This document shows, piece by piece, positions 1 through 64,000 of a stretch of 64,000 nt of DNA. Position numbers and translations under genes: made by a program. This DNA comes from an uncultured Pelagibacteraceae bacterium (lineage in GTDB: Bacteria > Pseudomonadota > Alphaproteobacteria > Pelagibacterales > Pelagibacteraceae): contig CABYLY010000005.1 of assembly GCA_902519945.1 (NCBI GenBank), positions 1-64,000 on the forward strand, in the 5' to 3' direction. Every line of letters begins with the position of its first letter. Position 1 is the first letter of the stretch. The notes below the pieces were generated by a model. It did no database searches. It was not told the origin of the DNA and saw only the letters and a program-made list of their open reading frames with translations.

Positions 1-752
1 CAAATGGTAAGGTTGAAAGTAAATTTAATATAAGTTTTTTTACAAATGCTGACTCAAGAGAAGCTGAGCTAGCTGGAATAGCAAGTTCATTTATGGGCTC
101 AATTTTTTCTATACTTGTTTGTTTAATGATAGCTTTTCCTGTTGCGGTTCTAGCTGCAATCTATCTTGAAGAATTTGCCCCTAAAAATAGATTTACTGAT
201 TTTATTGAAGTTAATATAAACAACTTAGCAGCGGTTCCATCTATAGTTTTTGGTCTATTAGGGTTAGGAGTTTTATTGGCTATATTTCATTTACCAAGGT
301 CTACCCCATTAGTTGGAGGTATCACTTTGTCCTTAATGACTTTACCAACAATAATTATAGCTGCTAGAGCATCTTTAAAAGCAGTTCCACCAAGTATAAG
401 AGAGGCAGCACTTGCTATGGGAGCAAGTCGAATGCAAACCACAATACATCATACAGTCCCTCTTTCTATGCCTGGCACGTTATCAGGAACAATAATTGGT
501 TTAGCTCAAGCTTTAGGAGAAACTGCACCCTTAATTTTAATTGGAATGGTTGCTTTTGTTAACACGATACCTGGATCACCCATGGATCCTGCTGCAAGCT
601 TACCAGTTCAAATTTATATTTGGGCTGAAAGTGCTGAAAGGGGATTTGTAGAAAAAGTTTCGGCATGTATAATGGTCTTACTTGGCTTTTTAATAATAAT
701 GAATTTATTTGCCCAAATAATAAGACATAAGTTTGAGAAAAAATGGAGTTAA
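1..752 (+). CDS. pstA: Phosphate ABC transporter permease PstA (5' end outside window)
   Basis: Inner-membrane permease subunit of the high-affinity PstSCAB phosphate importer. The frame is open from base 3, so the start lies before the window; about 249 residues are present. Several hydrophobic helices and the permease EAA loop ([10 protein letters not shown]) that contacts PstB are visible, followed by the family signature ALGETAPL. It stops 1 base before the pstB ATG, so the two are co-transcribed. In known systems the operon is switched on by PhoB under phosphate limitation; its promoter would be upstream, out of view. Identity is secure; the missing N-terminus cannot be judged. Confidence 0.95.
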
Positions 753-753
753 A

Positions 754-1509
754 ATGATAAAGATTAAAGCAAAAGATGTTGATGTTTTTTATGGAAAAAA
801 ACAAGCGCTCTTTAATATAAGTTTAGATATTGAGGAAAATCAAGTAACGGCATTAATTGGTCCATCTGGTTGTGGTAAATCAACTTTCCTAAGATGTCTT
901 AATAGAATGAATGATGTGATTGATATCTGTAGTGTTAAAGGAGAAATTTTAATTAATGATTTTAATATCAATGATAAAAGTTGTGATGTCGTAAGACTAA
1001 GAGAAAAAATTGGTATGGTTTTTCAAAAACCCAATCCTTTCCCAAAAACTTTATATGAAAATGTGTCTTACGGTCCAACAATTCATGGTATGGCTCAATC
1101 AAAACAAGAAATGGATGAAATTGTTGAAACTAGTTTGAAAAAGGCTGCACTATGGGAAGAGGTAAAAGATAGGTTGCATGAACCTGGAACTGGATTATCT
1201 GGAGGACAACAGCAAAGACTTTGTATTGCTAGAGCGATTTCTGTAAGACCTGAAGTTATATTAATGGATGAACCTTGTTCAGCATTAGATCCAATAGCAA
1301 CAGCACAAATTGAAGAATTGATTGATGAGTTAAAAAAAGAGCACACAATAATAATTGTAACTCATTCTATGGCTCAAGCAGCACGTGTTTCTCAAAATAC
1401 AGGTTTTTTTCATTTAGGTCAATTGATTGAACATGGATCTACTGATAAAATATTTAAGAATCCTGATAATAAAAAAACGCAAGATTATATAACAGGGAGG
1501 TTTGGATAA
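754..1509 (+). CDS. pstB: Phosphate ABC transporter ATPase PstB
   Basis: ATPase that powers PstCA phosphate import. Walker [10 protein letters not shown] lies near residue 36, ABC signature LSGGQQQRL mid-protein, and Walker [14 protein letters not shown] follows. An in-frame TTG at 733 would add seven residues inside pstA; I chose the ATG at 754 because the conserved PstB N-terminus ([11 protein letters not shown]) begins there, 1 base after the pstA stop. Length 251 residues is normal for PstB. The stop overlaps the phoU start (TAATG), indicating translational coupling. Confidence 0.96.
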
Positions 1510-2216
1510 TGTCTGAAGCACCACATACAGTCAAATCTTACGAAGAAGAACTAAAAAATCTTAATGCTAATATAATTAAAATGGGAAGTGCATGTGAAGA
1601 TTCTTTAGGTAAAGCAATTCAAGCCATTACAACAAGAGATAATAATATTGCAGAAGCTGTTATTCAAGAAGATGAAAAAATAGATAAATATGAGACTTTA
1701 ATTGAACAGCAAGTTGTGAATTTAATTGCTTTAAGACAACCTATGGCAATTGATTTAAGAGAGACAGTAACGGCTTTGAAAATGTCTTCAGATTTAGAAA
1801 GAATAGGTGATTTAGCAAAAAATATATCCAAGAGAACACTTTTGCTTAACGAAAATCTTCCAAAGAACTTGGTAGACTCATTGAATAGAGTATCTACCAA
1901 TGTTCAAAAACAATTAAAATCAACATTAGATGCTTATCTAGAAAGATCTGCGCCAATGGCAGTAAATGTTTGGGAAGGTGATGAGCAAATAGATGATCTA
2001 ACAAATCTTTGTATGCAAGAAGTTATAAAATATCTTAAAGAAAATGAAAAAAATTTAGAAGATGGAACCCATTTATTGTTTGTAACTAAAAACATAGAGC
2101 GTATTGGTGATCATACTACAAATGTTGCAGAACAAGTTTATTATTTAGTTAAAGGCGAATATTTAGAAGGTGATAGACCCAAGGGAACAGAGCCAATTGT
2201 AACCGGAGAAAAATGA
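1509..2216 (+). CDS. phoU: Phosphate signalling protein PhoU
   Basis: Cytoplasmic all-helical regulator that couples PstSCAB transport state to PhoR/PhoB and prevents excess phosphate uptake. The 235-residue protein shows the two PhoU repeats, each with the metal-binding pattern around DLERIGD (first half) and NIERIGDH (second half). Its ATG shares a base with the pstB stop and phoB starts 3 bases after it, so pst-phoU-phoB form one transcription unit. Start and length are unremarkable. Confidence 0.96.
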   Translation: MSEAPHTVKSYEEELKNLNANIIKMGSACEDSLGKAIQAITTRDNNIAEAVIQEDEKIDKYETLIEQQVVNLIALRQPMAIDLRETVTALKMSSDLERIGDLAKNISKRTLLLNENLPKNLVDSLNRVSTNVQKQLKSTLDAYLERSAPMAVNVWEGDEQIDDLTNLCMQEVIKYLKENEKNLEDGTHLLFVTKNIERIGDHTTNVAEQVYYLVKGEYLEGDRPKGTEPIVTGEK

Positions 2217-2219
2217 TTT

Positions 2220-2903
2220 ATGTCAGCTCATGTTTTCATAGCTGAAGATGAAGCATCAATTGTTAGTTTGTTAAAGTACAATCTTGAAAAAGAAGGTTAT
2301 AAAGTCAGTCATTCAGAAAATGGAGAAGATGCTCTTAAACAAATAAAATTGAAACAGCCAGATTTAATATTAATGGATTGGATGTTACCAGAATTATCTG
2401 GTGTTGAAATTTGTAAAAACTTAAAAAAAGATAATAAGTTTAATGATATTCCTGTCATTATGTTAACTGCAAAAGGGGAGGAAGAAGACAAATTAAAAGC
2501 ATTTGATACAGGTGCAGATGATTATGTAACTAAACCTTTTAGTCAAAAAGAATTGAATGCTAGAATTAAATCTTTATTGAGAAGATCTAAACCTCAATCA
2601 TCATCAGACATTGTAGAATTTACTGATTTAAAAATAGATCGGATTACAAAAAGAGTTTATAGAAAAGATAAAGAAATTACTTTGGGTCCAACTGAATTTA
2701 AACTCTTAGATTTTTTTATCAAAAATCCAAAAAGAGTTTATTCAAGAGAACAACTCTTAAACAATGTTTGGGGAGAAAATATATATGTTGAGTCTAGAAC
2801 AGTTGATGTTCATATTAGAAGATTAAGACAAGCAATTAACATACAAAATACAAAACCTTTAATTAGAACAGTAAGATCAGCTGGTTATTCTTTAGAATCT
2901 TGA
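2220..2903 (+). CDS. phoB: Phosphate response regulator PhoB
   Basis: OmpR/PhoB-type transcription activator of the phosphate-starvation regulon. The N-terminal receiver has the acidic pair AEDEA, phosphoacceptor Asp in LILMDWMLP, Thr in MLTAKG and Lys in TKPF; the C-terminal half is a winged helix (DVHIRRLRQAI, RTVRSAGYSL). No phoR kinase follows here; it may lie upstream of the window. The last 19 bases overlap the 3' end of the convergent sixA gene. PhoB versus another OmpR-family regulator is settled mainly by the pst-phoU context. Confidence 0.93.
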   Translation: MSAHVFIAEDEASIVSLLKYNLEKEGYKVSHSENGEDALKQIKLKQPDLILMDWMLPELSGVEICKNLKKDNKFNDIPVIMLTAKGEEEDKLKAFDTGADDYVTKPFSQKELNARIKSLLRRSKPQSSSDIVEFTDLKIDRITKRVYRKDKEITLGPTEFKLLDFFIKNPKRVYSREQLLNNVWGENIYVESRTVDVHIRRLRQAINIQNTKPLIRTVRSAGYSLES

Positions 2904-3409
2904 AGATCTTTGGGTCTTATAAATTTTTTTAATACTCCCTTTTTCTCAACTTCATTCCAGGATTTAATATCAAACTCAATTTTTGCAAATGCTGCTGTTG
3001 GGAATTTATAATTCATTAGTTTAAAATTATTCGTATTATGATTTTTTGTAAGATTTCGTACTAAATTTTTCACTGATGGTTCATGGTTTATAATCAAAAT
3101 TGATTTATATTCACTGGATATTTCTTTAATTTTTTTTACAATTGCATTCTCATCAACTAAATATAAATCTTTTGAAAAATTAACTTTTTTTGGCTTATTA
3201 ATTTTCTTGGATAAAATTTGAAAAGTTTTTTTTGTTCTTTTTGATGATGAAATTAATGCATAATCAAATTCAAATTTTTTTTTAACAAAAAATTCACAAA
3301 TCATTTTTGCATTTTTCTTGCCTCTTTTAGTAAGTGGTCTATCAAAATCATTAATACTTAAATCATCCCAACTAGATTTTGCGTGTCTCATGACGTATAA
3401 TTGATACAT
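2885..3409 (-). CDS. sixA: SixA-type histidine phosphatase
   Basis: Histidine-phosphatase superfamily protein of the SixA branch, which in characterised cases removes phosphate from phosphohistidine on signalling proteins. The RHG-type motif VMRHAKSSWDD near the N-terminus holds the nucleophile His, and INHEPSVKNL carries the second His. I place the start at 3409 (MYQLYVMRHAK); a longer frame would add 31 unconserved residues that run into ppk on the other strand. It is divergent from ppk with only 13 bases between starts and convergent with phoB. Partner protein unknown. C-terminus is Lys-rich and ends within phoB. Confidence 0.82.
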   Translation of the reverse strand: MYQLYVMRHAKSSWDDLSINDFDRPLTKRGKKNAKMICEFFVKKKFEFDYALISSSKRTKKTFQILSKKINKPKKVNFSKDLYLVDENAIVKKIKEISSEYKSILIINHEPSVKNLVRNLTKNHNTNNFKLMNYKFPTAAFAKIEFDIKSWNEVEKKGVLKKFIRPKDLQDSKE

Positions 3410-3422
3410 AAAATCTAAATAT

Positions 3423-5579
3423 ATGACTGCTTTAAAAAAACAACATAAAGAAGAGTTGAAATCTAAATATATAAATAGAGAGCTTTCTTGGTTAAAATTC
3501 AACGATAGAGTACTTTTAGAGGCGCAAAATATCGAAAATCCTCTTTATGAAAGAGTAAAGTTTTTATCAATTGCTGGGTCTAATCTAGATGAATTTTTTA
3601 TGGTCCGTGTAGCTGGGTTATATAGTCAAATAAAACAAGAAGTTGACTCACTAAGCTCTGATGGTTTGACACCTGAAGAGCAAATGGATGAGGTAGTGCT
3701 TGAAACTAAGAATCTATTAAAAAAACAGAACAAAATTTTTATTCAACTGATTATGGAATTAAAAAAAAATAATATCAATTTAGTTAAACCAGTTAATTTA
3801 AATACTAAGGATAAAAAAAAACTTTTAGAGATATTTAAAGAAGAGATTTACCCTTTATTAACACCATCAGCAATTGATCCTGCACATCCATTTCCATTTA
3901 TAATCAATCAAGGAAGAGCAATTGTAATGAAGTTAAGAAAAAAAAATAAAAAAAGGATTTTAAACTCAATAATAGTAATACCAAAAGCATTATCTAGATT
4001 TATTGAAATTGAGTCTTCAAAAAATCATAAGAAATTTGTGATTCTAGATGATGTAATAAGTTTTTTTGCTAATGAAATTTTTCCAGATCATGATTTAGAA
4101 AAGAAAATGATTTTTAGAGTAATAAGAGACAGCGATGTAGAGATTCAAGAGGAAGCAGAAGATTTGGTTAGATCTTTTGAATTGGCTTTAAAAAGACGTA
4201 GAACGGGTGATATTGTTCGTTTAGAGGTTCTTGAAAATAGTGATAACGAATTGATAAGATTTATAATTAATAAATTAGATATAAATCCTGACTATATTTA
4301 TGATGTTGCTGGCCTTGTTGGAATTCAAGATATAGATCAAATATGTAAAGTAAAAAATCCAAAATTAAGATTTAAACATTTTACACCTAGAGAAGTTGAA
4401 AGATTAAAAGAATATAATGATAATTTTTTTGAAACTATTAAAAAGAAAGATTTAGTTGTTCATCATCCTTTTGAAACATTTGACTCAGTAATTGAATTTT
4501 TAAACCAAGCAGCAAATGATAAAAAAGTTATAGCTATAAAACAAACTCTATATAGAACAACTCTAGACTCACCTATTGTTAAAGCTTTAATAACAGCTGC
4601 AGAAAACGGAAAAACAGTTACCGCTTTAATTGAAATTAAAGCTAGATTTGATGAGGAAGCTAATATTCAACTATCAAGAAGTTTAGAAAAAGTAGGTGTT
4701 CAAATTGTTTATGGTTTTGCTAAATATAAAACTCATGCAAAATCATCATTAGTTTTAAGAAGAGAACAGGGTAAAATACAAACTTATTTTCATTTAGGAA
4801 CTGGCAATTATCATCCAGTAAATGCTAAAATTTATACTGATTTGTCTTTATTTAGTTGTGATAAGAAAATGGCATCAGATGTTGAAAAGTTTTTTAATTA
4901 TGTAACAGGATACGCAAAACCAAAAAATTTAAATAAAATTTCTATTTCGCCAGTAAATATGAGGCAAACCTTAAATGAAAATATTGATGCTGAAATTAAA
5001 AATTCTAAAAATGGAAAATTTGCAGCTATTTGGGCAAAAATGAACTCTTTAGTAGATCCAGAAATTATTGATAAATTTTATGAAGCTTCGAATGCTGGTG
5101 TAAAAATTCATTTATTTGTAAGGGGTGTTTGTTGTTTAAGACCAGGAGTAAAAGATAGATCAGAAAACATATTTGTAAAAAGTATCATAGGAAGATTTTT
5201 AGAGCATTCTAGAATTTATTGTTTTAGTAATGGTACAAAAAAAATGCCTAATAGAAATGCAAAAGTATATATTTCGTCAGCTGATTTAATGCCGAGAAAT
5301 TTAAATCGAAGGGTAGAACTTCTAGTCCCAATTGAAAATGAGACTGTTCATGAACAGATCTTAGATCAAATAATGTTGGCAAATTATCTTGATACTAATC
5401 AGAGCTGGGAACTTGAAGCTGATGGTAATTATAAAAAAATTAAATATAGTAAAAGCGATTCCTTTTCAGCTCATGAATATTTTATGAATAATCCGAGCTT
5501 ATCTGGAAGAGGTAAAGCTAAACTAAGAATGCAGCCTAAACAACTGCACTTAAGATTGATTAAAAGTGGAAGTAATTAA
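3423..5579 (+). CDS. ppk: Polyphosphate kinase PPK1
   Basis: Transfers the gamma phosphate of ATP to growing polyphosphate (reversible). The 718 residues match full-length PPK1: an N domain opening with YINRELSWLKFNDRV, a head domain, and two phospholipase D-like catalytic domains. The autophosphorylated His is in YKTHAKSS (His438) and the second essential His in LEHSRIYCF (His595), close to E. coli His435 and His592. A TATAAT at 3396-3401 sits about 22 bases before the ATG, inside sixA, as a possible -10 box. ppx overlaps its 3' end by 14 bases. Context next to phoB suggests phosphate control. Confidence 0.96.
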   Translation: MTALKKQHKEELKSKYINRELSWLKFNDRVLLEAQNIENPLYERVKFLSIAGSNLDEFFMVRVAGLYSQIKQEVDSLSSDGLTPEEQMDEVVLETKNLLKKQNKIFIQLIMELKKNNINLVKPVNLNTKDKKKLLEIFKEEIYPLLTPSAIDPAHPFPFIINQGRAIVMKLRKKNKKRILNSIIVIPKALSRFIEIESSKNHKKFVILDDVISFFANEIFPDHDLEKKMIFRVIRDSDVEIQEEAEDLVRSFELALKRRRTGDIVRLEVLENSDNELIRFIINKLDINPDYIYDVAGLVGIQDIDQICKVKNPKLRFKHFTPREVERLKEYNDNFFETIKKKDLVVHHPFETFDSVIEFLNQAANDKKVIAIKQTLYRTTLDSPIVKALITAAENGKTVTALIEIKARFDEEANIQLSRSLEKVGVQIVYGFAKYKTHAKSSLVLRREQGKIQTYFHLGTGNYHPVNAKIYTDLSLFSCDKKMASDVEKFFNYVTGYAKPKNLNKISISPVNMRQTLNENIDAEIKNSKNGKFAAIWAKMNSLVDPEIIDKFYEASNAGVKIHLFVRGVCCLRPGVKDRSENIFVKSIIGRFLEHSRIYCFSNGTKKMPNRNAKVYISSADLMPRNLNRRVELLVPIENETVHEQILDQIMLANYLDTNQSWELEADGNYKKIKYSKSDSFSAHEYFMNNPSLSGRGKAKLRMQPKQLHLRLIKSGSN

Positions 5580-7077
5580 AAGTAAAAATAGTTTAAAATT
5601 AAATCAGGCTAAATTAGCTATAATAGACATTGGATCAAACTCTATAAGAATGCTAATTTATGAAGATTTCAGTTCTTCTCGTGTGCCTTTTTTTAATGAA
5701 AAAGCAGTTTGTGAACTTGGAAAAAATTTAGATAAATCGAAAAAACTTCACAGATCTGGTACTGAATATGCTTTAAAAGTTTTAAAAAGATTTTCTGAAA
5801 TTTTAAATGTTTCAAAAATCACAAATCTAAAGATTATTGCAACAGCAGTTATAAGAGAAGCAACTGATACAAAACCTTTTATTGATGAAGTTGAAAAACT
5901 TTTTAAAACTAAGATTAATATATTATCAGGCGAAGAAGAAGCTAAATGCTCAGCTGAGGGAGTAAAAATAGGTTTTGAAAATGTTGATGGATTAGTTGCT
6001 GACCTTGGCGGTGGTAGTTTGGAGTTAGCCCGAGTTGAAAACAATATAGTAACCAATAAAACCTCATTACCTGTTGGTGTTTTAAGATTAATGAATAATC
6101 CTATAGTTAAAAAAAGAAATTTAGCAAAATATATTAAAAAATTATTAAGAGATGAAAAATGGCTCTCAAAAAAGAAATTTAATAATTTATATTTAGTTGG
6201 AGGTACTTGGCGTGCATTATTTAAATTACATCTTTTTCAAAATAATCATCCAGTACACATAATTCATCAATATAGTATTGATAATAATGTTTTATCTAAG
6301 TTTGTTGAAAAAATTTCTTCTTTTAATAAATCCAAACTTAAAACAGTTGAGTATATTTCAAAATCTAGAACACCATATTTACCTTATAGCTGTATTATAC
6401 TTGATGAAATTATGAAAGTTTCAAATCCAAAAAAAATTATTTGTTCTATCAGTGGTTTGCGTGAAGGATCTTTATCAATTGACCATTTTAAAGATGTAAA
6501 AGAATCTGAAATTTTTTACAAAGCAATTGAGAAGGTTGCGCAAAAAAGAGGTGATTTAGGGTCAAATTATAAAAAATATTATGATTTTATTCATCCAGTT
6601 TTTGAAGGTAATGAGCACTTTAATAAGAAATTATTATATCTGGCATGTGTATTAAGTCATATGGATTGGGGATTGGGAGCATTTCAAAAAGCTGAATTGG
6701 TATTTCAAGAAACGATAAATACTCCTTTACTTAGATTGACTCATAAAGAAAGAATACAATTAGCTTTGTCATGCTATTGGCGGTACTGTAGTATCAAGTA
6801 TAATCCAAAGATCGAGTATTTAACTTTTTTGAATAATAATGAAATTTTTTCAAGCAAACAAGTTGGTGCAGCATTGAGATTTTCACAATCATTGACCTCG
6901 ATATCTACGATATTTCTTGAAGAGTTTAAATTGTATAAAAGAGGTAATGCTGTATTTTTAAAAATTCCATCACAACATCAAGAAATAATCTCAAAACAAG
7001 TTACCAAAAGATTTAAAGCTCTTGCTAGAGAATTATTTTTAGAGCCAAGAGTAATTTATTCAAATAATTCAAAATAA
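5566..7077 (+). CDS. ppx: Exopolyphosphatase / Ppx-GppA family phosphatase
   Basis: ASKHA-fold phosphatase that trims polyphosphate (or pppGpp). The N-terminal phosphate-binding loop IDIGSNSIRM and the second one VADLGGGSLELARV are intact; the C-terminal half, about residues 310-503, resembles the helical HD-like extension of long Ppx proteins. Start is a GTG at 5566 inside ppk: no ATG lies before the conserved IDIGSN motif, so a non-ATG start is required. Polyphosphate synthesis and breakdown are thus encoded in one coupled unit. Ppx and GppA activities cannot be separated from sequence alone. Confidence 0.9.
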   Translation: MEVIKSKNSLKLNQAKLAIIDIGSNSIRMLIYEDFSSSRVPFFNEKAVCELGKNLDKSKKLHRSGTEYALKVLKRFSEILNVSKITNLKIIATAVIREATDTKPFIDEVEKLFKTKINILSGEEEAKCSAEGVKIGFENVDGLVADLGGGSLELARVENNIVTNKTSLPVGVLRLMNNPIVKKRNLAKYIKKLLRDEKWLSKKKFNNLYLVGGTWRALFKLHLFQNNHPVHIIHQYSIDNNVLSKFVEKISSFNKSKLKTVEYISKSRTPYLPYSCIILDEIMKVSNPKKIICSISGLREGSLSIDHFKDVKESEIFYKAIEKVAQKRGDLGSNYKKYYDFIHPVFEGNEHFNKKLLYLACVLSHMDWGLGAFQKAELVFQETINTPLLRLTHKERIQLALSCYWRYCSIKYNPKIEYLTFLNNNEIFSSKQVGAALRFSQSLTSISTIFLEEFKLYKRGNAVFLKIPSQHQEIISKQVTKRFKALARELFLEPRVIYSNNSK

Positions 7078-7197
7078 ACTTAAATTAATTAAATTTTAAT
7101 AATAAGTAAATATTTCTGTAACTTAATCTTTTTAAGATAATTTAAAAAATTTAAATATTCATTATTTTTTCCCCTGTTTAAATTTTGTTAATTAGCT

Positions 7198-7233
7198 TCT
7201 TTCTTCCTTCTCATTTAAGAGAAGGAAGAAAGA
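7198..7233. terminator. Perfect 15-bp stem hairpin between converging genes
   Basis: Bases 7198-7212 (TCTTTCTTCCTTCTC) are the exact reverse complement of 7219-7233, with a 6-base loop ATTTAA. It lies 120 bases after the ppx stop and 10 bases after the stop of the Lys-rich gene on the other strand. A bidirectional terminator or 3'-end stabiliser is likely. Neither side has the run of T expected of a classical factor-independent terminator, so the role is inferred. Confidence 0.6.
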
Positions 7234-7243
7234 CAATTTGGAA

Positions 7244-7453
7244 TTAATTATTTATAGATGCAGGAGACTGCTCTGCATTCTTCTTAGCAAGTTTTTTTGC
7301 TTTTTTTTCAGCAACCTTTTTTTCTAGACCAGCAATTTTAATATTAAGGCTTGATAATTTTTTTTCTTTAGCTGTAATTTTATTTTTAAGTTTATCAATT
7401 GATTTTAATATTTTTGTTTTTTTCTTTTCATTCTTTTTTAGTTTTTTTCTCAT
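7244..7453 (-). CDS. Small Lys-rich coiled-coil protein
   Basis: Sixty-nine residues, more than a third Lys, with a heptad-like pattern of Leu/Ile (KSIDKLKNKITAKEKKLSSL) and an Ala/Lys-rich stretch near the C-terminus (AEKKAKKLAKKNAEQSPAS). Very basic, no Cys, no signal or membrane segment. A strong Shine-Dalgarno (GGAGG, 7459-7463 on this strand) sits 5 bases before the ATG, stronger than for most genes here, which suggests high expression. It could be a nucleic-acid-binding or nucleoid-associated protein by analogy with Lys-rich histone-like tails, but I recognise no family. Followed by the perfect hairpin at 7198-7233. Confidence 0.7.
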   Translation of the reverse strand: MRKKLKKNEKKKTKILKSIDKLKNKITAKEKKLSSLNIKIAGLEKKVAEKKAKKLAKKNAEQSPASINN

Positions 7454-7532
7454 TACTGCCTCCGAATTATTTGATACTTAATTTAATCATATAATCCTAA
7501 AATAAAAAGGATATTTTGTTACAACCTATAGT

Positions 7533-8024
7533 TTATAGTTTTTTAAGACCTGTTATTAAATAAAAAAACATTGCTATATGAGAACTATTGTTGAATTTTT
7601 GATTTAATATTAATTTAAATATCTCTCTTTGATTAAAAAGATGAATTCTAATACCTTGTTCTGGTTTCGAAATTTTAATTAAGTCTTCTGTGTAATAACC
7701 AGTAATTTTAGTAGTTAGTCTTCCAGGTTCAGTATAAAAAGTTATTATTTTACTCAATTTTGATCTTGATCTATATCCTGTTTCTTCTCTTAATTCCTTA
7801 TATGCTGATTGCAGAGTTGTTTCCTTTTTTTCCACTATGCCAGAAGGAAACTCGTAATTAATTTTATTAATTGGAACTCTTTTTTGGGAAACTACTACAT
7901 ATTTGTCTTTTATCTTAGGTATTACTAATGAAAGATTAGAAGTTTTAAGATAATGATAAAACTCTTTTTTTTTAAATTTTTTGTTAATTAAACTTATTCG
8001 ATTGGTAAGTTTTATATTTTTCAA
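7533..8024 (-). CDS. Nudix hydrolase
   Basis: Hydrolase of nucleoside diphosphates linked to another moiety. The Nudix box runs GIVEKKETTLQSAY then KELREETGY, matching Gx5Ex7REUxEExGU except Lys for the first Arg. A VVSQKRVPINKINYEFPSG strand precedes the box, as in ADP-ribose pyrophosphatase-like members, but substrate cannot be assigned. It overlaps the aquaporin stop by 4 bases and is the last gene of the arsC operon, so it may simply ride along or act in the same stress. Length 163 residues is typical. Confidence 0.85.
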   Translation of the reverse strand: MKNIKLTNRISLINKKFKKKEFYHYLKTSNLSLVIPKIKDKYVVVSQKRVPINKINYEFPSGIVEKKETTLQSAYKELREETGYRSRSKLSKIITFYTEPGRLTTKITGYYTEDLIKISKPEQGIRIHLFNQREIFKLILNQKFNNSSHIAMFFYLITGLKKL

Positions 8025-8680
8025 TTTTTTTCTAAAAATAACTTTTTAACAATAAGTACAGCAATTAACATTCCAATAAGCTCTGCTAAAATATAATAAG
8101 GAGTATTTAAATAATTAATACCAGTAAAAGACTCTGTAAATGTTCTAGCAATTGCAACAGCTGGATTTGCAAAAGAAGTTGAAGAAGTAAACCAATAACC
8201 TGCAGTAATATAAAGCCCAACACTAGCTGCAACAGTAATTTTACCTGACTTCATTGAACCAAAAATTATTATTATAAGCCCTAATGTTGCTATCACTTCA
8301 GATGTTAGTATATAAATTCCATCTCTTGATTTAGTAGATAATTCATAAATTTCATGTTCAAAAAAGAAATTAGCTAAACCAACACCAATCAAGCAACCAA
8401 CCAATTGAGCAGTGATATAGTAGGCTAATAGTTTCCTTTTTAATTTACCTGTTATTGTCATTGCGATACTTACAAATGGATTAAAGTGAGCTCCTGATAC
8501 ATCAGCAAAAACAGTAATAAGTACAAATAAACCTGCACCTGTTGCTATTGTGTTTGCAATTAACATTACCGCAACGTCATTGGTTAAGTTTTCAGCCATT
8601 AAACCTGAACCAACAATAATCATTACTAAAAAACAACTTCCTATTAGTTCAGCAAGAAAATAGCGACTTTTATTTTTCAT
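8021..8680 (-). CDS. Aquaporin / MIP-family channel next to arsC
   Basis: Six-helix channel protein of 219 residues with the two half-helix motifs: first GAHFNPFVSIAM (NPF in place of NPA) and second FANPAVAIARTF (canonical NPA followed by the selectivity-filter Arg). In Sinorhizobium meliloti the aquaglyceroporin AqpS of the ars operon lets arsenite leave the cell after ArsC reduces arsenate; the same pairing here suggests that role. It overlaps arsC by 11 bases and the Nudix gene by 4. Water or glycerol transport is the alternative. No ArsB or ArsA is present in the window. Confidence 0.87.
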   Translation of the reverse strand: MKNKSRYFLAELIGSCFLVMIIVGSGLMAENLTNDVAVMLIANTIATGAGLFVLITVFADVSGAHFNPFVSIAMTITGKLKRKLLAYYITAQLVGCLIGVGLANFFFEHEIYELSTKSRDGIYILTSEVIATLGLIIIIFGSMKSGKITVAASVGLYITAGYWFTSSTSFANPAVAIARTFTESFTGINYLNTPYYILAELIGMLIAVLIVKKLFLEKN

Positions 8681-9101
8681 AAAGCAGTTCCTTTATTCTT
8701 TTATGAATATTATTGTAAACTTTTTCTATTATTTCATCTTTTTTATTTAAGTCGTTTGTTTCATTAAGTAATTTAACAGGATCCTCTATATCCCAATGAA
8801 TTATCTGATCTTTATTTGGCCAAATAGGACAGACTTCGTTATTGGCATTATTACAAACTGTAATCACATAATCCATTTTAATTTGACTATCAACGAACGT
8901 ATTAAAATTTTTAGATCTATAATTTGAAAGATCATAATGTTTTGATAATAAATAATTCTTCACATCTTCATTAATTTTTCCTGTTGGATTACTCCCAGCA
9001 CTAAAACCTTTATACATATCGTCATACTCGTTATTTATTATACTTTCAGCAATAATACTTCTTGCTGAATTACCTGTGCAAACAAACAATATATTCTTCA
9101 T
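8670..9101 (-). CDS. arsC: Arsenate reductase, low-molecular-weight phosphatase type
   Basis: Cytoplasmic reductase converting arsenate to arsenite. The P-loop VCTGNSARS gives the CX5R signature at the N-terminus (Cys8, Arg14). Downstream Cys residues in ITVCNNANNEVCPIWP match the resolving-Cys region of thioredoxin-linked ArsC, and HWDIEDP is typical of arsenate reductases rather than tyrosine phosphatases, which usually have DPYY. The start directly abuts the stop of the upstream membrane protein and the 3' end overlaps the aquaporin. The second gene of a four-gene operon. Confidence 0.9.
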   Translation of the reverse strand: MKNILFVCTGNSARSIIAESIINNEYDDMYKGFSAGSNPTGKINEDVKNYLLSKHYDLSNYRSKNFNTFVDSQIKMDYVITVCNNANNEVCPIWPNKDQIIHWDIEDPVKLLNETNDLNKKDEIIEKVYNNIHKRIKELLYEK

Positions 9102-9323
9102 TTAAAAAATAATCTTATAAATTCCAATAACAAATAATGGAATTTGTAATCCAAAGTTTGTTAGGATTGCTTTATCTTTGCTCATAAATCCAGCTATAGT
9201 CCATCCAACAACTCCTAATCCATGAAAATATATATTTAATGGATATATATTTAAATTAGTAAGGAGTATTCCCACTAAAACTAGAAACGTACTGATCCAC
9301 TTTAGATATTTTTTTATAAACAT
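9102..9323 (-). CDS. Small two- to three-helix membrane protein heading arsC operon
   Basis: Seventy-three residues with hydrophobic stretches at about 10-27, 33-47 and 55-72; positively charged N-terminus MFIKKYLK. I do not recognise the family with certainty. A clear ribosome site AAAGGGA lies about 6 bases before the ATG. It abuts arsC with no gap, so it is first in the arsC-aquaporin-Nudix operon; a role in anion or arsenic handling is only suggested by place. The 69-base gap upstream (9324-9392) must hold the operon promoter. Confidence 0.7.
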   Translation of the reverse strand: MFIKKYLKWISTFLVLVGILLTNLNIYPLNIYFHGLGVVGWTIAGFMSKDKAILTNFGLQIPLFVIGIYKIIF

Positions 9324-9392
9324 AAAATTCCCTTTCGATGTTATTATTTCAGTTATGTTAAGAATTTATTACAGTTTATAGGAAAAATAATC

Positions 9393-10124
9393 TTATTTTG
9401 TGTCTTCCCAATCAAATCTTGGAAAAGAATCAAAAATTTTAAATATGCCATCTGACCATTGATCACAGACCTTAGAATATTCAGTATCAGTGATATTTAA
9501 GCATTTTTGTGAGGCAATTTTATATTCATCTTTTTTATAGACAGCAAAATCAATAGGAGGGCCAACGGTTAAATCACTTTTTAAGGTTGAGTCCATTGAG
9601 ATTAGAGCACAACGTGATGCATCACCAATAGATACGCTAGGTTTTATAACTCTATCTAAAATAGGTTTACCGTATTTTACCTCACCAATAACTAGATAAG
9701 GTTTGCTATCAGCAGGTTTTATATAATTACCTTGTGAGTATACAAGGAATAGTTCAAGAGGCTGACCTTTAATTTGACCTCCAACTAAAAATGAAGATCC
9801 TAACAAAACAGTGTCAGTATTTATTCCTTTTGGAGCTGAATGCTCTATATTTAAAGATCCTATATATGATGCAATTTGATCAAAATCTTTACAAGTATTT
9901 AAATTCATTATTCCACTGTCACTTTTGAGATCTTTTTCAATAGACTTATATACTGCTTGAGATGTGCCTAGATTTCCAGAAGTAACTATAATGACACTTC
10001 TGTCACCGACATCATGCACAAACATTTTCGAATAAATGTTAACGTTATCTAATCCAGCATTCGTTCTAGAGTCTGAGGCAAACACAATTCCGTCCTGAGC
10101 TTTAATGCCAACACAATAAGTCAT
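9393..10124 (-). CDS. anbu: Proteasome-type peptidase Anbu (ancestral beta subunit)
   Basis: Ntn-hydrolase of the 20S proteasome superfamily. The protein begins M-T-Y-C-V-G, so removal of Met exposes Thr as nucleophile without a propeptide, as in Anbu and HslV. FASDSRTNAG (the catalytic-Asp region) and the proteasome-like SGNLGTSQ follow; 243 residues fits Anbu rather than HslV (about 175). Divergent from an ATP-grasp gene of the kind normally found in Anbu gene clusters. Its physiological substrates are unknown in the family. No clear SD; a 107-base spacer separates the two starts. Confidence 0.9.
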   Translation of the reverse strand: MTYCVGIKAQDGIVFASDSRTNAGLDNVNIYSKMFVHDVGDRSVIIVTSGNLGTSQAVYKSIEKDLKSDSGIMNLNTCKDFDQIASYIGSLNIEHSAPKGINTDTVLLGSSFLVGGQIKGQPLELFLVYSQGNYIKPADSKPYLVIGEVKYGKPILDRVIKPSVSIGDASRCALISMDSTLKSDLTVGPPIDFAVYKKDEYKIASQKCLNITDTEYSKVCDQWSDGIFKIFDSFPRFDWEDTK

Positions 10125-10177
10125 AATACTATTAATAATTATTAATTAATTAACATATAATTAAATTCAAGCATAGC

Positions 10178-10193
10178 TGATATAACTATATCA
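10178..10193. promoter_or_regulatory. Dyad in the Anbu/ATP-grasp divergent spacer
   Basis: TGATATA (10178-10184) and its reverse complement TATATCA (10187-10193) are separated by 2 bases. It lies 54 bases before the Anbu start and 38 before the ATP-grasp start, where a shared operator would sit. The region is AT-rich, so a chance dyad is possible; no regulator is identified. Confidence 0.35.
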
Positions 10194-10231
10194 CAATTGA
10201 ATGTTTACCCTAATTATTAAACAATCCTTTT

Positions 10232-11674
10232 ATGAGCGGTAAACTTTGGGACAATTACAATGCTACTAAAGCATATGATGGTTATTTTACTAGTGAGAAT
10301 AAATTAAGAAAACATGCTGTCATAATATCAAATATTTTAGAAAGATACGGAAAAGATAAACTTCAAGAAATTGAGAAAAATTGCCAAAGCACAATAAGTG
10401 CTAGAGGAATAAATTTTAGAGTTTATGCTGCTAACAACAGAGCAGAGGAAAAGAAATGGCCATTAGATATAATTCCAAGAATTATACCTAAAACACAATG
10501 GAACAAAGTAACCAAAGGTCTTAAGCAAAGAGTTAAAGCTTTGAATTTATTTATTGATGACGTTTATAATCAAAAAAAAATTTTTAAAGACAATATTGTA
10601 CCAAAAGAAATCATTTTTAATTCACCTTATTATGTAAAGGAATGTGAGGGATTTTCACCTAAATATAAATCATGGGCAAATATATCTGGAGTAGATTTAA
10701 TCAGAAATAAAAATGGAGATTATCTAGTTCTAGAAGATAATCTCAGAGTACCTTCAGGGGTCTCTTATATGCTTGAGAACAGAATGGTTATGAGAGATGT
10801 CTTTCCTGAACTTTTCACAAGATATAAAGTTGCATCAATACATCAATATACAAATAAACTTTTTAATTGTATGAACGAATGTATACCTAAAAAAACTACT
10901 CATCCTCACATGGTGGTATTGACACCAGGAATTTATAATTCTGCTTATTTTGAACACTCTTTTTTAGCTGAACAAATGGGCGTTGCATTGGTAGAGGGAA
11001 AGGATCTTTTTGTCGAAAACGATAACGTTTATATGAAGACTGTAAAAGGTCCTTTAAAAGTTGACTGTATATATAGACGACTAGATGATAATTTTTTAGA
11101 TCCTAAAGCTTTCAATAAAGACTCTTTAATTGGTGTTCCAGGATTATTTAAATGCTGGTTGAAAAAAAACGTAGGTATTGTCAATGCAATTGGTACTGGT
11201 GTAGCTGATGATAAAGTGGTTTATTCATATGTAAATAAGATGATTATCTATTATTTGGGTGAGCAACCTGTATTGAGTCAAGTTGAGACTTACCTATGTC
11301 ATGACGAAAAACAGAAAAAGTATGTTTTAGAAAATTTGTCTAAATTGGTTGTAAAACCAGCTAATGCATCAGGTGGATATGGAATAATGATAGGACCGAA
11401 GGCATCTGCAAAAGAGAGAGAAGAAGTAGCACAAAAAATTAAAAAAACCCCCCGAGAATATATTGCACAACCTCTTGAAACATTGTCAACAGCTCCAACT
11501 ATTACTGAAAAAAACATAGAGCCTAGACATCTAGATCTAAGACCTTTCGTTTTAAGTGGCAAAAGTAGTTATGTTACAACTGGTGGACTTACTAGAGTTG
11601 CTCTCAGAAAAGGAAGTACAATTGTAAATAGTTCGCAAGGTGGTGGATCGAAAGATACCTTAATAGTAGAATAA
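10232..11674 (+). CDS. Circularly permuted ATP-grasp protein of the Anbu cluster
   Basis: Full-length (480 residues) member of the circularly permuted ATP-grasp family (COG2308 type). Visible motifs: an Asn/Asp-rich metal site in YLVLEDNLRVPSGVSYMLEN, ISGVDLIR, IYRRLDDNFLDP, and the C-terminal ATP-binding VVKPANASGGYGIMIGP followed by LDLRPFVLSGK. The family probably ligates a peptide-like substrate, but the reaction is unproven. In most bacteria it is linked to Anbu, an alpha-E (COG2307) protein and a transglutaminase-like protein; the last two are absent here. Start ATG at 10232 gives the usual N-terminus. Confidence 0.88.
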   Translation: MSGKLWDNYNATKAYDGYFTSENKLRKHAVIISNILERYGKDKLQEIEKNCQSTISARGINFRVYAANNRAEEKKWPLDIIPRIIPKTQWNKVTKGLKQRVKALNLFIDDVYNQKKIFKDNIVPKEIIFNSPYYVKECEGFSPKYKSWANISGVDLIRNKNGDYLVLEDNLRVPSGVSYMLENRMVMRDVFPELFTRYKVASIHQYTNKLFNCMNECIPKKTTHPHMVVLTPGIYNSAYFEHSFLAEQMGVALVEGKDLFVENDNVYMKTVKGPLKVDCIYRRLDDNFLDPKAFNKDSLIGVPGLFKCWLKKNVGIVNAIGTGVADDKVVYSYVNKMIIYYLGEQPVLSQVETYLCHDEKQKKYVLENLSKLVVKPANASGGYGIMIGPKASAKEREEVAQKIKKTPREYIAQPLETLSTAPTITEKNIEPRHLDLRPFVLSGKSSYVTTGGLTRVALRKGSTIVNSSQGGGSKDTLIVE

Positions 11675-11723
11675 TTGTCTATCTAATAATTTTTTGTTAT
11701 TAGACTGTAAGAGAGTAACTGTA

Positions 11724-12062
11724 TTAAAGAAAATTACTTACATATTTATGAATAAAAAAACCAACAACTATAAATCCTAAGCCTGTGCCGTAAATTAAGA
11801 AGAAATTCATATTAAATGATTTTGCAAAAAAGAAGGGTAAAAAAAATAAATAACTCACAGGTATCGCTACTAGTATGCTTTTAGTAAAAAGAATCGTTTT
11901 TTCTATATCATTATGCTCATAGTAGGAAAAAGCTATAGCTATGAGTGATACAAGGGGTAAGGCGATAATAAAACCTGCAAGCTTTGGATTTTGCCCTGAA
12001 AGCCAACTGGCGAATGCTATTATTATTGCTGCGAGTATGATCTTTAAGGTAAAAAATATCAT
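11724..12062 (-). CDS. DUF3147-like small membrane protein
   Basis: About 112 residues, four predicted helices (near 3-17, 29-46, 62-81, 86-106), with SGQNPKLAGFIIALPLVSL, which resembles the conserved loop of DUF3147 proteins. The ATG at 12062 is preferred over a TTG three bases earlier. It follows zur by 13 bases on the same strand and is the last gene of the znuC-znuB-zur unit. Function unknown; a metal-linked role is suggested only by location. Confidence 0.68.
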   Translation of the reverse strand: MIFFTLKIILAAIIIAFASWLSGQNPKLAGFIIALPLVSLIAIAFSYYEHNDIEKTILFTKSILVAIPVSYLFFLPFFFAKSFNMNFFLIYGTGLGFIVVGFFIHKYVSNFL

Positions 12063-12075
12063 CAATAATTCAAAT

Positions 12076-12483
12076 TTATTTGGTTATACATTTTTTGCAT
12101 AAACCAAAAAATTCAAGATTATATTTACTATATTTCATACCAGCTTTATCTTTAAAATTTGATAGATACTTTGAAAGATTAGAGTTGCTAATTTCTGTTA
12201 CTTTTTCGCAACTTTCGCATATTGAAAAAGCAGTAGCTTTTGACACCTGACAACTTGAATTTTGACAAGCTATGAAAGCATTTCTACTTTCAATTTTATG
12301 TATTTTTCCTATTTCAACCAACTTATCTAGTGCTCGATAAACTTGTAATGGAGCTTTGATACCTTTTTTTTGAACATTAGAAAGTATTGTATATGCCTTT
12401 AAAGGTTCAGATGACTTATCAATCAAATTAAAAATAATTTGTTGATTTTTTGTTAGATTATGTTCTTTATGCATTTTACTCAC
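12076..12483 (-). CDS. zur: Zinc uptake regulator Zur (Fur family)
   Basis: Zinc-sensing repressor. N-terminal winged helix (QQIIFNLIDKSSEPLKAYTI, then LQVYRALDKLVEIGKIH) and C-terminal dimerisation half with structural zinc pairs CESC and CKKC; NSSCQ and EFFGLC complete the Cys set. Start is GTG at 12483: a GAGGAA ribosome site lies 8 bases ahead of it, better spaced than for the in-frame ATG at 12474. Lies in the znuC-znuB-zur unit, so it is likely autoregulated through the palindrome at 14089-14101. Family membership is firm; the zinc rather than iron call rests on the znu neighbours. Confidence 0.9.
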   Translation of the reverse strand: MSKMHKEHNLTKNQQIIFNLIDKSSEPLKAYTILSNVQKKGIKAPLQVYRALDKLVEIGKIHKIESRNAFIACQNSSCQVSKATAFSICESCEKVTEISNSNLSKYLSNFKDKAGMKYSKYNLEFFGLCKKCITK

Positions 12484-12498
12484 TTTACTGATTCCTCA

Positions 12499-13302
12499 CT
12501 AGTTTTTCAATTTAATAGATTGTTTAATTCTAAATAAAGAAAGTAAAAATAATAGTAAAGCAGCAGTTATAATTGAAGGTCCTGATGATGTATTAAACTC
12601 TAATGATGAAAATAATCCTAAAATAACAGCCAACAATCCGCCTATAATTGAATAGATCACCATACTTTGCGGACTAGTTGAAATATTTCTAGCCATTGCC
12701 GCAGGAATGATTAGCATCCCCGTTATTAATAATAAGCCAATCATCTTGATTGATATAGCAATTAGTGCTGCCATTAAGATTGTAAATATAGCTTTAGCTC
12801 TCTCAGGATTTAAGCCCTCTGCTTCAGCTAATTCATAATTTACTGTTGATGCAAATAAAGGTTTCCATATTAATTTTAGAATAAGAAGAATTAATGCTCC
12901 TCCTATCCATATAATTAATAAATCATTTACTGTCACTGCTAATATGTCACCAAATAATAATCCCATTATATCAAATCTAATAAATGTTAAAAAACCTATT
13001 ACAACAAGTCCAACAGCCAAAGATGAGTGAGCTAGAAGACCCAGCAAGGCATCACCTGGTAAATTAGTTCTTTTTTGAAGTTGTATTAAAGTTAAAGCTA
13101 TTAAAGAGGAAATTATGAAAACTGATAATGCAATATTGAATTCCATTGTAAAGGCTAATGTTACTCCTAATAATGCAGAATGAGCTAAGGTATCACCAAA
13201 ATAAGATAATCTCCTCCAAATTACAAAACAACCAAGAGGCCCTGTTACAAAAGCAACTCCAACTCCAGCTACCAATGCTCTTATAAAGAAATCATCAAAC
13301 AT
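12499..13302 (-). CDS. znuB: Zinc ABC transporter permease ZnuB
   Basis: Inner-membrane permease of ABC-3 type with about eight hydrophobic helices over 267 residues. Family features include GPLGCFVIWRRLSYFGDTLAH near the N-terminus, SSLAVGLVVIG, and the coupling region ANYELAEAEG-like sequence VNYELAEAEGLNPERAK, then LITGMLIIPAAMARN. Directly abuts znuC (stop at 13303). Works with ZnuA and ZnuC to import Zn2+ from the periplasm. Manganese permeases are related; the His/Asp-rich ZnuA and Zur favour zinc. Confidence 0.93.
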   Translation of the reverse strand: MFDDFFIRALVAGVGVAFVTGPLGCFVIWRRLSYFGDTLAHSALLGVTLAFTMEFNIALSVFIISSLIALTLIQLQKRTNLPGDALLGLLAHSSLAVGLVVIGFLTFIRFDIMGLLFGDILAVTVNDLLIIWIGGALILLILKLIWKPLFASTVNYELAEAEGLNPERAKAIFTILMAALIAISIKMIGLLLITGMLIIPAAMARNISTSPQSMVIYSIIGGLLAVILGLFSSLEFNTSSGPSIITAALLLFLLSLFRIKQSIKLKN

Positions 13303-14064
13303 TTAATTTTTTTTTATTTCACCTTCATCAGTATGAATATGGTCATGCCTATGCTCATACCTTGATAGTATTTCTGAAGCTTGTTCACCAAATAAAGCTT
13401 TGTATTCGTTATTTTTTGCAACATCCATCGGCGATCCTGAACAACATACATGACCGTTTAAACAAACAACATGATCTGTTGCACTCATTACAGTATGTAA
13501 ATCGTGTGATATCAATAAGATTCCACAATTTAATTCATCTGTAATCTTTTTAATAAGTTTGTATAAAGCGATTTCACCAGTATAATCAACTCCTTGAACT
13601 GGCTCATCTAATACCAATAACTCAGGTTTTTTTGAAATAGCTCTTGCAAGTAATACTCTTTGGAATTCACCACCAGATAAGTCTCCTAAACTTTTATCTT
13701 TAAGATGAATAACACCAGTTAATGACAAAGCTTCATCTATTGTTTCTTTATTAAGATTTTCTGTTAACACCATGAAATCATTTACTCTTAGTGGTAATGT
13801 CCAATCAATTGAAATTTTTTGTGGAACATAACCAACCTTATTTGTGTATTTCTCAACAGTGCCATCAATTTTTTTATAAATACCTAAAGCAATTTTAGCT
13901 GTTGTGCTTTTTCCTGATCCATTTGGACCAATAAGAGTAACAATTTTTCTTTTTTCAACTTGTAGTGATACTCCTTTTACAAGCCACTTACTATTTAAAC
14001 AAAACCCAGCATTATTTAGTTTTACAAGTATATTTTGATTAGAGTCCATTTTATTTCTTGACAT
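13303..14064 (-). CDS. znuC: Zinc ABC transporter ATPase ZnuC
   Basis: ATPase for zinc import. Walker A GPNGSGKST, signature DLSGGEFQRVLLARA, Walker B LLVLDEPVQGVD and switch His in LLISHDLHTV are all intact. The C-terminus is His-rich (YEHRHDHIHTDEGE), typical of ZnuC and possibly a metal sensor or buffer. ATG at 14064 or an in-frame ATG at 14049 could start it; the conserved part begins after both. First gene of the minus-strand znuC-znuB-zur-DUF3147 unit, starting 25 bases from the Zur-like box. Confidence 0.94.
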   Translation of the reverse strand: MSRNKMDSNQNILVKLNNAGFCLNSKWLVKGVSLQVEKRKIVTLIGPNGSGKSTTAKIALGIYKKIDGTVEKYTNKVGYVPQKISIDWTLPLRVNDFMVLTENLNKETIDEALSLTGVIHLKDKSLGDLSGGEFQRVLLARAISKKPELLVLDEPVQGVDYTGEIALYKLIKKITDELNCGILLISHDLHTVMSATDHVVCLNGHVCCSGSPMDVAKNNEYKALFGEQASEILSRYEHRHDHIHTDEGEIKKN

Positions 14065-14088
14065 ATAAATTTTATATTACTAAAAAGC

Positions 14089-14101
14089 GTTATATTATAA
14101 C
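14089..14101. promoter_or_regulatory. Zur-box candidate between znuC and znuA
   Basis: GTTATATTATAAC is a perfect palindrome (6-bp arms around one T). It sits in the 55-base spacer between the divergent znuC and znuA starts, so one site could repress both units. The sequence agrees with the GTTATAnTATAAC core I recall for alphaproteobacterial Zur sites. The same core recurs at 15605-15617. Confidence 0.8.
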
Positions 14102-14119
14102 ATATTAACTATACAACAT

Positions 14120-15175
14120 ATGAAAAACATTCAAAAATTACCGTTTATATTAACAATATTATCATTCTTAACTATCTTTACACCTGCTAATGCTGAAATT
14201 AAGGTAGTAGCATCAATAAAACCAATTCATTCACTTGCAAGCTATTTAATGGATGGCGTTGGTAAACCTGATTTAATTGTTGATGGTTATGCTTCACCAC
14301 ATGGATTTGCACTAAAGCCATCTCATGCAAAAATGATTCAAAATGCAGATATTATATTTTGGGTAGGTGAAGACATAGAAAGCTTTTTAGAAAAACCATT
14401 AAAATCAATTGCAAAAAAAGCTGAAAAAATTGAATTAATGGAAATTAAAGGGATAACTAAACTAAAGTTTAGAGAAAGAAATATTTTTGAAGGTCATGAC
14501 GATCATGGTCATAAAGAAGACGATCACGATGATCATGCAAAGAAAGAGGACGATCATGATGATCACGATCATGACAAAAAAGAGAAAGAACATGGTCATG
14601 ACGAACACGGACATGATGATGATCATAAAAAAGATGGTCACGATGATCATGGACATGAAGGCCACGCACATGGTGAACATGATCCACACATTTGGTTAGA
14701 TCCAATGAATGCAAAAGTAATTTTAAGTGAAATGGCAGAACATTTAATTGAGAATGACTCAAAAAATGAGGCTAAATATAAAGAAAATTTAAAAAAGGCC
14801 CATAAAGATTTAGATAAACTTACTAAAAAAGTAAAATCGGAATTAAATAAAGATTTTAAATCAATAGTTTTTCATGATGCATATCAATACTTTGAAAAAA
14901 GATTTGGAATTAATATTTTAGGTGCATTTACAGTTAATACAGACGTAATGCCTGGTGCTGAGCAATTAGCTGAAATTAGAGAAGTAATTGAGCATGACAA
15001 AGTAAGTTGTATTTTCTCAGAGCCTCAATTTAATCCTGATATCATTAAAGCTGTAGCAAAAGATACCAACGTTGCAACAGGGGTCATTGATCCATTAGGA
15101 GCTACTCTTAACCCTGGAAAAGATTTATATTTTGATTTAATTGGTAACATGTCTAAGTCATTTCAAGGCTGTTAA
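14120..15175 (+). CDS. znuA: Zinc-binding periplasmic protein ZnuA
   Basis: Solute-binding protein delivering Zn2+ to ZnuBC. A signal peptide covers residues 1 to about 25 (cleavage after PANA). Ligand His residues occur in IKPIHSLA, DPHIWLDP and VFHDAYQYF, with Asp in GVIDPLG. Between residues about 124 and 190 lies a very long His/Asp/Lys-rich loop (GHDDHGHKEDDHDDH and so on), typical of ZnuA but extended. Ends with the usual DLYFDLIGNMSKSF. Divergent from znuC over the Zur-like box. A decayed second copy of its 3' end lies 570 bases downstream. Confidence 0.95.
   Translation: MKNIQKLPFILTILSFLTIFTPANAEIKVVASIKPIHSLASYLMDGVGKPDLIVDGYASPHGFALKPSHAKMIQNADIIFWVGEDIESFLEKPLKSIAKKAEKIELMEIKGITKLKFRERNIFEGHDDHGHKEDDHDDHAKKEDDHDDHDHDKKEKEHGHDEHGHDDDHKKDGHDDHGHEGHAHGEHDPHIWLDPMNAKVILSEMAEHLIENDSKNEAKYKENLKKAHKDLDKLTKKVKSELNKDFKSIVFHDAYQYFEKRFGINILGAFTVNTDVMPGAEQLAEIREVIEHDKVSCIFSEPQFNPDIIKAVAKDTNVATGVIDPLGATLNPGKDLYFDLIGNMSKSFQGC
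14491..14690 (+). repeat. Imperfect GAY-CAY codon repeat inside znuA
   Basis: About 200 bases made largely of Asp, His, Gly and Lys codons in degenerate units such as GATCATGACGAACACGGACA. It encodes the metal-binding loop of ZnuA. Such repeats expand and contract by slippage. It also produces spurious open frames on both strands that should not be annotated. Confidence 0.75.
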
Positions 15176-15184
15176 AAATATACC

Positions 15185-15562
15185 TTAAAGTGTTATTACT
15201 TGATCTGGTGGATTTGAACCTAGAGCAGAATACAATTGTGGGAAGCAACCAGCAACTACACCATCAACTAAACCCTTCGCCTTAACATCACCACTTCCAC
15301 ATTGCTCAAATGTACCATCAGCTAAACCTCTTCTCACCGCACACTGATCGCAAACCATCAACAACATTTTTTTTTCTTTTGCAATCTTTGCTAAACGTTC
15401 GCCAATAGGATTACCTTTTTGTAAACAAAAAATGTTATCATCAAAGAAAAACATTCCCAAAACATTTACCAAGTGTTTATTTTCCTCTAGCTGAGGTAAT
15501 ATCATTGAGCTTAATTGATAAGTACTCGACATATTGTTTCTAAATACATACGCAACCTTCAT
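15185..15562 (-). CDS. DsrE-family protein with its own Zur-like box
   Basis: 125-residue cytoplasmic protein of the DsrE/DsrF-like sulfur-transfer fold: N-terminal beta strand KVAYVFRN, then MFFFDDNIFCL, GERLAKIAKEKKMLLMVCDQ, and a Cys-containing segment CDQCAVRRGLADG. More Cys residues occur in FEQCGSGD and VAGCFPQ. An exceptionally clear SD (AAAAGGAG, 15568-15575) lies just before the ATG. Convergent with znuA (9-base gap). The palindrome at 15604-15618 lies 42 bases before the start, so zinc-starvation control is likely. Biochemical function unknown; thiol-based metal or sulfur handling is a guess. Confidence 0.82.
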   Translation of the reverse strand: MKVAYVFRNNMSSTYQLSSMILPQLEENKHLVNVLGMFFFDDNIFCLQKGNPIGERLAKIAKEKKMLLMVCDQCAVRRGLADGTFEQCGSGDVKAKGLVDGVVAGCFPQLYSALGSNPPDQVITL

Positions 15563-15603
15563 ATTTTCTCCTTTTAGTATAATTATTATTATATAATTCT
15601 AGA

Positions 15604-15618
15604 TGTTATATTATAACA
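15604..15618. promoter_or_regulatory. Second Zur-box candidate upstream of DsrE-like gene
   Basis: TGTTATATTATAACA is a perfect 15-base palindrome containing the same 13-base core as the site between znuC and znuA. It lies 42 bases ahead of the DsrE-like start on the minus strand. A 13-base exact recurrence about 1.5 kb away beside zinc genes is unlikely to be chance, even in AT-rich DNA. Confidence 0.75.
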
Positions 15619-15665
15619 AAATAAATAATTGATCAAATAAAAAAATAATCTATTAAAGGATAATT

Positions 15666-15745
15666 CAATAATTGGAATTCTTGATCTTGGTAAAGATTTA
15701 TATTTAATCTAATCTGCAACATATCAAAATCTTTAAAAGGTTATT
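15666..15745 (+). pseudogene. Decayed copy of the znuA 3' end
   Basis: This stretch aligns with the end of znuA (about 15092-15170): the 14-mer AAAGATTTATATTT is identical at 15119-15132 and 15692-15705, and flanking bases match at roughly three quarters of positions by eye. Translated, it gives GILDLGKDLYLI followed by a stop, against the znuA ending GKDLYFDLI. No start or complete frame remains. The rest of the 227-base spacer before the next gene shows nothing except the Zur-like box. Confidence 0.45.
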
Positions 15746-15789
15746 AAATAAAAATTGATCTTTAGTCATAAATAATATCTAATAATAAA

Positions 15790-16788
15790 ATGAGTACAGT
15801 TTCCCTTTCCTTAGATGAAATATTCAATTTAGCTAAGAATACTTTATTAGCTAACGGATGTGATGACGAGACAGCATCTATTCTCTCAGATTTAATTAGA
15901 AACGCAGAAAGAGATGGGTCTTTATCTCATGGTTTATTTAGATTACCTGCATATGTAAGTGGTTTAAAAAGTGGGAAAATTAATGGTAAAGGAAAACCTG
16001 AAGTAAAAAAGATTTCTTCATCAGTAATAAAAGTCCTAGGGAATAATTGTTTAGCCCCTGTAGTTTTAAATAAAGGTTTACCTGAATTAGCTAAAGCTGC
16101 AAAAGAAAATGGTGTTGCTGTACTTGCAATTAACAATTCACATCACATGGCAGCGATGTGGCCAGAGACAGAAAAATTGGCTGAAGAAGGTTTAGTTGCC
16201 TTTGCCTGCACATCCTACAAACCTGCGGTAGCGCCTGCTGGAGCGATCAAGCCATTATTTGGTACAAATCCTATTTCATTTGCATGGCCGCGACCTAATA
16301 AAACACCAGTCGTTTATGATATGGCAACTGCTTCGATGGCAATGGGTGAAGTACAAGTTGCAAAAAGAGAAGGGCACAAAGTTCCACTTGGTACAGGTTT
16401 AACTAAAGATGGTAAAGAGACAACTGACCCAGGAGCAATAGCAGATGGAGGTGTGTTACTTCCTTTTGGTGGTTATAAAGGTTCAGCAATAGCAATGATG
16501 GTAGAGTTAATGGCTGGAGCTTTAGTTGGTGATAATTTTAGTTTTGAGACAGCAGCAAAAGATAACAATGATGGCGGCCCGCCAAGTGGAGGAGAGTTTA
16601 TTATAGCTATTTCACCAGATAAAACTTCAGGAACTAATTGGCAAAAACACGCAGATGAATTTTTTGAAAAGATGAAATCTTTTGATGGTGTTAGACTTCC
16701 CGGTGAAAGAAGACATAAAAATAGATTAGATAAGGGTCCTAGAAATATAAACAAAGAGTTGGTAAATAAAATAAAGTCTTTAAGTTAA
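15790..16788 (+). CDS. Ldh2-family NAD(P)H-dependent oxidoreductase
   Basis: 332-residue member of the malate/L-lactate/ureidoglycolate dehydrogenase family, which has its own non-Rossmann fold. Visible family motifs: RDGSLSHGLFRLPAY, the catalytic-His region INNSHHMAAMW, FGTNPISFAWP, YDMATASMAMGEV and PFGGYKGSAIAMM. Sequence around NNSHH looks nearest to delta1-piperideine-2-carboxylate reductase (DpkA-type), but the substrate cannot be fixed from sequence. It stands alone; its 3' end overlaps the convergent xthA by 9 bases. Confidence 0.82.
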   Translation: MSTVSLSLDEIFNLAKNTLLANGCDDETASILSDLIRNAERDGSLSHGLFRLPAYVSGLKSGKINGKGKPEVKKISSSVIKVLGNNCLAPVVLNKGLPELAKAAKENGVAVLAINNSHHMAAMWPETEKLAEEGLVAFACTSYKPAVAPAGAIKPLFGTNPISFAWPRPNKTPVVYDMATASMAMGEVQVAKREGHKVPLGTGLTKDGKETTDPGAIADGGVLLPFGGYKGSAIAMMVELMAGALVGDNFSFETAAKDNNDGGPPSGGEFIIAISPDKTSGTNWQKHADEFFEKMKSFDGVRLPGERRHKNRLDKGPRNINKELVNKIKSLS

Positions 16789-17556
16789 AGTTATTTCAAT
16801 TGGTGTATGGTCTGACGGTTTTTCGCGACCTCTTGGATCTTTATTGATATTAATACCTTTAACCTGATCAATCAAAGAATTTGAAACTAAGAAGTGATCA
16901 ATTCGCATCCCATTATTTTTTTGCCAAGCACCTCTCATGTAGTCCCAAAAGGTATATCCTTCCTTAGTCTCATTAAAATGTCTATAAACATCATTAAAAC
17001 CAAGATTAATCATTTCTCTTAATTTTTTTCTTATTTCTAATCTAAAAAGCGCATCATCTTCAAAGCTTTTAGGATTATAAACGTCCTCTGGAGCAGGAAT
17101 AATATTAAAATCTCCAGCAAGAATAATATTTGAATTTTTTTTACTTAAACTCTTTAATTGTTTGATTAAACTATCTAACCATTGTTTCTTGTATTTATAT
17201 TTATCCGTATCTACAGGATTTCCATTTGGAGTATAAATATTTATTAATTGAATATTTTTCTTTTTATATTCAAATTCAGCTGAAATAATTCTTGATTGCT
17301 TTAATTTATCTTTAATCAAGTCTGTTCTGATATTTTTCAATTTTCCCTTAGAGATAATTGCAACACCGTTGTAACTTTTTTGACCGTATACATGACTTTC
17401 ATAGTCCATTGCTGAAAAATCGTCGAAAGGAAAATTTATATCTTCTGTCTTAATTTCCTGCATCATGAGAATTTCTGGTTTATATTTAAGAAGATAACTC
17501 TTTATATTATCTATACGAGCCCTAACAGAATTTACATTCCATGAAGAAATTATCAT
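16780..17556 (-). CDS. xthA: Exodeoxyribonuclease III (AP endonuclease)
   Basis: Mg-dependent AP endonuclease and 3'-phosphatase for base-excision repair. Motifs in order: SWNVNSVRARI, MMQEIKTED (metal Glu), IYTPNGNP, LAGDFNIIP and the catalytic ending MRIDHFLVS with PSDHTPI. The start is set at 17556 because the ATG shares a base with the stop of erpA (TAATG) and the conserved MIISSWNVNS begins there; a frame extending ten residues upstream would overlap erpA. 258 residues is the usual length. Confidence 0.95.
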   Translation of the reverse strand: MIISSWNVNSVRARIDNIKSYLLKYKPEILMMQEIKTEDINFPFDDFSAMDYESHVYGQKSYNGVAIISKGKLKNIRTDLIKDKLKQSRIISAEFEYKKKNIQLINIYTPNGNPVDTDKYKYKKQWLDSLIKQLKSLSKKNSNIILAGDFNIIPAPEDVYNPKSFEDDALFRLEIRKKLREMINLGFNDVYRHFNETKEGYTFWDYMRGAWQKNNGMRIDHFLVSNSLIDQVKGININKDPRGREKPSDHTPIEITLT

Positions 17557-17873
17557 TAAAGAGAAAAAGAAACCCCACAACCGCAAGATGACTTAGTTTG
17601 TGGATTTGTTATTTTGAATTGTTCACCAATTAATTCTGAAACATAATCAATTTCAGACCCCTTTAATAGATCTGCTGAGGTTTTATCAATTAAAATATTT
17701 TCGAAATTCAGGTCATCTTTTGATTTTTCTTTTTCAAAAGAAAATTCATATTGAAAACCTGAGCATCCACCCCCTTTTATAGCGATTCTAAAAAAAGACC
17801 CCTTATCTTTTCTAGATAACAAAACATTGATCTGTTTTAGTGCTTTATCAGTAAATTTAATTTCTTTAATCAT
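17556..17873 (-). CDS. erpA: A-type Fe-S carrier protein ErpA/IscA
   Basis: A-type scaffold that delivers Fe-S clusters. The three ligand Cys residues are present: GGGCSGFQY and the C-terminal SSCGCGVSFSL. 105 residues is typical. First gene of a two-gene unit with xthA (TAATG overlap) and divergent from dgt across 50 bases. The position upstream of xthA and dgt is common in alphaproteobacteria. ErpA and IscA are hard to separate by eye; erpA is the usual name in this place. Confidence 0.9.
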   Translation of the reverse strand: MIKEIKFTDKALKQINVLLSRKDKGSFFRIAIKGGGCSGFQYEFSFEKEKSKDDLNFENILIDKTSADLLKGSEIDYVSELIGEQFKITNPQTKSSCGCGVSFSL

Positions 17874-17923
17874 AAATGATCACTGGTATTAGTAATATAA
17901 TACTTAAAATTTTAATTTAAAGG

Positions 17924-19042
17924 ATGAAAAAATACTCAAAGCTTGGAATTTTTAAAAGTAAAGGAAGGATATTTAAGGAATCTTTATCAAAATATAGATC
18001 CCCATTTCAAAGAGATAGGGATCGTATTATTCACAGTGCATCATTTAGAAGATTAAAACACAAAACCCAAGTGTTCGTTAATACTGAAGGAGATCATTAT
18101 AGAACAAGGATAACTCACTCAATGGAGGTTGCTCAAATTGCAAGATCAATTGCTCGTTATCTTAATTTAAATGAAGATTTGGCTGAAACATTAAGTCTTG
18201 CTCATGATTTAGGACATACACCTTTTGGTCATGCAGGTGAGGATGCACTGAATGATTGTATGAGCTCGCACGGTGGATTCGATCATAATTTACAAACCTT
18301 AAGAATTGTTATGTTCTTGGAAAATAAATATTTAAAATTTGATGGATTAAACCTTACAATTGAGACTTTAGAGGGTCTATTAAAACATAATGGTCCAGTC
18401 GCAGAATTAGATATAGTGGATAAGCTAATTGGTATTAAAAAATTTAAAAACATGATGGATTTTGGTACATACCCACCACTTGAGGCCCAAATTTCAGCTA
18501 TTTCAGATGATGTTGCTTATAATAACCATGATATTCAAGATGGAATAAAAGCAAATTTATTTAAACTAGATGAGTTAATTGAAATAAATTTTTTTAAAAA
18601 TATTTACAGAAAATATAAAAATAAGATTAATAAAAGAAATTATAAAGTAATTACTTATCAAATAGTAAGAGACTCAATTGATATCATGATAAAAGATTTA
18701 ATTGTCAATACCATAAATAATCTTAAAAAAAATAAAATTAGTAAATTTAAAGATATAGGTAAAAGAAATGTTATTTTGGTGGATTTTTCTGAAAAAATTA
18801 AAAATTCTGAAAGCGAAATTAAATCATTTTTGAGAACTAAAATGTATAATAATAAAAATGTGCTAGCAAAAAACGATAAAGGTAAGATTATTATCAAAAA
18901 ATTATATAAAAAAATAATCAATAATCCTAAAAAATTCCTTTCCAAAGATGCATTATTTCAAAATAAATATAGAGCTGTATCAGATTTTATCTCTGGAATG
19001 ACCGATAGATACGCTATAAATCTTTATAACAATATTAAATGA
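17924..19042 (+). CDS. dgt: dGTP triphosphohydrolase-like protein
   Basis: HD-domain dNTP triphosphohydrolase that hydrolyses dGTP to deoxyguanosine and triphosphate. Motifs: FRRLKHKTQVF, the first metal His in RTRITHSMEVAQIARSIAR, HDLGHTPFGHAGE (HD pair), and ISDDVAYNNHD. At 372 residues it belongs to the shorter dgt-like group. Overlaps argS by 4 bases (ATGA) and starts the long plus-strand run to secF. Confidence 0.93.
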   Translation: MKKYSKLGIFKSKGRIFKESLSKYRSPFQRDRDRIIHSASFRRLKHKTQVFVNTEGDHYRTRITHSMEVAQIARSIARYLNLNEDLAETLSLAHDLGHTPFGHAGEDALNDCMSSHGGFDHNLQTLRIVMFLENKYLKFDGLNLTIETLEGLLKHNGPVAELDIVDKLIGIKKFKNMMDFGTYPPLEAQISAISDDVAYNNHDIQDGIKANLFKLDELIEINFFKNIYRKYKNKINKRNYKVITYQIVRDSIDIMIKDLIVNTINNLKKNKISKFKDIGKRNVILVDFSEKIKNSESEIKSFLRTKMYNNKNVLAKNDKGKIIIKKLYKKIINNPKKFLSKDALFQNKYRAVSDFISGMTDRYAINLYNNIK

Positions 19043-20769
19043 ATATTTTTGATCATTATTTAGATAAAATAAAAAATATTTTATTAGACTTAGCTGACGA
19101 AGGTATAATCTCACTACCTGAAAAGTTAGATGGAATAAATACAGAAATTCCTCCAGAAAAATTTAATTGCGATCTTTCAACTAATGTGGGGATGGTTTTG
19201 TCAAAAATAAATAAAAAAAATCCAATAGAAATAGCTCAAACTATTGCTGACACTCTTAAAAAAGAAGATCCGTTAATTAGTGAAATTTCAATTGTAAAAC
19301 CTGGTTTTATAAATATTAAATTTAAGCCAATATTTTGGACAAATTTTATTCAAAAAATTATTGAAAATTCAAAAACATTTGGAAAAAATATTAAAGAGAA
19401 GAAAAAAAGTTATCTTATTGAATTTGTTTCAGCTAATCCAACAGGCCCATTACACGTAGGTCACTGTCGAGGTGCAATATTAGGTGACGTAATTGCTAAT
19501 GTTTTATTATTTAATAATCACAAAGTGACAAAAGAGTACTATGTAAATGATTATGGTAACCAAATAATAAATTTTACTAAATCTGTTTATTTTAGAATAA
19601 AAGAGATTAAGTTTGGTGAACCATTTCCAAATGATGAAGATTTATATCCAGGTGATTATTTAAAAGATTTTGCCAATAATATTATTTCATCTAATAAAAA
19701 GATGGACTTTAGTAATTTTAATAATATTTCAGATGAATTAACCTCTCTTTCTATAGATGAGGCGCTTAAACTTATAAAAAAAAATCTTAATAATCTTGGT
19801 ATAAACCATGATAATTTTATAAGTGAAAAGAAATTAGTTTTAAATCAAGAGGTAGAAAAAGTAATAGATTATCTTAGAAAAAGTAAATTTGTCTATGAGG
19901 GTAAAATAAAAGCACCTGCTAGCGAAGACTATGATAAATGGATTGAACGAGAACAATTACTTTTTAAATCAACAGATTTTGGAGATGATAAAGATAGAGC
20001 ACTACAAAAATCTGATGGCACTTGGACATATTTTGCAAGCGATGTTGCATATCATAAAAATAAACTTGATAGAAATTATGATTGTTTAATAAATATTTTG
20101 GGAGCAGATCATGCTGGTTATATTAAAAGAATTTCTTCTTCAGTAGAGGCTTTATCAAGGTCAAAAGAAAAACTTATTTGTAAGGTAAGTCAATTAGTTA
20201 AACTTATTAAAGATAAAAAACCTTTTAAAATGTCTAAAAGAAAAGGGGATTATATTACAGTCGAAGATTTAATCAGTGAGGTTGGAAAGGACGCAACAAG
20301 ATTTATAATGTTAAATAGAAGTAGTGATGTAGAATTAGATTTTGATTTTGATAGTGTGGTAGAAAAATCTAAAGACAATCCACTTTATTATGTTCAATAT
20401 TGTTATGCTAGAATTGCATCAGTTTTTAGGCATCTTGATATGAATTTAATTGATGATGTAAAAATTAAAAAATTTGATTTTGAATACTCTGATGCTGAAA
20501 TAAAAGTAATAAAAAAGATTTCTGAGTGGCCAAAATGTGTAGAGCTTTCTAGTGCAAAGCTAGAACCTCACAGAATCCCAACATATTTGTTTGAGTTGGC
20601 TTCTTTGTTTCACTCATATTGGAATTTGGGTAAAGACAATCCACAAAAAAGATTCATTAATGATGAGAAAAAAATTAATGATGATAAGTTGATTTTCCTC
20701 AAAGTTATTTCAAATGTAGTCAAATCTGGTATGGATATTGTAGGTGTAAATGTTCCTGAGAAAATGTAA
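19039..20769 (+). CDS. argS: Arginyl-tRNA synthetase
   Basis: Class I synthetase charging tRNA-Arg. HIGH-type motif ANPTGPLHVGHCRGA and KMSKS-type motif FKMSKRKGDYITVEDL are present, with the ArgRS-specific N-terminal domain (residues about 1-100) and C-terminal DALR domain ending VGVNVPEKM. 576 residues is normal. It overlaps dgt at its start and the next small gene by one base (TAATG) at its end. Confidence 0.97.
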   Translation: MNIFDHYLDKIKNILLDLADEGIISLPEKLDGINTEIPPEKFNCDLSTNVGMVLSKINKKNPIEIAQTIADTLKKEDPLISEISIVKPGFINIKFKPIFWTNFIQKIIENSKTFGKNIKEKKKSYLIEFVSANPTGPLHVGHCRGAILGDVIANVLLFNNHKVTKEYYVNDYGNQIINFTKSVYFRIKEIKFGEPFPNDEDLYPGDYLKDFANNIISSNKKMDFSNFNNISDELTSLSIDEALKLIKKNLNNLGINHDNFISEKKLVLNQEVEKVIDYLRKSKFVYEGKIKAPASEDYDKWIEREQLLFKSTDFGDDKDRALQKSDGTWTYFASDVAYHKNKLDRNYDCLINILGADHAGYIKRISSSVEALSRSKEKLICKVSQLVKLIKDKKPFKMSKRKGDYITVEDLISEVGKDATRFIMLNRSSDVELDFDFDSVVEKSKDNPLYYVQYCYARIASVFRHLDMNLIDDVKIKKFDFEYSDAEIKVIKKISEWPKCVELSSAKLEPHRIPTYLFELASLFHSYWNLGKDNPQKRFINDEKKINDDKLIFLKVISNVVKSGMDIVGVNVPEKM

Positions 20770-21032
20770 TGATTAAAGAAATAAAATATTTTTTTTTTAC
20801 ATTTGTAATTTTTTTATTCATATTTTTAACAGGTAAATTTTATTTTTCAGATACAAATAAGAAAAATTCATATCGAGCGTTGAGTAACATTGATAATAAG
20901 ATTGATAAATTTTCAAAAAAATTACCTATTTTAGAGGACGATACTAAAAATATTATAGAGTATGTTGAAAAATCAAATAACCAAAAAAAGCGTTTTAATT
21001 TCTGGAAATTACTAAATTCTAATGAAGAATAG
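20769..21032 (+). CDS. Single-pass membrane protein between argS and nagZ
   Basis: 87 residues: a membrane helix at about 7-26 (FFFTFVIFLFIFLTG) and a charged Lys/Asp/Asn-rich tail. No domain I can name. In many alphaproteobacteria the slot between argS and nagZ holds a SPOR-domain protein; this one keeps only a membrane anchor and short tail, without a SPOR repeat, so it may be a shrunken positional counterpart. Coupled on both sides: TAATG with argS and an 11-base overlap with nagZ. Confidence 0.7.
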   Translation: MIKEIKYFFFTFVIFLFIFLTGKFYFSDTNKKNSYRALSNIDNKIDKFSKKLPILEDDTKNIIEYVEKSNNQKKRFNFWKLLNSNEE

Positions 21033-21969
21033 AAGATCTTTTATAGTAGGGATCAAATCCACAAAACTAAATAACAAAGAAAAAATTTTTTTAAGAAAAT
21101 ATAAACCTTGGGGTGTAATACTTTTTACAAGAAATATAAAGAATATTAATCAAACTTTTAAATTAACTTCTTCAATAAGAAAAATATTTAATGATAAAAA
21201 TTACCCAATATTAATTGATCAAGAAGGTGGAAGAGTGAATCGATTAAGAAATATCATATCCTTTGATAATTTAACGTCCGAATTTTTTGGTCAACTATAT
21301 GTTAAAAATTATAAAGAATTTGAAATTTATTATAGATTATTCATTGATAAGACATCTTACTTATTAAAATCGATTGGAGTTAACATAAATACTTCACCTG
21401 TACTAGATTTGAGAGTAAAAGGAGCATCTAAAATTATTGGTGATAGATCATTTTCTAAAGATCCGAAAATAGTATCTAAAATTGGGGATTATTGTATAAA
21501 TTTTTTTCACAAAAATAAAATTGGCACTGTAATTAAACATATACCTGGCCATGGTCTTGCTAGTGTTGATAGTCATAATTTTACTCCACTAATCAATAAA
21601 GATAATAAATATCTTACTAAAAATGACTTTAAGAGTTTTAAAAATAAAAAAACCTTATTTGCAATGACAGCACATATAATTTTTAAAAAGATCGATGAAA
21701 AAAATCCTGTTACACATTCTAAAAAATTAATTAAATTAATTAGGAATAAGATTGGATTTAGAAATATATTAATCTCAGATGACTTATCGATGAAAAGCTT
21801 AAAGGGAAATCTTAAGGAAAATGCAATTAAAGCGTTTAACGCAGGTTGTAATTTAGTATTACATTGTAATGGAAATTTAAAAGAAATGGAAATTGTTGGA
21901 AAAGAATCTCCAATAATTAATCAATTTATCCATAAAAAAACATCACAATTTTATAAAATAATAAGCTAA
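21022..21969 (+). CDS. nagZ: Beta-N-acetylhexosaminidase (GH3, NagZ-like)
   Basis: Glycoside hydrolase family 3 enzyme that removes N-acetylglucosamine from muropeptides during cell-wall recycling. Signatures: PILIDQEGGRVNRLR, the general-acid loop KHIPGHGLASVDSH, and nucleophile Asp in ILISDDLSMKSLKG. No signal peptide, so cytoplasmic. 315 residues. Start ATG lies inside the preceding small gene. In the standard alphaproteobacterial order nagZ-scpA-scpB. Confidence 0.9.
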   Translation: MKNRRSFIVGIKSTKLNNKEKIFLRKYKPWGVILFTRNIKNINQTFKLTSSIRKIFNDKNYPILIDQEGGRVNRLRNIISFDNLTSEFFGQLYVKNYKEFEIYYRLFIDKTSYLLKSIGVNINTSPVLDLRVKGASKIIGDRSFSKDPKIVSKIGDYCINFFHKNKIGTVIKHIPGHGLASVDSHNFTPLINKDNKYLTKNDFKSFKNKKTLFAMTAHIIFKKIDEKNPVTHSKKLIKLIRNKIGFRNILISDDLSMKSLKGNLKENAIKAFNAGCNLVLHCNGNLKEMEIVGKESPIINQFIHKKTSQFYKIIS

Positions 21970-21978
21970 TATCATTGA

Positions 21979-22719
21979 ATGATAGAAAGTGATTCATCTC
22001 TATTTAAAGTTGAAATAGAAAATTATAATGGCTCGTTAGAAGTTCTATTAGATCTAGCCAAAGCACAAAAAGTTAATTTAGAGGATATATCAATTACTAA
22101 ATTAGCTGATCAGTTTCATGATTATATAACAAACAATAAAGAATTAAATTTAGAAATTGCATCTGAGTACTTACTAATGGCAACATGGTTAGCTTATTTA
22201 AAATCAAAATTATTATTACCTGGGACACCAGAGGAAGAATTCAAAATTCATGAGGTCGCAGAAAAGCTCAAATTGCAATTAAAAAAACTTGAACTTATTA
22301 GACTATTATCTGAACAAATGCTTAAAAGAAAAAGACTAGGTAAAGAAATAAGAACTAGAGGAAGCAAATCAGGGATAAGTCCTATTTATAACAGTGAATA
22401 TTCAATCAATTTATTTGAATTATTAAAGACTTATTCAAGTATAATTATGACCAAAGATTTTCAAAAAATAAATATTCCAAAGTTGCCAGTTTTTACAACA
22501 GAAGAAGGTATCAAAACAATTAGAAATTTTTTTGGAAAACTAATAGATTGGAAAAAACTTGATGATTTAATTCCAAAAAATTTCAAACATAGCTCGAAAT
22601 ATAAAAAAACTGGTCAAGCTGGAATATTTGCTGGATCTTTAGAGCTTGTCAAAGAAGGTAATCTAAAAATTAAACAATCGAAATTGTTTGATGATATTTA
22701 TATCAAGGAAAATAAATGA
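21979..22719 (+). CDS. scpA: Segregation and condensation protein A
   Basis: Kleisin subunit of the Smc-ScpAB complex that compacts and segregates chromosomes. N-terminal FKVEIENYNGSLEVLLDLAK and the following ITKLADQFHDYI, plus EYLLMATWLAYLKSKLLLP, are typical. The C-terminal winged helix region is shorter and basic. 246 residues. Starts 9 bases after nagZ; overlaps scpB by 4 bases. Confidence 0.94.
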   Translation: MIESDSSLFKVEIENYNGSLEVLLDLAKAQKVNLEDISITKLADQFHDYITNNKELNLEIASEYLLMATWLAYLKSKLLLPGTPEEEFKIHEVAEKLKLQLKKLELIRLLSEQMLKRKRLGKEIRTRGSKSGISPIYNSEYSINLFELLKTYSSIIMTKDFQKINIPKLPVFTTEEGIKTIRNFFGKLIDWKKLDDLIPKNFKHSSKYKKTGQAGIFAGSLELVKEGNLKIKQSKLFDDIYIKENK

Positions 22720-23417
22720 TTAAAAAAAAGATAAAAAAGAAAAATAATATAATAGAATTTCCTAGTAAATTATCCTCTGTAGAGAAAGAGATTGAAGCAA
22801 TAGTTTTTGCTGCTGCTGAACCTTTAGATATCGAGACTATTAGTAATAAAATATCAAAAAAAATTGATGTCGAAAAAGTATTAATGAAGTTACAAACAGA
22901 ATATTCAAGTCGTGGTATAAATTTAGTATGTATTTCTAAAAAATGGTCTTTTAGAACTTCACCACATCTATCAAAATTAATGATTCAAGAAAAAACAGTT
23001 GAAAAGAAATTATCTAAAGCAGCAATTGAGACACTTGCAATTATAGTTTACCATCAACCAGTAACTAGAGCTGAAATAGAGGAAATTAGGGGAGTAGCTT
23101 TTGGTACTAATACTCTAGAAATTTTAATGGAACTCAATTGGGTAAAGCCAGGCGGAAGGAAGGATGTGCCGGGAAGACCAATTCAATATAAAACGACAGA
23201 TGATTTTTTAAGTCATTTTAACCTCCAAAAATTATCTGATTTACCTACGGTTGATGAATTAGGTGCTGCTGGACTGATAGATAGTACAAATATTGACAAC
23301 GCAGTATTTGGAACTGGAAAATTTTATAAAGAGAAACAGGAAGAAAAAAAAGAGAATATTTATTCAAATATTGATGAAATGCTTAGTAGTACTCTCGATA
23401 CAGAAGATAAAAAATAG
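22716..23417 (+). CDS. scpB: Segregation and condensation protein B
   Basis: Winged-helix partner of ScpA. Recognisable segments: VEKEIEAIVFAAAEPLDIET, LSKAAIETLAIIVYHQPVTR, EIEEIRGV and GGRKDVPGRPIQYKTTDDFL, then LSDLPTVDEL. 233 residues with a Glu/Lys-rich tail. Overlaps scpA (ATGA). A 68-base gap to tatA contains two copies of TTAATAAAAAGG (23436-23447 and 23461-23472), the second acting as a plausible ribosome site region. Confidence 0.94.
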   Translation: MIKKKIKKKNNIIEFPSKLSSVEKEIEAIVFAAAEPLDIETISNKISKKIDVEKVLMKLQTEYSSRGINLVCISKKWSFRTSPHLSKLMIQEKTVEKKLSKAAIETLAIIVYHQPVTRAEIEEIRGVAFGTNTLEILMELNWVKPGGRKDVPGRPIQYKTTDDFLSHFNLQKLSDLPTVDELGAAGLIDSTNIDNAVFGTGKFYKEKQEEKKENIYSNIDEMLSSTLDTEDKK

Positions 23418-23485
23418 ATTTGAAATATTAGAAAGTTAATAAAAAGGTACTTTTAAATTATTAATAAAAAGGATATAAGTTTTGT

Positions 23486-23686
23486 ATGAGCATTGGAATT
23501 TGGCAAATAGCAATTGTTGTAATACTTGTAGTTTTACTCTTCGGTAGAGGTAAAATATCTAGTTTAATGGGTGATGTCGCTAAAGGGATAAAAAGTTTTA
23601 AAAAGGGTATGGCTTCAGATGTGAATGAAGATAATGAGCCCAAAAATATTTCCGACGAAAATCAAGATACTAATAAAAAAGAATAA
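23486..23686 (+). CDS. tatA: Twin-arginine translocase subunit TatA
   Basis: Pore-forming Tat subunit. One membrane helix (residues about 3-20), the FGRGKI hinge, and an amphipathic helix with [12 protein letters not shown]; then an acidic tail. 66 residues fits TatA. Five bases separate it from tatB; with tatC it makes a complete three-gene Tat operon. Confidence 0.93.
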
Positions 23687-23691
23687 ATCAC

Positions 23692-23904
23692 ATGCCTACA
23701 ATTGGTTGGTTTGAGATTTTAATTGTTGTTGCAATTGCAATTGTTGTACTTGGTCCAAAAGATTTTCCTATAATGTTAAAAAAAGTTGGATCATGGATTG
23801 GCACAGCAAAAAAATATATCAACAATATTCAAAACGAAGTCTCAAATATCGAAGTTGATGATAAGCAAATAGAAGAAAAAGAGAAAAATAAAGATGAGTC
23901 ATGA
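23692..23904 (+). CDS. tatB: Twin-arginine translocase subunit TatB (short)
   Basis: Tat receptor subunit. N-terminal MPTIGWFEILIVVAIAIVVL is the membrane helix, followed by GPKDFPIMLKKVG, which matches TatB (Gly-Pro hinge) rather than TatA. Only 70 residues, shorter than the 120-170 usual for TatB; the C-terminal tail is reduced to a brief acidic/basic stretch. Overlaps tatC by 11 bases. Confidence 0.9.
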   Translation: MPTIGWFEILIVVAIAIVVLGPKDFPIMLKKVGSWIGTAKKYINNIQNEVSNIEVDDKQIEEKEKNKDES

Positions 23905-24664
23905 TGGAAATGATAGTGGCTTCATAAGTCATATTGCTGAATTAAGAAAAAGATTGATACACAGTTTTATTTTCTTAATAATATTTTTCATTGGATGTTA
24001 TTTTTTTGCAGAGCATTTGTATGGTTTTTTAGTAGATCCTTATGCCCAAGCGGTAAAAAATGATGGTGTCGATAGAAGATTGATTTTTACAGCATTACAG
24101 GAAACTTTTTTAACTTATTTAAAAGTTTCTTTTTTTACTGCTTTTTTTGTAACGTGCCCATTTATTCTAATGCAAATTTGGAAATTTATTGCACCTGGAC
24201 TTTACAAACATGAAAAAAATGCAATTTTACCCTACCTAGTTTTAACTCCTATACTTTTTTTTCTTGGAGGAATTTTAGTTTATTATTTAATAATGCCATT
24301 AGCGATTAAATTTTTTTTATCATTTGAAAGTAGTGGTTTGTCAACAAATCTACCCATACAACTAGAGGCAAAAGTGAATGAATATTTATCTTTAGTAATG
24401 AAACTCATTTTTGCATTTGGAATTAGCTTTCAATTACCTGTCGTTCTTAGTTTGCTAGCAAGAATAGGCATAGTTGACTCTGAGTTTTTAAAAAAAAGAA
24501 GAAAATATGTTGTAGTAATTATATTTACAGCAGCAGCATTACTAACACCACCTGATCCAATTACGCAAATTGGTTTAGCAATTCCATTATTAATATTATA
24601 TGAATTATCTATATTTTCTGTAAAGTTTATTGAAAATAAAAATATAAAAAATTCTGATGCATAA
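23894..24664 (+). CDS. tatC: Twin-arginine translocase subunit TatC
   Basis: Six-helix receptor for twin-arginine signal peptides. N-terminal FISHIAELRKRLIHS with the essential Glu and Arg, PFILMQIWKFIAPGLYKHEK, and ALLTPPDPITQIGLAIPLL are classic TatC motifs. 256 residues. Its stop overlaps the serS start by 8 bases. The putative M48 lipoprotein at 37684-38511 has an RRKF N-terminus and could be a client. Confidence 0.96.
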   Translation: MSHDGNDSGFISHIAELRKRLIHSFIFLIIFFIGCYFFAEHLYGFLVDPYAQAVKNDGVDRRLIFTALQETFLTYLKVSFFTAFFVTCPFILMQIWKFIAPGLYKHEKNAILPYLVLTPILFFLGGILVYYLIMPLAIKFFLSFESSGLSTNLPIQLEAKVNEYLSLVMKLIFAFGISFQLPVVLSLLARIGIVDSEFLKKRRKYVVVIIFTAAALLTPPDPITQIGLAIPLLILYELSIFSVKFIENKNIKNSDA

Positions 24665-25916
24665 TTTAAAAGAAATAAGAAAAGATTTTAAAGCCTTTAA
24701 GTCAGCCATTGAAAAAAGAACCATAAAAATTGATTTAGATGAAATACAAAACTTAGATGTTGAAAATAGAGACTTAATCTTAAAAAAAGAAACTTTAGAG
24801 AAAGAAAAAAAAGAAATTTCTAAGTCCAAAGACAAATCTTTGTTTGAAAAATCCAAGGAAATTTCCTCAGAAATTGATGAAATAACAAAGAAACAAAAAT
24901 TAGTAAAAGAAAATTTGGATAATATTCTATCTAATTTACCTAATGTTCCCCATCCAGATGTTCCAATTGGAAAAGATGAGAACGATAATATTGAAATTGG
25001 AAAATTTGGCAAAATACCTGATTTTGAATTTGAACCTAAGTCTCATTATGAAATAGGTGAAAATTTAAAAATGTTAGATTTTGATCTTGCAACTAAAACA
25101 ACTGGTGCAAGATTTGTTTTTGTTAAAAATAAATTAGCTTTACTAGAGAGAGCCTTATCAAATTTTATGCTGGATACTCATATCTTAAAAAATGGATATT
25201 TAGAAATTTCACCACCATTGCTAGCATCTGATAATACAATGTATGGTACAGGCCAACTTCCTAAATTCGAAAATGATCAATTTGAGGTAAAACTTGAAAA
25301 AGGATCAGATAGAAAATTTTTAATCCCAACTGCCGAGGTGATACTAACTAACATTGTAAAGGATAAGATAGTAGATAATAGCTCTTTACCTATGAGATTC
25401 GTTGCTTCAACACCTTGCTTCAGAAAAGAAGCAGGTAGTTATGGCAAAGATACAAAGGGAATGATTAGACAACATCAATTTTATAAAGTTGAATTGGTAA
25501 GTATAGTTGAACAAGAAAATTGTCATGAGGAATTAGAAAGAATGACAACTTGCGCAACAGGCATATTAGATTTATTGGAATTACCTTATAGAAAAATGAT
25601 TCTATGTAGTGGTGATATGGGTTTTAGTGCTGAGAAAACTTATGATATTGAAGTTTGGCTTCCATCAGAAAATAAATATCGTGAAATTTCATCTTGTTCA
25701 TCTTGCTCTACATTTCAAGCTGTGCGAATGAAATCGAGATACAAAAATTCAAAAAAGGAAACGCTTTATGTTGGAACCTTAAATGGAAGTGGATTAGCTA
25801 TTGGCAGAACTCTGATTGCTATTCTAGAAAATTATCAGCAAAAAGATGGTTCAGTTAAAGTTCCAAAAGTTTTGAGACCTTATATGAATAATCTTGAAAA
25901 AATCTCATTGAATTAA
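24657..25916 (+). CDS. serS: Seryl-tRNA synthetase
   Basis: Class II synthetase. The N-terminal antiparallel coiled-coil (residues about 5-100, Lys/Glu-rich) that grips the tRNA-Ser long arm is followed by motif 2 FRKEAGSYGKDTKGMIRQHQF and motif 3 GSGLAIGRTLIAILENYQ; the middle has PTAEVILTN. 419 residues. The stop codon lies inside an AT-only hairpin (25907-25933). A tRNA-Ser(TGA) is encoded at 41581-41670. Confidence 0.97.
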   Translation: MHNLKEIRKDFKAFKSAIEKRTIKIDLDEIQNLDVENRDLILKKETLEKEKKEISKSKDKSLFEKSKEISSEIDEITKKQKLVKENLDNILSNLPNVPHPDVPIGKDENDNIEIGKFGKIPDFEFEPKSHYEIGENLKMLDFDLATKTTGARFVFVKNKLALLERALSNFMLDTHILKNGYLEISPPLLASDNTMYGTGQLPKFENDQFEVKLEKGSDRKFLIPTAEVILTNIVKDKIVDNSSLPMRFVASTPCFRKEAGSYGKDTKGMIRQHQFYKVELVSIVEQENCHEELERMTTCATGILDLLELPYRKMILCSGDMGFSAEKTYDIEVWLPSENKYREISSCSSCSTFQAVRMKSRYKNSKKETLYVGTLNGSGLAIGRTLIAILENYQQKDGSVKVPKVLRPYMNNLEKISLN

Positions 25917-25933
25917 AGTTGTTTTAATTCAAT
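25907..25933 (+). terminator. Hairpin spanning the serS stop codon
   Basis: ATTGAATTAAA (25907-25917) pairs perfectly with TTTAATTCAAT (25923-25933) over a 5-base loop. The serS TAA is in the left arm. The stem is almost all A-U and no T run follows, so it may only weakly terminate or mark an RNA end between serS and yajC. Confidence 0.35.
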
Positions 25934-25970
25934 AGATGGTATAAAAATTCAATTTTAATTAAGGAGTTTT

Positions 25971-26258
25971 ATGGAAAGTTCAGGAATAGGTCAATTTATA
26001 CCTCTTATACTAATTTTTGTTATTTTTTATTTTTTCTTAATAAGGCCTCAACAAAAAAAAGTTAAAGAACACAAAGCTATGGTGGAGAATTTGAAAAAAG
26101 GAGACAAAGTTGTTACGTCAGGAGGAATAACGGGAGTTATCACAAGAGTTGTAGATAATGACAAGGTGGAAGTTGAAATTGCAGACAATGTAACTGTAGA
26201 AGTTATAAGGGGCACTGGTATTCAAAGCCTAATGAATTCTCAAGAAGTTAAGAAATAA
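25971..26258 (+). CDS. yajC: Preprotein translocase subunit YajC
   Basis: Small accessory protein of SecDF. Single membrane helix at residues about 7-25 (FIPLILIFVIFYFFLIRPQQ) and a beta-rich cytosolic domain with LKKGDKVVTSGGITGVI. 95 residues. AAGGAG at 25961-25966 is one of the best ribosome sites in the window and fixes the start. Followed after 16 bases by secD. Confidence 0.95.
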   Translation: MESSGIGQFIPLILIFVIFYFFLIRPQQKKVKEHKAMVENLKKGDKVVTSGGITGVITRVVDNDKVEVEIADNVTVEVIRGTGIQSLMNSQEVKK

Positions 26259-26274
26259 CTTTTATAATATTAAA

Positions 26275-27828
26275 GTGTTATATTTTTCAAAATTTAGGAT
26301 AATTTTTATTATATCTATTTCTTTGTTATTTATTTTTATAGCATCTTCAAATATTTTAAAATTTAGCAATTCATTACTTAATAAAAAGATTAATTTAGGT
26401 TTAGATTTACAGGGGGGATCTTATCTTCTTTTAGAAATTGATAATACTCCTGTTATAGAACAAAAATTACAAAATTTTACAATAAGTTTAAGAAATTATT
26501 TTAAAGATAAAGATATAAGAATAAATAATATAAAGTTAGATAATCAAAAAATTTTATTTTCAACTGATCAGAAAAATAAGCAATTTATTTTAGAAACTTT
26601 TACAGATGAAGAAAGTGAGCTAAACCCTTACTATCCAAGATTTAAGTCTCATCAACTAGAAATTTTTGAGGAAAATAATTTTTTTATTGTAAATTATTCT
26701 AGACAAGGTCTAATCGAACTTAAAACATCTTCTCAAGATCAAGCTTTAGAAATAGTAAGGCGAAGAATTGACGAAATAGGTACAAATGAACCAAATATTC
26801 TGAAGAGAGGTAATGATAGAATTTTAGTTGAACTGCCAGGATTAGATGATCCCATGAGAATAAAATCTTTACTAGGTAAAACTGCAAACCTAACTTTTAG
26901 GTTTGTTACGAATAACGCTGAGGACTCTTTTGGAGCTGAAAAATTAGAATATGAGGATGAGTCTGAGGAGGCAATGGTAAGTAAAAGAATAATTCTAAGC
27001 GGTGAAAACCTTTTAGATGCTCAACCGAGGATGGATAGTGAAACTAATGAAACTGTTGTAACTTTTACACTTGATAGGGTAGGTGCAAAAAGATTTGGTA
27101 AGGCAACATCAACTGGTATTGGAAAACAATTGGCTATAGTTTTAGATGGCAAAATTATAAGTGCCCCAGTTATAAGAGATACAATTGCAAGTGGTTCAGG
27201 ACAAATTAGTGGCGGATTTACTTTTCAATCGGCAACAGATTTAGCACTTTTACTTCGATCTGGTGCATTACCTGCACCCTTAAATATAATCGAGGAGAGA
27301 ACTGTTGGTCCAGATTTAGGACAAGACTCAATTAATGCAGGTTTGATTGCTTTAATAATTGGTTTTTTTCTTGTTATTCTTTTTATCTTTGTGAAATATA
27401 AAATATTTGGTCTGATTACTAATCTAGCATTAATTTTAAATTTACTTTTTTTGGTTGGTATTTTAACAATTTTTGAGGCAACATTAACTCTTCCTGGAAT
27501 AGCTGGTATAATTTTAACCGTTGGTATGGCAGTTGATGCAAATGTTTTAATTTTTGAGAGAATTAAAGAAGAATTAAAAAGTGAAAGAAATAATCTTATA
27601 GCATTCGATAGCGGATACACAAAATCTAGAACTGCAATTTTAGATGCAAATATAACGACTTTATTAGCCGCGATAATATTGTTTTTTATGGGATCTGGGC
27701 CGATTAAGGGATTTTCTTTAACATTAGGTATAGGGATTTTTACAACACTATTCTCAGTCTATTTTATTGCAAGATTGTTAACTGCTTTATATGTCTCAAA
27801 GAATAAAGAGAAGGGAAATTTGATTTAA
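26275..27828 (+). CDS. secD: Protein translocase subunit SecD
   Basis: RND-like proton-driven subunit that helps pull secreted proteins across the membrane. N-terminal helix, then LGLDLQGGSYLLLEID, a large periplasmic domain, and six C-terminal helices with GMAVDANVLIFERIKEEL. 517 residues. Start is GTG at 26275, since the hydrophobic first helix begins just after it and no ATG precedes the conserved LGLDLQGG. secF begins at the next base after the stop. Confidence 0.95.
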   Translation: MLYFSKFRIIFIISISLLFIFIASSNILKFSNSLLNKKINLGLDLQGGSYLLLEIDNTPVIEQKLQNFTISLRNYFKDKDIRINNIKLDNQKILFSTDQKNKQFILETFTDEESELNPYYPRFKSHQLEIFEENNFFIVNYSRQGLIELKTSSQDQALEIVRRRIDEIGTNEPNILKRGNDRILVELPGLDDPMRIKSLLGKTANLTFRFVTNNAEDSFGAEKLEYEDESEEAMVSKRIILSGENLLDAQPRMDSETNETVVTFTLDRVGAKRFGKATSTGIGKQLAIVLDGKIISAPVIRDTIASGSGQISGGFTFQSATDLALLLRSGALPAPLNIIEERTVGPDLGQDSINAGLIALIIGFFLVILFIFVKYKIFGLITNLALILNLLFLVGILTIFEATLTLPGIAGIILTVGMAVDANVLIFERIKEELKSERNNLIAFDSGYTKSRTAILDANITTLLAAIILFFMGSGPIKGFSLTLGIGIFTTLFSVYFIARLLTALYVSKNKEKGNLI

Positions 27829-28716
27829 ATGATAGCATTTAATAAATATTATAATCGTTTTAATATACTTTCAATTTCTTTGGTTACTATTTCTTTATTA
27901 TTATTGATTTTTAAAGGACTTAATTTTGGTATTGATTTTAAGGGTGGAACGTTAATTGAGTTAAGATCAAACGATCAAAAAATTACCACTTCATCATTAA
28001 GAGATAATTTAAGTCAAATGAATTTAGGAGATGTTTCAGTTAAAAATTTTGGGAATAAAACAGATTTTTTAATCAAGTTTGAAAATAACAGTAACAAAAA
28101 TGTAATAGAGGAAATCAAACTAAGTTTAGATAAATCTTTTGGAAATAATTTTAGTTTTAGAAGAGTTGAAAAAGTTGGTCCTAAAGTAAGTTCAGAGTTG
28201 TTGAAATCAGGTGTTATAGCAATATCTGTAGCCTTAACTCTCATGCTAATTTATATATGGATTAGATTTGAATGGCAGTTTAGTCTTGGTGCAATTTTAG
28301 CATTATTTCATGATGTTATAGTCACTTTAGGTTTATTTTCATTATTAGGGTTAGAAATAAATTTGTCAATTGTTGCAGCGGTTTTAACCATAGTTGGTTA
28401 TTCCATGAATGATACTGTTGTAATATATGATAGAGTAAGAGAAAATCTCAGAAAATATTCAGATATAAAAATTTTTGAATTAACCAACACATCTATAAAT
28501 GAAACTTTATCTAGAACTTTAATTACCTCAATTACAACTTTATTAGCTTTGTTATCAATATTCTTTTTTGGTGGTGAAATTTTAAAAGGTTTTTCATTAG
28601 CAATGATCTTTGGAGTAATTTTTGGAACTTATTCATCCATATATATTGCAAATCCTATTTTAGTTAGATTGAATGTTTCACAAAAAACTGTATTAAGAGA
28701 AGAAAGTAAAAACTAA
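27829..28716 (+). CDS. secF: Protein translocase subunit SecF
   Basis: Partner of SecD. GIDFKGGTLIELR near the N-terminus and TIVGYSMNDTVVIYDRVREN in the fourth helix are family signatures; NTSINETLSRTLITS follows. 295 residues. Abuts secD without a gap. Its last 4 bases overlap the convergent PuuD-like gene. Confidence 0.96.
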   Translation: MIAFNKYYNRFNILSISLVTISLLLLIFKGLNFGIDFKGGTLIELRSNDQKITTSSLRDNLSQMNLGDVSVKNFGNKTDFLIKFENNSNKNVIEEIKLSLDKSFGNNFSFRRVEKVGPKVSSELLKSGVIAISVALTLMLIYIWIRFEWQFSLGAILALFHDVIVTLGLFSLLGLEINLSIVAAVLTIVGYSMNDTVVIYDRVRENLRKYSDIKIFELTNTSINETLSRTLITSITTLLALLSIFFFGGEILKGFSLAMIFGVIFGTYSSIYIANPILVRLNVSQKTVLREESKN

Positions 28717-29315
28717 TATAAATTTTGTGCAGCGACCATTGTCAAAAGCATTGGCACTGATAATAAAGTATTAGTTCTTGAAAATATCATGGCAGTTTTT
28801 GCAGATTTGGCTTTTATATCTGGGTCACATTCAACAATTCCTAATGCCCTTTTTTGATTAGGCCAAATAACAAACCAAACATTGAAAGCCATAATTAAAC
28901 CAAGCCACATACCAAGTCCTATCGCAGTATGTTTTGGAATAGCTGAGCCTATACTTAGTGTCATTGCATCATGAAGGTATCCGTTAAGCCAAGCTAATAT
29001 AAGACCTGAAATAACTGTAAAAGCAGCTGCCCATCTGAAATAAAATAAGGCTGCTGGTGCAATCACTTTTCCTATTGCTGGCTTCTGCTCATCTGGAATT
29101 TTAGCCATATTTGGGATTTGAACGAAATTGAAATACCAAAGTAAACCAATCCACATAATACCAACCACAACATGTACAAATCTAGCTAACCAACTCCAAA
29201 AAAGTCTATCAAAACTAAAACCGTCATTTTGATAAAATAGTCCTAAAAATAAAATTATTGCTATAGCTAAAGACGTATGAATAGTTTTTGACAAAGATGA
29301 TAATAGATTACCCAT
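28713..29315 (-). CDS. PuuD N-terminal-type membrane protein (urate hydroxylase-like)
   Basis: About five to six membrane helices over 200 residues, with SWLARFVHVVVGIMWIGLLW, YFRWAAAFTVISGLIL, GLGMWLGLIMAFNVWFVIWP and PMLLTMVAAQNLY. These match the membrane domain of the urate hydroxylase PuuD family, whose full members carry an added C-terminal cytochrome c domain; that domain is absent here (no CxxCH). No purine-catabolism neighbour is seen, so uric-acid activity is doubtful; electron transfer or another role is possible. Confidence 0.72.
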   Translation of the reverse strand: MGNLLSSLSKTIHTSLAIAIILFLGLFYQNDGFSFDRLFWSWLARFVHVVVGIMWIGLLWYFNFVQIPNMAKIPDEQKPAIGKVIAPAALFYFRWAAAFTVISGLILAWLNGYLHDAMTLSIGSAIPKHTAIGLGMWLGLIMAFNVWFVIWPNQKRALGIVECDPDIKAKSAKTAMIFSRTNTLLSVPMLLTMVAAQNLY

Positions 29316-29360
29316 TAGGCGAATATACTAATTAATTTTTGATATAACAATATTTTTTTA

Positions 29361-32216
29361 TTATTTTAGAAGTGGTCTTAAAAATTTTCCTGTATAACTT
29401 TTATCAATTGCGCAAATTTCCTCTGGTTTTCCCTCTGCGATAATTTTACCGCCTTTAACACCACCCTCAGGACCCATATCGACAATATAATCAGCCGTTT
29501 TTATAACATCTAAATTATGTTCGATAACAACAACTGTATTACCTAAAGCTACAAAGGTATGAAGTATTTCAAGTAATTTTTTGATATCATGCTGATGTAA
29601 ACCAGTGGTTGGCTCATCAAGGATATACATTGTTCTACCTGTAGATCTTTTAGATAATTCTTTAGCTAATTTGATTCTTTGGGCTTCACCTCCTGATAAT
29701 GTTGTTGCTTGTTGACCTATTTTTATATAACCCAAACCAACTTTTTTTAATGTCAGTAACTTTGTTTTAATATTAGAAATGTTTTCAAAATATTCACAAC
29801 CCTCATCGACTGTCATATTTAATACGTCAGCAATACTTTTATCTTTAAATTTGATTTCTAAAGTTTCACGATTATATCTTGTACCCTTACATTCATCACA
29901 CTGAATATAAACATCTGGTAAGAAATGCATTTCGTAAGTAATAACACCATCACCCTCACATGCTTCACATCTCCCACCTTTTACATTAAATGAGAATCTA
30001 CCAGGCCTATAGCCTCTAGATTTTGACTCTGGTAAACTTGCAAACCAGTCTCTAATTGGACCAAAGGCACCAGTATATGTGGCAGGATTTGATCTGGGAG
30101 TTCTTCCAATTGGCGATTGATCGATATCAATTATCTTATCAACTAATTCAGTGCCTTTAAATCCTTTAAAAGGTTTTGGAATTTTTCTAGACTTGTTATT
30201 ATTTAAAGTTAAGTTTAAAGCGTTATAAAGAGTTTGTAGTACTAAAGTTGATTTACCACTTCCTGAAACACCCGTAACACAAGTTAAACTCCCTAATGGA
30301 ATTTTAAGGTTTACATTATCTAAATTATTTCCTGTAGCACCCGTGATTTCTAAGAACCTTCCATTTTTTGCTAGTCTTCTTTTCTTTGGAATTTCAATTT
30401 TAAATTTTTTTGAAAGATATTTACCTGTAATACTATCTTTATTCTGAGTAATTTCTTTAAAGGTTCCTTGAGCAACTACTTGACCTCCATTGTTACCTGC
30501 TTCTGGTCCAAGATCGATAATATGGTCTGCATTCTCCATAGTCTCGGTATCATGTTCAACCACTATTACTGTATTACCGAGATCTCTTAATCTTTTTAAG
30601 GCATTAATTAATTTTACATTATCTTTTTGATGAAGTCCTATAGAAGGTTCATCTAAAACATATAAAACTCCTGTCAGACCAGAACCTATTTGTGATGCTA
30701 ATCTTATTCTTTGTGCTTCACCTCCCGATAATGTACCTGATTCTCTGGAAAGCGTAAGGTAGTCTAATCCAACATTTAATAAAAAATTAAGCCTCTCATT
30801 TATTTCTTTTAAAATATGTTCAGCAATTTTTAATTGTCTTTTATCTAGATTATCCTTCAAATTTTCAAACCAATTAGCTGCATCTAAAATTGACTTTTCA
30901 GTCACTTCACTAATATGTAAGCCATCAATTTTTACACAAAGGGCTTCATCTTTTAATCTATGACCATTACAACGTTCACATTTTGTATCTGATTGATATT
31001 GAGATATTTCTTCTCTTTTCCAATCACTGTCGGTTTCAAGATATCTTCTTTCTAAGTTATTAATTACGCCCTCAAATGTTTTTTTATGCGAATATTTTTC
31101 ATATCCATCATCATAGGTAAATTTTATTTCTTCATCATCAGAGCCGTAAAGTATGATATCTTTTATTTTTTTTGGTAATTTTGACCACTTTTCATCAAGA
31201 GAAAAACTGTAATGTTTAGCCAATGACGCCAAAGTTTGCGCATAATACAATGTTGTTGTTTTCGCCCATGGTTCTATTGCACCATCACTTATACTTTTTT
31301 TTTCATTTGGTATAACTAAATTTGGATCAACATTAAGTTTCACACCTATACCTTCACACTCCTCACAAGCTCCAAAAGGACTATTGAAAGAAAATAATCT
31401 TGGTTCTATTTCTTCAATTGTAAATCCACTTTCAGGACATGCAAATTTAGTTGAAAAAATTAATTTCTCTAATTTTCTAAATTTTTTTGGCAATGTTTCA
31501 TCTTCGTATTCAACAAACAAAAGACCATTTGATAAATTTATCGAAGTTTCGATACTTTCTGCTAATCTATTACCCAAAGATGAATTAAGCACTATTCTGT
31601 CAACTAATATCGAAATATCATGTTTTAACTTTTTATTTAATTCAGGTATTTTTTCTATATCATACAATATATTATCAATCTTAATCTTTCTAAAACCTCT
31701 TTTTTTGTATCCTAAAATTTCTTTTTTATATTCACCCTTACGTCCTCTTACGACTGGAGAATAAAGGTATATAGTAGCTTTTTTTGGCAGTTCTTTAATT
31801 CTATCTACAATTTGACTGATTGTTTGTGACTTAATTGGCTTACCTGTAAATGGTGAATATGGTGTACCTGCTCTTGCGTACAACACTCTCATGTAGTCGT
31901 AAATTTCAGTGACGGTCGCAACTGTTGATCTTGGATTTTTTGATGTATTTTTTTGCTCAATTGATATAGCAGGACTTAATCCTTCTATAAGATCAACATT
32001 TGGTTTTTTCATTTTATCCAAAAATTGTCTCGCATATGCTGAGAGACTTTCTACATATCTTCGTTGACCTTCAGCGTAAACTGTATCAAAAGCCAATGAC
32101 GACTTTCCTGATCCAGACAAACCAGTTATCACAACAAATTTATCCTTTGGAATTTCCAAAGAAATATTCTTAAGATTATGTTCTTTAGCCCCCTTAATAA
32201 GTATCTTTTTAATCAT
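29361..32216 (-). CDS. uvrA: Excinuclease ABC subunit A
   Basis: Damage-recognition ATPase of nucleotide excision repair. Two ABC modules: Walker [13 protein letters not shown] and [11 protein letters not shown], signatures [16 protein letters not shown] and [14 protein letters not shown]. Zinc modules: CERCNGHRL, and CEACEGDG with CDECKGTRY are intact; the first reads CPESGFT...CEECEG, so its second Cys is Ser, a change I also recall in other alphaproteobacteria. 951 residues. Divergent from ssb over 91 bases; I saw no GTTC-N7-GTTC alphaproteobacterial LexA box in that gap. Confidence 0.97.
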
Positions 32217-32307
32217 ATTTTTTGTTGCTTTGACTTAATAATATTAATATTCAGAGTAAAATTGTGATATAAAACTAATTAACAAATTAAACAATTAATA
32301 AAATATT

Positions 32308-32766
32308 ATGGCTGGAAGTTTGAATAAAGTACTTTTAATAGGTCGTTTGGGCGCAGATCCTGAAATAAAACAAATGGTTAATGGTAAAAGTGTTGCAAGA
32401 CTTAGCCTTGCAACTAGTCAATCATGGAAAGATAAAAATACAGGTGAGAAAAAAGAAAAAACTGAATGGCACCGTGTAGTTGTATTTAATGAGGGGTTGG
32501 TAAATGTTGTTCAACAATATTTAAAAAAAGGAGCTCAAATTTATGTTGAGGGACAATTAACAACACGAAAATGGAAAGATGAACAATCTGGTCAAGATAA
32601 GTATTCAACTGAAATTGTTATTCAAGGATACAATTCTTCACTTACAATGTTAGGTGGAGGTAATTCAGGTGGAGGAATTTCAAATGATAATTCCCAATCT
32701 TCTATGAGTAATAATGAAGAAGTTTCTCAAATATCCAACGACATGGATGATGAAATTCCTTTTTAA
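32308..32766 (+). CDS. ssb: Single-stranded DNA-binding protein
   Basis: OB-fold protein coating single-stranded DNA in replication and repair. N-terminal [30 protein letters not shown] and [14 protein letters not shown] form the OB fold (residues 1-110); a Gly/Asn/Ser-rich linker leads to the acidic tip DMDDEIPF, which docks partner proteins. 152 residues. Followed after 5 bases by gyrA. Confidence 0.97.
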
Positions 32767-32771
32767 TTTCT

Positions 32772-35348
32772 ATGCAAAAAACCGAAACTCCAAAAGATAA
32801 AAATATAAAATTGATATCAATGCATGATGAGATGAGCTCATCTTATCTTTCATATGCAATGAGTGTTATTGTAAGTAGGGCTCTTCCAGACGTAAGAGAT
32901 GGTTTAAAACCAGTCCATAGAAGAATCTTATATGCTATGTATAAAGGAGGATATGATTGGTCAAAACAATTTAGAAAATCAGCTAGAATTGTTGGAGATG
33001 TAATAGGTAAATATCATCCACATGGCGATCAATCTGTTTACGATGCCCTAGTAAGAATGGTGCAGGATTTTTCAATGAGTTTACCACTTGTAGATGGACA
33101 AGGAAATTTTGGCTCTATAGATGGTGATCCAGCTGCTGCTATGAGATACACTGAAACCAGGCTTTCAAAAGTATCTCAATTTTTAATTGATGATATTGAA
33201 AAAAATACGATCAATTTTAAAAGTAATTATGATGAAACTGAAAAGGAACCATCAGTTTTACCAGCACAATTTCCAAATTTATTAGTTAATGGAGCAGGGG
33301 GAATAGCGGTTGGTATGGCAACAAGTATTCCGCCGCATAACTTAGGTGAAGTAATAGACGGAACTTTAGCTTTGATAGAAAATAAAGAGATTAAAGTAAA
33401 AGATTTAATGAAACATATTCCAGGACCTGATTTTCCTACTGGTGGTGTTATTATTGGAAAAGATATTATTAAACAAGGTTATAACAAAGGAAGAGGATCA
33501 TTTAAGATAAGGGGAGAAATTTCAATAGAAAGTTTAAAAAACGGAAGAGAAAGACTTGTAATTACATCGATACCCTATCAAGTAAATAAATCAGTATTGA
33601 ATGAAAGAATTGCTCAATTGGTTAGAGAAAAAAAAATTGAGGGTATTAAAGATATAAGAGATGAGTCTAATAGAGAGGGTATAAGAGTTTCTATAGACTT
33701 AAGAAATGGTGTAGAACCAGAAACTGTAAAAAGACAATTATATAAAAATACTCAAATAGAAAGTTCATTCGGCTTTAATACTTTAGCAATTGTTAATGGA
33801 AAACCTGAAACTTGTAACTTAAAAGATTTTTTATCAAATTTTTTAAGTTTTAGAGAAGATGTAGTAATCAAAAAAACCAAATTTGATTTACAAAAAGCAG
33901 AAGAGAGAGCTCACGTATTAATTGGATTGTCTGTATCAGTAGAAAATTTGGATAAAATTATTAAACTTATCAGAAGTTCTAAAAATCCGGAGGATGCAAA
34001 AAAACAAATTTTAAAGACTAAATGGAAAATAAATAAATCACAAAAAATGATATCTTTAACTGAGAATAAAAAAATAAAAGGTTTGTATTCTTTATCAGAA
34101 ACTCAAGTAAATGCAATTTTAGAATTAAGATTGCAAAAACTAACAGCTTTAGGAATTAATGAAATCGAAATTGAAATTAAAAAATTAGCAGAACAAATTT
34201 CTAGATTTAAAAAAATTATTTCTTCAAAAAAAGAATTATTAAAAGTAATAAGTGAGGAACTTAAAAATATTAAAGATAAATATTCATCGCCTAGAAGAAC
34301 CAAAATTATTGATGCTGTTTTGAACTATGATATTGAAGAAACTATTCAAAAAGAATCTGTCTTAATCACTGTAACTTTGCAAGGATATATTAAACGAGGC
34401 TCTTTAAACAAAGTAAAAACTCAAAAAAGAGGAGGAAAGGGTAAGACTGGTATTACAACACGAAATGAGGACTCAGTAGTTCAAACCTTATCAGTTAACA
34501 CACACACATCAGTTTTATTTTTTTCCACAGAGGGATTAGTCTATAGAGTTAAAGCATGGAAAATACCCGAGGGCTCTGCTGCATCTAAAGGTAAGTCCTT
34601 ATTCAATATTCTACCATTAAAAAATCACCAATCTATAAGCTCAATTATGCCTTACCCTGAAAATGAGTCTGAGTTAAAAAACTATCAAATCGTGTTTGCA
34701 ACTTCTCAAGGTAAAATAAGAAAAAACAGTTTGGACGATTTTTCTTCAATAAATTCATCAGGTAAAATTGCCATGAAACTCGATACTAATGATAAAATAG
34801 TGGGAGTTAAAATTTGTAAGGAAGATCAAGATATAATTTTAAGTACTAAATTTGGAAAATGTATAAGATTTGAGTCAAAAAAACTTAGAATTTTTAAAGG
34901 TAGATCATCTAAAGGCATTAAAGGAATTATGTTGGCTCCAAATGATGAAATAGTTTCTTTATCAATAATTGATAATGACAAAAAAACTAAAAATGGAAAA
35001 TCTAAAGATGAAAAATCAGAAATTAAAGCTAAAGAAAAATTTATTTTATCTATTACCGAAAATGGTTATGGAAAAAAAACACTACATACTGATTATCGTG
35101 TTACCAATAGAGGCGGAAAAGGCATAATAGGAATAGTTAATTCACCAAGAAATGGTAATATTTCATCCTCCTTTCCAGTATTTGAAGGTGATGAAATTTT
35201 GATATCTACCAATAAAGGAAGAGTGATAAGGGTAGCGGTAAAAGAAATTAGAACTGCAGGTAGAAACACACAAGGAGTTAGAATTTTTAAATTATCAGGA
35301 GACGAAAAAGTTGTTTCAGCATCTAAAATAGATGATAACTTGGTGTGA
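32772..35348 (+). CDS. gyrA: DNA gyrase subunit A
   Basis: Breakage-reunion subunit of gyrase, supercoiling DNA with Gyr[19 protein letters not shown]-type start, the quinolone-region segment [18 protein letters not shown], the active-site Tyr in [11 protein letters not shown], and the GyrA box [11 protein letters not shown] in the beta-pinwheel C-domain, which marks it as GyrA rather than ParC. The resistance-linked position after GDQ is Ser/Val as in HGDQSVYD. 858 residues. Stop overlaps the coaD ATG. Confidence 0.96.
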
Positions 35349-35845
35349 TGAACAATAAAGTTGCAATCTATCCTGGTACATTTGATCCAATAACATTTGG
35401 CCATATTGACGTTATAAAAAAGGGTTTAAAACTATTTGATAAAATAGTTGTTGCTGTCTCAGACGTTGAAAATAAAAGTTATCTTTTCTCATCAAACGAA
35501 AGAATAGATATTGTTAAGAAAGCTTTATTTGGTGATTTAAGATTGAATAAAAAAAAAATTATTGTTATTTCGTTCACATCTTTGACTACTGATTTGTGTA
35601 AAAAATATAAATCATCTATTATTTTAAGAGGATTAAGAGCAGTTTCTGACTTTGAATATGAATTTCAATTAGCAGGTATGAATAGAAAATTAAACAATAA
35701 CATAGAAACATTATTTTTAATGTCTGATGTAGAAAATCAAATTATATCTTCAAAATTTGTTAAAGAAATTGTTAAATTAAATGGAGATATAAAAAAATTT
35801 ACTACAAAAAATACAATTAGATCTTTAAAAAAGAAATATGAATAA
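35348..35845 (+). CDS. coaD: Phosphopantetheine adenylyltransferase
   Basis: Adenylates 4'-phosphopantetheine in CoA synthesis. YPGTFDPITFGHIDVI holds the nucleotide-binding TxxH motif; LRGLRAVSDFEYEFQLAGMNR and SDVENQIISSKFVKEI complete the family pattern. I use the ATG at 35348, which overlaps the gyrA TGA (TGATG); a GTG one codon earlier also exists. 165 residues. Confidence 0.96.
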   Translation: MNNKVAIYPGTFDPITFGHIDVIKKGLKLFDKIVVAVSDVENKSYLFSSNERIDIVKKALFGDLRLNKKKIIVISFTSLTTDLCKKYKSSIILRGLRAVSDFEYEFQLAGMNRKLNNNIETLFLMSDVENQIISSKFVKEIVKLNGDIKKFTTKNTIRSLKKKYE

Positions 35846-36398
35846 AGTATTTATCAACATAATAATATTATTTTTTTTAATAACCAATCAATCATTATCA
35901 GAGGAGAACATTATGATTTTAAAATTAAAAGATGGAGATGTAAAAATAGAATTATTCGAGGATGTGGCACCTAACCATGTTAAAAGAATAAAAGATTTAG
36001 CCAATTCAGGAAAATATGACAATGTAGTTTTTCACAGGGTTATTGATGGATTTATGGCGCAAACAGGAGATGTAAAGTTTGGTAAATCTGATTCAAGTGA
36101 ATTTAATTTAAGAATGGCTGGTATGGGTGGTTCAGAACTTCCTGATTTAAAACAAGAATTTAATAGCCTTCCACACGATAGAGGCACATTATCAATGGCA
36201 AGATCCTCTGATCCAAATAGTGCTAATAGTCAATTTTTTATATGTTTTAAACCAGCTCCCTTTTTAGATAGACAGTATACTGTATTTGGAAAAGTTATAG
36301 AAGGAATGGAATTTGTTGATAAGATTAAGAGAGGCGATGAAAATAATAATGGTTCAGTTTCTGATCCTGATAAAATTATAAGTTTTAAATCTCTCTAA
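35838..36398 (+). CDS. Periplasmic cyclophilin-type peptidyl-prolyl isomerase
   Basis: Cyclophilin with an N-terminal signal (residues about 1-21, IIILFFLITNQSLS), so probably exported to assist protein folding outside the cytoplasm. Core motifs: VVFHRVIDGFMAQTGD, GTLSMARSSDPNSANSQFFI and FLDRQYTVFGKVIEGM. 186 residues. Overlaps coaD by 8 bases and lies 7 bases before tgt. Confidence 0.93.
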   Translation: MNKVFINIIILFFLITNQSLSEENIMILKLKDGDVKIELFEDVAPNHVKRIKDLANSGKYDNVVFHRVIDGFMAQTGDVKFGKSDSSEFNLRMAGMGGSELPDLKQEFNSLPHDRGTLSMARSSDPNSANSQFFICFKPAPFLDRQYTVFGKVIEGMEFVDKIKRGDENNNGSVSDPDKIISFKSL

Positions 36399-36405
36399 TT
36401 TTGAA

Positions 36406-37521
36406 ATGGCATTAAAAAAATTTGCCTTTAAAGTTTTAAAAAAAGATAATTTTTCAAGAACCGGAATAATCGAGACACATAGGGGGAATATACATACTCC
36501 TGCGTTCATGCCAGTTGGAACTCAAGCTACTGTTAAAGCTTGCACAATAAATGATATAAAAAAAACTGGTTCAGAAATAATTTTAGGAAACACCTATCAT
36601 TTAATGATCCGTCCTGGAGCAGATAGAATAAAAAGTATTGGTGGTTTACATGAATTTATGAATTGTAGTTTACCAATTTTAACTGATTCAGGAGGTTTTC
36701 AAGTTATGTCTTTATCAAAATTAAATAAAATTGATCGAGAAAAAGGTGCAATTTTCAATTCTCATGTTGATGGAAAAAAATTTTGTTTAAGTCCTGAAGA
36801 AAGTATCAAAATTCAATTAGCTTTAAATTCAGATATTGTAATGATTATGGATGAGTGTCCAAAAAACACTAAAGACTACAACTTAATTAAAGAGTCTATG
36901 GAATTGTCATTAGACTGGGCAAAAAGATCAAAAAAATCTTTTGGAAAAAACCCACACAAAGGACTTTTTGGTATAATTCAAGGAGGTTTATTCACAGATC
37001 TTAGAATTCATTCTTTAAAAGAATTATTGAAAATAAGTTTTGATGGATATGCTATTGGTGGCTTAGCTGTTGGAGAGACACAAAGGGAGATGTTTGACGT
37101 ATTAGATGGTATCAAAAATGAATTACCACCAGATAAGCCACATTATCTTATGGGAGTAGGAACTCCAGCTGATATCTTGGGGGCTGTGAAAAGAGGTGTA
37201 GATATGTTTGACTGTGTTTTACCTAGTAGATCAGGGAGAACTGGTCTTGCTTTCACCTGGAATGGAAGAGTAAATATTAAAAATAACAAATATCAAAATG
37301 ACAACTCTCCTCTCGATAGTAATTGTAAAAATTTCGATTTAAACAAATATTCGAAAAATTATCTTAATCACTTATTTAATACTAATGAAATTTTGGGCTC
37401 AATGCTATTAACACTTCACAATATAAATTTTTACCAAGAATTGATGTCAGCAATAAGAGATAATATAAATAAAGGCACATTTGAGGAATTTCACGATAAA
37501 TACATAGATAAGTTGCAATAA
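36406..37521 (+). CDS. tgt: tRNA-guanine transglycosylase with degraded zinc site
   Basis: Exchanges guanine 34 for preQ1 in tRNAs with GUN anticodons (queuosine pathway). The active site is intact: nucleophile and recognition Asp in LTDSGGFQVMSL and DMFDCVLPSRSGRTG, with GGLAVGETQ. The zinc site is not: the expected CxCxxC reads C307-K-N309-F-D-L312 within PLDSNCKNFDLNKYS, so only Cys307 and His338 of four ligands remain. Zinc in Zymomonas Tgt is structural, so the fold must be held another way. 371 residues. Confidence 0.93.
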   Translation: MALKKFAFKVLKKDNFSRTGIIETHRGNIHTPAFMPVGTQATVKACTINDIKKTGSEIILGNTYHLMIRPGADRIKSIGGLHEFMNCSLPILTDSGGFQVMSLSKLNKIDREKGAIFNSHVDGKKFCLSPEESIKIQLALNSDIVMIMDECPKNTKDYNLIKESMELSLDWAKRSKKSFGKNPHKGLFGIIQGGLFTDLRIHSLKELLKISFDGYAIGGLAVGETQREMFDVLDGIKNELPPDKPHYLMGVGTPADILGAVKRGVDMFDCVLPSRSGRTGLAFTWNGRVNIKNNKYQNDNSPLDSNCKNFDLNKYSKNYLNHLFNTNEILGSMLLTLHNINFYQELMSAIRDNINKGTFEEFHDKYIDKLQ

Positions 37522-37599
37522 AAACAATTTGTCTCACAAAATCTTATTTGAAATATTAAAATAATTCTGTATACACAACCTCATTCATTTGATGAATTA

Positions 37600-37675
<76 letters not shown>

Positions 37676-37683
37676 TTTCTTTA

Positions 37684-38511
37684 TTATGATTTAATAATAG
37701 GTGGATATTCTAATGTAATTTCTGACATCCATTCATTTATCTTTTTAATTCTATTTTCAGCAGATGGATGAGTACTCATAAACTCGGGTGGTGATTTTCC
37801 TTTATTAAACTCTTTCATCCTTTCCCAAATTTTTGGTGTTTCTCTTATGTCATAGCCAGATAAAGAAGAAAATATCATACCCAAATAGTCTGCTTCGCTC
37901 TCCTGCTTTCTATTAAATGGGTTCATTATTCCAAGTTGTGATAGTAGCCCAACTGTATTCATACCAGTAGCTCTATTCACTTGTGATAATTTTCCACCAG
38001 TAAAAATATCTAGTAACTGTGTTCCGGTATTTAATAGCGCTCCTCTGCTTGCTCTTTCTACAGAATGTTTTGCAACAGCATGTGCAATTTCGTGTCCCAT
38101 TACGGATGCTAAACCGTTAGTATTTTTTGTTACATCAAAAATTCCTGTATATACCGCAATTTTTCCACCTGGCATACACCAAGCATTTCTTACTTTCTTA
38201 TTATCAATCAATATATACTCCCAATCAAAGTTAATAGTTGGATCATCTAATTTAGCTTGATAAAAATACTCACTAATAGAATTTTCCATTCTTTTACCTA
38301 TTTCTTTAATTTCATTAAGTGATTTCTTATCATCACTCATTTTTTCTCTCTCTTTAACTTTTTCAAATATTGCAGCTGCTTGAGCATTTAACTTTGACTC
38401 AGGGATTATCTTTAACTGGCGTCTTTCGGTTATAGGAGCAGTAGCACAAGAATTTAGTATAAAGCCACAACAACCACAACCAACATATGATAAAAATTTT
38501 CTTCTATTCAT
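37684..38511 (-). CDS. M48-family metalloprotease lipoprotein
   Basis: Zinc metallopeptidase of the Loi/BepA-like M48 group, probably acting in envelope protein quality control. The N-terminus MNRRKFLSYVGCGCCGFILN precedes a lipobox-like LNSCA, so it may be Tat-exported and lipid-anchored at Cys22. Catalytic motif SVMGHEIAHAVAKHS and downstream Glu in QESEADYLGM are present; HPSAENRIKKI near the end is typical. 275 residues. Ends 8 bases from the tRNA-Lys. Confidence 0.9.
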   Translation of the reverse strand: MNRRKFLSYVGCGCCGFILNSCATAPITERRQLKIIPESKLNAQAAAIFEKVKEREKMSDDKKSLNEIKEIGKRMENSISEYFYQAKLDDPTINFDWEYILIDNKKVRNAWCMPGGKIAVYTGIFDVTKNTNGLASVMGHEIAHAVAKHSVERASRGALLNTGTQLLDIFTGGKLSQVNRATGMNTVGLLSQLGIMNPFNRKQESEADYLGMIFSSLSGYDIRETPKIWERMKEFNKGKSPPEFMSTHPSAENRIKKINEWMSEITLEYPPIIKS

Positions 38512-38541
38512 TTTCTAATAACATTGATATTATATTTTCTG

Positions 38542-38619
38542 ATGAATCTAAATAATAAAATTTTATTATTCCTTTTCATATTGGCAATTTTTTTTGTAAT
38601 CTATTCAAGTTTTAAATAA
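38542..38619 (+). CDS. Possible 25-residue membrane microprotein
   Basis: An ATG frame of 25 residues, NKILLFLFILAIFFVIYSSF in its core, forms one clean membrane helix with a Lys end. It lies 3 bases before the DUF502 gene in the same direction. No Shine-Dalgarno is obvious. In AT-rich DNA a short Phe/Ile-rich frame can be chance, so this is a weak call; it could be a leader peptide. Confidence 0.25.
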   Translation: MNLNNKILLFLFILAIFFVIYSSFK

Positions 38620-38622
38620 AAT

Positions 38623-39243
38623 ATGGCAAAAAACAAAAAAAAGAAATCGCTCACATTAATTTTAAGAAATTATTTCATTACTGGAGTAGTTGTATTAATT
38701 CCAATAGGTTTCACTTTATATTTAACAAAATTTATCATTGGTATTTCATCAAAAATAATTCCTGAAAATATAAACCCTAATAACTATTTACCATATGCAA
38801 TTCCAGGCATAGAAATTCTAATTTCAGTAATATTTATCACTATTGTTGGCGGCTTATCATTATCTTTTTTAGGTAAACGAATACTCAAGCTAATTGATGA
38901 TTTATTTAAAAGAATTCCAGTTCTAAGAACAATTTATTCTGCAATAGTTCAAATGACTGAAACATTTTCTAATAAAGATGATAGTGGCAAAAAAAGTGTT
39001 GTTTTAATAGAGTATCCTAGAAAAGGTGTTTGGGCTGTTGGTTTTGCGACTAAAGAAAATAAAAGTGAAATGGCTGAAAAAACTAATAAAAAATTGATCA
39101 ATGTTTTTGTTCCAACCACACCTAATCCTACAAGTGGTTTTTTACTTATGTTTCCAATAGATGAAGTTATTTATCTTAACATGACATTTGAAGAAGCATC
39201 TAAGTTTATTGTGTCAGCTGGAACGTCTACAGGTAAGAATTAA
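38623..39243 (+). CDS. DUF502 family membrane protein
   Basis: 206 residues with two membrane segments (about 16-38 and 64-86), the first in NYFITGVVVLIPIGFTLYL, which is the DUF502 signature, then FKRIPVLRTIYSAIVQM and a soluble domain containing TTPNPTSGFLLM. The family is widespread but of unknown function. Basic KKKK start. Its last 4 bases overlap the convergent recG. Confidence 0.85.
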   Translation: MAKNKKKKSLTLILRNYFITGVVVLIPIGFTLYLTKFIIGISSKIIPENINPNNYLPYAIPGIEILISVIFITIVGGLSLSFLGKRILKLIDDLFKRIPVLRTIYSAIVQMTETFSNKDDSGKKSVVLIEYPRKGVWAVGFATKENKSEMAEKTNKKLINVFVPTTPNPTSGFLLMFPIDEVIYLNMTFEEASKFIVSAGTSTGKN

Positions 39244-41291
39244 GCAATATCATTTATAATATCTGCTCGATCATATAATTTTATTAACGGTTTAAATCTG
39301 CTTATGTCCTCATTTTCACTTTCAATTCTTTTAATTTCTTGTTCAGCTAAAATGAACAGATTATGGTTACGTATTGGATCAGCCAATTTAAAGTTTTTAA
39401 TTCCACTTTGTTTAAAACCTAGAATATCACCAAACCCTCTTAATTTCATATCTTCTTCTGATATTTTAAATCCATCATTTGAATTCTTTAGAATATTGAT
39501 TCTTTTTTTTGCATTTTCACTTAAATTTGATTTAAACATTAATATGCAAGACGACTCTTTATTACCTCTTCCAACTCTGCCTCTGAGTTGATGTAATTGA
39601 GATAAACCAAATTTATTTGCATTTTCAATTATTATTACATTTGCATTTGGGAAATCGATGCCAACTTCAATAATTGTAGTTGAGACTAAAATTTTAAAAT
39701 CATTCTTTAAAAACTTATTCAAGATTGTTTCTTTTTCCTCAATAGTAGTTTTTCCATGAAGTAAATAAACTTGTTTAGGAAATAATTTTTTTAAAAACTC
39801 AAATTTTTTTACTGCTGAAGAGTGATCAATTTTTTTAGACTCCTCAATTAATGGACAAACCCAAAAGATTTGATTACCTAATTTGATTTCTTTATTTACA
39901 AACTTAATTATATCATCAATCTTATTTTCAAGTTTACTATAGGTTTTTACTGGTTTACGAGTATTTGGTTTTTCACGAATGATTGAAAGATCCATATCTC
40001 CGTAAATTGTCATAGTTAAAGTACGTGGTATTGGTGTTGCTGTCATTAAAAGAACATCGCAATCTTTCCCAGCCTTATCAGATAATTTTTTTCTTTGATT
40101 TACACCAAATTTATGTTGTTCATCAATTACTATTAATCCGAGTTTTTTAAATTCAACTTTTTTTTGAAATAAAGCATGAGTTCCAAAAATTATATCAATT
40201 TGTTTTTTTAACAAACGATCTAATATATCTTTTTTATCTCTATATGTAGATTTACCAGAGAGTAATTCAATACTTATGTTTTTAGAAAATATTTTTTTAG
40301 CTAGTATAAAATGTTGTCTTGCTAATATTTCTGTAGGTGCCATCACCGCTACTTGAAAGCCTGAATTGATGGTATTAAAAGCAGATAATAAAGAAACTAT
40401 TGTTTTTCCACTTCCAACATCACCTTGAAGCAATCTAAACATTTTATTCTCAGAACCTAAATCTTTATTAATTTCACTCAATGTTTTCTTCTGGTCATTT
40501 GTAAGAGAAAAATCCAGTTTAGATATTATTTCATTTTGTTTTTTAGTCTCAATTTTTTTTTTTGTTTTTTTGATTTTTCTAATTTTTTTTCTGACTTCAG
40601 AATTGACTAAAAAAGTTGAGAAAATTTCATCAAAAGCAAGTCTTTGATAAAAGTTTTCTTTAAATTTTCCAATATTTTCTGGTTCATGTAATTTTTTAAT
40701 TGATTCATTCCAACTGATATTATTAAAATTTTTTAATATTTTCTTGGAATGCCACTCATTAATTTGAGGTAAATTATTTATCACTTGTAGCATGATTTTA
40801 TTATAAACTTTTTCACTAATCCCTTCGGTTAATGAATAACTATTATGTTTTTGTTTAATTAAAGATGAGTCTTCTGATATATATTTGGGGTTTGTAAGTT
40901 GGTATTTATTTCTAAAAAATTTAATTTTACCACTAATTGTAACTTCTTTCCCAATAGGTAATATTTTTTTGATATATCCCTCATAACTATTAAAAAAAAC
41001 ACATTCTATTTCACCGGTCTCATCATTGCAGATAACTCTATTGGGTAAATTTCTAATTCTTGGAAATAAATATTTTTGAGGCACTATGGTTATTGTCTGT
41101 GTTTCATCTACTTTTAAGTCTTTTATTTTACGGGATAAACTTCGATCAATATAAGATTTTGGTAATTTCCATAATAGATCAAAGATAGTATTTATTTTTT
41201 TTTTCTTAAGCAAATTTGTAGTTTTAACCCCAACTCCTTTAATAGAACTTAGATCAGACAATAAGTATTTATAATTTCTTTTAATGTCCAT
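39240..41291 (-). CDS. recG: ATP-dependent DNA helicase RecG
   Basis: Branch-migration helicase that reverses stalled forks. Wedge/OB domain at residues about 60-150, then helicase motifs: Q-region LTNDQKKTL, Walker A GDVGSGKTIV, TPTEILARQH, DEQHKFGV (motif II), MTATPIPRTL (III), and HQLRGRVGRG (VI), ending with the RecG-type MKLRGFGDILGFKQSG. 683 residues. Starts 22 bases from divergent sdhE. Confidence 0.96.
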   Translation of the reverse strand: MDIKRNYKYLLSDLSSIKGVGVKTTNLLKKKKINTIFDLLWKLPKSYIDRSLSRKIKDLKVDETQTITIVPQKYLFPRIRNLPNRVICNDETGEIECVFFNSYEGYIKKILPIGKEVTISGKIKFFRNKYQLTNPKYISEDSSLIKQKHNSYSLTEGISEKVYNKIMLQVINNLPQINEWHSKKILKNFNNISWNESIKKLHEPENIGKFKENFYQRLAFDEIFSTFLVNSEVRKKIRKIKKTKKKIETKKQNEIISKLDFSLTNDQKKTLSEINKDLGSENKMFRLLQGDVGSGKTIVSLLSAFNTINSGFQVAVMAPTEILARQHFILAKKIFSKNISIELLSGKSTYRDKKDILDRLLKKQIDIIFGTHALFQKKVEFKKLGLIVIDEQHKFGVNQRKKLSDKAGKDCDVLLMTATPIPRTLTMTIYGDMDLSIIREKPNTRKPVKTYSKLENKIDDIIKFVNKEIKLGNQIFWVCPLIEESKKIDHSSAVKKFEFLKKLFPKQVYLLHGKTTIEEKETILNKFLKNDFKILVSTTIIEVGIDFPNANVIIIENANKFGLSQLHQLRGRVGRGNKESSCILMFKSNLSENAKKRINILKNSNDGFKISEEDMKLRGFGDILGFKQSGIKNFKLADPIRNHNLFILAEQEIKRIESENEDISRFKPLIKLYDRADIINDIA

Positions 41292-41313
41292 TAACTGATA
41301 TTATATTCTTATT

Positions 41314-41571
41314 ATGACTGTTGACATAGAACAAATTAAAAAAAAGATAATTTACAGATCAAATTATCGTGGCACAAAAGAAATGGATAAACTTTTGGGT
41401 GCTTTTACAAATAAGTATTTAGATCAATTAGACTACCGAGATTTAGATGAGTTAATTAAACTTTTAGAAATCGATGATAACAATCTTTATAATTTTTATA
41501 ACGGCTTAAAAACAAATATAGATTTTGAGGATAACAAGATTAATAATTTATTTAAAAACTTTAAATATTAA
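41314..41571 (+). CDS. sdhE: Succinate dehydrogenase flavinylation factor SdhE
   Basis: Small helical protein that helps attach FAD to succinate dehydrogenase SdhA. The defining RGxxE motif is in YRSNYRGTKEMDKLLGAF near the N-terminus, with LDYRDLDELIKLLEIDDNNL after it. 85 residues is normal. Divergent from recG, the common alphaproteobacterial arrangement; followed by tRNA-Ser on the opposite strand. Confidence 0.92.
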   Translation: MTVDIEQIKKKIIYRSNYRGTKEMDKLLGAFTNKYLDQLDYRDLDELIKLLEIDDNNLYNFYNGLKTNIDFEDNKINNLFKNFKY

Positions 41572-41580
41572 GTAACTTTA

Positions 41581-41670
41581 TGGCGGAGAGACTGGGATTC
41601 GAACCCAGGAAAGAGTTGCCCCTTTGCCGGTTTTCAAGACCGGTGCTTTCAACCGCTCAGCCATCTCTCC
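41581..41670 (-). tRNA. tRNA-Ser (TGA)
   Basis: Class II tRNA on the minus strand: acceptor GGAGAGA with TCTCTCC, anticodon loop CTTGAAA (TGA), long variable arm containing AAAGGGGCAACTCTTT, T arm GGGTTCGAATCCC, discriminator G and encoded CCA at 41583-41581. The variable-arm 14-mer AAGGGGCAACTCTT recurs in the GC-rich block near 62.92 kb. Confidence 0.97.
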
Positions 41671-41754
41671 TTGTAAAAGCTTTTATAATTAAAAATATTT
41701 AATTCAACTATAAAATAGTCTAATTACTCTTGATATTTTGATCATTTAATAAAT

Positions 41755-42633
41755 ATGAAAAATAATTTTAGCAAAGGTTTAATTCTAACTTCATTAGGTT
41801 CATTTTGGTGGGGATTTATTGGAGTTATTTATTTTGAATCAGTATCTTTTATTGGTCATACTGAATTAGTTGTTCATAGATGTTTGTGGACAGCAATAAT
41901 GTTGATATTAACTACAACTTTTTTATCTAAATGGAAAAAATTTTTTAATGAAGTAAAAGATAAAAAAAAATTAATTGCATTATTTTTATCTGGTTTTTTA
42001 ATTTTTGTTAATTGGTCAATTTGGATTTATGCAGTTGCTTCAGAGAGAATTATAGATGCAAGTTTTGGATACTTTATTATGCCTATAATTAGTGTTCTTT
42101 TAGGATATATATTTTTTAAAGAAAAACTTAATAGCAAAAGAATTTTTTCAATTATTTTAGTTTTTATTTCAATAATGATTTTAATTTTGTTCAATCTCAA
42201 ATCATTACCGTGGGTCGGTCTTATAGTTGCTTTTAGCTGGGCGTTTTATAATTTAGTTAGGAAGAAAATAGAAATTGATACCGATATTGGTCTACTGATT
42301 GAAAGTTTGTATATTTTCCCTTTTGCAATAATTGCATTCTATATAATTGCGCATAATGGTTTAAACGATTTTAACTTTAATAATGTTGGGTTAAGTTTCT
42401 ATTTACTTTTGGCAGGTCCTATGACTGTGATTCCTTTGTTTCTATATGTAAGAGGTGTTGAGCTAATTGGATTAGGTCCAACAGGAATGATTTTTTATAT
42501 TACACCAACTTTGCAGTTTATTTTAGGTTATTTTTATTATGGAGAGGATTTTTCATTAGTTAAATTTCTAAGTTTTATTATCATTTGGTTTGCTGTAGTT
42601 ATATATTTGAAAGATTTATATGAGACAAATTAA
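41755..42633 (+). CDS. rarD: EamA/RarD family transporter
   Basis: Ten-helix drug/metabolite transporter of the RarD group (292 residues). Characteristic segments: LGSFWWGFIGVIYFESVSFI, ELVVHRCLWTAIML, FLIFVNWSIWIYAV, FGYFIMPIISVLLGYIFFKE and GPTGMIFYITPTLQFILGY. The transported molecule is unknown; RarD was named in E. coli for chloramphenicol phenotype. The 3' end overlaps mltB by 14 bases. Confidence 0.9.
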   Translation: MKNNFSKGLILTSLGSFWWGFIGVIYFESVSFIGHTELVVHRCLWTAIMLILTTTFLSKWKKFFNEVKDKKKLIALFLSGFLIFVNWSIWIYAVASERIIDASFGYFIMPIISVLLGYIFFKEKLNSKRIFSIILVFISIMILILFNLKSLPWVGLIVAFSWAFYNLVRKKIEIDTDIGLLIESLYIFPFAIIAFYIIAHNGLNDFNFNNVGLSFYLLLAGPMTVIPLFLYVRGVELIGLGPTGMIFYITPTLQFILGYFYYGEDFSLVKFLSFIIIWFAVVIYLKDLYETN

Positions 42634-43621
42634 AGTTTTTTTATTAGTATTCATATTTTCCTTTACAAAACTTTTAGCGGATGATCAGAGTAAATTTTTA
42701 GAGTGGAAAAAAAATTTTAGAATTTTAGCTATAGAAAATGGTATTTCAGAAAAAACTTTTGATTTAACGATGAATAATGTCAAATTTTTACCAAAAGTAA
42801 TCGAATATGATAGATATCAGCCAGAATTTTATGAAGATACAAAAACATATGTATCTAAGAGAACATCCAAAAAAAAAGTTAAAAAAGGTTTAGAATTTTA
42901 TAAAAAGAATATTGAATTAATAAATAAAGTAGAAAAAAAATATTCAATCGAAAAGGAATTGCTACTTTCTTTAATGGGCATTGAGACAAATTATGGCACC
43001 TATGTGGGTAAGATGGATATTCTCTCGTCATTGTCTACTTTAAGTTTTGATAAGAGAAGATCTGCTTTTTTTACAAATGAACTTTTGATTTTGCTAAAGC
43101 TTATAGATGAAGGACAAATTGATTATGAAACACTTTATGGATCCTGGGCTGGAGCGTTTGGTTTTTTTCAGTTCATGCCATCCACAATAAAAAATCATGC
43201 AATTGATTTTAACAGTGATAATTATATTGATTTGAAAAATCCAAAAGATGCATACGCCTCAGCAGCAAATTATTTAAAAAAAATGGGGTGGGATAGTAAT
43301 TCACACTGTTTTTATAAAATATCATTGAAAGAAAATATTCCAAAAAAATATTTAAATGTTTCAGCCAAAAAACTGAAAAATAAAAAAAAATTAAAATATT
43401 TTAAAAAATTTATTTCCAATCATGATAATTTTAATTTTATTAATGAAAATTTGTTAGTTGCTATAATTACTCCTGATAAAGACATTGTTCCAAACTCAGA
43501 AACCTTAAACCCCGCATATATTGTATTTGAAAATTACGAAATAATTCTCAAATGGAATAGATCACTTAGATTTGGTTTAGCGGTTTGTACTTTAAAAGAA
43601 AGTATAAGAAATGAATTATAA
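42620..43621 (+). CDS. mltB: Lytic murein transglycosylase (MltB family)
   Basis: Cleaves peptidoglycan glycan strands to anhydromuropeptides. Signal peptide at residues 1 to about 20 (VFLLVFIFSFTKLLA). Catalytic Glu in LLSLMGIETNYGTYVG, then LSTLSFDKRRSAFF, GSWAGAFGFFQFMPST and DAYASAANYLKKMGW, all family motifs. 333 residues. Without an obvious lipobox, so probably periplasmic. First gene of the mltB-rlpA-dacC cluster, overlapping rlpA by 11 bases. Confidence 0.93.
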   Translation: MRQIKVFLLVFIFSFTKLLADDQSKFLEWKKNFRILAIENGISEKTFDLTMNNVKFLPKVIEYDRYQPEFYEDTKTYVSKRTSKKKVKKGLEFYKKNIELINKVEKKYSIEKELLLSLMGIETNYGTYVGKMDILSSLSTLSFDKRRSAFFTNELLILLKLIDEGQIDYETLYGSWAGAFGFFQFMPSTIKNHAIDFNSDNYIDLKNPKDAYASAANYLKKMGWDSNSHCFYKISLKENIPKKYLNVSAKKLKNKKKLKYFKKFISNHDNFNFINENLLVAIITPDKDIVPNSETLNPAYIVFENYEIILKWNRSLRFGLAVCTLKESIRNEL

Positions 43622-44360
43622 TTATATAATAATATTTTTTCTATCAGTCATTCTCTTAAGTTGTAAACAATTACCACAATCAAAAAATTTAAATAAAGAT
43701 TTTCAAGAAAAATATACTAATTCAGGTTTTGCTCTAATTTATACATCTGAGTTGAATAATATAAAAAAGTTAGAGGAAAGATCTTTAAACATTTTTCATC
43801 AATCTTTAAAAAAAAGATCTATTGTAAAAATCTCTAATCCAGACAATGGAAAATTTCTTATTGCCGAAGTCAAATCTAATAAAGTAAAATTTTCAAATTT
43901 TTATAATTCAATATTAAGTAAAAGAATAGCTGATGAATTAGAGCTGAATTTCGATGAACCATTTGTTGAAATTATGTTAGTTTCAAAAAATTCAACCTTT
44001 GTTGCTAAAAAAGCTAAAATGTTTGAGGAAGAAAGGTCTGTTGCCGAAAAAGCTCCTGTAGATGGAATACAAATAAATGATTTAAATTTAAATCAGAAAA
44101 AGAAAAAGAAACAAAAAAAAGAAAAAAATTTTAATTATTCAATTAAAGTTGCTGATTTCTATTATTTAGATACAGCAAAAATTATGATAGATAGAATTAA
44201 AGTTGAGGCCTCGATTAAAAATCTAACTATTAAAAAATTATCAAATATAAAATATAGGGTATTAATAGGTCCTTTTAATGATATAAAAAGTCTGAAAAAC
44301 TCGTTTGAAAAAATGAGTACTTTAAATTTTGAAAATTTAGAAATATTAAAAAATGTTTAG
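43611..44360 (+). CDS. rlpA: RlpA-like lipoprotein with SPOR domain, degenerate
   Basis: Predicted lipoprotein (lipobox VILLSCK, Cys18). Residues about 30-135 occupy the place of the RlpA double-psi barrel, but the usual catalytic segment with INDRGPF is not there; only SIVKISNPDNGKFLIAEVKS and RIADELELNF recall it. A Lys/Gln linker leads to a SPOR-like C-terminal domain (about 178-249; YSIKVADFYYLDTAKIM, YRVLIGPFNDIKS) that binds denuded glycan at the septum. Position between mltB and dacC supports the name; transglycosylase activity is doubtful. 249 residues. Confidence 0.72.
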   Translation: MNYNYIIIFFLSVILLSCKQLPQSKNLNKDFQEKYTNSGFALIYTSELNNIKKLEERSLNIFHQSLKKRSIVKISNPDNGKFLIAEVKSNKVKFSNFYNSILSKRIADELELNFDEPFVEIMLVSKNSTFVAKKAKMFEEERSVAEKAPVDGIQINDLNLNQKKKKKQKKEKNFNYSIKVADFYYLDTAKIMIDRIKVEASIKNLTIKKLSNIKYRVLIGPFNDIKSLKNSFEKMSTLNFENLEILKNV

Positions 44361-45504
44361 AATATTTATAATTGCTTTTATTACACAAATTTTTTTCATA
44401 GTTGGGGGTAATGCCAATATTGAAATAAAGGCAAGAACGGCAATTTTACAAGATTATTTGTCTGGAGAAATTTTATATGAAAAGGAACCAGATAGATCTA
44501 TCTATCCTGCATCAATGACAAAAATCATGACAAGTATAATTGCTTTTGATTTGATAAAATCTGGTGATTTAAATTTAGACGAAAAATTTATCATTTCTGA
44601 AAAAGCTTGGAGATTATCTACTGCTGGCTATTCATCAATGTTTGTAATGGTTGGAGATGAAGTATCTGTTGAGGATTTGTTGAGAGGTATAATTGTCGCC
44701 TCCGGAAATGATGCTTGTATCGCTTTAGCCGAAGGTATAGCTGGTACCGAGGAAGAGTTTGCTATCATGATGACTTCTAAAGCTAAAGAAATTGGTATGG
44801 ACAATACAAATTTTGCAAATTCGTCAGGAATAAATGATCCAGATAATTACTCAACAGTTAGAGATATTATGATCATGTCAAACTACTTGATAAAAAATCA
44901 TCCTGAATATTATAAATGGTTTGCAGAAACTGAATTTACTTGGGATAGAACGGGAGGAGATCCAATAACCCAGGGTAACAGAAATCCATTATTATATAAA
45001 AATATGGGTGCAGATGGAATTAAGACAGGTTACTTAGCTGTAGAAAAATATTCTTTGGCTTCATCAATTGAGAGAAAAGGTAGGCGCCTGATTGCTGTTG
45101 GAAGTGGTTTTGAAACAAAGTCTTCTAGATCTAGAGAGAGTTCAAAATTATTGACGTACGGGTTAACAAACTTTGATTTGGTCGAAATATCAAAATCTAA
45201 AGTTCCATTAGATAAAGTTGATGTTTGGTTAGGAAAAGAGTCTACTGTTGATGTTTACACAAAGAATGACATTTACAAAATTATTAAAAAAGGGCAGAAA
45301 AGAAAACTTAAGATAAAGGTTGTATATAGTGGACCAATTGAAGCTCCTATAAAAAAAGATCAAATTTTAGCAAAATTAAAAATCATATACGATCAAGAGC
45401 AAATTGGTGAATATAATCTGCTATCTCAAAAAGATGTTAAAAAAGTTAACATTTTCTCAAGATTGATGAAATCTATAAATTATTTAATTTGGGGTGATGT
45501 TTAA
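44353..45504 (+). CDS. dacC: D-alanyl-D-alanine carboxypeptidase (PBP5/6 type)
   Basis: Removes the terminal D-Ala from peptidoglycan side chains. Signal peptide at residues 1 to about 21 (IAFITQIFFIVGGNA). Serine-peptidase triad motifs: SMTK (with YPASMTKIMT), SGN (IVASGNDACIAL) and KTG (GADGIKTGYLA). C-terminal beta domain from about residue 280 and a possible amphipathic membrane anchor at the end. 383 residues. Overlaps rlpA by 8 bases and tmk by 8. Confidence 0.95.
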   Translation: MFRIFIIAFITQIFFIVGGNANIEIKARTAILQDYLSGEILYEKEPDRSIYPASMTKIMTSIIAFDLIKSGDLNLDEKFIISEKAWRLSTAGYSSMFVMVGDEVSVEDLLRGIIVASGNDACIALAEGIAGTEEEFAIMMTSKAKEIGMDNTNFANSSGINDPDNYSTVRDIMIMSNYLIKNHPEYYKWFAETEFTWDRTGGDPITQGNRNPLLYKNMGADGIKTGYLAVEKYSLASSIERKGRRLIAVGSGFETKSSRSRESSKLLTYGLTNFDLVEISKSKVPLDKVDVWLGKESTVDVYTKNDIYKIIKKGQKRKLKIKVVYSGPIEAPIKKDQILAKLKIIYDQEQIGEYNLLSQKDVKKVNIFSRLMKSINYLIWGDV

Positions 45505-46111
45505 AAAACCTGTAATTGTTTTTGAAGGAACAGAGAGTAGTGGAAAAACTTTACACGCTAATTTTATTTCAAAATATCTCAAATCCAAAAAGATAAAACA
45601 TGTTTTCATACGTGAACCCGGAGGTAGTAAAAATTCTGAAAAAATTCGTAAACTAATCTTAGATAATAAATCACATTTTAATAAAAAAACAGATCTATTA
45701 CTTTATTTAGCTGCTAGAAGTGAAAACGTAGAAATTTATAAAAAAAATTATAAAAAGAGAATAATATTAATAGATCGTTTTTTAGACTCTACAATTGCTT
45801 ATCAGCATTATGGTCAAGGTATAGACTTAAAAATTATAGAATTAATTCATAAATTTTTACTTAAAAACTTTAAACCAGATTTTACTTTTTTGAATATTGT
45901 CAATACTAAAAATATGAATAAAAGATTAAAAGAGAGAAAAAAATTGAATAGGTATGATCAATTTAAAAGTAAATTTTATAAGAAAATACAAAATGGTTAT
46001 TTAAAAATTTTTAAAAAAAAAAAAGATAGATATCTTATTATTGACTCTAATTTGGATATAAAAACTAATAAAAAGATCATAATTGATAAAATTAATGAGT
46101 TAATAAAATGA
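45497..46111 (+). CDS. tmk: Thymidylate kinase
   Basis: Phosphorylates dTMP to dTDP. P-loop VFEGTESSGKTLHANF, the DR pair in ILIDRFLDSTIAYQHYGQG, and the FIREPGGSKNSEKIR loop are present. The ATG at 45497 is preferred; a GTG one codon upstream is also in frame. 204 residues. Sits in the usual alphaproteobacterial order dacC-tmk-holB and overlaps holB (ATGA). Confidence 0.95.
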   Translation: MFKKPVIVFEGTESSGKTLHANFISKYLKSKKIKHVFIREPGGSKNSEKIRKLILDNKSHFNKKTDLLLYLAARSENVEIYKKNYKKRIILIDRFLDSTIAYQHYGQGIDLKIIELIHKFLLKNFKPDFTFLNIVNTKNMNKRLKERKKLNRYDQFKSKFYKKIQNGYLKIFKKKKDRYLIIDSNLDIKTNKKIIIDKINELIK

Positions 46112-47028
46112 GTTTAAAACCTTTAAATCAAACAAATCTTTATGGTTTAGATTTTTATTTTCAAGATTTTATTAATTTGTTCAACAAGAATAAATTGCCT
46201 AATAAGATTTTATTATCCGGCTATAAAGGTATTGGTAAAAGTACACTTGCTTATCATTTAATAAACTACGTTCTATCAAAAGACGAAGATTATTCTTACG
46301 ATTTTAATAACAATAAGATAAACTCAGACAATAAATCATATAAACTAATTCAAAATAGTTCTCATCCAAACTTTATTTTAATAGATATCATGAGTGAAAA
46401 AAAAAATATCGATATAGCTCAAATTAGAAATATGATAACTAATTTGAATAAATCATCTTTTAATTCTAAGCCAAGATTTATTTTAATAGATAATATTGAA
46501 TTTTTTAATTTAAATTCAATAAATGCATTACTTAAAATTCTTGAGGAACCACCGATAAACTGTTTTTTTGTGTTAGTTAACAATAATCGAAAAATAATTC
46601 CAACTTTAAAATCAAGATGTCTTAATTTCAAAATTGATTTGACAAATAAAGAAAGTCATTCAATTGCTAATAAACTTATAAATACTGACGCTTTTGATTT
46701 GATCAACAAAGATTTATTAGATTATTATTTTACACCAGGAAAAATATACAATTTAGTCAAATTTTCAAATGAAAACAAAATTAATCTTAAGACAATTAAT
46801 CTAGAAAAATTTTTAACTTTTATTATTCAGGAAAATTATTATAAAAAAGAAAGTCCAATAAAATATATGGTTTTTGATTTTGTTGAGCTTTTATTAAAGA
46901 AAAAGATTAATATTGGAAATTCAAATTTTATAAATAAGTTTTTAAAGAAAATAGGAAATACGAAGAAACTTAATCTTGATGAAGAGTCTTTATTTATAGA
47001 ACTTGATTCTAAAATCCTAAATGTCTAA
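46108..47028 (+). CDS. holB: DNA polymerase III delta' subunit, no zinc module
   Basis: Clamp-loader subunit. P-loop GYKGIGKSTLAYHL, sensor-like KPRFILIDNIEFFNLNSINA, LLKILEEPP, and SRC motif in PTLKSRCLNF. E. coli delta' has a four-Cys zinc module just after the P-loop; here that stretch (NYVLSKDEDYSYDFNNN and on) has no Cys. Loss of this module is, I believe, common in alphaproteobacteria. 306 residues. Overlaps tmk and metG. Confidence 0.87.
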   Translation: MSLKPLNQTNLYGLDFYFQDFINLFNKNKLPNKILLSGYKGIGKSTLAYHLINYVLSKDEDYSYDFNNNKINSDNKSYKLIQNSSHPNFILIDIMSEKKNIDIAQIRNMITNLNKSSFNSKPRFILIDNIEFFNLNSINALLKILEEPPINCFFVLVNNNRKIIPTLKSRCLNFKIDLTNKESHSIANKLINTDAFDLINKDLLDYYFTPGKIYNLVKFSNENKINLKTINLEKFLTFIIQENYYKKESPIKYMVFDFVELLLKKKINIGNSNFINKFLKKIGNTKKLNLDEESLFIELDSKILNV

Positions 47029-48562
47029 ACATTTTTATATAACAACACCAATTTATTACCCTTCTGCAAAGCCTCATATGGGGCATGCTTATTCAAGTAT
47101 AGTTGCTGATTTCTTCGCAAGATTTAAAGTAATTGATGGATATGATGTTCACTTTTTGACTGGCACAGATGAGCATGGTTTAAAGATACAAAGATCAGCT
47201 GAAAAAGCAGGTAAAGATCCACAGGAATTTTGTGATGAAATAAGCAAAACATTTAAAAATTTATCGAATACACTTAATCTATCAAATACAGATTTTATAA
47301 GAACAACTGAACAGCGTCATAAAAAAACAGTTCAATATCTCTGGAACCAACTTGAAAAAAACGATGATATTTATTTATCAAAATATTCTGGTTGGTACTC
47401 TGTTTCAGATGAGGCTTTTTATAATGATGATGAAATAGAGGAAGTTGATGGAAAAAAATTTTCAATTTCATCAAAATCTTCTGTTGAGTGGATAGAAGAA
47501 GAGTCTTATTTTTTTAGGTTATCAAAATGGGAAAAACCGCTTTTAGAATTTTATAAATCTAATCCAAACTTTATTTTACCAGAGTCTAGGAGAAATGAGG
47601 TAATTAGTTTTGTTCAAAATGGATTGAAAGATTTATCAATAAGTAGAAAAACATTTTCATGGGGCATTCCTGTACCAAACAATGATAAACATATTATTTA
47701 TGTATGGTTAGATGCTTTAACAAATTATCTGAGTGCATTAAATTATCCAGACCTTAATGATAACTTATATAAAAAATTTTGGCCTGCATCTATTCATCTT
47801 ATTGGAAAAGATATTTTAAGGTTTCATGCTATTTATTGGCCAGCTTTTTTATTAGCAGCAAAGATAGATTTACCAAAAAGAGTTTACGGACATGGTTGGA
47901 TTTTATCTGGTGAGGAAAAAATGTCTAAATCAAAAGGAAACATATTAGATCCTATAGAAATAATTAATAAATACGGATTAGATCCTTTAAGATATTATTT
48001 GATCAAGGAAGTTTCTTTTGGAAATGATGGTAATATCTCTCAAGAGAGATTAGAGGATTGTATTAATAGTGATTTAGCTAACAATTACGGAAATTTATGT
48101 CAAAGAGTAACTGCTTTTGCACATAAAAATTGTGACGGAATCATTCCGCGCGATATAAATTTTCAAAAAGAAGATTTAACTATTCTTGATAAATACAATG
48201 ACAATTTAGATAAAATAAGAAAAAATATTGATGAACAAAATATTAATTTTTATATAGACTTTATAGTAAACTCATTGTTTGAAGTTAATAAATATTTTAA
48301 TGATCAAGAACCATGGAAAAAAAAGGATGATACAATTAGATTAAATACTATTATTTATACATCTTTAGAAATAATTAGAAAAATAAGTTATTTACTTTAT
48401 CCAATTATCCCTAATTCTTCTCTAAAAGCATTAAAAATTTTTAATTTGTCTGATAAAGATATAAAACTTGATTCTATAAAAAATAATGAATTTTTATCTA
48501 AAGGTGATAAAATAGAAAAAATTAATATTCTTTTTAAAAAAATTGAAAAAAATAATGATTGA
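47021..48562 (+). CDS. metG: Methionyl-tRNA synthetase
   Basis: Class I synthetase. HIGH motif PSAKPHMGHAYSS, LTGTDEHGLKIQ, KMSKS motif EKMSKSKGNILDP. The connective-peptide region (GWYSVSDEAFYNDDE) lacks the CxxC knuckle pairs of E. coli MetRS, as in the zinc-free form common in alphaproteobacteria. No C-terminal EMAP-like domain. 513 residues. The stop overlaps tatD by 8 bases. Confidence 0.96.
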   Translation: MSKHFYITTPIYYPSAKPHMGHAYSSIVADFFARFKVIDGYDVHFLTGTDEHGLKIQRSAEKAGKDPQEFCDEISKTFKNLSNTLNLSNTDFIRTTEQRHKKTVQYLWNQLEKNDDIYLSKYSGWYSVSDEAFYNDDEIEEVDGKKFSISSKSSVEWIEEESYFFRLSKWEKPLLEFYKSNPNFILPESRRNEVISFVQNGLKDLSISRKTFSWGIPVPNNDKHIIYVWLDALTNYLSALNYPDLNDNLYKKFWPASIHLIGKDILRFHAIYWPAFLLAAKIDLPKRVYGHGWILSGEEKMSKSKGNILDPIEIINKYGLDPLRYYLIKEVSFGNDGNISQERLEDCINSDLANNYGNLCQRVTAFAHKNCDGIIPRDINFQKEDLTILDKYNDNLDKIRKNIDEQNINFYIDFIVNSLFEVNKYFNDQEPWKKKDDTIRLNTIIYTSLEIIRKISYLLYPIIPNSSLKALKIFNLSDKDIKLDSIKNNEFLSKGDKIEKINILFKKIEKNND

Positions 48563-49316
48563 TTCACACTGTCATCTTGATTATGAACCTCTCTTAAGTG
48601 ATTTAACGAATGTTATTATAAGATCTAAAAAAGTCGGTATTAAGAAACTTTTGACAATTTCAACATCACTTGAAAGTTTTTCTAGAGTTAAAGAATTAGT
48701 GAATAAAGATGAAATGATATATGGAACAATTGGAATTCATCCACATGAAAGTTCAAAAGATTTAATCAAATCTGAACTAATTATTAAAGAATTGCATGAA
48801 AATGAAAAAATAATTGGGATAGGAGAAACTGGTCTTGATTTTTATTACAATAATAGTGAAAAAGAAAAACAAATAGCTAGTTTTGAGGAACATATCAAAG
48901 CAGCAGTTAAAACTAATGTTCCTCTTATTATTCATTCTAGAAGTGCTGAAGATGAAACTTTTGAAATATTAAAAAAATACAAAGACGATAACCCTAAAAT
49001 TCTAATGCATTGCTTTACTGGGTCTAAAGAGTTTTCTGAAAAACTTTTAACATTAAATTCGTATTTTTCTGCTAGTGGTATAATCACATTTAAAAACTCG
49101 AGTGATTTAAGAGAAACATTTAAAACTATACCGCTAGATAGAGTTATGATTGAGACAGACAGTCCTTATTTGGCGCCAGTTCCAAATAGAGGAAAAAAAA
49201 ATGAACCTTCTTTTATTGATTTTACTGCTACAAAACTAGCTGAAGTCATGAATGTTAGTAAATCAGAACTTATTAAATCTACCTCAGATAATTTTAATAA
49301 ACTTTTTTTTAACTAA
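48555..49316 (+). CDS. tatD: TatD-family metal-dependent hydrolase
   Basis: TIM-barrel nuclease-like hydrolase. Metal ligands: MIDSHCHLDYE (HxH), GIGETGLDFYY (Glu), PLIIHSRSAEDET (His), ILMHCFTGS (His) and MIETDSPYLAPVPNRG (Asp). I start at ATG 48555, directly at MIDSHCHLD; an upstream TTG would add four residues. 253 residues. Between metG and the metallo-beta-lactamase gene, as in many alphaproteobacteria. Confidence 0.93.
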   Translation: MIDSHCHLDYEPLLSDLTNVIIRSKKVGIKKLLTISTSLESFSRVKELVNKDEMIYGTIGIHPHESSKDLIKSELIIKELHENEKIIGIGETGLDFYYNNSEKEKQIASFEEHIKAAVKTNVPLIIHSRSAEDETFEILKKYKDDNPKILMHCFTGSKEFSEKLLTLNSYFSASGIITFKNSSDLRETFKTIPLDRVMIETDSPYLAPVPNRGKKNEPSFIDFTATKLAEVMNVSKSELIKSTSDNFNKLFFN

Positions 49317-49320
49317 AATA

Positions 49321-50091
49321 ATGAAATTTATAATTCTTGGATGTGGTAGTTCAATGGGTGTACCAAGACCAGATGGTTTTTTTGGCAATTGTGATCCAAA
49401 AAACAAAAAAAATTATAGAACTAGATGCTCAGCACTAATACAAACCTCTGACGAAAATATTTTAGTGGATACGTCACCAGATTTACGTCAACAATTGTTA
49501 AGACATAAAATAAAAAAAATAGATAAAGTTTTATATTCACACATGCATGCTGATCAAACTCACGGTATAAATGATTTAAGATCTTTTTATATAAATAGTA
49601 AGAGACCTATCAATGTTTATGCAGATAAATTTACCTCAAAATATTTAAGACAAAATTTTTCTTATATTTTTAAAGGTTATTCAAAAGAATATCCTGCTAC
49701 ACTTAAGTTGAATAAATTGGAAAAGAATACTTATACAAAAAACTTAGATAGAAAAGTTAAAATTAGGTCTATTGTAGTTGAACATGGGATGGTAAAATCA
49801 AATTGTTTTATTATTGATAATAAAATTGCCTATATTAGTGATGTAAATAAAATTTATAAAAAAGATGAAAAATTTTTTAAAAATTTGAAATATTTGATAA
49901 TCGATTGTTTATGGTATAATTATCATCCTTCACATTTTAATGTTGAAACTTCACTTTTGACCATCAAAAAATTTAAACCAAAAAAAGCGATATTAACTAA
50001 TTTATCACCAGTTTTAGATTATAAAATTCTTAAAAAACAACTTCCAAAAAACGTTATTCCAGCCCATGATGGGCTTACATTGGCACTATAA
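49321..50091 (+). CDS. MBL-fold metallo-hydrolase (PhnP-like)
   Basis: Metallo-beta-lactamase-fold hydrolase resembling PhnP phosphodiesterases. LGCGSSMGVPRPDG and NYRTRCSALIQ start it; metal site YSHMHADQTHGINDLR has Gln in place of the last His, a form I recall in alphaproteobacterial members; the later His are in VVEHGMVKSN and NYHPSHFNVETSL. Start chosen at ATG 49321 (MKFIILGCGSS); a longer frame would run back into tatD. 256 residues. Confidence 0.87.
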   Translation: MKFIILGCGSSMGVPRPDGFFGNCDPKNKKNYRTRCSALIQTSDENILVDTSPDLRQQLLRHKIKKIDKVLYSHMHADQTHGINDLRSFYINSKRPINVYADKFTSKYLRQNFSYIFKGYSKEYPATLKLNKLEKNTYTKNLDRKVKIRSIVVEHGMVKSNCFIIDNKIAYISDVNKIYKKDEKFFKNLKYLIIDCLWYNYHPSHFNVETSLLTIKKFKPKKAILTNLSPVLDYKILKKQLPKNVIPAHDGLTLAL

Positions 50092-50631
50092 AATTTCTTC
50101 AATTTTTTGAACTATTTTTTTTGACATTGGTTTTGTAAAAGATACAAACGTGTCCTCTATTTTACCATCTTTGTTGATGAGAATCTTATGAAAGTTCCAT
50201 TTAGGAATAGCCGATTTACCATAATTTTTTTCTGCCCACTTAAATAAATCATGAGCATTCTTACCTTTCACTTCAGTAATTGTTGAAAGAGGAAAGTTAA
50301 TATCAAAATTAACTTCACAAAACTTTTTAATTTCTAAATTATTTGTTTTTTCCTGATTAAATGAGTTTGATGGTATTCCAAGCACAATTAAACCCTTAGA
50401 CTTATATGTGTCCCACAATTCCTGTAATTCCTCATATTGTTTTGTGAAACCACAGTAGCTTGCTGTATTTACAACTAAAATCACTTTATCTTTATAATCA
50501 TTAAAATTAATCAATTCTCCGGTTATACTTTCAATTTTAAAATCAAAGAAAATTTTTTCGTAATTTGCCATTGCTGAATTTTTAAAAAAAAACATAATTA
50601 TTGTAAGTGATATTAATATCTTTTTTTTCAT
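50086..50631 (-). CDS. Glutathione peroxidase family protein, exported
   Basis: Thiol peroxidase reducing hydroperoxides. Signal peptide at residues 1-21 (LTIIMFFFKNSAMA), which places it in the periplasm. Peroxidatic Cys in VNTASYCGFTKQYEELQELW (Cys in the selenocysteine position), then LGIPSNSFNQE with the conserved Gln-like region and IPKWNFHKILINKDG with the catalytic Trp/Asn. 181 residues. Ends 6 bases into the convergent MBL gene. Confidence 0.9.
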   Translation of the reverse strand: MKKKILISLTIIMFFFKNSAMANYEKIFFDFKIESITGELINFNDYKDKVILVVNTASYCGFTKQYEELQELWDTYKSKGLIVLGIPSNSFNQEKTNNLEIKKFCEVNFDINFPLSTITEVKGKNAHDLFKWAEKNYGKSAIPKWNFHKILINKDGKIEDTFVSFTKPMSKKIVQKIEEIL

Positions 50632-50639
50632 TTAATAAA

Positions 50640-51812
50640 TTATTTATTAGGTGTAAGTAATATTAAAAAGTATCCAGTTAAAGTGGATAATAATGACCCA
50701 GTTAAAACGCCAATTTTAACTCCATCCATGTATTGCATGTTTTCAACAAACGCTAAATTTCCAACAAACAGACTCATCGTGAAACCAATACCTGTAAGAA
50801 TACCAACTCCATAGAAGTTAAACCAATTAGCATTACTTGGCATTTGAGCAATTTTTAATTTAATTGATATATAAGAAAAGACAAAAACACCTAGTTGTTT
50901 GCCTACAAATAGTCCTAGTACGATTCCTAATGGTACTTTATCTAATAAAGCTGTAAGAGAAAGGCCTTCTAACGAAACACCTGCATTTGCAAATGCAAAT
51001 AATGGCATAATGCCAAAAGCAACATACGGACTGATAGCATGTTCAATTTTGATTAATAATGAGAAATCTTTTTCTTTTTTTCTATGAGGTATTGTCATAG
51101 CTAACAAGACACCTGCTATTGTAGCATGTATTCCTGAGTTATGAGTAAAATCCCACAAAAAAATACCAACTATTAGATAAGGTAAAAATTTTCTAATGTT
51201 AAATTTATTGATTACCAATAAAGCTATAAAAGCTAACAACATTAAACTTAGATATTTTATACTCAAGTCACCAGAGTAAAATATTGCAATAATAAGTATT
51301 GCTCCTAAATCGTCAATAATAGCTAATGCAGTTAGAAAAACTTTTAAAGATAATGGAACTCTTTTTCCCAATAATGATAAGACACCTAAAGAGAAAGCTA
51401 TATCTGTTGCAGAAGGTATAGCCCATCCATTAAGCGTTTCACTATCACCAAAATTTACATAAACATAAATTAATGCTGGTACTACCATTCCTCCTACTGC
51501 TCCAATTATAGGAAGTAAAGCTTGTTTCATGTTTGAAAGTTCACCTTGTAAAAATTCTCTTTTAATTTCTAAAGTGACAAAAAAGAAGAAAATTGCCATA
51601 AGAGCATCGTTAATCCAATGCAAGACAGATAATTTTAGTCCAAAATTATTGATCCCTAAAAATAAATATTTATTCAAAGTTGAAAAATAAATATCTGATA
51701 AATTTGAATTACTTACAATAAGAGCAATTATTGCTGCAAACAATAGTATCAATCCACTTGCTGCCTCAAGCTTAAAGAACCATTTAAAAGGTTTTGATAT
51801 GTAATTTATCAT
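50640..51812 (-). CDS. nhaA: Na+/H+ antiporter NhaA
   Basis: Exports Na+ in exchange for protons. Twelve helices expected over 390 residues. The ion-binding Asp pair is in ALAIIDDLGAILII; pore-forming GWAIPSATDIAFSLGVLSLL and MAIFFFFVTLEIKRE are typical, as is TGIGFTMSLFVGNLAF. Only 8 bases before the gpx gene, so likely one unit. Suits a marine organism. Confidence 0.95.
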   Translation of the reverse strand: MINYISKPFKWFFKLEAASGLILLFAAIIALIVSNSNLSDIYFSTLNKYLFLGINNFGLKLSVLHWINDALMAIFFFFVTLEIKREFLQGELSNMKQALLPIIGAVGGMVVPALIYVYVNFGDSETLNGWAIPSATDIAFSLGVLSLLGKRVPLSLKVFLTALAIIDDLGAILIIAIFYSGDLSIKYLSLMLLAFIALLVINKFNIRKFLPYLIVGIFLWDFTHNSGIHATIAGVLLAMTIPHRKKEKDFSLLIKIEHAISPYVAFGIMPLFAFANAGVSLEGLSLTALLDKVPLGIVLGLFVGKQLGVFVFSYISIKLKIAQMPSNANWFNFYGVGILTGIGFTMSLFVGNLAFVENMQYMDGVKIGVLTGSLLSTLTGYFLILLTPNK

Positions 51813-51816
51813 AGTA

Positions 51817-52272
51817 TTAAATTAAATCTTTTATAAATGAATAAATATCTATCAAAGTTTCATAAAAATTGAATAATAATAATTCTAAATTTGGAAAATA
51901 TTTGCCTAGTGGATATTTGAATGTGTCTAGAATAATTATTATTGATATAAATGAAATAATCAACACTAGAAAATACCTAAAAACTTTAATTAAAGAAAAA
52001 CTATTTTTTTTATTGTATTTTACCAAAGCCGTATCTTTGGTATTAATTATTTTATCTATTTTTTTCTGTAACTCTTTTTTATCTGTTATCTCTTGAGCTC
52101 TAGTATTTTCTAAGTGAGAGGTCTGATTGTTATCAATTGCTACATTTTGTTCCTCAAATTTAAAAAACCAAATATGATTACATGATCCACACTGAATAGT
52201 CCTTCCATTTTGGGGGATTAAATCTGATCTAACCTCAAATTTTTTGCTGCATTTAATGCATTGAATGATCAT
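51817..52272 (-). CDS. Zinc-ribbon (MJ0042-type) membrane protein
   Basis: N-terminal zinc ribbon IQCIKCSKKFEVRSDLIP with the second pair in TIQCGSCNHIW (CxxC-x19-CxxC), a Lys/Gln-rich linker, a membrane helix at about residues 100-123 (FLVLIISFISIIIILDTF) and a short tail. The start at 52272 (MIIQCIKC) matches the family N-terminus; an ATG five codons upstream also exists. In alphaproteobacteria such proteins lie near ftsE/ftsX; none are here. Function unknown. 151 residues. Confidence 0.8.
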   Translation of the reverse strand: MIIQCIKCSKKFEVRSDLIPQNGRTIQCGSCNHIWFFKFEEQNVAIDNNQTSHLENTRAQEITDKKELQKKIDKIINTKDTALVKYNKKNSFSLIKVFRYFLVLIISFISIIIILDTFKYPLGKYFPNLELLLFNFYETLIDIYSFIKDLI

Positions 52273-52366
52273 GTTAATTTTATACATTAGATTCTAACAA
52301 AATCACCTTTATTTTACTTATCTTTTACTTTGAAAAAATTAATAACTACTGTATTAGTACTGCATC

Positions 52367-52443
<77 letters not shown>

Positions 52444-52450
52444 TTTGATT

Positions 52451-52732
52451 ATGAAAAAAGCAAAAATTTATATACCTAATAAAAGTGCTATGCAGTCAGG
52501 TCTTGGTAAATTAGATAAATGGATATTAGAGTTTGAAACAAAAGATCCAACAAAAAATCCATTGATGGGATGGGAAAGTTCATCAGATACTTTGTCAGAA
52601 GTTAGATTAGAATTTTCCACTAAAGAGTTAGCAATTGATTATGCAAAAAAAAAGAGAATCGATTACGAAATAATTGAACCAAAAAAAAGAAAAATTGTCA
52701 AAAAATCATATGCAGACAATTTTTTGAATTAA
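52451..52732 (+). CDS. NADH-ubiquinone oxidoreductase NDUFS4-like subunit
   Basis: Accessory subunit of respiratory complex I. KAKIYIPNKSAMQSGLGKLD at the start and WILEFETKDPTKNPLMGW, then SDTLSEVRLEFSTKELAIDY, match the ETC complex I 18-kDa (NDUFS4) family. I use ATG 52451 (MKKAKIYIP); a frame reaching back to 52400 would read through tRNA-Pro and is rejected. 93 residues. Begins 7 bases after the tRNA. Confidence 0.88.
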   Translation: MKKAKIYIPNKSAMQSGLGKLDKWILEFETKDPTKNPLMGWESSSDTLSEVRLEFSTKELAIDYAKKKRIDYEIIEPKKRKIVKKSYADNFLN

Positions 52733-52735
52733 TTA

Positions 52736-53728
52736 ATGTTTAAATTTTTTACACAAAGAAAATGGTTTTTATGGAGCATTGGAGGTACATTATTGATTTT
52801 AGGTGCTACCTGGTACCAAGTTCAATTAGATGTACGAATAAATGAGTGGTTTGGTGAATTCTATGATACTTTACAAAAAGCTTTAACAGAACCAAATTCT
52901 GTTTCGGAAAAAGAGTTCATAGCTTATCTATTAACTTTTGCAAAAATAGCTGCTGTTTATATTCTGGTAGTTATTTTCAGTGACTATTTTACAAGTCATT
53001 GGACATTTAGATGGAGAACGGCTATGGCAGATTATTACCATGATAAATGGAATGATGCTTCATCTATAGAAGGTGCATCACAACGTGTTCAAGAAGATAC
53101 TCTTAAATTCGCAAGAATTATGGAGGGTTTGGGTGCTGAATTGTTGAGAAGTTTAATGACATTGATTGCGTTCACACCAATTTTGTGGGAACTTTCCAAA
53201 AGTATAACTGTTTTACCTTGGATAGGAGAAGTTGAGCATGCTTTAGTTTGGGTTGCAATTATTTCTGCTCTTGGTGGTACTGTATTATTAGCAAGCGTTG
53301 GTATTAAACTTCCTGGAATCGAATATGATATTCAAAAAGAGGAGGCTGCGTATAGAAAAGAATTAGTTTTAGGTGAAGATTTTAAAGAAAGTGCTAAACC
53401 TGAGAAAATAACTGATCTTTATGGTGGAGTAAGAAAAATTCATTATAAAATGTATTTTCATTATCTATATTTTAATGCAGTAAAATGGAGCTATTTACAA
53501 GGAATGGTAATTGTTCCTTATCTAGCATTAGCTCCGACAATTGTAACTGGCGCCATCACACTAGGTTTTGTACAACAAATAATCAGAGCTTTTGGAAGAG
53601 TAGAAACTTCATTGCAGTATTTGGTTAGAAGTTGGCCTATTATTGTTGAATTGATATCAGTTTGGAAAAGATTAAATGAATTTGAAGCAAGATTAGAAAA
53701 GAATATTTCTTTAGAAACAGCTAAGTAA
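52736..53728 (+). CDS. SbmA/BacA-like peptide transporter
   Basis: Membrane protein of the SbmA/BacA group, proton-driven importers of peptides and related compounds in alphaproteobacteria. About six to seven helices in 330 residues with WRTAMADYYHDKW, EGASQRVQEDTLKFARIMEG and LQYLVRSWPIIVELISVWKR, which are conserved in this group. There is no ATPase domain, as in SbmA. Three bases after the NDUFS4-like gene; shares one base with the glpX start. Confidence 0.88.
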   Translation: MFKFFTQRKWFLWSIGGTLLILGATWYQVQLDVRINEWFGEFYDTLQKALTEPNSVSEKEFIAYLLTFAKIAAVYILVVIFSDYFTSHWTFRWRTAMADYYHDKWNDASSIEGASQRVQEDTLKFARIMEGLGAELLRSLMTLIAFTPILWELSKSITVLPWIGEVEHALVWVAIISALGGTVLLASVGIKLPGIEYDIQKEEAAYRKELVLGEDFKESAKPEKITDLYGGVRKIHYKMYFHYLYFNAVKWSYLQGMVIVPYLALAPTIVTGAITLGFVQQIIRAFGRVETSLQYLVRSWPIIVELISVWKRLNEFEARLEKNISLETAK

Positions 53729-54669
53729 TGATACTAGATAAAAAATTTGAAAAAGAAATTTTAAATGTTTCTTGCAGAGCAGCTTTATCATCATTTTATT
53801 TTATTGGTAAAAAGGATAAAACTGCAGCAGATAAGGCAGCTGTAGATACAATGCGAACTGAATTAAATAAAATTGATATGAAAGGAAAAATTGTCATAGG
53901 TGAGGGTGAACTTGATGAGGCTCCGATGCTTTATATTGGAGAAGAAGTTGGAAATAACCATGGGCCAGAACTTGATATAGCTGTAGATCCATTAGAGGGA
54001 ACAAATTTTGCAGCTAATAACCTACCAGGTGCTTTATCAGTAATAGCTATCTCAGCTAAATCAAATTTATTTAATGCACCCGAAACATATATGAATAAAA
54101 TTTCTGCCAATGTAAAAGAAAATAATGTTGTTGATTTAGATTTTTCTTTAAAAAAAAATATAGATAATCTGTCACAATATTTGAATAAAAGTCCTAGTGA
54201 ATTAACTGCTTGTATTTTAGAAAGACCAAGACATAAAAAAATAATTGAAGAGCTAAGAAATTTAAAGGTAAAGATTAAATTAATTAGTGATGGTGATGTA
54301 TCCGGCGCACTTCTAGTGACTGATAAAAAATATAATGTTGATTTATTTATTGGAATAGGTGGAGGTCCCGAAGGTGTTTTGGCAGCATCTGCACTAGATG
54401 CCTATGATTGTTTTTTCCAAGGTAGATTCATATTTGAAACTGAAAAAGATAAAATACGTGCAAATGAAATGGGTATTGAAGATTTTAATCGAAAATATAA
54501 CTTGAATGAAATAATTTCAGGTGATTCAATTTTTTGTGCTACTGGTATTACCTCAGGTGATTTAGTCACAGGTATTGAAATTGATAACAATGAATTTGTA
54601 TCTGAAACACTAATTACTCATAAATCAACTGGACTAAAAAAGGTAATTAGAATAAGACAAAAAATTTAA
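53728..54669 (+). CDS. glpX: Fructose-1,6-bisphosphatase class II (GlpX)
   Basis: Hydrolyses fructose-1,6-bisphosphate in gluconeogenesis. Motifs: IVIGEGELDEAPMLYIGE (metal-binding Asp and Glu), IAVDPLEGTNFAAN, LISDGDVSGALL and IGIGGGPEGVLAASAL. 313 residues. The TAATG overlap couples it to the transporter gene. tRNA-Glu follows 47 bases later. Confidence 0.95.
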   Translation: MILDKKFEKEILNVSCRAALSSFYFIGKKDKTAADKAAVDTMRTELNKIDMKGKIVIGEGELDEAPMLYIGEEVGNNHGPELDIAVDPLEGTNFAANNLPGALSVIAISAKSNLFNAPETYMNKISANVKENNVVDLDFSLKKNIDNLSQYLNKSPSELTACILERPRHKKIIEELRNLKVKIKLISDGDVSGALLVTDKKYNVDLFIGIGGGPEGVLAASALDAYDCFFQGRFIFETEKDKIRANEMGIEDFNRKYNLNEIISGDSIFCATGITSGDLVTGIEIDNNEFVSETLITHKSTGLKKVIRIRQKI

Positions 54670-54715
54670 ATAGAGCTTGATTAATAATTATTTATACAAT
54701 AAAAAACAGCCTTTT

Positions 54716-54790
54716 GGTCCCTTCGTCTATCGGTTAGGACACGTGGTTTTCATCCTCGAAAGAGGGGTTCGATTCCCCTAGGGACCGCCA
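54716..54790 (+). tRNA. tRNA-Glu (TTC)
   Basis: Acceptor GGTCCCT with AGGGACC, D arm CGTCTATCGGTTAGGACACG, anticodon TTC in GGTTTTCATCC, T arm GGGGTTCGATTCCCC, discriminator G and encoded CCA at 54788-54790. Its last 13 bases are shared with the 3' end of the minus-strand glycosyltransferase-like gene. Confidence 0.97.
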
Positions 54791-55746
54791 TATATTTTAT
54801 CATAATTTTTTTTCCATAAATCAAGCCATTCAGATTCAATCCCAGGAACTGTTCTAGATAAATGGTAACTTGTTGATTTTATTGGCGCTAAACATGGTAT
54901 TTGATCAAAAATTTCATGTAAAGGTTTTTCAAATGGAGAATTTTCTCTCTCACCAACTAATCTAATATTTTGTCTAAACTTGTTAAGAATAGATTTTGAA
55001 AAGAGAAAAGTTAACAATGTTTCTTTTACAATTCTCCACCTATGATTTTTACCAATGTATATAGATGTAGAGTAATCACTATCATAATAAAAAGCGTAAT
55101 CTGATGGACATAAAAATATATCTTTTTCAATTAAAGTGCTTATTCTTGCATAGGTAATTAACATTTCATCAATACAATTTTCATTAAATAGATAATCATC
55201 TTCAATAAAGAAAATTAGATCTTCTGAATTTTCACACTGATCACAACACTCCAGATATGATCCTCTATTTCCTTTAATTTTACTTTTATGAAATTCTATT
55301 TGGTAATTGTCATCTAATAGTAAATTTTTTAGATCATTATTAAATTTATCATTTGATTGGTCATGAATTAGATTAAGTGTAATTTTTAAATTATTATTTT
55401 TGAGAAAAAATAAGATTGATCTTTTTAAACTTAACAATGAGACTTTTATAAGTGTCTCTTTATCAATATTTGGAATAATGCGTTTCCAAGAGCCTTTAGT
55501 ATTCCATAGGTCAACAGAAGGCGTGAATCTGTAATAAATATCTAATTTTTTGATTTTTCTTTTTAAATCAAGATAACCATTTGATAAAATATAAGTTTTT
55601 TTATTAAGTTCAAAAAAATTGTTTCCTTCATTATTTGTATGTGGATTAACAAGATTAAATGTTTCTTTATCTATAGCATGAACATTTAAAATTTTTAGTA
55701 GAAATCTTCGAAGTTTTGATTGTTTTAATAACTTTCTTTTAAACAT
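54778..55746 (-). CDS. Glycosyltransferase-like protein ending inside tRNA-Glu
   Basis: 322 residues with an acidic metal-binding pattern DLIFFIEDDYLFNENCID near the middle, as in GT-A fold transferases, and KIKGNRGSYLECCDQCENSE before it. I recognise a glycosyltransferase-like fold but no specific family. Cytoplasmic, with no signal. The final codons (YGGP and stop TAG) are read from the antisense of the tRNA-Glu acceptor and CCA end. Convergent with the tRNA and divergent from the GIY-YIG gene. Confidence 0.65.
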   Translation of the reverse strand: MFKRKLLKQSKLRRFLLKILNVHAIDKETFNLVNPHTNNEGNNFFELNKKTYILSNGYLDLKRKIKKLDIYYRFTPSVDLWNTKGSWKRIIPNIDKETLIKVSLLSLKRSILFFLKNNNLKITLNLIHDQSNDKFNNDLKNLLLDDNYQIEFHKSKIKGNRGSYLECCDQCENSEDLIFFIEDDYLFNENCIDEMLITYARISTLIEKDIFLCPSDYAFYYDSDYSTSIYIGKNHRWRIVKETLLTFLFSKSILNKFRQNIRLVGERENSPFEKPLHEIFDQIPCLAPIKSTSYHLSRTVPGIESEWLDLWKKNYDKIYGGP

Positions 55747-55772
55747 AAAAATTTATATAAAATTAATGATCT

Positions 55773-56024
55773 ATGAATTTTTATGTATATTTAATTTGTT
55801 CAAAAAACAATGATAATCGTTTAATAAGTTATGTAGGATATACTAATAATCTTAAAAATAGAATTGAAAAACATAATTCATCCAAAGGTGCAAAGTTTAC
55901 TAGAGGAAAAAAATGGAAACTCTTATATAAAAAAAGTTTTAGTTCAAAAAAAGAAGCAATGAAGTATGAATATTTATTAAAAAAAGATAAAATAAGAAGA
56001 GTCGAATTAAAAAAAAGATATTAA
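55773..56024 (+). CDS. GIY-YIG domain protein
   Basis: 83-residue single-domain GIY-YIG nuclease-like protein (UPF0213 type). The motif pair reads FYVYLICSKN and ISYVGYTNNLKNRIEKHN (conserved Arg), followed by GAKFTRGKKWKLLY and the metal-site Glu in KKEAMKYEYLLKKDK. Such stand-alone proteins are common; function unsettled. Four bases before the next glycosyltransferase gene. Confidence 0.85.
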   Translation: MNFYVYLICSKNNDNRLISYVGYTNNLKNRIEKHNSSKGAKFTRGKKWKLLYKKSFSSKKEAMKYEYLLKKDKIRRVELKKRY

Positions 56025-56028
56025 ACTT

Positions 56029-57069
56029 ATGATTAAATATAAGATTTTACACATTACAGATCTTCATTTTAGACATAATGGGAGATTGTTTTATTCAACT
56101 GGTAAAAAACTTAATAACGGTCTTATCTTAAATGGTCATAATGTTTTAAATATTTCAGATAGAGATATAACAAGTAATAAACGAAATATTTTTGATATTG
56201 GATCAAAAAAATTTTTATTTAATCAAATTCAAAAGAATATAGAAAATTTTAGACCAGATCTAATTTTACTTGGACATGTAGACCGTATAGATTACGAGAG
56301 TTTTTTAAACCTTAAGGAAAAATATAATTCTATCAAATTTGCTCAGTGGTTTTTAGATCCTTTAATAGAGAATGGTCCTGATTTTGATAAAAATAAAGAT
56401 AGATTTTTTCTTAAATATCAATTTTGCGATGCTAATTTTGTTACTACATCTGTTGGTTCATTAAATTTCGCAGATAAAAAAAAAACTTTTTTCATCCCTA
56501 ATCCAATTGATCCATCAATCGATACATATAAAAACTTTAATAAAAAAAAACCTCTAGATATATTTATAGCTATTAGTCATGGCCAACATCGCGGTATTTT
56601 AAAAACTGATTTTATAGATGATAGAGTGAATCTTATTAATAAATTAACTAAAAACGTTTCATATAATATATTTGGACATATTAACAATCCAGTTTGGGGT
56701 CAACAATTTTTTGATGAATTATCAAAATGTTCAATGGCTGTTAACATAAGCAGAGGTGCACCAATAAAATATTACTCAAGTGACAGAATTTCCTCTTTAT
56801 TAGGTAATGGTTTATTAACTTTCATACATGAAAAATATCATTACCAAGATTTTTTTAGTACAAAAGAAATTGTAATCTATAAAAATATCCACGATTTAAA
56901 TAAAAAAATAATTTTTTATAAAAATAAACCAAAATTATTAAGAGACATTGCCCGACGTGGACATAGAAAAGCACACAAAATATTTAATAATAAAATTGTT
57001 AGTGATTATATCGTAAAAAAATCAATGAATTTAAAAATTAATTTCAAACTTCCTTGGATAGATGGCTAA
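56029..57069 (+). CDS. CgeB-like glycosyltransferase
   Basis: 346 residues of GT-B fold resembling CgeB/glycosyl transferase group 1_2. KILHITDLHFRHNGRLFYST starts the N-domain, DLILLGHVDRID and KFAQWFLDPL follow, and the C-domain contains KYYSSDRISSLLGNGLLTF and LLRDIARRGHRKAHKIF, typical of this family. Donor and acceptor unknown. Overlaps the next gene by 8 bases. Confidence 0.8.
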   Translation: MIKYKILHITDLHFRHNGRLFYSTGKKLNNGLILNGHNVLNISDRDITSNKRNIFDIGSKKFLFNQIQKNIENFRPDLILLGHVDRIDYESFLNLKEKYNSIKFAQWFLDPLIENGPDFDKNKDRFFLKYQFCDANFVTTSVGSLNFADKKKTFFIPNPIDPSIDTYKNFNKKKPLDIFIAISHGQHRGILKTDFIDDRVNLINKLTKNVSYNIFGHINNPVWGQQFFDELSKCSMAVNISRGAPIKYYSSDRISSLLGNGLLTFIHEKYHYQDFFSTKEIVIYKNIHDLNKKIIFYKNKPKLLRDIARRGHRKAHKIFNNKIVSDYIVKKSMNLKINFKLPWIDG

Positions 57070-58057
57070 ATATTTAATTTTTAGAACAGATAGAATAGGT
57101 GATTTTATATTCTCAAGAATTTTTACTGAGTCAATTAAAAAGGATAACCCTAATCATAAGATAGATTTTGTCTGTTCATCTTATAACTCTAATTATATCA
57201 AAAATTTTAAAGACATTAATAAGATTTATATATTAGACAAATATAATATTCGCTTGATGATAAAAAATTTATTTGAAATTAATAAAGAAAAATATGATCA
57301 TCTAATTATTTTAGACGGTAAAAGAAGATCGGTTTTTTTTTCTATTCTGCTTAAAGCAAAAAATAAGATAGCTGTTTTAAAAGACTTTAGGCCTCGATTA
57401 ACATTAGCTGTGTTTTTCGATCGTTATTTTATAAATTCTGAAATCAAATCTCAATTTGAGAATTTTAGTAGTGTTATAAATTATCTTGATTTAGATATTC
57501 CAGAAAAAATAGATTATTTTAGTAAGTATAAGCTAAAAAAAATTAAGTATAAAAATTTACCTAAAAAATTTACTCTTTTGCATTTAGATGAAAAATGGTT
57601 TGAGGGACATTATTACAGTGATTTTAAATATATGAATTTAAATGAAAAAAATTTTGATTTTTTAATTTCTACAATCAAAAAAAAATTCAAAAAAAATATA
57701 GTTATAACAAGTGGAAAAATGAATGTTTCTCAATTTAACGATATAATTGAAAAATTTTTTATAGATAAAGGTAAAAACATTTTCATTTCTAGAAAATATA
57801 AAGAAAAGTTAATTTATATTGATAAGACAAACTTTAGAGATTTAGAATCAATAGTGAATAAATCATCAGAAATTATTTGTTGTGAGGGAGCTATTAGTCA
57901 CGTCTCAAATGTATTTAATAGATTAACAATTGCATTAGTAAATTATCAAGGGGCCAATACAGGTATTTTTTGGACGAAACATATGACTAACATTAAGCTA
58001 ATATTTAGAGAAAATATAAGGAAGATATGCTCAGATATAAAAAAATTAAAGGTTTGA
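57062..58057 (+). CDS. Glycosyltransferase family 9 (heptosyltransferase-like)
   Basis: 331 residues. The GT9 N-terminus LIFRTDRIGDFIFSRIFTES and the C-terminal donor motif EIICCEGAISHVSNVFN point to the ADP-heptose LPS heptosyltransferase family. With the heptose-type nucleotidyltransferase/phosphatase downstream, LPS core or surface-heptose assembly is likely. Active-site His/Asp details cannot be verified by eye. A 16-base gap precedes the next gene. Confidence 0.82.
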   Translation: MAKYLIFRTDRIGDFIFSRIFTESIKKDNPNHKIDFVCSSYNSNYIKNFKDINKIYILDKYNIRLMIKNLFEINKEKYDHLIILDGKRRSVFFSILLKAKNKIAVLKDFRPRLTLAVFFDRYFINSEIKSQFENFSSVINYLDLDIPEKIDYFSKYKLKKIKYKNLPKKFTLLHLDEKWFEGHYYSDFKYMNLNEKNFDFLISTIKKKFKKNIVITSGKMNVSQFNDIIEKFFIDKGKNIFISRKYKEKLIYIDKTNFRDLESIVNKSSEIICCEGAISHVSNVFNRLTIALVNYQGANTGIFWTKHMTNIKLIFRENIRKICSDIKKLKV

Positions 58058-58073
58058 TTTTTAAAAATATTTA

Positions 58074-59078
58074 ATGAAAACAAAGATTTATTTTATTGAA
58101 AGCTCAACAAGTTTTAACAAAAATCACTTAGACTCACCCTCAATAGCTGGATCTGAAAAAACTTTAATCAATATTACTAATGAATTGTCTAAAAATGATG
58201 ATTTGATAATTAATGTTTTCAATAAAACAGATGAACCTTTCAAACATGGAAATCTGGAATGGAATAATATTAATGAAATCAATAAATATGAATTTCCTGA
58301 TTTTTTAATAGCAATGTCTGATGCTAAGCTTTTGTCTCTTGCGGAAAGTAAAAAGAAATTTTTATGGTCTCATAGTGTTCAACCAATAGAAAAATTTATT
58401 AGAAAAAAACAACTACTGCCATTTTTGAAAAATAAACCCATAATGATACTTGAAGGTGAATATCATTATAAAACTAGAAGTTTTTTAACGTCTTTATATG
58501 GAAAGAAAATTCTTCCAATCGCCCCTGATGATGAGTTTATAAATATAAATATAAATATTGATACACCCGATATTAAAAAAAAAGATGCAATATTTACAAC
58601 TAGGTCGGATAGAAATTTATCTTTTTTAATTGATTGTTGGTCTCATATAAAAAAAAATTCAGAAACATCAAAACTTATAATAAATCCACCGTATGAGCTT
58701 TCGGATCAAGATAAAACGAATGATATTCATTTAAGAATAAAGGGAAATAAACAAGAACTGATTAAAGATCTTATGAATTCAAGAGTAATGTTAAACCCAG
58801 GTCACAAAGGCGAGGTTTTCTGTCTTGCAGCGGAAGAAGCGAGAGAACTTTGTGTTCCTATAGTAACAATGGGATATGGGGCTTTATATGAGAGAGTGGA
58901 ACATAAGAAAACTGGTTTTATTGCAAAAAATAAAGATGAGTTTATCAAATATTCTTCTGATATTTTAAATAATGATAATTTGTTTTTAGAATTAAAAAAA
59001 AATTTAATATTAAAACGTAAATCAAGAACTTATAAAGATGTGGCTAACGATTTTTTAAAATTAATTTATGAAAGTTGA
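58074..59078 (+). CDS. GT4-like glycosyltransferase
   Basis: 334 residues of GT-B fold. N-domain SPSIAGSEKTLINITNELSK is typical of group-1 transferases; the C-domain has NSRVMLNPGHKGEVFCLAAE (the EX7E-like region) and VPIVTMGYGALYERVEHKKT, GFIAKNKDEF. Sugar specificity unknown. The stop overlaps the next gene by 11 bases. Confidence 0.8.
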   Translation: MKTKIYFIESSTSFNKNHLDSPSIAGSEKTLINITNELSKNDDLIINVFNKTDEPFKHGNLEWNNINEINKYEFPDFLIAMSDAKLLSLAESKKKFLWSHSVQPIEKFIRKKQLLPFLKNKPIMILEGEYHYKTRSFLTSLYGKKILPIAPDDEFINININIDTPDIKKKDAIFTTRSDRNLSFLIDCWSHIKKNSETSKLIINPPYELSDQDKTNDIHLRIKGNKQELIKDLMNSRVMLNPGHKGEVFCLAAEEARELCVPIVTMGYGALYERVEHKKTGFIAKNKDEFIKYSSDILNNDNLFLELKKNLILKRKSRTYKDVANDFLKLIYES

Positions 59079-60255
59079 TGATCTAGTCATACTTGTAGGT
59101 GGGAGAGGATCTAGAATTGGTAAAATAACAATCAATACTCCTAAACCTTTGATAAATATCAATAAAAAACCTTTTTTAGATCAATTAATAGCAAATAAAT
59201 TAAAATATGAATTTAAAAGGATATTTTTATTATGTTCTTTTAAAAAAGATTTATTTTTCAAAAAATATCATAACAAAAAAATTCATAAATCCAAAATTGT
59301 ATGTATTGATGAAGGTTCAAGAAAAGATACTGGTGGAGCTCTTTATTTACTCAGAAATACTTTAAAAAAAAAATTTGTATTAATTAATGGTGATACTTTT
59401 TTTGATATAGATATGAATGAATTATTTAAACAAAATTTAAAAAAAAAAATTGCTTGTATCGCTCTTACCAAGATAAATAAAAAACAAAATAAGATTAAGA
59501 TAAAAAACCTAAATTTAAATAAAAAAAAAGAAGTTTATTTTTCTAAATCTAAAACTAATATTATTAATGGCGGCATATATTTATTTGACAGAAGAATTTT
59601 TAAATTTATCAAAAATCGCCCTCAATCATTAGAAAATGATATTTTCATAAAATTGATTGAAAAAAATCAAGTTAAAGGTGTATTATCTAAAAGAAATTTT
59701 ATCGATATAGGATCTTATAAGAAATTAGATTTTCTAAAAAAAAATCCTTCCTATATTCAAAACAAAGCCTTTTTTCTTGATAGAGATGGAGTAATCAATA
59801 AAGATAATGGATATGTATTGAAATATTCTCAATTTTTCTTCTTAAGTGGTGTAAAAGAAGCAATAAGATATATTAACAATAAAAATTATTTAGTAATAAT
59901 TCTTACAAATCAATCAGCTATTGGACAAGGACTTCTTACTGAACTAAAACTTAATAAGATTCATCAAAAAATGATGAAAGAATTATTTAATAACACTAGA
60001 TCAAAAATAAATGATATCTATTTTGCTCCTTATTTCAAAAAATCAAAATATCAAAAATATCGAAAAAATAGTGAGGACCGTAAACCCAATATTGGGATGT
60101 TTAAAAAGGCATTAGAAAAATGGAATATTGATATTAAAAAAAGTTTTTTTATTGGTGATAAAAAAACTGATTATCTTGCATCGAAAAAAGTTCACATTAA
60201 ATTTTTCTATAGAGACAAGGGATCTTTTTATAAACAAGTAAGAAAGATAATATAG
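59068..60255 (+). CDS. Fused sugar nucleotidyltransferase and HAD phosphatase
   Basis: 395 residues in two enzymes. Residues 1-225: nucleotidyltransferase (VGGRGSRIGKITINTPKPLI, FVLINGDTFFDID), HddC/GlmU-type. Residues 230-395: HAD-IIIA phosphatase (FFLDRDGVINKDNGYV with nucleophile Asp238, ILTNQSAIGQG, FFIGDKKTDYLASK), like GmhB, which dephosphorylates heptose bisphosphate. In E. coli GmhB four zinc ligands (CxH...CxC) lie in a loop; here they are Ala320, Tyr322, Ser335 and Asp337. Together they would supply NDP-heptose (inference) to the GT9 gene upstream. Confidence 0.82.
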   Translation: MKVDDLVILVGGRGSRIGKITINTPKPLININKKPFLDQLIANKLKYEFKRIFLLCSFKKDLFFKKYHNKKIHKSKIVCIDEGSRKDTGGALYLLRNTLKKKFVLINGDTFFDIDMNELFKQNLKKKIACIALTKINKKQNKIKIKNLNLNKKKEVYFSKSKTNIINGGIYLFDRRIFKFIKNRPQSLENDIFIKLIEKNQVKGVLSKRNFIDIGSYKKLDFLKKNPSYIQNKAFFLDRDGVINKDNGYVLKYSQFFFLSGVKEAIRYINNKNYLVIILTNQSAIGQGLLTELKLNKIHQKMMKELFNNTRSKINDIYFAPYFKKSKYQKYRKNSEDRKPNIGMFKKALEKWNIDIKKSFFIGDKKTDYLASKKVHIKFFYRDKGSFYKQVRKII

Positions 60256-61152
60256 ATGGAAATTTATATTAAAATATTTGAGGTTATATTTCCAGTTTTT
60301 TTTGTCATTGGTATTGGTTATTACCTAGGAAAAAAAAATCCAAAATTTGATACTAATTTTATAACTAATTTTGCAGGGAATATAGGTACGCCTGCTATGA
60401 TTTTTTACACAGTTACTACTACAGGAATTACATTAGATATTTTCATTAGTTATTTTATTTACGCTATTATTATGATAGCAGGATTTGCAGTTATTGGTTT
60501 AATCTTACTTTTTTTCCTAAAAAAAGACCTAAGTATGGAGTTACCTCCATTAATTCTTCCAAATACTGGTAACATGGGGGTTCCTATTTGCCTTTTTGCA
60601 TATGGTACTCAAGGTCTTGGTGTAGCTTCTGCTGTTGCTTCTGTGATTATTTTATTCCATTTTACTTTAGGGGTATTTTTAGCAAAAAAAAAATTTTCAT
60701 TTGATATTCTTATTAAAAGTCCACCTGTGTATGCAATAATTATATCTGTAATATTTTTATATTTCAAAATTAACACTCCAATATTTTTAGAAAACACAAC
60801 TTTTTTATTAACATATGCAACTATTTTTTTAGTTTTAATGTCTTTAGGCATTGCATTAACAAGATTTAAATTCTCATTAAAAAACTCAATTATAATGTCT
60901 CTTTGTCGAGTTTTACTTGGGCCTATTATAGCTTATATCATAATTCATTATTTCAAATTATCTGGATTAGCTGCTGGTGTATTGTTAATACAGAGCGCTA
61001 TGCCAAGTGCTATATTGAATTATCTAGTTGGTAGTATGTATTCTCCAAAAAAAGTAGTAGATAGTATTGCTAGTACTATTGTAATATCTACACTAATGTC
61101 ATTTATATCAATTCCTGTAGTAGTATTCTTTGCTTTAAAATACCTTAATTAG
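60256..61152 (+). CDS. AEC family transporter
   Basis: 298-residue auxin-efflux-carrier superfamily protein with about ten helices in two halves. PVFFVIGIGYYLGKKNPKFD, NFAGNIGTPAMIF, LPNTGNMGVPICLFAYG and LLIQSAMPSAILNYLVG are typical. Substrate unknown (organic anions in studied bacterial members). The ATG follows the fusion gene stop directly, so it is in the same unit although its job appears unrelated. Confidence 0.86.
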   Translation: MEIYIKIFEVIFPVFFVIGIGYYLGKKNPKFDTNFITNFAGNIGTPAMIFYTVTTTGITLDIFISYFIYAIIMIAGFAVIGLILLFFLKKDLSMELPPLILPNTGNMGVPICLFAYGTQGLGVASAVASVIILFHFTLGVFLAKKKFSFDILIKSPPVYAIIISVIFLYFKINTPIFLENTTFLLTYATIFLVLMSLGIALTRFKFSLKNSIIMSLCRVLLGPIIAYIIIHYFKLSGLAAGVLLIQSAMPSAILNYLVGSMYSPKKVVDSIASTIVISTLMSFISIPVVVFFALKYLN

Positions 61153-61170
61153 TCTATATCCTTTAAGTTC

Positions 61171-62022
61171 ATGAGGGCTATAACTTTCAATCTTTTGGCA
61201 TGGGTGATGCTTCCAATTATGGATGGTTTTGCAAAATATTTAAGTGCAGATCTTCCAGTATTACAGATCACATGGGCGAGATATTTTTTTACTGTCGCTT
61301 TTACTTTTCCAATTATGTTTTTCTTCTTTCGAAAAAATCTTGTTTGGACAGATAAACCAAAATTACAATTTATAAGAGGATTAATTCTTTTAACAGCTAA
61401 TATATGTTTTTTTTACGCAATTTCAGTGATCTCTTTAGCAAAAGCCTTAACTTTAGCCTTTGTTGCTCCTTTGATTGTTACAGCTTTTTCTCCAATTTTT
61501 TTAGGAGAGAGAGTTGGTTTTAGACGATGGTCTGCAGTAATTGTAGGGTTTATAGGTTCTTTAGTAGTTATAAGGCCGGGTTTTGTAGAGATTAATTTAG
61601 CAAGTATAGCTGCTCTTGGAACTGGTATAATGTATGGGTTTTATTTAATTATTACCCGTAAACTTAGCAGCTCAGATAATCCTTTATTAACGTTATTATT
61701 AACGGGTGTAGTAGGGGCCATGATTGTTTCCACAATAATGCCATTTGTTTGGGTAACGCCTACGTTAAATCAGTGGTCTATGATGGCTGCGATAGGTATA
61801 TTTGCCTGTATAGGACATTTATTTTTAATATTATCCCTAAAATATGCTGATGCCTCTAAATTAGCTCCTTTTAGCTATTTTGAAATTATCACAAACATCA
61901 TTATAGGTTATTATTTCTTTAGTGATTTTCCTGATAATTGGACTTTCTTAGGCTTATTTATTATTGTTTTGAGTGGTATTTATATTTCTAAAAGAGAGAA
62001 CTTGTTAAAAAAAGTTAAATAA
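61171..62022 (+). CDS. DMT/EamA family transporter
   Basis: Ten-helix permease of 283 residues with the two EamA repeats: NLLAWVMLPIMDGFAKYLSA then LPVLQITWARYFFTVAFTF, and in the second half IMYGFYLIITRKLSS with ASKLAPFSYFEIITNIIIGY. Similar in kind to the SAM/riboflavin type EamA exporters, but the substrate is unassignable. 18 bases after the AEC gene; last gene before the accessory edge. Confidence 0.87.
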   Translation: MRAITFNLLAWVMLPIMDGFAKYLSADLPVLQITWARYFFTVAFTFPIMFFFFRKNLVWTDKPKLQFIRGLILLTANICFFYAISVISLAKALTLAFVAPLIVTAFSPIFLGERVGFRRWSAVIVGFIGSLVVIRPGFVEINLASIAALGTGIMYGFYLIITRKLSSSDNPLLTLLLTGVVGAMIVSTIMPFVWVTPTLNQWSMMAAIGIFACIGHLFLILSLKYADASKLAPFSYFEIITNIIIGYYFFSDFPDNWTFLGLFIIVLSGIYISKRENLLKKVK

Positions 62023-62254
62023 TAGGTATTATTTATTTACTATTATCTCAAGTATTACATTAAGTAATTTATATAAACCATTGTATTTATTAGATTTTAT
62101 TAATAAACAAATTATATAATATTTCAAATTATTTTATAATTGATCAGTCTAAGATGCTCAAAAAAGTTTAAAATTTTCTTAAATAATTAAAAACATCAGA
62201 TAATCTATATTAATAAAGGTTTTTTTTCAATTTTGGTTTAGAAAATTACTAAAA
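62023..62254. other. AT-rich spacer without recognisable gene
   Basis: About 230 bases of strongly AT-rich DNA downstream of the DMT transporter. Stops are frequent in all six frames and I see no long hairpin. It leads into the more GC-rich block at 62257-62381, for which it may hold a promoter (TATATT near 62206). Confidence 0.5.
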
Positions 62255-62256
62255 AT

Positions 62257-62381
62257 GGGGGAGGCTAAAAGCATTGATATAGTTGAATAGTAGAGCGATG
62301 CGCTATTCGAATATACCATTTAAACGCCCATAGAAGGGTCTATTTTAGGTATAGGCTAATATATGGTACAACTGAAGGGCG
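62257..62381. ncRNA. Candidate structured RNA block A
   Basis: Starts with GGGGGAGG and is about 41% G+C by hand count, well above its surroundings. Predicted pairs: GAATAG (62285-62290) with CTATTC (62303-62308); CGCCC (62325-62329) with GGGCG (62377-62381), enclosing ATAGA (62330-62334) with TCTAT (62339-62343). No protein frame longer than 11 codons starts here. Strand unknown; I cannot match it to a known family. The shared word GATGCGCTA links it to block B. Confidence 0.4.
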
Positions 62382-62439
62382 AATTATGTTATTTACGAAA
62401 AAAATAGATAAATAGGTTAAAAAACGTTGATTTTATTAA

Positions 62440-62458
62440 CTTTTTTAACTTAAAAAAG
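62440..62458 (-). terminator. Weak hairpin after the MGMT-type gene
   Basis: CTTTTTT (62440-62446) pairs with AAAAAAG (62452-62458) over a 5-base loop, 13 bases beyond the stop of the minus-strand gene. On that strand the right arm is followed by a T-rich stretch (TTAATAAAATC). A weak A-U stem, so only a tentative terminator. Confidence 0.35.
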
Positions 62459-62471
62459 CGTCAAAATAGGT

Positions 62472-62747
62472 CTAAATTGCCACTTTTTCAGATCTTAGTA
62501 ATTTGAGCTTTTGCTTAATTCCACCTCTCCCAGAGTAGCCTCCAAGGGTCCCATCAGACCTAATTACTCTGTGACAAGGTATTTTTGGGGCATATGGGTT
62601 TTTAGCACAAGCATTAGCAACAGCTCGGGCTGATTTTGGGCATTTAATACCTATTGCAACTTGTTTATAGGTTTTAGTGTAACCCTTAGGGATACTTTTT
62701 AGGTATTTCCAAACTTTTAATTGAAATTTTGTGCCTTTGAGTGTCAT
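62472..62747 (-). CDS. MGMT-domain DNA alkyl-transferase
   Basis: 91-residue protein consisting only of the DNA-binding/active-site domain of methylated-DNA-cysteine methyltransferase. GTKFQLKVWKYLKSIPKG and TKTYKQVAIGI form the helix-turn-helix; SARAVANACAKNP holds the Arg finger; the acceptor Cys58 sits in IPCHRVIRSDGTLGGYSG, so true transfer activity is possible (Cys present, unlike alkyltransferase-like ATL proteins with Trp). The N-terminal Ogt/Ada domain is missing, as in short MGMTs. Lies between the two GC-rich blocks. Confidence 0.88.
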   Translation of the reverse strand: MTLKGTKFQLKVWKYLKSIPKGYTKTYKQVAIGIKCPKSARAVANACAKNPYAPKIPCHRVIRSDGTLGGYSGRGGIKQKLKLLRSEKVAI

Positions 62748-62766
62748 TTAATAAGAAAACCCCTGT

Positions 62767-62934
62767 TTCCTTGCACTTTTAAAGGTGCAAAGAACAGTTG
62801 TTTTTGGCACGTCGTTGATGCGCTACCGCCATGCCTCCCGCTCTACATGTTCAGCGATGCTTTGTAGAGCTTTCTGCCCCCTGGAATTGTACCTCTCGGC
62901 TTTTCTCCAATTGGCCAGTTAAGAGTTGCCCCTT
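62767..62934. ncRNA. Candidate structured RNA block B (GC-rich)
   Basis: Bases 62811-62930 are 53% G+C by hand count, comparable only to tRNA genes here. Predicted stems: TTGCAC 62771-62776 with GTGCAA 62785-62790; GGCACG 62806-62811 with CATGCC 62830-62835 (one G-U); GCTCTACA 62840-62847 with TGTAGAGC 62863-62870; CTGG/AATTG 62881-62889 with CAATT/CCAG 62908-62918 (2-base bulge). Open frames across it look like noise. Strand and family unknown; tmRNA, RNase P and SRP RNA motifs were not found. Upstream of the MGMT gene, near an integrase. Confidence 0.5.
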
Positions 62935-63034
62935 AATTCATATTTACAATAACAAAATTAAATTAAATAGGGTATCACTAAATAGTTGTTTTTCTAAAAT
63001 CTAGTATTTTTCTGTGAATTACGGTGATAACTTC

Positions 63035-63208
63035 CTATTTGGTTAGCAAAATCAAGTAACTTGCTAAAAATATAATTGCCATTATAGATAAAAAAATTGT
63101 GTTGAAGCTTTTTCCTGTGTTTCGATATTGAATAATAGTTAAAATAAAAAAACCAATTGAGCTAATCAAAAACCATACTGCAGGAATTTCTCCATCAATC
63201 GAACCCAT
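63035..63208 (-). CDS. Small two-helix membrane protein (57 residues)
   Basis: An ATG frame on the minus strand with two clean hydrophobic helices (PAVWFLISSIGFFILTII at 9-26, then SIMAIIFLASYLILL at 41-55) joined by a polar turn QYRNTGKSFN. Composition is protein-like, not noise-like, but no SD is clear. I recognise no family. It diverges from the integrase with an 79-base spacer holding the integrase promoter. Confidence 0.55.
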   Translation of the reverse strand: MGSIDGEIPAVWFLISSIGFFILTIIQYRNTGKSFNTIFLSIMAIIFLASYLILLTK

Positions 63209-63225
63209 AAATTTAATTTAAACTA

Positions 63226-63254
63226 TTGACATATAAAATCACTTGATATATTAC
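63226..63254 (+). promoter_or_regulatory. Candidate promoter for the integrase
   Basis: TTGACA at 63226-63231, a 17-base spacer, and TATTAC at 63249-63254, about 33 bases before the integrase ATG. The -35 box is perfect consensus and the -10 box has four of six consensus bases. Spacing is ideal; AT-richness makes the -10 less telling. Confidence 0.5.
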
Positions 63255-63257
63255 TAG

Positions 63258-63276
63258 TGATAATTAATTGTTATCA
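63258..63276. promoter_or_regulatory. Dyad just downstream of the integrase promoter
   Basis: TGATAA (63258-63263) and TTATCA (63271-63276) are inverted around a 7-base spacer, between the likely -10 box and the start codon. The place suits a repressor or autoregulatory site, but the sequence is short and AT-rich. Confidence 0.3.
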
Positions 63277-63287
63277 ATAGTAATTGT

Positions 63288-64000
63288 ATGAATGAACTGA
63301 CAACAGACCTAAAATCGCTTCATGAGGCAACTCTAAATAACCTCAAAAGCTCAAAAGCAAATAATACTTTAAGAGCATATAAGTCAGACTTTAAAGATTT
63401 TGGGGCTTTTTGTGCAAAGCATAGTTTGAATTCTTTACCATCGGAGCCAAAAATAGTTTCATTATACCTTACACACCTTTCTAAAAATTCGAAAATAAGT
63501 ACTTTAAGAAGACGTTTAGTGTCGATAAGCATGGTTCATAAACTAAAAGGGCATTATTTAGACACCAAGCATCCAATCATTGTTGAAAACTTAATGGGAA
63601 TAAGAAGGGTAAAAGGAAGCATTCAAAAAGGTAAAAAACCTATATTAATCAGTCATTTAAAATCTATAATTAATGTAATAGATCACCAAAAAATTGAGGA
63701 TATTAAGAAATTTAGAGACAAGTCAATCATCTTAATTGGTTTTGGAGGTGGATTTCGACGAACTGAGCTTATTTCAATTGATCATGAAGATTTAGAATTT
63801 GTACCTGAGGGTCTTAAAATCAACATTAGAAGATCAAAAACCGATCAATTTGGTGAAGGAATGATCAAAGGACTACCCTACTTTAACAATGAAAACTATT
63901 GTCCTGTATTTAATCTTAAAAAGTGGCTAGAAATTTCTAAAATTAAATCTGGACCTATTTTTAGAAGATTTTCTAAAGGTTTATCTCTAACAGAAAAAAG
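63288..64000 (+). CDS. Tyrosine recombinase / integrase (3' end outside window)
   Basis: The frame opens with ATG at 63288 and is still open at base 64000, giving 237 residues. N-terminal SAM-like core-binding domain (KANNTLRAYKSDFKDFGAFC, then STLRRRLVSISMVHK) and start of the catalytic domain: Arg I in GFGGGFRRTELISIDHEDL (Arg157) and the catalytic Lys in NIRRSKTDQFGEG. The HxxR and Tyr motifs would lie beyond the window. XerC/D-like phage-type integrase; marks the edge of an accessory region. Confidence 0.9.
   Translation, partial: MNELTTDLKSLHEATLNNLKSSKANNTLRAYKSDFKDFGAFCAKHSLNSLPSEPKIVSLYLTHLSKNSKISTLRRRLVSISMVHKLKGHYLDTKHPIIVENLMGIRRVKGSIQKGKKPILISHLKSIINVIDHQKIEDIKKFRDKSIILIGFGGGFRRTELISIDHEDLEFVPEGLKINIRRSKTDQFGEGMIKGLPYFNNENYCPVFNLKKWLEISKIKSGPIFRRFSKGLSLTEK

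Follow-up and report, generated by a model that had tools for sequence, protein, structure and literature searches.

Introduction

Zinc is very scarce in surface seawater, where SAR11 are among the most abundant bacteria. According to one study, no more than about half of the SAR11 genomes available at the time had the zinc-uptake gene znuA, for reasons that the study left open (PMC4771312). A proteobacterial Zur box of the type GTTA-N5-TAAC has been published (PMC4176598), and the SAR11 box dealt with here is of the same type; Haas et al. 2009 (PMC2770081) list COG0523 and DUF1826 among the members of Zur-regulated clusters. Our search of the literature found no paper joining either COG0523 or znuA with DsrE. 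Among the proteins sharing the DsrE fold, Cys78 of A. vinosum DsrE is known as the persulfide cysteine, and SAO denotes a Sec-assisted organometallic system, reportedly described by Haft and Gwadz in 2023. The SAO operons are selenoprotein organometal operons (PMC13188914); the membership of SaoD in them was read from the NCBIfam name NF040732.

The DsrE-fold gene and its neighbours

The window, i.e., the whole stretch of 64,000 nucleotides analyzed here, comes from an uncultured Pelagibacteraceae bacterium and carries the following features:

12076-12483, minus strand: zur-like Fur-family regulator gene (Pfam FUR), adjoining znuB
12499-13302, minus strand: znuB, zinc ABC permease (Pfam ABC-3; best NCBIfam match ZnuB)
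13303-14064, minus strand: znuC, zinc ABC ATPase (best NCBIfam match ZnuC, 262 bits)
14089-14101, no strand: 13-base operator core GTTATATTATAAC, first copy, located in the promoter region between the divergent znuC and znuA
14120-15175, plus strand: znuA, zinc-binding protein (Pfam ZnuA 204 bits; NCBIfam ZnuA 289 bits, exceeding the cut-off of 268)
15185-15562, minus strand: gene for a DsrE-fold protein of 125 aa, NCBIfam NF040913 (DsrE_rel_ELSE, 'SaoD/DsrE family protein')
15568-15572, minus strand: Shine-Dalgarno AGGAG, 5 bases 5' of the DsrE ATG, read from the sequence
15604-15618, no strand: Zur-type operator palindrome TGTTATATTATAACA, 41 bases 5' of the DsrE ATG, kept in all family orthologs

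The product of the DsrE-fold gene, whose ATG is at 15562, matched NF040913 over its full length in the NCBIfam profile search (197.8 bits, cut-off 152), and its Pfam DsrE match was at the cut-off. Its neighbours are znuABC, the zur-like gene and a dehydrogenase gene. The zur-like protein had PRK11639 Zur as its best NCBIfam model (70 bits, under the cut-off of 167) and only two matches in the PDB, namely 4mtd (E. coli Zur, E 2e-11) and the Fur-family regulator 7dh7 (E 1e-17), known as Xanthomonas Zur. The znuA product has a long His/Asp-rich loop (14462-14700 of the window), as in zinc-binding ZnuA proteins.

A preliminary description of this locus had placed a palindrome 42 bases ahead of the DsrE-like gene; the palindrome is there, at a distance of 41 bases. 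The exact 13-base core said to be shared with the znuC-znuA interval was recovered, GTTATATTATAAC inside TGTTATATTATAACA being identical to 14089-14101, and at 15 bases the two sites differ in the outer base (CGTTATATTATAACA vs TGTTATATTATAACA). The same description is also borne out as to the presence of a Shine-Dalgarno sequence, the convergence with znuA (the two gene ends lie 9 bases apart) and the several Cys residues of the product, of which we counted five.

Conservation of the operator in SAR11

The family sample consisted of 297 Pelagibacteraceae genomes, ten of which harbor an NF040913 gene, and a wider scan of 84,980 genomes yielded 80 NF040913 loci, a few being from the same genomes as the family ten. 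The scan of orthologs for the palindrome that had been proposed in the preliminary description found it 5' of the gene in 10/10 family orthologs, at a distance of about 35-70 bases, and at 13-15 of 15 matching positions in 32 Pelagibacteraceae-labelled loci of the wider scan, several of which carry two tandem boxes; two SAR11-labelled loci (L120 and L093) have TGTAATATTATTACA and TGCAATATTATTGCA, respectively, in place of the usual palindrome. The boxed DsrE gene occurs at six or more different places on the chromosome (next to znuA, following zur, next to a DUF779-like gene, next to sugar-transport genes, and others), which implies that the box travels with the gene and is not bound to the znu locus. 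Reading the aligned orthologs showed that in the best promoters (L079 and L081) the box occupies the 17-base spacer of TTGACA-TATGAT, a position expected of a repressor site. Scans with a consensus promoter returned sites no more numerous than in shuffled sequences.

The co-occurrence of DsrE and znuA in the family is uninformative (9/10 DsrE carriers vs 210/297 genomes with znuA). One genome (G054, assembly 76% complete) has the boxed DsrE gene with no ZnuA hit and a single FUR hit. A phylum-wide sample gave only one further NF040913 member (L016), which lies beside an ABC permease gene and is devoid of the Cys88 stretch. In another genome (G123, loci L168 and L014) a COG0523 gene lies downstream of znuA under the box, and the boxed DsrE gene of G123 carries a frameshift near an A run, either real or a sequencing error.

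The gene has a conserved operator that matches the zinc regulon of its own lineage, and it lies in zinc gene neighbourhoods; on this basis we consider it highly probable that Zur represses the DsrE-like gene and that it serves under zinc limitation, both binding and derepression being predictions. According to this model, when zinc is plentiful the zinc-loaded Zur predicted at 12076-12483 would occupy both palindromes (14089-14101 and 15604-15618) in the promoter regions and so switch off znuCB-zur and znuA along with the DsrE gene, all of which would be released once zinc is exhausted. For a study based on sequences alone, the regulation of this gene appears close to settled.

The protein and its possible role

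The protein has Cys at positions 46, 71, 74, 88 and 106; H30, C71, C74 and C106 are invariant in 44 sequences, and C88 is present in 43 of them. Its identity to the other 125-residue relatives is at least 69% across phyla, and 60% to the shorter L016 protein. The AlphaFold2 model (mean pLDDT 94.9) has YchN, DsrE, TusD and MTH1491 as its best fold matches (Z about 11). The topology suggests that one edge of the sheet brings together C71 (at the end of strand 67-71), C74 (in the opening turn of the helix that follows) and C106 (directly after strand 102-105).

The product is a small soluble DsrE-fold protein with invariant Cys71-x2-Cys74 and Cys106 and a near-invariant Cys88, predicted to act when zinc is short; its thiols might hold Zn(II), or take it over from pools of thiols, and then transfer it in starved cells, partnered by a COG0523/ZigA GTPase in genomes that have one and, in most SAR11, without it. 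That the protein carries zinc or thiol-bound zinc is a proposal we make tentatively, the biochemistry being extrapolated from these features. Somewhat more speculative is the possibility that NF040913 as a whole represents a cross-phylum zinc-starvation family, in which the DsrE sulfur-relay fold was turned into a zinc or zinc-thiolate carrier feeding or replacing COG0523 GTPases.

The main rival of the zinc-carrier role is a sulfur relay, in which the gene would still be under Zur control and Cys71 would take up sulfane sulfur, like Cys78 of DsrE, and hand it on. Under zinc shortage this could, for example, restore thiol or Fe-S functions, or take the place of a sulfurtransferase that depends on zinc. 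This alternative draws on the DsrE/TusD/YchN fold and on the alignment of C71 with cysteine 78 of A. vinosum DsrE (2hy5_A) in a profile alignment, a weak match (E 0.3). We regard it as rather unlikely, since a DsrC/TusE homolog was found in 0/8 SAR11 genomes searched (the source assembly being 78% complete), the neighbours in other phyla are zinc genes and not sulfur-relay genes, and a one-cysteine relay leaves three further conserved Cys unexplained. A relay of the TusBCDE type in SAR11 was rejected on the same search for the DsrC/TusE partner.

Gene company and operators in other lineages

In 17/79 loci a COG0523 GTPase gene is found no more than a few kb from the DsrE gene, and in about half of these loci it is the next gene on the same strand; the one partner that was scored is closest to ZigA (592 bits, cut-off 600). 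Other DsrE loci have genes for a HisI-type cyclohydrolase, DUF1826, DUF1636 or a dCTP deaminase-like protein, and znuABC, HisI or DUF1826 genes accompany DsrE in several phyla; znuABC/zur genes are near it in L135, L141, L148, L149, L155 and L156, and in L149 DsrE follows znuA by 6 bases, with a canonical box between zur-znuCB and znuA.

The operons or boxes common to DsrE and HisI-type or FolE-type genes in other lineages might also suggest that the protein, rather than carrying zinc, spares it by standing in for some zinc enzyme, as supposed for HisI2 or FolE paralogs. Such a role is, in our opinion, improbable: stand-ins lose their metal ligands, whereas here the Cys residues are invariant, and we know of no zinc enzyme of the DsrE fold.

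The operators point back to Zur control. Two genomes each contain exactly two copies of TGCAATANTATTGCA, one before DsrE-COG0523 and the other before zur-membrane protein-ZrgA; the SAR116 locus L135 has four related boxes (of the YAATGTTATAACATTR type), at COG0523/folE, zur-COG0523, DsrE-DUF1636-znuCB and znuA, and the box at DsrE is retained in other SAR116 genomes; lastly, in a Marinimicrobia genome TGCAAYTNARTTGCA precedes DsrE and also separates a Fur-type gene from a COG0523 gene. In all three of these lineages, which lie outside the main SAR11 group, the DsrE box changed along with the zinc-operon box, and the DsrE operator thus appears to follow the host's own regulator. The loci of Gemmatimonadota, Planctomycetota and SAR324 showed no comparable box at DsrE. 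The protein tree, many forks of which are weak, intermixes the sequences of SAR11, SAR116, Marinimicrobia and Verrucomicrobia, and this suggests that the gene may have spread by horizontal transfer and later taken on the operator of its host.

Other genes were seen in the same surroundings. The palindrome TGCAAYTNARTTGCA also lies ahead of a MerC-like membrane protein gene in Marinimicrobia (L198:387-875). A His-rich protein resembling an outer-membrane barrel, without a Pfam match, is encoded after DsrE in L086 (6001-7552, 32 bases after DsrE) and L090, and its homolog in L149 (1824-3056) is under a TGTTATAACATAACA box of its own; it is a candidate zinc-regulated outer membrane protein.

The regulator and the palindrome

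There are three Fur-family regulators per SAR11 genome, so that the one reading the box was assigned by gene linkage. The box is upstream of znuA in 29/30 family loci (14 or 15 of 15 matches), and in family members without ZnuA the palindrome, often in the form of the 20-mer TGTTATGTTATAACATAACA, immediately precedes a zur-like gene, after which comes a gene for a small membrane protein. It might be argued that another Fur-family regulator, of the iron/manganese type or Irr-like, reads the palindrome and that the DsrE gene answers to another metal, given the number of these regulators and the broad likeness of Fur-family operators. The position of the same box at znuA/znuC and directly 5' of the zur-like gene in znu-less genomes, as well as the variant boxes that other lineages have in front of their folE, COG0523 and ZrgA operons, makes this very improbable.

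In the genomes without znuABC, the Zur-type box stands 1-10 bases ahead of the zur-like gene (L048:1501-2370, L066:1501-2273, L069, L075, L172, L176 and L178, and also L160 and L161). The membrane protein encoded after it has 124-157 aa, invariant His/Asp and a His-rich tail; it gave weak Pfam Mntp/ZIP scores, matched no NCBIfam model and has an AlphaFold model with a pLDDT of 64. As a candidate miniature zinc permease it could replace ZnuABC, and the operon of another lineage adds ZrgA. Its gene follows the box directly, without zur, in L054 (1118-1515), and is present in two copies after zur in L064 (313-1520). In two genomes of a related genus (L183:1501-1515 and L175:1501-1515), a second exact box lies just 5' of a gene resembling a bile-acid/sodium symporter (281 aa).

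Within the whole 1,008,417-base assembly the exact 13-base core has only two copies, at the znuC/znuA and DsrE promoters; Markov models of order 1-3 predict 0.009-0.012 exact copies of GTTATANTATAAC per 64 kb, where 2 were found. The two sites with one mismatch are both at unrelated genes, a tsaB-like/polysaccharide-deacetylase pair (L003) and a nuo operon (L004), and were rejected as further regulon members, being probably due to chance. There is next to no likelihood that the palindrome copy arose by chance or by duplication of the nearby znu promoter: the two copies do lie no more than 1.5 kb apart in the source genome, but the copy count and the Markov expectation rule out the former, the presence of the boxed DsrE gene at many unrelated chromosomal sites rules out the latter, the host-specific box variants of other lineages speak against both, and ortholog conservation has already refuted this reading.

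Significance

The preliminary description had seen in this gene a possible new zinc-starvation gene, and this idea withstood the refuting condition set in that description, orthologs devoid of the palindrome; it is supported by the box of the orthologs, by the lineage-specific operators common to DsrE and Fur-family/zinc operons, and by the linkage across phyla to ZigA/COG0523, znuABC, HisI and FolE-type genes. The DsrE-fold gene thus appears to belong, as a member not assigned before, to the zinc-starvation regulons of marine Alphaproteobacteria and, judging from gene company, of several other phyla, and very probably represents a new, widely shared means of living with little zinc. No earlier mention of a link between the NF040913 protein and zinc starvation was found in the literature searched. 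A family without an assigned role can now be examined within a specific pathway, and one such test would serve several phyla; if the zinc-carrier role were true, it would give the DsrE fold a new job and the COG0523 chaperones a likely partner.

Comparison with known systems

The window protein shares with the DsrE/TusD/YchN sulfur-relay proteins the fold and the position of the persulfide cysteine, but it differs from them in its conserved CxxC, Cys88 and Cys106, in the lack of a detected DsrC/TusE partner in the SAR11 genomes searched, and in having the operator and the neighbours of zinc genes. With SaoD (NF040732) it belongs, through NF040913, to one protein family; unlike SaoD, it has an extra stretch bearing Cys88 and its gene lies among zinc-uptake genes. 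Membership in the SAO system was rejected because the protein reached 121 of the 169 bits of the NF040732 cut-off and because of its neighbours in the window. The COG0523/ZigA zinc metallochaperone GTPases are frequent neighbours of the family, whereas the DsrE protein has another fold and is no GTPase, and a clear COG0523 gene is absent from most SAR11 DsrE carriers. Finally, although no DsrE-family member was found in the Zur or COG0523 literature searched, the SAR11 locus resembles the Zur regulons of E. coli and Caulobacter in its operator of the GTTA-N5-TAAC type and its znuABC and zur-like genes, a likeness to which other lineages add COG0523, HisI and FolE as the company of DsrE.
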